Shown: positions 1-22,643 of the stretch, one piece after another
How the letters are laid out: each line of letters starts with the position of its first letter
Position numbering within the stretch: position 1 is the stretch's first letter
IMG/VR virus record: IMGVR_UViG_3300022074_000406
Span: 1 to 22,643 of that record
Length of the DNA: 22,643 nt
Reading direction: 5' to 3' (one strand)
Source: a virus
Program-made: the position numbers and the translations under genes
Notes under the pieces: model-generated
Database searches by the model: none
Told to the model about the DNA's origin: nothing
Seen by the model: the letters and a program-made list of their open reading frames with translations, nothing else

Positions 1-283
1 GTAGTATTCCTTTCTTCTGGGCGTTGGCACATACCTGCGCCGCTATGAAAGACTTGCCGGTTGCCTCTAGCCCAGCAATTTCAGTAATCTTGCCTACAGG
101 AATTCCTCCCCACTTACCCTTACAAGTAATTGCATCCAACCACTTAGCACCAGTTGGAATCCAGTCAATTACATCTGTTGGGTTTTCTTCCTCAAGATTG
201 TGTGCAACCTTTCTTCCTGCTATTTTATTGATTCTACCAAGTAGATCGGATGGGGATAGCTTCCCCGCTTTTGCATTTGCCAT
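1..283 (-). CDS. uvsX: RecA/UvsX-like recombinase, N-terminal part (runs off the window)
   Basis: This is the first 94 codons of a RecA-family strand-exchange ATPase; the gene continues beyond the left edge. Such proteins form filaments on ssDNA and drive homologous pairing in recombination-dependent phage replication. A short helical N-terminus is followed by the core opening, with IPVGKITEIAGLEATGKS at residues 61-78. The Walker A box is GLEATGKS (71-78), closer to the RecA GPESSGKT style than to T4 UvsX. The ATG at 283 is preceded by AAAAGGAG at good spacing. It sits downstream of an ssDNA-binding protein gene, its usual functional partner, but has its own sigma70-like promoter at 371-398. 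RecA family membership is clear; UvsX rather than RecA is inferred from the phage setting. Confidence 0.85.
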   Translation of the reverse strand, partial: MANAKAGKLSPSDLLGRINKIAGRKVAHNLEEENPTDVIDWIPTGAKWLDAITCKGKWGGIPVGKITEIAGLEATGKSFIAAQVCANAQKKGIL

Positions 284-370
284 ATTCTTTCTCCTTTTAA
301 TCGTAAAGCCGCTGTATATCGTTGTTTTTCTTTTTTTTATAATATTGATATAGTAGCGGTGGCTATAGTA

Positions 371-398
371 AATATAGCATAAAAATACGAAAAGTCAA
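371..398 (-). promoter_or_regulatory. sigma70-like extended -10 promoter for the recombinase gene
   Basis: Reading the minus strand, TTGACT (398-393) and TATATT (376-371) are separated by 16 nt, with TGC directly before the -10 (an extended -10). The -35 box lies within the T-rich tail of the preceding terminator. The start site would be near 364, giving an AU-rich leader of about 80 nt. This suggests expression by the host sigma70 holoenzyme, separate from upstream genes. Confidence 0.6.
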
Positions 399-425
399 AC
401 AAAAACCCCGCTCTTCGGAGCGGGG
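397..425 (-). terminator. Rho-independent terminator after the AIPR-like gene
   Basis: On the minus strand a perfect 8-bp stem CCCCGCTC / GAGCGGGG (425-418 with 413-406) closes a CGAA loop and is followed by TTTTTGTTT. It lies 12 nt past the stop of the gene ending at 437. The plus-strand side lacks a T-tract, so it is unidirectional. Confidence 0.9.
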
Positions 426-436
426 AAAAGGAGATT

Positions 437-1723
437 TTATTTAGCGGCAGCAAAAGATGGAATGTGAGCTTTCCAAGTATTTCTGTAATAAGAGTCCCTT
501 ACAATTGCACTTACTTCTGCCCACATACTTGGCAAGGCAGCAAAGTCAGAATACCTTTTATAATTTGTTTTACCAAAGTTGTTAGTAAAGTTTCGTTCCA
601 TAGCAACCAATACATCTTCACCACAACATTGCCAAACAGCTTTCATCTCCTCTACAGTAAGCTTAGAAATAAACTTACTTGTTCTTTTGTCAAATTTAAA
701 GAAATTGTCAATAAACCCATGAAGAACTACGGGCATAACAGCCTTGTTCAAGGTGAACGGAACAGGCTTTGCTGTTAAAAACAAATGCGACTTATGTGGC
801 CTTCTGTCATTGAGAGACTTGGTTGTTGAATGCGACTTAAGAATGCCATAGTCGTCATGTTTACCTCGGAGGATAATGGCCATGTTAGATTGTACGTGAT
901 CTGACAATTCTAATACTTCGTTAATTTTTTGTGACGCTGCAGTGAGATACTCACCAACTTCATCGTTTTTCCATAATTTCATTATTCTTTCCTCTCCATG
1001 GAGAGGCCATCTGGAAATTTCAGAGAGAGAATAATCCATATGGAATGTTAAAGGTAGAAAAACCCCTAAAAGGCTTGTTACTTGACCCATACCACACTCA
1101 ACCTTGACTTTCTCTCCGTGCATGGAAACTTGATTTTGTCGAAAACCAATATTTCTTTTATCACAATATGTCAAAGTCTTTTTTAAAGTATCAAAACAGC
1201 CATCACTGTTTACTTCACTTTTTGTTTTTTGCTTTTGAATAGCATTCGTAGCATTGGCCACTTCTCTAACTTCTTGCATTGAGTTAAACGAACTTCTTTC
1301 AACCAATTCTAGCTTTACTACTTTTTCTGTAATATTTGGATTGGCGTTAATTGCCTTCATCACCATGTGAAGGGTATGCTGACCATCATAGTGACCAGTA
1401 AAGCCATCTGATGGCGAACAGGAAAAAGAAACTAGTGTCTTTCCCTCTTCATTTTCTGTTAACTTCAGAGAATTATCATCAATGATGGCTTTTATGCCTC
1501 TATTCTTTAGAGCAAAATTGGTATCATACTCATAGCTTTTTTGTATTGCTTTAGCTATTTTTGTTTTTGTATCAACATCTCTAGGATTACCTCCTTTTGG
1601 AATTCTATCCAAAGGATACTGCTTTGATGGTATCACTGCACAGATATGTGATTTAGAACCATTACTGCTTTCAATTACAGAAATGGACTTACTGCTCTGC
1701 AGTGGGAATGTTATATTTGTCAT
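437..1723 (-). CDS. AIPR/DGQHR-like protein (abortive-infection phage-resistance family)
   Basis: The 428-aa protein shows the signature order of AIPR-family proteins (PF10592 type). These are FALKNRGIKAI near residues 70-80 (the conserved NRG segment), HYDGQHTLHM at 111-120 (the [ND]GQ[QH]T core, also like DGQHR-domain proteins), and VANATNAIQKQK at 155-166 (the ATN.Q segment). AIPR members are known mainly from bacterial abortive-infection loci and defence islands; their biochemistry is poorly settled. Here the gene lies between a gp32-like ssDNA-binding protein gene and the recombinase, with a terminator on each side. The ATG at 1723 has AAGGAG upstream. Possible roles are counter-defence, exclusion of other phages, or DNA metabolism; none is shown by the sequence. 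I am fairly sure of the family and not of the function. Confidence 0.65.
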   Translation of the reverse strand: MTNITFPLQSSKSISVIESSNGSKSHICAVIPSKQYPLDRIPKGGNPRDVDTKTKIAKAIQKSYEYDTNFALKNRGIKAIIDDNSLKLTENEEGKTLVSFSCSPSDGFTGHYDGQHTLHMVMKAINANPNITEKVVKLELVERSSFNSMQEVREVANATNAIQKQKTKSEVNSDGCFDTLKKTLTYCDKRNIGFRQNQVSMHGEKVKVECGMGQVTSLLGVFLPLTFHMDYSLSEISRWPLHGEERIMKLWKNDEVGEYLTAASQKINEVLELSDHVQSNMAIILRGKHDDYGILKSHSTTKSLNDRRPHKSHLFLTAKPVPFTLNKAVMPVVLHGFIDNFFKFDKRTSKFISKLTVEEMKAVWQCCGEDVLVAMERNFTNNFGKTNYKRYSDFAALPSMWAEVSAIVRDSYYRNTWKAHIPSFAAAK

Positions 1724-1779
1724 TTTTTCTTCTCCTTATTAGATATAATGACATGCCTTACACCTCTAACTGTGAAGGC

Positions 1780-1804
1780 AAAAAGGCGTACTTAGCCCGA
1801 CGCC
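1780..1804 (-). terminator. Rho-independent terminator after the ssDNA-binding protein gene
   Basis: On the minus strand GGCGT (1804-1800) pairs with ACGCC (1789-1785) across a 10-nt loop and is followed by TTTTTG. It lies 15 nt past the stop of the gene ending at 1820. The stem is short, so termination may be partial, allowing read-through into the AIPR-like gene. Confidence 0.65.
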
Positions 1805-1819
1805 AAAGGCATACGATTA

Positions 1820-2596
1820 TTACTTACCTGCCAATTCAGCAAAAGCTTGGTCAACGGCGCTACCCTTACTACTGTAAGCAGTAGTCTCGGAGCTACGAGC
1901 CTCGGCAGAAGAGTCACCAGACATCATGTTATCAAGGATTACCTCAATCTCACGGGTAGTCTTACGCTTATCAGCGAAGAGCTTGTCAATGGTTGGTGTC
2001 TTGCTGACGATGGCAGAAGCTTCGTGCTTATCAGTAAGCAAGGGCGAAGTGTTACGACGCATCTTCAAAGTGGTCTGAGGGAACGCCCCAGGACGGTTTG
2101 GCTTCTCATAAGTAAGGCCAATATCGGTGCCCTCATCAAGGTCAGTGATATCGCCATACTCAGGGTCTAGCACATATCCAAGAAGCATCTCGTAAGCCTT
2201 CTTGCCATAGCCGTAGTACTTGACACCTTCACTCTCCTTCCCGCGAACAACAACTGGAGAGAAGTAGCGGGGGCGAACAAAAAGCTGCTTAGCAAGTTCC
2301 TTTGTGGCCTCATCCTTGGTTTCGGTGTATTCCTTCCAAAGAGAAGACGCAAACTCACAGATTGGGCAATGTTCTCCTTCATTACGCTTAGGACAAAGAA
2401 TTCCGCCCTTGTGGTCAGGAAGGTTGTAGTGGAAGAAAACTTCCTTGAAGGGATCTCCATCAGGTGATGGTACGATACGAATATCCTGCTCACCCTCTTG
2501 TGGACGGAAGAATGGTGAGTTACTACCATTTCCACCCTTGACCTCGCCCTTTAGTACGGCGAGCTTCTTACGCATTAGTTCTAGATTGATTGCCAT
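1820..2596 (-). CDS. 32: gp32-like single-stranded DNA-binding protein
   Basis: The 258-aa protein resembles T4 gp32, which coats ssDNA cooperatively and organises replication and recombination. The basic N-terminus (LELMRKKLAVLKG) fits the cooperativity element of gp32. A zinc-binding cluster follows: H62 or H76 with C68, C77 and C80 in CPKRNEGEHCPIC, matching the H/C/C/C subdomain of gp32. The aromatic-rich stretch FVRPRYFSPVVV is typical of the OB-fold core. The C-terminus ends in AVDQAFAELAGK and is less acidic than T4 gp32. The ATG at 2596 follows AAAAAGGAG. The leader contains several hairpins (listed separately). The adjacent recombinase gene supports the role. Confidence 0.85.
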   Translation of the reverse strand: MAINLELMRKKLAVLKGEVKGGNGSNSPFFRPQEGEQDIRIVPSPDGDPFKEVFFHYNLPDHKGGILCPKRNEGEHCPICEFASSLWKEYTETKDEATKELAKQLFVRPRYFSPVVVRGKESEGVKYYGYGKKAYEMLLGYVLDPEYGDITDLDEGTDIGLTYEKPNRPGAFPQTTLKMRRNTSPLLTDKHEASAIVSKTPTIDKLFADKRKTTREIEVILDNMMSGDSSAEARSSETTAYSSKGSAVDQAFAELAGK

Positions 2597-2642
2597 TGTC
2601 TTTTTCTCCTTTTTATTATTAAAGACACAGAGCGTTCCTCTG
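2597..2642 (-). promoter_or_regulatory. Structured leader of the gp32-like gene (candidate translational operator)
   Basis: On the minus strand there are two hairpins before the start codon. CAGAG/CTCTG (2642-2638 with 2632-2628) has a 5-nt loop. TGTCTTT/AAAGACA (2627-2621 with 2603-2597) has a 17-nt A-rich loop holding the Shine-Dalgarno AAGGAG and ends exactly at the ATG. T4 gene 32 is known to be autoregulated by gp32 binding an unstructured A/U-rich leader next to a structured element; the layout here is similar. The autoregulation itself is inferred. Confidence 0.4.
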
Positions 2643-2651
2643 CGACTGGCT

Positions 2652-2677
2652 AAACTCTTAAAAGCAATTAAGAGTTT
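2652..2677 (-). repeat. 10-bp perfect inverted repeat overlapping the stop codon of the tubulin-like gene
   Basis: AAACTCTTAA and TTAAGAGTTT flank a 6-nt centre, and the TAA stop at 2668 lies inside the repeat. The stem is AT-rich and lacks a clear U-tract, so it is at best a weak terminator. It may instead be an RNA-processing or stability hairpin between the tubulin-like and ssb genes. Confidence 0.5.
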
Positions 2678-3507
2678 GATTGTACTGCATTAGTATGGGC
2701 AATGCAGAACCCAAAGTCAGAATCTGTATTAGATTCGTATATTGCATACGACAGATTCTTGAAAGCGTTTCTTGGTTTGTTTTTTAATGTATCTACCAGC
2801 TTCTTGTGGAGAGTGCCATCTGTTTCCAAGCGGTCGCTCGTTATACACACATAGTAACTGGTGTCGCGTGCCATGTCAAGCTCATAGAACATTTTTTCTG
2901 ACAGGTTTTGAGGGCTAACCATACCAAATGTTCTGATTCTCTGGACCTCAGACGGATTGCTGAGATTACCTATGAGAGGCTTCTTATTAGCAAAATAATT
3001 CATGTAATGAATTACATAATAAATAGTCTGGTTGAGGGTTGAAAAGTAGTTTTTGATTGGCACATTACCAATTATTTCTTCGACTTTTGTGTTAGATATG
3101 ATGGTCATATTGTGGAATAAACCAGACCTTGTATACTCCTGCAAAATACCAAAAACAGCATTTTCTTGGAGCTTTGCCTGACCGGACAAAAGCTCAATGT
3201 CAGGCTTTACATAGAAAATCTCTATCTTCTTGTCTTTTACTTGTTCAAGTATACCCAAAGCATAATTTGAACAAAAGGATGACCCACAGAGGATGACCTG
3301 TATGTGTTCGGAAATAGCAGTCTTACATGCTGTAAGGTCTGGAATGTGATTCTCACATTGTTCGGGAGTTGAAGCAGACTCTAACCGAATATGGTTATCT
3401 TCATTCTCCTCTTGGGTCGTAAAGTTTACTATATTATAGTTTTTATGTTCTTGGAACAACGATGCAATATTCTTGCCCGCTGTTCCGATACCAAAAATCG
3501 TAATCAT
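2668..3507 (-). CDS. Divergent FtsZ/tubulin-like protein
   Basis: The 279-aa protein appears to follow the FtsZ/tubulin layout. It opens with MITIFGIGTAGKNIA (the first glycine loop, compare FtsZ GIGGGGSNA). VILCGSSFCSNYALGILEQV at 71-90 sits where the GGGTGTG box and its helix should be. IEIFYVKPDIELL then resembles the FtsZ strand before the EG.R helix, and MTIISNTKVEEIIG resembles the 'vvipNdrLl' strand and helix. The G-box is degraded and the catalytic T7 loop (NxDxxD) appears replaced by GNLSNPSEV, so GTP hydrolysis may be lost or altered. It is shorter than FtsZ (about 380) and PhuZ (about 315). The start codon overlaps the polymerase stop as ATGA, implying translational coupling. Fold assignment is by pattern only. 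Confidence 0.45.
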   Translation of the reverse strand: MITIFGIGTAGKNIASLFQEHKNYNIVNFTTQEENEDNHIRLESASTPEQCENHIPDLTACKTAISEHIQVILCGSSFCSNYALGILEQVKDKKIEIFYVKPDIELLSGQAKLQENAVFGILQEYTRSGLFHNMTIISNTKVEEIIGNVPIKNYFSTLNQTIYYVIHYMNYFANKKPLIGNLSNPSEVQRIRTFGMVSPQNLSEKMFYELDMARDTSYYVCITSDRLETDGTLHKKLVDTLKNKPRNAFKNLSYAIYESNTDSDFGFCIAHTNAVQSNS

Positions 3508-4706
3508 AGGTTTAAATCTTTCATTTCTAGATAATTCTTACCAGCAGTGATGTTGGTCATAAAGTTACCAAGCTTGGTATCAGCAAAAATACTCTTTAGT
3601 TCTGGTAAAAGGTCTCTGTCCTCGTCGGAAAAGTCAATAACGACTTCATCATGCATGAGGTGGGAGACATAGGAGGCTCGGCCCTCCAACGCCTTACTTA
3701 TAGCCACTGCTCGGTCGAGTGTCAAGTCATTTGTAGTGCTCTGCACAAGATAGCTCAAAGCACGTTGATCATCGACTTCAATTGTTCTGTTAAACGGGTT
3801 TGTGACAAAACCATCTACATAATACTTCTCCAAGACAGTCTTTCTGTTGTAGATACTTTTCTCAAAGGTTGTATCTCTCGGGCTATAAAGCCAAGTAAAG
3901 AAGCCAACTTTGGCTTCTTCTCTGTCTATTCCTTCTTTACCCATCAAAGAACCACCAAAAAGGTGTCTTGAGTTCCAATCATGGATATCTTCTTGTGGCT
4001 GCTCTTCCCCAAGAAGACCCAGAAAGGTTCTCACATCGGCTCCGTTGTAATCAAAGGAAATAAACCAGTCGTTATTGGGCTTCAGAAGCTTTCTGAGCTT
4101 CTTCTCCATAGAGAGTAGACCTTGACCCTTGGTGGTGGTCGTAAGGCGTCCTGTGACTGCTCCATAGAGATTATAATGAAGGTATGGCGGCGTGTCAAGT
4201 ATTCTTTGTACCTGTGGTCTCGCCCTGTGAGACACAAAGAGACCTCTACAGCCATCTGTATTGAGATTCAGCTTTTGATTGGAAATATCAACAAGAAGTT
4301 CGTGAATTTTGGCCATATGATCATGGTTTTTTGGTTTCTCATAAGTCTCAAACACATGCTGAGATATTTGATTTTTAATTCCACACCAATCAAGTAAGAA
4401 TCTGTGTGGAACAAGGTCAAAAAAGCATACTTCTTCCATTGGAACATTGGCTATACTGAAAGCCTTCAGATATGCCTTAAACTTTCTAGTTAAATCTTTA
4501 AGTTCAGGCCCAAGCTCTTCTGGGCAAACAGATTCCAGCTCTGCTCCTGCAGTATAAATCCATGCATACTGTGTATTTGTGTTTCTAACCGAGGAAGAGG
4601 CTTTCCAAGTTTTAGTTAGCCCTTGTGGGATACCTTCAAAAGATAATTTACCATCAGTAAAAACACCAATGCATTCTTTTTTGTCATCAAGTGTCTGAAA
4701 AAGCAC
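3504..4706 (-). CDS. Minimal family-A DNA polymerase without an exonuclease domain
   Basis: The 400-aa protein carries the family-A palm and fingers. TGRLTTT is at 185-191 (compare TGRLSS). Motif A is FDYNGADVR (218-226) with catalytic D219. Motif B is R262...K266...Y274 in REEAKVGFFTWLYSP. QSTTND is at about 322-327, and motif C is HDEVV (352-356) with D353. The residue equal to Klenow E710, the ribonucleotide steric gate, appears to be Asp224. There is no room for a 3'-5' or 5'-3' exonuclease, since only about 150 residues precede the thumb/TGRL region. The start is GTG at 4706, immediately after the TAG stop of the preceding gene, with GGAG five bases before. It is coupled to the downstream tubulin-like gene. 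It could be the replicative enzyme or a repair/gap-filling enzyme. Confidence 0.85.
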   Translation of the reverse strand: MLFQTLDDKKECIGVFTDGKLSFEGIPQGLTKTWKASSSVRNTNTQYAWIYTAGAELESVCPEELGPELKDLTRKFKAYLKAFSIANVPMEEVCFFDLVPHRFLLDWCGIKNQISQHVFETYEKPKNHDHMAKIHELLVDISNQKLNLNTDGCRGLFVSHRARPQVQRILDTPPYLHYNLYGAVTGRLTTTTKGQGLLSMEKKLRKLLKPNNDWFISFDYNGADVRTFLGLLGEEQPQEDIHDWNSRHLFGGSLMGKEGIDREEAKVGFFTWLYSPRDTTFEKSIYNRKTVLEKYYVDGFVTNPFNRTIEVDDQRALSYLVQSTTNDLTLDRAVAISKALEGRASYVSHLMHDEVVIDFSDEDRDLLPELKSIFADTKLGNFMTNITAGKNYLEMKDLNL

Positions 4707-5879
4707 CTAAACTCCATTTAGTTGTTTAATTCTTTCTGTTAAAGAGCCAGAAAGTTCATAAGGTTTGCTAAGAAAAAGCTCAACTTTAAAAATAGCTCTG
4801 GTTCTGTCCACCTTAGCCTCACTGAGCATGTTTTTCTCTATAACCACCCGATCATATTCGGACAACTTAATTTCTTCTTCTCTCATTCTCATTTTAAGAT
4901 ACAATTTTAAATATTGTTCTTGAGTTACTTTAGTTAAGTCAGGATTACCTACAACTCTTTGTTGTTTTAAACTTCCATCACCACACTCACCTACAAAGAA
5001 AAAATCTTCTATTAAGGTAAGAGCCATGGTGTTTATAGAATTGATAAAAGATAGATAATTTTGTTTTATTCTGTAATTAAATAATCTGTTAAGAACAGAA
5101 TCAGTTGTAGATAATCCATATCTTGAGGCAGCATTAAGCATTTCAACACTTGCAAGATCGGCAGTTATACGCCACGGTACATCTTTGTCTACCATGAAAC
5201 CAAACGATTTGCAAGTATTAACATAAAATTCCCAATTTTTACTATTATAGAAATTTTCTACTTTTTCTTGATCGTTAACAAAATCTAAATCAGCTATTTC
5301 TATAGATAGGCCAGAGATTAAAGGTGTAGCAAATTTACTTCTTATGAAGCCTTGCAAAGTGACTGGTCTATCTTTACTAACAACATCAAAATAGTTGTCA
5401 ATCTCGTTTAAAAAATCCTCAAAAGAGACAATTTTTTTATTTTGCTCTCTAATCGCATTCCCAATTGACAGCCTAAGATCCGTAATATAAGATTGATAAA
5501 GCTGATCTACTGATGTGTAAGCATTGTAGACTTTCAATTTAGACAAATACTTGTCTGAGGGTGAAATTTTACCTATCAAAGAACATTTTTCAAACTGTCT
5601 TGCTAAAAGAATAAATTGATCAACAACAAAATTTACTGCTCTAAATGCTGCTGTTCTTTCTTCTCCTATAGGAAGAGTTTTTAAATTGTTTAATCTGTCC
5701 ATCAAAACAATTGGTACAAAATTTCTATTGACTTTTCCATAAAATCTTTTTTCAGCAAAGTTAAAATCAACAAAGTTAGAATATTTAGCAGCTGTTTCTT
5801 GAGCTTTAACTTCATAATTTATTCTGTTAAAAAACATTTCTTTAGAATTAAACAGGTTCTTTTCTTTATAAATACTCAT
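4707..5879 (-). CDS. Uncharacterised protein between hub and polymerase genes
   Basis: I do not recognise this 390-aa protein. It is rich in Asn, Lys and Phe, soluble in appearance, with no signal peptide or membrane span. Helical stretches occur near the middle (MLNAASRYGLSTTDSVLNRL) and at the C-terminus (KLYLKMRMREEEIKLSEYDR). The start ATG at 5879 lies 2 nt after the stop of the 1016-aa baseplate gene and has no good Shine-Dalgarno, so translation probably depends on re-initiation from that gene. Its own TAG stop is followed directly by the GTG start of the polymerase. Position suggests a virion or tail-assembly protein, but a replication role linked to the polymerase cannot be excluded. 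Confidence 0.6.
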   Translation of the reverse strand: MSIYKEKNLFNSKEMFFNRINYEVKAQETAAKYSNFVDFNFAEKRFYGKVNRNFVPIVLMDRLNNLKTLPIGEERTAAFRAVNFVVDQFILLARQFEKCSLIGKISPSDKYLSKLKVYNAYTSVDQLYQSYITDLRLSIGNAIREQNKKIVSFEDFLNEIDNYFDVVSKDRPVTLQGFIRSKFATPLISGLSIEIADLDFVNDQEKVENFYNSKNWEFYVNTCKSFGFMVDKDVPWRITADLASVEMLNAASRYGLSTTDSVLNRLFNYRIKQNYLSFINSINTMALTLIEDFFFVGECGDGSLKQQRVVGNPDLTKVTQEQYLKLYLKMRMREEEIKLSEYDRVVIEKNMLSEAKVDRTRAIFKVELFLSKPYELSGSLTERIKQLNGV

Positions 5880-5881
5880 TT

Positions 5882-8800
5882 TTAATTACCGGTAACAGTT
5901 GCACATTTTGGTGTTCCATTAACATTACTACCAATTTGTTTTCTCTTGGATGGGTCGGCGTTTACATCTCTAGTATCTGTGCTGGCAACCCATCTAGCAG
6001 TCAACTTTGTCTCAGATTCGCCAGGGCCAAGTGAATGTTCAACTTCAATTACCATACAATAACCACCAATACCTAAAACACTTAAATCAAAACTTTTACC
6101 ATTAAAAGTCAAATTGTTGGCTGATGGGTCGAAACTTTTTGGATCAACATAGATGTATGTACCGGGGAAAATATTAAAGTTACCGAAAGTGGTGATGTTT
6201 ACATCATAAACATCAATTAACTGCCTGAGACCATCAAAACCTTCTTGCTCAAATCTAACTTCAGGTAGTCCAGGAGCATTAGTTCTTTGTAGAGAAATAT
6301 TCTTTATACAACCATCTGGTCTTCCACCAAGGAAATGGTAGATGGCAGACCCCATATTTGTCTCATAATCACCAGTGAGTTTTTCATTTGGTATTAATCT
6401 ACCAGCATTAAAACTAAGTATGAATTTTTCATCTTTAGGATTACCTGTTACTCTGGGATCTGATTTTGGTCCCGAAATGCTTAGTAAAGGCTGTTGAGGC
6501 ACTAGTGGAGAACCTTTGGAAACTGTGGTCGTATAGAAAATTTCTCCGGGGCCACTTGTTGGTTCAGCCACAGTGTACCTATCTGCATCATTGTAAGATG
6601 TAAAAAAGTTTTGCATTAGACTTGTTCTTTGTGAAGTATCGTGTTTGTAACACGAAGAGTCATTGAGCATTCTAACCAAAAAATCATTAAAAAAGTCTCT
6701 ACAAAAAGCTACCAAAGGATAATCCGTTTTATCAATTGAAAGAATCTTATTTGTGATCCAGCCAACAAAGTGTTTGAGTGATATTGGTATGTGGCCAATG
6801 TTTACAGAATGGTAACCAGTAGGTGTAGCACCAGCAGCATTAGGGTCATAAAGCTCCACAGGTCCCAACAATAACCTAAACTTATCAAAAATTGCTTTTT
6901 GTTGAGGATTTTGATTTATAATAGGAGTGATAGTTTCAAAAATAGTATTAAAGAGGTCTCTTACGTGAAAATAGATTATGTTTTCTTTTGAAATATCATT
7001 AATTTGTTTTTGAATTTTACTATTACTAGAAGAACCAGTTCCAACGCTACCTGTAGCGGCATTTACTATGGCTGTTGAAGATCCCGCAGTACTTGAACCA
7101 GCAACTTTTTTGCTACCTGTTCCTAGAAGTGGGGGCTTTGTTATTTGATAAGTTGGTCCCTCTGAGAGGGCTTGTAATAATTCGATAGTTGTAAGTGGCA
7201 AATAATAGAGTCTGTTTTTAGCCAACATTGTTTGATGTATTGTAGCTAATTTTTGTTTTTTGTATTTGACTATGTTTGCACCATAGTTTTTTCGGATCTC
7301 ATCAAGTTCTTTATTTATTTTTTCAGCCTGTGAGGCGGATACGTTTTTACATTTTTCAGTTTCTTTGGCAGCAATTTTTGTATCAAAGTCTGTTTTAGCA
7401 TCTTTTATATCTTGATTAGCTAAAACATCAAAGTTTGGTTGCTCAAAAAAATCATCAATAAAAGAAAAATATTCAATTGTAAAAGTAACTGATCCCTGAT
7501 CATCTAAATCAAAAGAGTGCCGTACAGGAGTTAGATTAAGGCTCATAAAAGATTCTTTTAAAGCGTCAGAACCTGTTTTAGAAAAAAAGTTTGGAACATT
7601 TGTTCTAATTGGCTTTGCCCATCCAATGACTGCTTTTAAGCGAAAATTTAACATTTGGTTGGGGTCATACTTCATTGAACTAACACCACCAGTTTTTAAA
7701 GCTAAATCAAGATATCTAAATTTTTCTTTTTTTGATGTGTCAATATATCTTTCTCTTGAAAGTTCACTGAAGTTGTTGGCTTTTATTTTTAATGTCGCTG
7801 TTATTGATCTTTTAACAGCAAAAGGGTTGCTTCCGTTTAGTTTACACGAGAAAGAACTAATACCAACTCCAAAACCCCTCATTTTTTTACTATTTAACAT
7901 CTCTAAGGGGTCGCCTGGATTACCGCTTGAGTCAATTATATTGAAATAATTATCTTTTACAGAGTTAGATTCAAATGGAATCTCAAACTCTTTTCTATTT
8001 TCAACATTTGTTGTAACTTTGAATAATCTTATTTGAGGCTGTAAAGAAGATAATTCATGATTTTTTATTTCAAATAGATAGCGCTGGTTTGGGTATTGAG
8101 TTAAGGCAGGAATATGAAAGAAAGGATCACTGGCTGTTAGCATCTTTAAGTGAGGATCATTATTGCCTAAAAGAGGAGGAGTTGCTGGAGGGTTTAGTTT
8201 GTATTCTTGTACAAGCTCAACTATGTGATTTAACAGAATACATTGTTCTTTATAAAGGATTGTGTCCGCTACACTTTCATCAGCCAATAGCTGAGCATTT
8301 TTTAATTGTGCCTTATTAGCAGCTAAGGCGGGACCAGTTGAGGCCGCAGTAGCAGCCGCAGCAATCGAGCCAGAGGCCTGTATAGCAGCGATTTCGCTTG
8401 CTATTTGGGCTGCAGTCTTTCCTTGCTGATCAAGCTGTTCTTTAACTGCTTCTTCAATAGCAGAAACATCAGGATTACTAAGACAATCTGTATATAGAGC
8501 ATCAAGTTCTGCCTCTAATTTTACTATTTTTTGGTTTACTTCAGCAATCTTGCTGTCTTCTAAACTTTCTTTTAAGCTTTTTGCCTTTTCAATATTGGCT
8601 GGTGTACTACTTGGATTGTTAATAACAACACCAGTCAGGGCTCCCACTACAGCATTGATACTACCGCCAGCAAAAGAGTAAGCATCTTTTTTAGCTTGGA
8701 AATCAGCTGAACTGTTTGTGCTATTTAGTACATTTTCTGGTAAAGCTGAGGGTAGCGGCAGTCCCATTCCGGTCAATGAAACAGCAGAATTGAAAGCACT

Positions 8801-8932
8801 AGAGATATCTGTTAAGTGCTTGTTATACTTTGATAGTTCATTAATCAAGTCTTGATTAGCACGAGAAGAAAGAGCATCTTCTTGCTTTTCTTGGCACTCT
8901 TGTATTATGATGCTTTCTAGATCAACAGACAT
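5882..8932 (-). CDS. Large virion protein, probable baseplate hub component
   Basis: The 1016-aa protein lies after the gp53-like gene in the tail cluster. The N-terminal 230 residues are helical and coiled-coil-like, with an Ala-rich segment (ASGSIAAAATAAST). A second charged helix (about 500-570, with KETEKCKNVSASQAEKINKE) and a Gly/Ser/Ala/Thr linker (about 620-650) divide the middle. The C-terminal section, with NIFPGTYIYVDP and GGYCMVIEVEHSLGPGESET near 956-975, resembles the closing beta-domain of gp27/gpD-type hub proteins, in which a tube-like domain ends in a strand describing 'V..v.H....g...T.l.a'. The ATG at 8932 follows the preceding TGA by one base, with AAGG upstream. Hub assignment is inference from position and the C-terminal pattern. 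Confidence 0.5.
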   Translation of the reverse strand: MSVDLESIIIQECQEKQEDALSSRANQDLINELSKYNKHLTDISSAFNSAVSLTGMGLPLPSALPENVLNSTNSSADFQAKKDAYSFAGGSINAVVGALTGVVINNPSSTPANIEKAKSLKESLEDSKIAEVNQKIVKLEAELDALYTDCLSNPDVSAIEEAVKEQLDQQGKTAAQIASEIAAIQASGSIAAAATAASTGPALAANKAQLKNAQLLADESVADTILYKEQCILLNHIVELVQEYKLNPPATPPLLGNNDPHLKMLTASDPFFHIPALTQYPNQRYLFEIKNHELSSLQPQIRLFKVTTNVENRKEFEIPFESNSVKDNYFNIIDSSGNPGDPLEMLNSKKMRGFGVGISSFSCKLNGSNPFAVKRSITATLKIKANNFSELSRERYIDTSKKEKFRYLDLALKTGGVSSMKYDPNQMLNFRLKAVIGWAKPIRTNVPNFFSKTGSDALKESFMSLNLTPVRHSFDLDDQGSVTFTIEYFSFIDDFFEQPNFDVLANQDIKDAKTDFDTKIAAKETEKCKNVSASQAEKINKELDEIRKNYGANIVKYKKQKLATIHQTMLAKNRLYYLPLTTIELLQALSEGPTYQITKPPLLGTGSKKVAGSSTAGSSTAIVNAATGSVGTGSSSNSKIQKQINDISKENIIYFHVRDLFNTIFETITPIINQNPQQKAIFDKFRLLLGPVELYDPNAAGATPTGYHSVNIGHIPISLKHFVGWITNKILSIDKTDYPLVAFCRDFFNDFLVRMLNDSSCYKHDTSQRTSLMQNFFTSYNDADRYTVAEPTSGPGEIFYTTTVSKGSPLVPQQPLLSISGPKSDPRVTGNPKDEKFILSFNAGRLIPNEKLTGDYETNMGSAIYHFLGGRPDGCIKNISLQRTNAPGLPEVRFEQEGFDGLRQLIDVYDVNITTFGNFNIFPGTYIYVDPKSFDPSANNLTFNGKSFDLSVLGIGGYCMVIEVEHSLGPGESETKLTARWVASTDTRDVNADPSKRKQIGSNVNGTPKCATVTGN

Positions 8933-8933
8933 A

Positions 8934-9260
8934 TCAAACCCTTAGAAGATTTAAAGTTTCTTCAACGTTTATTGGAATCTCAACATAATCACCGGGATAA
9001 AAGTCGGCTTCTGTCGGCCTTCCGTTATACCAAGCTATAATCCACCATAGCCTTGGGTCTCCATAAAACGCATAAGCTACGTTATAAAGACGGTCACCTT
9101 TCTTCCATATGTACGCGTTTGTTACAAGTCTGCTACGTTCTTCTGCTGTTGGATGATAAAGGATTTGAGTGCCATGATGACGCACGGAGCCCTTGCCGCG
9201 ATTTTCGACAAAGCTGCTTTGATTAGTAAAAATTCTAGAATTGTTGTATCTATTACTCAT
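8934..9260 (-). CDS. 53: LysM-domain baseplate wedge protein, gp53-like
   Basis: The 108-aa protein has a LysM-like fold over residues 48-96. YIWKKGDRLYNVAYAFYGDP is the first strand-helix, LWWIIAWYN the second helix, and YPGDYVEIP the closing strand. T4 gp53, a baseplate wedge subunit, and gpX-type tail proteins have this form, and the W-rich helix is typical of virion rather than peptidoglycan-binding LysM modules. The start ATG shares its A with the TAA stop of the preceding gene (TAATG), so it is probably coupled to the gp48/gp54-like gene. The first 30 residues are basic and probably extended. Family is fairly sure; exact T4 equivalence is not. Confidence 0.7.
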   Translation of the reverse strand: MSNRYNNSRIFTNQSSFVENRGKGSVRHHGTQILYHPTAEERSRLVTNAYIWKKGDRLYNVAYAFYGDPRLWWIIAWYNGRPTEADFYPGDYVEIPINVEETLNLLRV

Positions 9261-10450
9261 TAGTCTTCCAGTGTAACATTGTTCGCTGCTGCATAATCAC
9301 GGGCCGTTTGGCTATCTAAGCCACCAAATTTTGTTTTTCCTGCTGCATCTCTTTCAAGTCTTCTTTTGCCACCAAGACTTTTATATCTAGCATCTGCTAA
9401 GGCCTGCTGTTGGGCTGCCTTTTGTTTATCAAGTTGTCTTTGGTTTAGATCACTAAGCTCATTGTTGATATATTCAACACCTGTTAAGACTTTGTTTAAT
9501 TCATCGCTCTTTCTTTGTGCTGCTAAAACAGCTTCTCCAGCATTTCTGCGCCTATCTAAATCAGAGCGCAAGGTGGCATTCTGGGGTGGTGTAGGGGGGC
9601 TGCCTTCTCCTGCTGCTTTGGCTGTACCCAAAGCAATGTAAGCGTCCCGTTCAATTTTACCGCCTGTAGATCCTCGAACTACACCTTGACCGTGGCCTTT
9701 ATGAACAGATTGAGGGTTCATTTCTCCATAAGGAAAAGTAAGTCGTTCATCATCATATGTTGCAAATGCGCCGTTCTGTTCCCATCCAATTGCATGTCTG
9801 TGAATTGGCTCAAGCGATAAAGAAACATTGATTACTCTTGGCAAAGCCGAACCTTTACCAACTACAGTGTTAGAATTATCTTTTTCAAAGCCAAAGCTAG
9901 AATAATTAAGACTTGTGATAGCACAGACTAAACCATTTTCTGCAGCATTATCATACTTTATTGGAACTAAAGTTCCATCTCTGCCTGTGGTGGTAACAGG
10001 GTCAACCTCAAAACCCATTTGATTAGCGGCGCTGTCAGTAATCATATTCATAAAACCAACTCTTACTAATGGTGATTGAGCTATTGTCTGTGCTTGAGAT
10101 ACATCAGTGTATGAAGGATAAAGGAATCTAGCTAGAGTTTGAATTCTAGAAAGATTTTGCCAAGCTTCATTATCTGTAGAGGCCACAACATCAAAACCAA
10201 GAGTGATACTACGCTTTGTAGATTTAAAGATTTGAATTGGATCTGCTCTGCCATATACATCCTCTCCAGACCATTGTGAAGTAAAACTATCAGAAAAAGT
10301 AGTTATAAACGCTTTAAAATAAACTTTATTATTTGAAGGAATGTGTAAAAAGGAAATAAAAGTTTTATGATTGTTAGCATAAGCATCAGTCTGATCAGTA
10401 AAATTACTATTATTTTGTATTGTACCGCCTTCTGAATTAAAGAAAGCCAT
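9260..10450 (-). CDS. Tail tube-baseplate connector, gp48/gp54-like
   Basis: The 396-aa protein follows the tape measure gene, as gp48 and gp54 do in T4. These proteins cap the baseplate hub and start tail tube polymerisation. The N-terminal half carries a tube-like beta fold with WSGEDVYGRADPIQIF at 60-75, ITLGFDVVA at 82-90 and LARFLYPSY at 106-114, a pattern I associate with this group. The C-terminal third (about 285-396) is different: Ala/Gln/Lys-rich, helical and probably coiled-coil, an extension of uncertain use. Start and stop each overlap the neighbouring gene as TAATG, tying tape measure, this protein and the LysM protein into one translation unit. Confidence 0.65.
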   Translation of the reverse strand: MAFFNSEGGTIQNNSNFTDQTDAYANNHKTFISFLHIPSNNKVYFKAFITTFSDSFTSQWSGEDVYGRADPIQIFKSTKRSITLGFDVVASTDNEAWQNLSRIQTLARFLYPSYTDVSQAQTIAQSPLVRVGFMNMITDSAANQMGFEVDPVTTTGRDGTLVPIKYDNAAENGLVCAITSLNYSSFGFEKDNSNTVVGKGSALPRVINVSLSLEPIHRHAIGWEQNGAFATYDDERLTFPYGEMNPQSVHKGHGQGVVRGSTGGKIERDAYIALGTAKAAGEGSPPTPPQNATLRSDLDRRRNAGEAVLAAQRKSDELNKVLTGVEYINNELSDLNQRQLDKQKAAQQQALADARYKSLGGKRRLERDAAGKTKFGGLDSQTARDYAAANNVTLED

Positions 10451-13173
10451 TATCCAATCCTCCTTCTGGTGCTTATCTCACGGTCTGTTATATTAACTAC
10501 CTTCTTAGCAAATTTCTCTCCATCCATTTCTATGGTAAGGTTAATTTGTATGGGCTTTTCATTGCCTCCACCGGCCATAGTTGTCACTGCCTGTGACACA
10601 CTATCGACAGACTGAGCAAGAGAGTTAGCAGTTGAACCAGCAGTTAACATTGCCATTTTAGCTAGACTTATTTTGTTAAGAGAATCGGCAGCATTTGATA
10701 CTGAATCAAAAGTTTCGTTAACATTTGCTAGATCAGTTTCTGCTAATTGCAATAAAAGATCAAGCATGTCTCTCAAAATACCAAAACTATCAAATATGCC
10801 TGAGAAGAAGAACTCAAAAGCATCACTTAGTAAGCTTATAGGATTTAAGAGAGACAGCATGGAGCTACCAAAATCATACATAAAACCAGCAAATTGTAAT
10901 ATTCCTTGAAACGCGCTTGGTGGGTTAAACGGTGTATCAAATAGTAAATCAAACAGAGCACCAAAAAAACCAATTACACCACCTATCACTGCTCCCACAA
11001 CGGCGAATGGCCCTCCTAATGCCCCAATTGCACCACCTACAGCGGCACCAACAGCAATCATTTCTAGGAAGGTTCCCACAACTTCACCTACAGAGTCTAC
11101 TATTAAATAAAAGAACATAATTAATCCATTTATTCCTCCTGCTATACTACCAATAACAAAACCAACCATACCCAAAACAACACCCACAGCTGTACCTACT
11201 ACCCCTAAAGCAAAAATGATTATATCAAGCATCCGAGCAAGAAGACGCAAGGTAGGTATAAAAAACTTGATCAAACTAGCAAAGGCCTTTATGGCACTAC
11301 CACCACCAGATAGTTTGTCTGAGAAGAAGCCGACCGCACTACCTGTCAATGAGAAGCTTTCCAAAATTGCATAAAATGCTTCTTTTAGGGCATCAAAAAC
11401 TTCACCTAGTGCTTCTGCGGTGCTAGAACCAAAAATTGATGCCATACCAAATCCAACCATACCTGTTGTAGCAAGACCTAAAGAAGCTGCGATCGTAGAA
11501 AGACCGGCAGCGATAGGAGCAAGAGCACCACCAGAGAATGGTGTCAACGCCCAAGCAGCAACAGCAGCTAGGGCTGCTATACCAGTCGATACGGCACTAA
11601 TTACACCTATTAGGCCTGCCATGAATTTTTTTGTTTTTTGAAGATTTGGAATCATATCTTCAGTAAAAGTGTTTGCCATGTCTTTCAAATAATCAACTGC
11701 TGGCTCAATAACTTCTAAGAAATTATGAAAAATGGTGTTTAAAAAGTCTTGTATTTTTTGAGTTCTTGCTGCTCGTTTAGCCATTTCTTCATATTCATCA
11801 GAGGTCTTACCAATCTGATTTTTAAGGGAATCCATATTGCCTGAAAGCATGTTGGCAAGTTCACCAACATCATTAAGACCTAGAGCATCTTTATAAAAAT
11901 TCTTCTGGTAGTAAGACATTGTGTCAAAAGACAGGCCAGCGTTCTTGATCGAGTCTCTAATCATATTGAATCTTTCAACAGGATCTGTAGCAGTCATCAA
12001 ATCCATTGCATTTACAAAGTTGCCACCAAGGGCGGCATTCAACTTACCGGCCTGCTCGGCAGCACCATCGAAAGTATCAAACTTTTCTGTCATCTGAATT
12101 AGCCTGCCAACCTCAATACCCGTAACCTTGGCTGCGATTGCTAATCGCCTAAATGCAACTTCACCCTGAGAGCCCAATTTGGCCACAGCATTACCGGCAC
12201 CAACAAAATCTTGTGCCATCTGCTCTGGAGAAACACCTATGTCCATCGCCAAAGCTGCCAAGCTTAATTGTGTTTGTGCTGCTGCGTCTTCTGTTAAGCC
12301 AAGGGCTTTTGTCAAGAGATGTGTTCCTTCAGCAAACTTTTCAACAGAATATCCTAAAGTATCGAGAACTGCACCAACCTCAGTTAATCTTTGTTTTTGA
12401 ATTTCTGTGGCAAATGTAAAATCTGTAAATGTTCTAAATAATGCGGAATAAGATTTATTTACCTGCTCAAGACCTTCTTTACCTATAAACTTTCTTACAT
12501 TGTCAAAAGACTTGGTTGATGTTCTGCTGAATTGTTCTGTAATTCCTAATGTCCTTTCAAGACCTCTTTCAAAATTATAGACATCAACAACAAGATTTTT
12601 TAAACCTGTGATGAACTTATTTCTTAGCTCAGCAAAAAAGTTTTCTAATGCTTTATCAAGGATACCTACAAGCTTACCAATCATCTCTACGCCAAATTGT
12701 TTTATGGCATCAAGATTCTCAAATCCAAATCCGATAGCAGCCCCTGTATCTTTCTTTATAAATTGTGCCAACTCAGTAAAGCTATTCATCTGCTCTACAC
12801 CAGGAATCATGCTATCTCTACTCAACTGTTGAAGTACGTTTGTTGCATCAGACAAAATAGCTTTATTTGTATCTTTTACACCATCAACAAGTTTACCAAA
12901 AGTTGCAGTTAATTGATTATTTGCTATATCGCTGCTTGAGATAAATTGACTACCAAGGTCTCTAAATGCCTGATTTAGTGAAGCAACACCCTCTCTTGTT
13001 TCTGCAATTCCAGGTGTGTATTGATTAGTGCCGCCGTCAGTTGTTGGTTCCCTTTCGGTTCTTTCCCTATCCGAGCGTCTTTCCTCTGTTCGTCTTGTCT
13101 CGGCAGTTTCAAAAGAGTCTTTAAGTTCTCTAATGGCATCAATAACTGCCTGTTCGCCTTCAGATATAGCCAT
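10450..13173 (-). CDS. 29: Tape measure protein
   Basis: The 907-aa protein sets tail length and passes through the tail lumen during DNA entry. It begins with a highly charged helix (Arg/Glu-rich, 27-43), then long amphipathic helices. Two hydrophobic, Gly/Ala/Val-rich blocks follow at about 519-578 and 650-742, typical of tape measure proteins that may enter the host membrane. The C-terminus (PIQINLTIEMDGEKFAKKVV) is a usual tape-measure tail. At roughly 0.15 nm per residue the length predicts a tail near 136 nm; this is a rule-of-thumb inference. The gene lies directly after the chaperone/frameshift ORF pair, the classic order. The ATG at 13173 has a strong AAAGGAGGT Shine-Dalgarno. Confidence 0.9.
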   Translation of the reverse strand: MAISEGEQAVIDAIRELKDSFETAETRRTEERRSDRERTEREPTTDGGTNQYTPGIAETREGVASLNQAFRDLGSQFISSSDIANNQLTATFGKLVDGVKDTNKAILSDATNVLQQLSRDSMIPGVEQMNSFTELAQFIKKDTGAAIGFGFENLDAIKQFGVEMIGKLVGILDKALENFFAELRNKFITGLKNLVVDVYNFERGLERTLGITEQFSRTSTKSFDNVRKFIGKEGLEQVNKSYSALFRTFTDFTFATEIQKQRLTEVGAVLDTLGYSVEKFAEGTHLLTKALGLTEDAAAQTQLSLAALAMDIGVSPEQMAQDFVGAGNAVAKLGSQGEVAFRRLAIAAKVTGIEVGRLIQMTEKFDTFDGAAEQAGKLNAALGGNFVNAMDLMTATDPVERFNMIRDSIKNAGLSFDTMSYYQKNFYKDALGLNDVGELANMLSGNMDSLKNQIGKTSDEYEEMAKRAARTQKIQDFLNTIFHNFLEVIEPAVDYLKDMANTFTEDMIPNLQKTKKFMAGLIGVISAVSTGIAALAAVAAWALTPFSGGALAPIAAGLSTIAASLGLATTGMVGFGMASIFGSSTAEALGEVFDALKEAFYAILESFSLTGSAVGFFSDKLSGGGSAIKAFASLIKFFIPTLRLLARMLDIIIFALGVVGTAVGVVLGMVGFVIGSIAGGINGLIMFFYLIVDSVGEVVGTFLEMIAVGAAVGGAIGALGGPFAVVGAVIGGVIGFFGALFDLLFDTPFNPPSAFQGILQFAGFMYDFGSSMLSLLNPISLLSDAFEFFFSGIFDSFGILRDMLDLLLQLAETDLANVNETFDSVSNAADSLNKISLAKMAMLTAGSTANSLAQSVDSVSQAVTTMAGGGNEKPIQINLTIEMDGEKFAKKVVNITDREISTRRRIG

Positions 13174-13195
13174 ACAAAAAGACCTCCTTTACACC

Positions 13196-13218
13196 TAAAT
13201 AGTTTAAATATATTTATT
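13196..13218 (-). promoter_or_regulatory. Possible late-type promoter ahead of the tape measure gene
   Basis: On the minus strand AATAAATA (13218-13211), which fits the NATAAATA late consensus of T4-like cyanophages, is followed by an AT-rich palindromic stretch and ACTATTTA (13203-13196). It lies 23-45 nt before the start codon and overlaps the stop of the preceding frame. In an AT-rich gap such a match can arise by chance. Confidence 0.3.
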
Positions 13219-13519
13219 TAAGTGAATTGGGAGGTCTTGGTTGATTATTGGCTGTTAATGTCTGGGAGCCCTTTTTGCCCTTAGAGGCATTCTCTGCAGA
13301 CTCTTTTTCTGCCTCAAGTTGTCTGATTAAGCGATCAAAAAACCACTTTCTAAGGCCGATAGGTAGGTTGTACGCTTCAGCAAAACTCCAACCACCCGAA
13401 TACTTCATATAGAAAAACTGCTCATAGACAGCTTCCATATAATTTTCAGTTAGGCCAAAAAAACTCTGCGTTAAGCGGCACCTCCAGTTCCTTTGAAAAG
13501 CCACAGCTTTGGCATTCAA
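13214..13519 (-). CDS. Second-frame extension of the chaperone gene (probable frameshift product)
   Basis: The open frame of 101 codons overlaps the end of the chaperone gene by 74 bp in the +1 frame. Its first 21 residues (MNAKAVAFQRNWRCRLTQSFF) look like an out-of-frame copy of the chaperone end. From GLTENYMEAVYEQ onward it looks like a real helical domain with WSFAEAYNLPIGLRKWFF. The ATG at 13519 has only a distant AAGGA and the internal ATG at 13438 has no Shine-Dalgarno. I therefore infer that the 80-residue domain is made as a fusion to the chaperone by frameshifting at the seven-T run (13463-13457). Location just before the tape measure gene fits tail-chaperone pairs such as lambda gpG/gpGT. 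Independent translation remains possible. Confidence 0.55.
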   Translation of the reverse strand: MNAKAVAFQRNWRCRLTQSFFGLTENYMEAVYEQFFYMKYSGGWSFAEAYNLPIGLRKWFFDRLIRQLEAEKESAENASKGKKGSQTLTANNQPRPPNSLK

Positions 13520-14300
13520 AAAGATCCTTCATTTCGGTAGCAGGGTTGATTGCTTTATATACATCTCTAATGTGCTTTGTCTCGCTAGAAGGGACATTTT
13601 CAGAGAAGTAGTTGATAGCTCTTGCATCAGAAACACCGTTTACAGAGTAGACAATCTTCTTAAGCTGGCTTGTTATGTTGTTTTCAGCCTTCTTACGCTT
13701 CTTTCTCTTATTGCTGTCATTAAGCATTTCCATTTCTTCTTGGCCGGTTAAAAGACGAAGTTTTACATTAACCTTGGTTCTAGGTAACGTGAGAGAGAAA
13801 ATGCCTCCACCCTCATCCTTTACTCCTTCTGGCAGTGTGCACTGATTAAGAGTAGAATCGTCAAGGTTGAAAGAAAACTCTTGCTTTGCTCCACAAGATG
13901 GACAATTCATTTGTGATTCATACACAGAACCATATCCGCTTCTTCTTGCAGCTATGATGATTGCAGTTCTATCTCCACTGAGAAGTGAAGATGCACTTAT
14001 TCTTTTATCTACAATAAGACTTTGTAGGAGACGATCAAGCGCAACACCTTGCTTAAGAAGAGTTTGAGAAGTAAGAATGTCTTCTTCCTTCGCTGTCATC
14101 TGCTTAATTTCGATTACATCTTGATTGTGTAATGGGTGAGATTCTGGATAGAACCTACCCTCCGATGGTAGCTCAACGAATTCTGTTGGAACTACAAAAG
14201 AGAACATATCTCCACCACTTCCTTGATTCATAACTTGTGGGGGTGGAGAGGTGTCTTCGGGTTTTGATTCACCCAAAAGACGGTCTTGATTTCTAGACAA
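13446..14300 (-). CDS. Baseplate hub / tail assembly chaperone with zinc ribbon, gp26/gp51-like
   Basis: The 284-aa protein resembles the T4 baseplate-hub assembly family (gp26/gp51, 'T4 baseplate' type). It has a region with FVELPSEGRFYPESHPL at about 41-57 and EIKQMTAKEEDIL at 64-76, a pattern seen in such proteins. Cysteine pairs C133/C136 (CPSCG) and C263/C266 (CQSCG) should form one zinc ribbon. A Lys/Arg patch lies at 198-205. The start is TTG at 14300, chosen because GAGGTG lies 5 nt upstream; the next in-frame ATG would be codon 24. It lies between tail tube and tape measure and probably serves the tape measure as a chaperone. The end carries a seven-T run where a shift into the next frame would give a fusion of about 361 aa. 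Confidence 0.6.
   Translation of the reverse strand: MSRNQDRLLGESKPEDTSPPPQVMNQGSGGDMFSFVVPTEFVELPSEGRFYPESHPLHNQDVIEIKQMTAKEEDILTSQTLLKQGVALDRLLQSLIVDKRISASSLLSGDRTAIIIAARRSGYGSVYESQMNCPSCGAKQEFSFNLDDSTLNQCTLPEGVKDEGGGIFSLTLPRTKVNVKLRLLTGQEEMEMLNDSNKRKKRKKAENNITSQLKKIVYSVNGVSDARAINYFSENVPSSETKHIRDVYKAINPATEMKDLFECQSCGFSKELEVPLNAEFFWPN
13457..13463 (-). other. Seven-T run, candidate programmed frameshift site
   Basis: On the minus strand the zero frame reads GAG TTT TTT TGG CCT AAC TGA, with the stop three codons past the run. The overlapping frame reads AGT TTT TTT GGC CTA, reached by a +1 (or -2) shift. Phe-Phe on UUU UUU can re-pair within the run. No downstream stimulator was identified by eye. 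Confidence 0.5.
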
Positions 14301-14330
14301 TATACACCTCGCGTTTTGATTTGTCTAATT

Positions 14331-14927
14331 TTATGGTTTGAAGATTTCGTTCTTGTTGCCACCAGCAAGAGTTGTTACACTAGAAGCAGTAGCGGTTTCT
14401 AATCTGGCCCAGTCATATCTTAAAGTCATGGTAACTTCGTTTAGGTCATCGGACGCATAATCAAGGTCTCCAAACTTTAGAGAAGTAATAAAAGCATTCC
14501 ACAGGGTCCAAGTCTCAATTGGCTTACCTTCAGCATCTAGCTGGGTAATAAGAGCAGTGCCCAAACTTGTGACAGCACTTTTCTTTGACATAGAGACTAG
14601 ATCAGCAGCACTAGATGGTGGATTATAACCAGCATTTTGCACAATCTGTGCAAAGTTGGCAGCCATATCGCCGTCTTTGCTGCCTGGATCAACAACAACA
14701 ATATCGAGAGTTTCCCACTCGGTCCTACCAGGGTAGTAGAACTTGTGATTTAGATACTCATGAGAAGTCTCGGTAATTGTAAAAGAAGGCTTACCAGCAG
14801 TCTTTGCCATCCAAAGAAGTGGACCTCCTTCGGGGGTTTGTAGAGAGCTAAAGCTCACGATAAATCTAAATTTTCTCTTTGGATCTTTGATGCCAGAGCC
14901 ATCAAAATTTTCAGACCAGAATGCCAT
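14331..14927 (-). CDS. 19: Tail tube protein, gp19-like
   Basis: The 198-aa protein matches the T4 gp19 tail tube family, which forms the inner DNA conduit surrounded by sheath. Visible features are the opening FDGSGIKDPKRKFRFIVSF, the loop KPSFTITETSHEYLNHKFYY (46-65) and GRTEWETLDIVVVDP (67-81), the hallmark of contractile tail tubes. MTLRYDWARLE closes near the C-terminus. Its length is near that of T4 gp19 (163 aa) with a modest extension. It follows the sheath gene by 40 nt, the standard order. The ATG at 14927 has TGGAGAAA upstream. It is probably on the same transcript as the sheath. Confidence 0.9.
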   Translation of the reverse strand: MAFWSENFDGSGIKDPKRKFRFIVSFSSLQTPEGGPLLWMAKTAGKPSFTITETSHEYLNHKFYYPGRTEWETLDIVVVDPGSKDGDMAANFAQIVQNAGYNPPSSAADLVSMSKKSAVTSLGTALITQLDAEGKPIETWTLWNAFITSLKFGDLDYASDDLNEVTMTLRYDWARLETATASSVTTLAGGNKNEIFKP

Positions 14928-14967
14928 TTGTTAATTTCTCCATTTATAATAAGTAGTAAGGTTGGTA

Positions 14968-17900
14968 TTAATCTTCGAAAGAAGCCCCAGAAGAAGCAAC
15001 CACAAAGTCAATTGCGATAAACTCAATTGCCTTAGCTGGCTTAATCATAATCTTCGCGTAAAGAACATTCTGATCAACAAGGTCAGGTGTGGTAGTGGTT
15101 TCATCAAGGATTAGTCTATAATCAGTGATACCGAATCTGCTCTTAGTTCCGACAAGTAGTGGCTCAACGAGACCCTTGAAACGGTTCCAAGTTGCTTGTA
15201 CGTTCTGTTCAAAGAGAACTTGGGTTGATAGGACTGAGATTTGCTTCTTGAGGTAGATAACAAGTCTGCGGACGTTGATTCTATCGAGAGCAGATGGTCT
15301 CTCCTGAAGAGTCTTCTGGCCGAAGAGAACGATGCCAGTGCTTGGGAAAGAAGCAATTGGGTTAATTCTAGCTTCGTAAAGAAGGTCTCTGTCCTTAGAG
15401 CGTAGTCTCTCGGATACTCCAACGACTGGGATGCCTGCTGCTCCATCTGAGAGGCCACCACGGTTAAAGCCGGCTGGTGCAAACCAAATCTCAGAAGCGC
15501 GCTCAGAAGAGGCTAGAGTGCCCATCATTGCGACAGTTGGTGGAACCCAAACATTCTGTCCGGTAGCAGAATCTCTTGTCTGTACCCATGGGTAGAAAGT
15601 AGCGCCATATGAGGAGTCAAGCTGTCTTCTCTTAAGTGCGTTAGCTGCATTTCTTGGGGTACCTGCAACTCTAGATTCTCTAGTTGGGTAAGTTGTAGCA
15701 TCACCCTCATGCGGTGGAACATAGACACTTGCAAGGTCTATAAGAGCAAGTGCATCGGCACGAGACTCAGCAGTTCTGACTAGATGGTCATTAAGCGCAT
15801 CATTGGTAAGGCCAGGAACTGCGATTAGGTTTGTGTCGATAAACTCAGGATCAGCAATTGTATCAATCGCTCTTTCGTAAGTGTAGTACACGTAGTTGTT
15901 CTTGCTGGTTGAGGTTGTGCTCATTAGTGAGTTAGCAAGTGGATCTGGCTTGGTGATATCGAAGCCATCGAAGCCACCCCAGAAAGGAGCAGTAAAGCTG
16001 TCATATCCAGCATCTAGTAGCTGTGAAGCACTGAGTGGGCTAGCTAATGTCTGGCGTGAACCAGATTCGTAGTAGTAATCTCCTGAATCTACTCTGACAT
16101 CGTTAAGTGTGAAGATGCTGCTGTAAGCGTCGAAGCCGGCCACCGCAGAAGTGCTAGGATCATCAGAGAATCCAGCCTGTAGTAGTCTGTGCATATCTGC
16201 AACACTGTTATCAGCGATTAAGGCAGATCTTTCAGTGGTTGTTCTAATACCGAAGTTTGCCTGAGTTGGGTCACTAAGGCCGCCATCTGAGGCGCTGAGT
16301 CTTAGAGCAACACTTGGGAAATCAAATGAGCAAGTAAGTACGCCGAGTGTGGTCGCCGCAACAACGCCCTTAGCACTTCCAATTAGGCCCCAGCGGTCGC
16401 CACCCATTTCAGGTGGAACACTAGCACTACCTAGTAGAAGGGTGCTTGACAAGTCTGCAGAAGCGCTTACTGAAGATACACTCTTAATACTTGGTGGCAT
16501 GTAGAAGCCGAATGGTAGGTAAGACGGATCAAGCGCACCATCATCCATGTCTGGGTTGGTCTCTACATAGAAGTAACGAGAAACGTTGTCATACTCGCCG
16601 TACTCTCTGAGGTTTCTTTCAGTTTCAGACCAAACGTAGTACTTGTTACCAATGACCTTGGAGATAAAGTTTGGAGAGTTAGGGTTTAGGTTAAGGTTGT
16701 CGAATCTCTCAACAATAGATGGGTTTACATCGTTATCACCCAACGCTCTTACTACAACTGAGAAGCTACCGTATGGATCGGTGAAGGTTGTGCTAAGCTT
16801 GATTCTTTCAATGGAAACCTTGATGTTCTTGTGAATCCACTCACCGTGGCCTCTACCCTTAAGTCTAAAGAGCTTTGGAAGGTTGGCTGCGTTGAAGCTA
16901 CCTGCAGCACCTAGGTCTTGTGGGATGAACCAACCAGCAACAGCTTCTCTAGCTGACTGAGCCTTCATGTTGTGTAGGCCCTTGGTAACATCGGAGTTGA
17001 GAGCAAGAGGAATAATAGTGCCAAAGGTGGCGGTGTTTATAAGGTTTGCATCTCTGAGAGATTGTTCAAAGCTTTCACCAAGCCAGTAGCTTCTTTCTGT
17101 AGTTGTTGGGTAGTAGTCACCGTTTCTAGATAGAAGTTGTGGGTTTGTGCTTAGCTTGTTACGGATGAAGTTCTCAGATTGATAATCAAAGTTAAAGAAC
17201 TTCTCCTCGATACCAAGGGTACTGGATGAAATTCTTAGTTTAAATTCTTTGTTAGCATCGGAGGCCAACATGATGTGTGAGCCACTGACTGTTCCACCAC
17301 CAACATCAGAACCAGAAAGTTGTACAATAGTACCAGCTTGAGCGTAAAGGACTGCGGCTAATTTTCCTGCTGTTCCATAAGCATTTGAACCACCAGTAAA
17401 CGCACTAACACTGGCAAAACCGGAGCTAGCATTATTAGATAGTGCTCTATTGCCATCTGCGCCAGGAAGCTGGGTTAAAGTGACGGTATCGTCAGTCACC
17501 GAGGTTGTGGAAATAGCAACACCAATGTTGCCGCTATGGCAAGTCTCAATGGCAGTTTTCAAGGCTGCAGAAATAGTGGCAACAGCACCATCTGCCTTAT
17601 ATTTTGGAGACGTAGTATTAGTAACTGTGGAAGTGTGGGCTGCATATGCAAGAGTAGTTCCTGCCCTGTCAATAATAGTCAATGTACTAGCCAGATGAAC
17701 GGCCCCGGTTATCACTATTGTGGCTGTTGCCTGAGCCAAGCTTGCGCTTGGGAAAAGGAACACGCCAAATGCTCCACCGTTGTTCGCGAGAGTCGCAGAA
17801 GGACTTGCAGTGGTAGCACCACCGTCACCAGCAGGAGTTGACCATCCGGCTCTAGTTCCTGTTGCAGCAGTTGGGTGCTCATGTCCGAGAAGTCGAATGT

Positions 17901-18198
17901 AAGTAAGTGGAGCTACCTGAGCATCAAGGTATCCCTTAGCTGCGTAGGTGCCGTACATTGGAGACTGGAAGTTACCTTCTCTAGCAATGTCACCACCGCC
18001 GTTTCCTGGCACAGTATCGCCATAACTTGTGACGTACTCAGAAAATGATGGCACTCTGGTAGGCTGCATTCCTAGGCCTCTTACAGATCTTCCGATAACT
18101 GTAGCGCCGATAGCATCAGGCTCTCTTGGTCTAAATGAGTTGTCGATCTCGTTGATAAATACACCGGGAGAGACAAACTTGAAATCTTTAACTGGCAT
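14968..18198 (-). CDS. 18: Contractile tail sheath protein, gp18-like, enlarged
   Basis: At 1076 aa this is far longer than T4 gp18 (659 aa). The N-terminus FVSPGVFINEIDNS is the canonical sheath start. The C-terminal 150 residues hold the conserved polymerisation domain: FPSTGIVLFGQKTL, INVRRLVIYLKKQI, FEQNVQATWNRFKGLVEPLL and IMIKPAKAIEFIAIDF. An inserted Ala/Thr/Gly-rich beta domain at about 152-272 splits the GGAFGVFLFP and GKLAAVLYAQAG segments of the handle. The sheath surrounds the tube and contracts on infection. A sigma70-like promoter (18238-18265) and a GAGGAG Shine-Dalgarno precede the ATG. The gene looks higher in GC than its neighbours, in line with high expression, though I did not compute this. 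Confidence 0.93.
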   Translation of the reverse strand: MPVKDFKFVSPGVFINEIDNSFRPREPDAIGATVIGRSVRGLGMQPTRVPSFSEYVTSYGDTVPGNGGGDIAREGNFQSPMYGTYAAKGYLDAQVAPLTYIRLLGHEHPTAATGTRAGWSTPAGDGGATTASPSATLANNGGAFGVFLFPSASLAQATATIVITGAVHLASTLTIIDRAGTTLAYAAHTSTVTNTTSPKYKADGAVATISAALKTAIETCHSGNIGVAISTTSVTDDTVTLTQLPGADGNRALSNNASSGFASVSAFTGGSNAYGTAGKLAAVLYAQAGTIVQLSGSDVGGGTVSGSHIMLASDANKEFKLRISSSTLGIEEKFFNFDYQSENFIRNKLSTNPQLLSRNGDYYPTTTERSYWLGESFEQSLRDANLINTATFGTIIPLALNSDVTKGLHNMKAQSAREAVAGWFIPQDLGAAGSFNAANLPKLFRLKGRGHGEWIHKNIKVSIERIKLSTTFTDPYGSFSVVVRALGDNDVNPSIVERFDNLNLNPNSPNFISKVIGNKYYVWSETERNLREYGEYDNVSRYFYVETNPDMDDGALDPSYLPFGFYMPPSIKSVSSVSASADLSSTLLLGSASVPPEMGGDRWGLIGSAKGVVAATTLGVLTCSFDFPSVALRLSASDGGLSDPTQANFGIRTTTERSALIADNSVADMHRLLQAGFSDDPSTSAVAGFDAYSSIFTLNDVRVDSGDYYYESGSRQTLASPLSASQLLDAGYDSFTAPFWGGFDGFDITKPDPLANSLMSTTSTSKNNYVYYTYERAIDTIADPEFIDTNLIAVPGLTNDALNDHLVRTAESRADALALIDLASVYVPPHEGDATTYPTRESRVAGTPRNAANALKRRQLDSSYGATFYPWVQTRDSATGQNVWVPPTVAMMGTLASSERASEIWFAPAGFNRGGLSDGAAGIPVVGVSERLRSKDRDLLYEARINPIASFPSTGIVLFGQKTLQERPSALDRINVRRLVIYLKKQISVLSTQVLFEQNVQATWNRFKGLVEPLLVGTKSRFGITDYRLILDETTTTPDLVDQNVLYAKIMIKPAKAIEFIAIDFVVASSGASFED

Positions 18199-18237
18199 GA
18201 ACTAGCTCCTCTTAAATTTAGCTGTTGCTATTGTTTC

Positions 18238-18265
18238 ATATTAAATAGTAGTATATTTTTGTAAA
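18238..18265 (-). promoter_or_regulatory. sigma70-like promoter for sheath and tube genes
   Basis: On the minus strand TTTACA (18265-18260) and TAATAT (18243-18238) are 16 nt apart. The 79-bp gap also holds a direct repeat of AATAGACT near the upstream stop and the ACTATTTA motif (18249-18242) seen in two other gaps. The predicted start would leave a leader of about 33 nt. Confidence 0.4.
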
Positions 18266-18277
18266 AGTCTATTATTG

Positions 18278-19150
18278 TTAGTCTATTATAAAGCCTGGGT
18301 CGCCGGGACCAATCACCTTTTCCCTAGGAAAAGCAATATCGACAAAGTTCTGTCTTCTCTCGACAATAGGCTCCTTTGAATTAGGACCATTTCCTATTAA
18401 ATAGCCCAAAACTTTTATACTAACCGTAGAGATAAAAGTTCTTTCATCTTCGGCCATTGAAGAAACATTGTTACTGGTCGATATAGACTGATCAATGAAT
18501 GCTTCATAAAGATGACCATTACGTCTCATTACAAAGGAATTTATTTGCCCAGTTCTTGTAACAAATGGAGTAATGAGATCGTTTATGTGCTGTTGGTATT
18601 CTGCTCTTATTGTGATTTTGTAATCAATGTTGACGTAAACTGGGATAGGAATTGATAGAGTTTCAACAACAATTCTGTTATTTTCACTTGGTTTATATTT
18701 TTGACGAACACCATCTGTGTTGGTTCTTGTATTACCTATAACTGCGTTATCTCTTGTTTTGTCTTGAACTATTTTCTTAGCTATAATATAGCGACCTGTT
18801 CTTCCGTCCCTTCTGTTAGAATAAAGATGGGCCTGAAAACCACCTTTTCTTGTAGGATCTTTTGTAACGCCTTCTCTCTCAAGAGAGATAAGTGGAACAA
18901 TTAAAGATCCACTTTCATCCCTAAGAGTCTTGTCGTTCTTAATTTGGAAAGCTCTTTCAGGAGAGATCCAAATCACAGGAACCTTTTCCAGTCCTTGATT
19001 GGTCAATACGCTTAAATCAAGATCGGTCTTGAGAAAATCAAGCATAGAGGCATCAATGTCCTCAAGTGAAGAGCCCAAGAGACCAACCTCTTCTAAAGTA
19101 AGGTTAGCCTTTTCTGGTATCTGAGCAAAGCTGAAATCTTTAGGAAGCAT
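18278..19150 (-). CDS. 15: Tail terminator / sheath stabiliser, gp15-like
   Basis: The 290-aa protein lies between a neck protein gene and the tail sheath gene, where tail terminators are found in related phages. KVPVIWISPERAFQIKND (56-73) followed by RDESGSLIVPLISLEREG (77-94) is a pattern of the gp15-type family. The segment IPIPVYVNIDYKITIRAEYQ (167-186) with a later 'EAFIDQS...ERTFISTVSIKVLGYL' stretch forms the shared beta core that caps the last tube and sheath ring. Its start overlaps the end of the upstream neck gene by 11 bp, so the two are probably translated together. The ATG at 19150 lies inside that gene, as expected for coupled neck genes. Assignment is by pattern and synteny. 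Confidence 0.6.
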   Translation of the reverse strand: MLPKDFSFAQIPEKANLTLEEVGLLGSSLEDIDASMLDFLKTDLDLSVLTNQGLEKVPVIWISPERAFQIKNDKTLRDESGSLIVPLISLEREGVTKDPTRKGGFQAHLYSNRRDGRTGRYIIAKKIVQDKTRDNAVIGNTRTNTDGVRQKYKPSENNRIVVETLSIPIPVYVNIDYKITIRAEYQQHINDLITPFVTRTGQINSFVMRRNGHLYEAFIDQSISTSNNVSSMAEDERTFISTVSIKVLGYLIGNGPNSKEPIVERRQNFVDIAFPREKVIGPGDPGFIID

Positions 19151-19631
19151 TGAATAGACCTCTTCTGGCTTTCTTGCATGTTGCTTTTATCTCAAAGAGA
19201 TGATCGACTTGACCAAACAACTGTACTGGTTCTTCTAATTTCATAATCTCAAAGTAGATATCACCGTAAAGAACAAAATCTCCTTCACGGACGAATAAGT
19301 TTTGATCTTCTGTTAGTCTTCTCTTATGAAAGCTAACGGTTATGCTGTATTCTTTATCAAGGCCCATACTATCGAGATAGGTTGTACCATATGTGTTTCT
19401 CTCAACAAGAGCATAGACGCGGACAGGCGGTAAGAAGTTTTTTACAACTGCCTCTCCATAGGTGCTATTAAAATTTGTAGTATCCATATCAATAGGGTAG
19501 TAAAGGATCTGCTGGCCAATGACATTTTCTATTAATTCATCATTGACTTGCTTAACTAAATTTCGTTCTTTCTCCCCAAGAAACAATGGGGGTGGAGGAC
19601 TACTGGGTCTTGACCATTCGTTATCAGACAT
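19140..19631 (-). CDS. 14: Neck / head-closure protein, gp14-like
   Basis: The 163-aa protein has a Pro-rich start (RPSSPPPPLFLGEKERNLV), then a compact beta-rich body. Recognisable stretches are VIGQQILYYPIDMDTT at 37-52, KNFLPPVRVYALVER at 64-78, and a close with GDIYFEIMKL and FEIKATCKKA. This pattern fits head-tail neck proteins that sit between the portal side and the tail terminator. The gene starts 3 nt after the upstream stop and overlaps the gp15-like gene by 11 bp. T4 gp14 equivalence is inferred from order (gp13-like, this, gp15-like, sheath) and not from a strong motif. Confidence 0.5.
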   Translation of the reverse strand: MSDNEWSRPSSPPPPLFLGEKERNLVKQVNDELIENVIGQQILYYPIDMDTTNFNSTYGEAVVKNFLPPVRVYALVERNTYGTTYLDSMGLDKEYSITVSFHKRRLTEDQNLFVREGDFVLYGDIYFEIMKLEEPVQLFGQVDHLFEIKATCKKARRGLFNAS

Positions 19632-19634
19632 TAT

Positions 19635-20270
19635 TTATTCTAAGCCTATAGGGGCCATAACAGCACCTTTAACTGTATTTTTAATTCCACTCTTTGCGGT
19701 CTTTATCCCTTGCTTTGTAACAGCGCCTAATTCTATTTCTTTTGCTCTTCTATTTTCTTCACGGTCAATATCTTTGCAGTGAATATTGAATTTTTTTGCT
19801 AAAAACATTTCTAAAATATTATTGACATCAAAATTAGCTATAGGCGTATCATCTGAAATTTTCGTAATAAATTCTTGTAGGTAATTAATAAAACTTTTCT
19901 CTACTTTATCATCTAAAATTTTTGAATAATCATCGTCAATATTGAACATAGATAATAGTGGACTGGCAATAGTTTCCTCTTCTGGTAGTTTTGCAGCAAG
20001 GGCAATGTTTCTAAGTTTTTTAGCTTTTACTACGTTTGAAACAATATCTTTCGCAAACCCACTAGCACCACCTGTTAAGGTACTTACAAGATTTTCAATA
20101 TATGATATTGCAACATCTTTACCAATCTTACCAGCCTCTACTGCTTTATAATAGATGTGTACCTGTTTAAGTATTTTTTTTAAATCACCAAAAGTTTTGA
20201 TAGTTTCTGGTATTTCTGGTTCAACTTCTTCATTCATGAAGGAGCGCCAATTTTCAATTATTAGTTTCAT
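19635..20270 (-). CDS. Unknown protein with possible capsid-targeting N-terminus
   Basis: I do not recognise the body of this 211-aa protein. Its start MKLIIENWRSFMNEE resembles the short amphipathic peptides that target T4 internal proteins to the prohead, where protease gp21 cuts after [L/I]-x-E. Such sites occur here at I4-I5-E6 and I20-P21-E22. The rest is helical, with a Gly/Ala patch TLTGGASGFAKDIV at 65-77 and a basic tail (KQGIKTAKSGIKNTVKGAV). The C-terminus ends in PIGLE. It lies between two neck genes with 2-3 nt gaps, so it is probably made with them. It could be an internal head protein ejected with DNA, or a neck-associated factor; the evidence is the N-terminal pattern only. 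Confidence 0.55.
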   Translation of the reverse strand: MKLIIENWRSFMNEEVEPEIPETIKTFGDLKKILKQVHIYYKAVEAGKIGKDVAISYIENLVSTLTGGASGFAKDIVSNVVKAKKLRNIALAAKLPEEETIASPLLSMFNIDDDYSKILDDKVEKSFINYLQEFITKISDDTPIANFDVNNILEMFLAKKFNIHCKDIDREENRRAKEIELGAVTKQGIKTAKSGIKNTVKGAVMAPIGLE

Positions 20271-20272
20271 TT

Positions 20273-21547
20273 TTATCCTACAAATATTGGATTAGGAATC
20301 TTAGATAGTACATCAGCAGAAGCGTCAATGCGCTCCTTATCTGCCTTGGCAAGCTCTTTATATTCCATTGTCTTAAGCATTTCTATCAACTTGTCACGTA
20401 AGTTGCCTTGCTCATCTTTAGCTTGAGAAAGAAGTTCATTTGCATTTAGATTTACTGACTGGCCCGGAATTGGGATCGTTGCAAACTTGCCTCGGATTTG
20501 ACCAAGCATCTCTTTAGAAAGGGCGAGAGCATATTTTCTAATCCACTGCTGACCCATTGAGTTGATCTTATTAAAAGCTATATTTGAAAAAGGCAGAGTA
20601 TTATAGTTGTTTACACCATCAACACCAGATTTATATCCATCCGTATCGGCCCAAGCGTTTTCTTGAATATAAAATCTAAACCAAATTCTAGGAAGATCGA
20701 CACCTGAAAGATGATCATTAGAAGGTGATGGGTAAAGCTTCAATCTGTTGTCACTAATTTCATATGAGTAATGTGATGTCCTTGTATAGATTGAATCCTC
20801 ATACATGATCGCCTGTAGTTTGTTGTGCCAAGATGGAATAATTTCAAAAGAAGAATCATCTGCATACTGGCCGTAAGTAGAGGCATTACCAACAACACCA
20901 AGGCCGCCATAATATCCATAAAATCTCCACATCGCTCTTGGAGATTTATAGTAAACTTTATTAATTATAATTCTTTTGCTATTTACCGAGCCTGAGAAGG
21001 GTACAGCAGCGCCTTTATCATCAACACCAGAGAGAGAGGCAGAATTAACTATGTCTTGAAGATCATAGACTTGTTTGCTTTTTACTGTTTTAAATGATGC
21101 TGAATAAATTCTAGTAGTACCGCCAAAGCCGGCCTCTGTGGCGACTGCATCACCAACCCTTCTTGCCTGAGCAATTTGAAACTTAGGATATTTTAAAGCT
21201 ATGTTGCTTCCTGATGTTAACTCACCTTTACTTGTGAAAGAACCAGTATCGTTTCCTAAAGCATCTGAAAGGACGTTGGCCGCTTGATGGGAGTTTATGA
21301 TGTTTGAGTATTCTAATACAGCCTCTTCATATGCTGAATAAACATTACCAACTGTAAGCTCAATATCAATAACATCGCCGCCAAGTTTCTTATATGTATA
21401 GGCAACTTGGTCAGCAGCACCGCTTAGGAACTCAGCAGAGCCTGTGTACATACCAAAGGGCAGGGTGGCCGCTACATCACCAGGAGAGCCTGTAACAGGC
21501 AGTATGATGGCGCTTACTGTAGAAGATGGGGAAAGAGTAGTGGGCAT
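20273..21547 (-). CDS. 13: Neck protein, gp13-like
   Basis: The 424-aa protein is the first gene after the head-module terminator. DVIDIELTVGNVYSAYEEAVLEYSN near 58-82 is a helix-strand pattern like that of connector and neck proteins (T4 gp13: 'KVELT..QIY'). YYKSPRAMWRFYGYYGG (198-214) and a beta-rich tract ending in LPRIWFRFYIQENAW follow. The C-terminus is helical and charged (KELAKADKERIDASADVL). T4 gp13 (309 aa) joins the head vertex to the tail; this protein is longer. Gene order with gp14-like, gp15-like and sheath genes supports the role. The ATG at 21547 has ACAGGAGG upstream. Confidence 0.5.
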   Translation of the reverse strand: MPTTLSPSSTVSAIILPVTGSPGDVAATLPFGMYTGSAEFLSGAADQVAYTYKKLGGDVIDIELTVGNVYSAYEEAVLEYSNIINSHQAANVLSDALGNDTGSFTSKGELTSGSNIALKYPKFQIAQARRVGDAVATEAGFGGTTRIYSASFKTVKSKQVYDLQDIVNSASLSGVDDKGAAVPFSGSVNSKRIIINKVYYKSPRAMWRFYGYYGGLGVVGNASTYGQYADDSSFEIIPSWHNKLQAIMYEDSIYTRTSHYSYEISDNRLKLYPSPSNDHLSGVDLPRIWFRFYIQENAWADTDGYKSGVDGVNNYNTLPFSNIAFNKINSMGQQWIRKYALALSKEMLGQIRGKFATIPIPGQSVNLNANELLSQAKDEQGNLRDKLIEMLKTMEYKELAKADKERIDASADVLSKIPNPIFVG

Positions 21548-21572
21548 TTATGAAAGCCTCCTGTTTACTATC

Positions 21573-21580
21573 TAAATAGT
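21573..21580 (-). promoter_or_regulatory. ACTATTTA motif in the gap before the neck operon
   Basis: ACTATTTA on the minus strand, within the palindrome ACTATTTAGATAGT, lies 26 nt before the start codon of the gp13-like gene. Copies also precede the tape measure gene (13203-13196) and sheath gene (18249-18242). A weak sigma70-like pair (TTGTTT, 16 nt, GATAGT) overlaps it. It may be part of a late promoter or an operator. Confidence 0.3.
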
Positions 21581-21586
21581 GAAGGC

Positions 21587-21615
21587 AAAAACAAAACCCC
21601 CGCCGAAGCGGGGGG
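21587..21615 (-). terminator. Rho-independent terminator with UUCG loop after the basic protein gene
   Basis: On the minus strand CCCCCGC (21614-21608) pairs perfectly with GCGGGGG (21603-21597) around TTCG, followed by TTTTGTTTTT. It sits just past the stop of the 54-aa protein gene and separates head from neck genes. Confidence 0.93.
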
Positions 21616-21619
21616 AACT

Positions 21620-21784
21620 TTACTCAGCCTTGGCGGGCTTAGTGGTTCTACGTTTTCTCGTTCTCTTTGGCTTAGGTGCTTCAGCAACTTCAGGAGTTGC
21701 TTTTGCAGGGGCAGCCTTACTTGGTTTTGATGCGGGGCTTTCTTGCTCTCTAGCTTTTGCCCTCATTCTTCTTCTACCTGACAT
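21620..21784 (-). CDS. 54-aa Lys/Arg/Pro/Ala-rich basic protein
   Basis: A short open frame reads MSGRRRMRAKAREQESPASK, then repeated PSKAAPAKA / PKPKRTRKRR / TKPAKAE units, ending at TAA. The composition resembles histone H1 tails and other nucleic-acid-binding peptides, and no fold is expected. The ATG at 21784 has AAGGAGACAATA upstream, a strong Shine-Dalgarno, and the terminator follows within 5 nt, so I think it is real. It lies 20 nt after the probable capsid decoration gene and should be co-transcribed with it. A head-located DNA- or RNA-binding role is inferred from charge and place only. Confidence 0.75.
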   Translation of the reverse strand: MSGRRRMRAKAREQESPASKPSKAAPAKATPEVAEAPKPKRTRKRRTTKPAKAE

Positions 21785-21804
21785 TATTGTCTCCTTGTGT
21801 TATC

Positions 21805-22392
21805 TTAGAAAGTTCCAGCGACTGGATCGACAAATCCGTGGATGTAGATAAGAATCTTACCAGCGGTAAATTCAGCAGAGGTGTCGTTAGCGCCCTGACA
21901 AACGTAAAGAAACTTATTAGAAAGCTCATTTGCATCATAGGCTTTTGAAGTATCCTCTCCCTTTGCTGTTAGCTCAGTGAGAATTGATGTCTGGCTGCCT
22001 GCTTGAGTGCCAGCACCACCAGATGCTGATTTTCCAGTGTTATCATCGCCAAACTCTAAGTCAATATCGACAGGACCGCCAACCGGTGCTTCTGTCATAA
22101 CTGCACGAACTTCAGTAATAATACCAAACTTTGCTTCGGTCAATTGAGTAACGAAAGCCTTCTCGCCATCCTTGCCAACAGCCGCTGTGTCACCATTTGA
22201 ACCAGTACCAGAACTGATTATTGAACCAACACCGAGGTCGATAGCAATCTCAGTGATAATCTCATGTCCCTGCCTATGCTGAGTAGCGTATAAAACAGCA
22301 TCAGCAATCCCAGGACCAGAGCCGAGTTCAACCTTTTGACCCTTCTTTTCAAGAGAGAATAATCTCTTTCTTCCTAATCTTCTACTTCCCAT
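21805..22392 (-). CDS. Probable capsid decoration or head structural protein
   Basis: The 195-aa protein lies directly after the probable major capsid gene, with its own promoter and structured leader. It starts with a basic segment (MGSRRLGRKRLFSLEKKG), followed by a beta-rich, Gly/Thr/Ser-rich body typical of virion surface proteins, with IITEIAIDLGVGSIISSG, a central low-complexity loop (KSASGGAGTQAGS) and a closing strand GKILIYIHGFVDP. No enzymatic motif is visible. The ATG at 22392 follows AAAAAGGAG. In many myoviruses the gene behind the capsid gene encodes a decoration protein; that is the basis for the call, since I do not recognise the sequence family with certainty. Confidence 0.5.
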   Translation of the reverse strand: MGSRRLGRKRLFSLEKKGQKVELGSGPGIADAVLYATQHRQGHEIITEIAIDLGVGSIISSGTGSNGDTAAVGKDGEKAFVTQLTEAKFGIITEVRAVMTEAPVGGPVDIDLEFGDDNTGKSASGGAGTQAGSQTSILTELTAKGEDTSKAYDANELSNKFLYVCQGANDTSAEFTAGKILIYIHGFVDPVAGTF

Positions 22393-22411
22393 TGCATTTC
22401 TCCTTTTTATA

Positions 22412-22423
22412 TTATTGCAATAA
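22412..22423. repeat. Perfect 12-bp palindrome in the leader of the decoration gene
   Basis: TTATTGCAATAA is perfectly self-complementary and lies about 20 nt before the start codon, just ahead of the Shine-Dalgarno. It may be a protein-binding operator or a chance AT-rich palindrome. Confidence 0.4.
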
Positions 22424-22444
22424 CTTGTTTTTATTCAATGATTA

Positions 22445-22494
22445 AATTCCAGCCACTTCGGAATTAAACCTTTCTAAGGGCAGTGGCCTCGCCC
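22445..22494 (-). ncRNA. Two-hairpin leader RNA with complementary loops (candidate kissing loop)
   Basis: In the minus-strand RNA, hairpin 1 is GGGC/GCCC (22494-22491 with 22481-22478) with the 9-nt loop GAGGCCACU. Hairpin 2 is AAUUCC/GGAAUU (22465-22460 with 22450-22445) with the 9-nt loop GAAGUGGCU. GCCACU of loop 1 is the exact complement of AGUGGC of loop 2 (six pairs, plus a G-U). Hairpin 1 would begin at or next to the predicted transcript start. It may protect the mRNA 5' end or control translation of the decoration gene. Confidence 0.45.
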
Positions 22495-22501
22495 AGAGGA
22501 G

Positions 22502-22530
22502 AATATATCAAGTTACACTAACTAGTGCAA
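22502..22530 (-). promoter_or_regulatory. sigma70-like extended -10 promoter for the decoration gene
   Basis: On the minus strand TTGCAC (22530-22525) and TATATT (22507-22502) are 17 nt apart with TGA before the -10. The -10 and its TGN extension match the uvsX promoter at 371-398. It lies directly behind the capsid-gene terminator, allowing separate expression of the decoration and basic protein genes. Confidence 0.5.
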
Positions 22531-22531
22531 C
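22512..22531. repeat. 20-bp near-perfect palindrome overlapping the promoter
   Basis: GTTACACTA and TAGTGCAAC flank a 2-bp centre with one mismatched pair. It covers the -35 box and most of the spacer of the promoter above, so it could be a repressor or activator site. As RNA it would form a second hairpin behind the terminator. Confidence 0.45.
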
Positions 22532-22563
22532 AAAAAACAAAAACCCCCTGCCGAAGCAGGGGG
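22531..22563 (-). terminator. Rho-independent terminator with UUCG loop after the capsid gene
   Basis: On the minus strand CCCCCTGC (22563-22556) pairs perfectly with GCAGGGGG (22551-22544) around TTCG, followed by TTTTTGTTTTTTG. It is a strong terminator 24 nt after the stop of the partial gene at the window edge. Confidence 0.95.
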
Positions 22564-22587
22564 CCAAGTTTTAGCTTGTGTCAGTTA

Positions 22588-22643
22588 TCAGGAAGCGCCT
22601 GACTCACCGAGCATACCACGCACAACGACAAGACCGTACATAT
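22588..22643 (-). CDS. C-terminal end of a probable major capsid protein (partial)
   Basis: Only the last 18 codons are present: MYGLVVVRGMLGESGAS and a TGA stop, entering from the right edge. The frame is chosen because it is the one whose stop lies just before the strong terminator, and because a Val/Gly-rich strand ending fits capsid C-termini. The capsid identity rests on what lies downstream (decoration-like protein, neck, tail) and is inference. Another head gene is possible. Confidence 0.4.
   Translation of the reverse strand, partial: MYGLVVVRGMLGESGAS

Follow-up and report, generated by a model that had tools for sequence, protein, structure and literature searches.

A predicted degenerate tubulin encoded in overlap with the DNA polymerase gene of uncultured T4-type phages

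The viral DNA stretch analyzed here (22,643 nucleotides, below called the window) encodes TUB1, a predicted degenerate tubulin/FtsZ-fold protein whose gene overlaps that of a reduced DNA polymerase. Judged by their gene content, the carriers of TUB1 are a large group of uncultured T4-type phages with the capsid protein gp23 and genomes of about 190 kb. This well-represented group has two tubulins, one of them (TUB2) intact and strongly conserved, the other degenerate and fused by overlap to a polymerase gene. Taken together, the data suggest that these viruses have a skeleton of two tubulins that is connected with the copying of their DNA.

Most of what is known of phage tubulins comes from jumbo phages that form a nucleus and from plasmid-like phages. 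The initial annotation had assigned them to jumbo and plasmid-like phages only, which needs widening, since a group of about 190 kb with gp23 and without a detected multisubunit RNA polymerase carries them as well. The superfamily itself, single phage tubulins such as PhuZ and TubZ, and divergent FtsZ-like families (PMC2875224) were already known. The passages on tubulins in two jumbo-phage overviews (PMC7824862, PMC13282480) mention no polymerase operon with a degenerate tubulin and no phage with two tubulins, and neither was found in the literature searched, which covered few subscription journals and no preprints. We consider both the TUB1 family, with its tubulin fold, and its arrangement to be new.

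The TUB1 gene and its distribution

The TUB1 gene occupies positions 2668..3507 of the minus strand, as initially annotated, starts with ATG and encodes 279 amino acids. Scans of IMG/VR metagenomes with TUB1 profiles and a polymerase profile yielded at least 224 TUB1-encoding loci; as this number is a lower bound set by the scans, the family is larger. In a comparison with the nearest relative (89% identical), 20, 10, and 98 changes were counted at codon positions 1, 2, and 3, respectively. The number of loci, the dominance of third-position changes and the independent recovery of TUB1 in a scan that started from the polymerase show that the open reading frame did not arise by chance. TUB1 is a real, old gene under purifying selection.

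No TUB1 was detected by tblastn in a cultured-phage collection, by profile search in seven phage records, T4-type relatives among them, or by pattern scan in a genome collection covering 84,980 species. A weak tblastn match in Aeromonas phages (E 0.3) was dropped; its site corresponds to annotated HslV-like peptidase genes. No significant match to TUB1 was obtained in profile searches of Pfam, PHROGs, PADLOC and PDB sequences. The Pfam tubulin/FtsZ profile (PF00091) matched none of the TUB1 members scanned and in these genomes recognized only TUB2, and the PhuZ family phrog_4733 gave no match to TUB1 in the PHROG searches. A weak match to phrog_28172 (E 0.002-0.009) was treated as chance because this family matched none of 11 phage records, among them three genomes of the TUB1 group.

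TUB1 is predicted to have a complete tubulin/FtsZ fold

An AlphaFold2 model of TUB1 was calculated from 60 diverse family members and replaced an earlier model from 6 sequences, which was poor in the C-terminal half. The model had a pLDDT of 89.6 and a pTM of 0.89, with no segment below 50. In a Foldseek search against the PDB it matched 895 chains at E <0.001, and the best 50 of these were all FtsZ or TubZ (E about 1e-13 to 1e-11, top match 2e-13). VIA-align gave Z scores of 23.5 for CetZ (3zid; 256 of 279 residues), 22.2 for TubZ (274 residues), 21.5 for FtsZ (269 residues), and about 21 for eukaryotic and Asgard tubulins; the matches always spanned residues 1 to 279 of TUB1, C-terminal domain included. 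The best match in a viral structure library was an uncultured phage "FtsZ" of 452 amino acids. All parts of the two-domain superfamily fold are present in the model, i.e., the nucleotide-binding domain, the core helix H7 and the C-terminal sheet domain. The latter (residues 191-279; positions 2671..2937, minus strand) was modeled with strands at residues 191-197, 204-206, 215-223, 251-259, and 265-272 and helices at residues 224-229 and 233-242.

The initial annotation had read the protein as tubulin/FtsZ-like and named a simple Rossmann fold without a tubulin C-terminal domain as the result that would speak against this. Structure prediction and fold search support the tubulin reading, with full-length matches to FtsZ, TubZ, CetZ and tubulins, and because these matches include the C-terminal domain present in the model, a Rossmann fold alone does not account for the protein. 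It is barely credible that the model misleads and that the protein is actually another Rossmann-like nucleotide-binding protein: the lack of a significant sequence match to the Pfam tubulin/FtsZ family and weak Pfam matches to GARS_N and NADP-binding folds would agree with it, but it is opposed by the whole-length Z scores of 21-23.5, by the Foldseek result and by a match of the 6-sequence TUB1 profile to FtsZ at residues 133-163 (E 0.09). We regard the tubulin fold, as modeled, as close to certain. HMM-HMM comparisons of TUB1 with TUB2, E. coli FtsZ and phiKZ PhuZ were not significant (for PhuZ, hhalign gave E 0.02 over 75 residues only), so that the kinship of TUB1 with the superfamily rests on structure. 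Going by its model, TUB1 adds a tubulin-fold family that sequence profiles missed entirely.

Nucleotide-binding and T7-loop motifs of TUB1

Motif conservation was counted in 60 representatives of the family with <90% identity. A T1-like glycine loop (GIGTAGKN, residues 6-13; positions 3469..3492, minus strand) is conserved, with G6 in 59/60 and G8 in 60/60 representatives. The T4 "G-box" (GGGTGTG) is degenerate and reads GSSFCSNY (residues 75-82; positions 3262..3285, minus strand), and residues 71-82 of the window protein are VILCGSSFCSNY. The earlier reading of this box as LCGSSFC was correct, and the loss of the box holds throughout the family: G75 (60/60) is followed by S/A-S-x-S-S-N-Y, and the box has thus lost its other glycines. 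With S77 in 58, S79 in 57, and N81 and Y82 in 58 of the 60 representatives, the family box can be written as GSSxSSN(Y) and differs from the canonical T4 glycine box GGGTG(T/S)G. P102 and D103, located after the strand that follows the box, as well as E143 and K152 were found in 60/60.

The segment YFSTLN at the start of H7 (residues 154-159; positions 3031..3048, minus strand) has F or Y at position 155 and N159 in all 60 representatives. We take these two residues to be the counterparts of F183/D187 in FtsZ and Y224/N228 in beta-tubulin; the corresponding positions of TUB2 are Y and N. As FtsZ, beta-tubulin, TUB2 and TUB1 all have, where H7 begins, an aromatic residue and four positions later an Asn or Asp, the guanine pocket appears to be kept in TUB1, an assignment made by motif spacing.

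The T7-loop region (residues 177-190; positions 2938..2979, minus strand) reads PLIGNLSNPSEVQR in the window protein and contains no aspartate, which confirms the initial reading. Its catalytic DxxD pair is absent in 60/60 representatives, so this loss is also family-wide. The sole acidic residue noted in the region is E187, with E or D in 53/60 representatives. Helix H8 is not predicted; in the model, strands follow directly after H7 and there is no helix between residues 175 and 190. Based on the conservation of box and pocket and the loss of DxxD and H8, TUB1 would have an altered but conserved nucleotide-binding face and a reduced neighbor-activating face. Invariant residues made up 13/60 positions on the nucleotide face compared with 40/279 positions overall, a borderline enrichment (p 0.06) to which we give no weight.

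The polymerase-TUB1 operon and its phage group

The stop codon of the polymerase gene (3504..4706, minus strand) and the start codon of TUB1 overlap in the sequence ATGA at positions 3504..3507 (minus strand), in agreement with the four-base overlap originally described. An in-frame ATGA, GTGA or TTGA overlap was present in 217 of 222 loci, and translation of the two genes is probably coupled through it. Wherever the contig reached (151 loci inspected), the gene order was constant: a baseplate/tail gene, a gene for an unknown 390-residue protein, the reduced family-A polymerase gene, TUB1, and genes for a gp32-like single-strand DNA binding protein (SSB), UvsX/RecA and a flap-type nuclease. 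In the scan with the polymerase as query, TUB1 was located downstream in every locus with a continuing contig; the single locus lacking it is on a contig that ends just past the polymerase gene. The arrangement extends well beyond the window and forms a fixed operon in a large group of phages.

The polymerase of 400 amino acids was assigned to family A by a Pfam DNA_pol_A match below the cut-off, a match to phrog_17 (5e-10) and a match of residues 175-372 to the Taq and Klenow polymerases. Its palm motifs were recognizable only from about residue 175 onward, and residues 1 to about 170 gave no match in the searches made. A 3'-5' exonuclease domain was not detected in family or structure-sequence searches, which found the palm region only. 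In cultured phages, only distant matches to the palm region were obtained (about 25% identity). T4-type phages classically have a family-B polymerase. For a family-A enzyme, the polymerase of the window is very short.

Downstream of TUB1, in a conserved position, lies the gene for the gp32-like SSB (1820..2596, minus strand; PF08804 1.3e-17, phrog_1192). Upstream of the polymerase gene, the conserved gene for the 390-residue protein (4707..5879, minus strand) and a gene for a protein of 1016 amino acids (5882..8932, minus strand) occur in the same order across the loci; the latter probably encodes a baseplate/tail structural protein, as inferred from the adjoining tail genes.

T4-type gp23 was encoded in 7/7 large records of the group, and the large multisubunit RNA polymerase subunit PF00562 was absent from the same 7/7 records, with positive controls. 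A chimallin search of the group with a single-sequence query and no positive control was empty. Three records of the group have a size of 190-196 kb, and the window carries a T4-type tail sheath gene.

A second, intact tubulin in the same phages

A search with PF00091 identified TUB2, a protein of 377-383 amino acids, in every tested record of at least 130 kb; the match was above the Pfam cut-off in seven of seven large records. In 11/11 records reaching that far (G001, G002, G004, G008, G010, G015, G021, G022, G024, G025, and G027; TUB2 is cut by the contig end in G004 and G010), TUB2 lies on the same strand as TUB1 and 37-45 kb upstream of it. Records with only one of the two genes end before the expected place of the other. 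The record containing the window ends 19 kb upstream of TUB1, and TUB2 in the window's own phage is therefore a prediction; the nearest record with both tubulins is G001 (191 kb), whose TUB1 is about 56% identical to that of the window.

TUB2 begins with an acidic tail of about 60 residues, which is conserved, and has an intact glycine box (AGGGGGTGSS) and the T7 loop SFDSKDLE, which hhalign pairs with VDFADVRT of FtsZ; its sequence match to FtsZ has an E-value of 3e-9. At least 160 relatives were found. In 25 loci, TUB2 overlaps the stop codon of an SbcC-like gene by ATGA. Given this overlap and that of polymerase and TUB1, both tubulins are, in many phages of the group, preceded by genes for replication or recombination. 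Across nine records, mean identity was 87% for TUB2, 57.5% for TUB1 and 55% for the polymerase. In this respect, TUB2 resembles a filament subunit, and TUB1 resembles a part of the replisome. TUB1 distances tracked those of the polymerase (r 0.72) better than those of TUB2 (r 0.41), in 36 non-independent pairs and with polymerase and TUB1 sharing history as adjacent genes. Coordinates of TUB2 include L222:1297-2448 and L223:1309-2445, and further copies are found in 80 loci (L232-L311). The only tblastn match to TUB2 in cultured phages was the FtsZ-like gp138 of Bacillus phage G (L231:2914-4044; E 8e-4).

Possible functions of TUB1

We tentatively favor, while rating it as short of probable, that TUB1 is a non-polymerizing, nucleotide-binding pseudo-tubulin of the replisome that links the polymerase to TUB2 filaments. 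TUB1 would be made in step with the DNA polymerase via the stop/start overlap. It would retain the tubulin fold and the guanine pocket, with the phosphate box and the T7/H8 surface lost. Tubulin needs the T7/H8 surface to make the neighboring subunit hydrolyze GTP, and with both elements lost, TUB1 by itself probably does not assemble into self-stimulating filaments. The most likely picture is that it would bind nucleotide without hydrolyzing it, or be locked, and sit with the polymerase. Its nucleotide face may then dock under the T7 face of TUB2, like gamma-tubulin at the minus end of microtubules, and TUB1 in this position could start TUB2 filaments at replicating DNA or hold them there. 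This reading is favored by the fold, the pattern of lost and retained motifs, the operon and the presence of TUB2 in the same phages; the 87% conservation of TUB2, as expected of a filament subunit, was also counted for it. Against it, the divergence of TUB1 follows that of the polymerase better, which fits a role with the polymerase only as well or better, and E/D187 could serve as a T7 acid. The wider picture would be a cytoskeleton of two tubulins: the pseudo-tubulin, produced together with the polymerase, would cap the filaments of the active tubulin or nucleate them and so tie replication physically to a virus-built filament in phages that are not nucleus-forming. We consider this less likely than not. 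If TUB1 and TUB2 cooperate, phages would have their own version of the way in which active and end-capping tubulins divide labor, and replisome and cytoskeleton would be directly linked, which is testable with two small proteins.

The main rival to the adaptor reading, rather unlikely in our estimate, is that TUB1 re-uses the tubulin fold as an accessory subunit of the polymerase and has no cytoskeletal role, perhaps acting as a processivity or fidelity factor of the 400-residue enzyme. Proteins of other origin recruited by polymerases have precedents in thioredoxin with T7 polymerase and a tRNA-synthetase-like protein with mitochondrial polymerase. The strict overlap (217/222 loci), the position inside the replication operon, a divergence equal to that of the polymerase and best correlated with it, and a polymerase of which only the palm region and no exonuclease domain was detected all agree with such a subunit. 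A pure scaffold, however, need not keep invariant guanine-pocket residues, nor would it call for a second tubulin in every genome reaching far enough. If TUB1 were instead a polymerizing tubulin with an unusual phosphate loop, its own filaments could position replicating DNA like those of PhuZ or TubZ. The complete two-domain fold, the apparently kept pocket and E/D187 (53/60) would permit this, but we consider it improbable in view of the replacement of GGGTGTG throughout the family, the loss of DxxD in 60/60, the missing H8, and a conservation below that of TUB2, unlike that of a filament subunit. Very improbable is a role of TUB1 as a decoy, in which it would associate with the FtsZ of the host and so stop the cell from dividing. 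A subunit with one good face only would cap filaments, and FtsZ-binding phage proteins such as T7 gp0.4 and lambda Kil are known, but these are small and unrelated, and TUB1 has only about 10-15% identity to any FtsZ and is fixed in a replication operon.

Comparison with known tubulin systems

PhuZ of phiKZ-like nucleus-forming phages is, like TUB1, a phage-encoded protein of the tubulin/FtsZ fold in a replication-related setting, but it keeps the glycine box and polymerizes, whereas the TUB1 box is degenerate and phrog_4733 does not match it. The phages for which the literature describes PhuZ are jumbo phages that form a nucleus, whereas the TUB1 group has a gp23 capsid protein and no detected multisubunit RNA polymerase. 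In phiKZ, several kilobases separate gene 39 (tubulin) from gene 50 (DNA polymerase), in contrast to the overlapping genes described here. The TubZ/TubRC partition systems of plasmids and plasmid-like phages also tie a tubulin to DNA, and TubZ is among the best structural matches of TUB1 (Z about 22); TubZ, however, has an intact G-box and T7 loop, and the identified neighbors of TUB1 (polymerase, SSB, recombinase, nuclease and tail genes) include none called TubR or TubY. FtsZ and CetZ share the fold, CetZ 3zid being the closest structure, but are cellular proteins with about 10% identity to TUB1, which has lost their G-box and DxxD.

FtsZl1 and FtsZl2 are divergent superfamily members that occur beside a conventional FtsZ; FtsZl1 possibly does not form filaments, and it has no recognizable tubulin C-terminal domain, a coiled coil and vWA neighbors (PMC2875224). 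TUB1 resembles them as a divergent member beside a conventional one, but with 279 amino acids it keeps the tubulin C-terminal domain and adjoins replication genes instead of having vWA neighbors or a non-tubulin C-terminus. Gamma-tubulin, which keeps the G-box lost in TUB1, is a functional analogy only, for the filament-end role proposed here; kinship was compared at the fold level only. TUB2 shares phage, superfamily and, through the SbcC-like gene, a replication/recombination setting with TUB1, and differs from it in its GGGGGTGSS box, DSKD T7 loop, acidic tail of 60 amino acids and 87% conservation.

Other genes of the window

The gene after the SSB gene (437-1723, minus strand) matched PF10592 (AIPR) with 26.1 bits, compared to a Pfam cut-off of 25. 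The name AIPR refers to phage resistance by abortive infection, and going by this name it would be a defense-type gene inside a phage replication operon. AIPR-like genes were present in few of the related loci only, and PADLOC gave no match. The tail sheath protein (14968-18198, minus strand) is unusually long with 1076 amino acids, and its matches to known sheath proteins are mainly in the second half.
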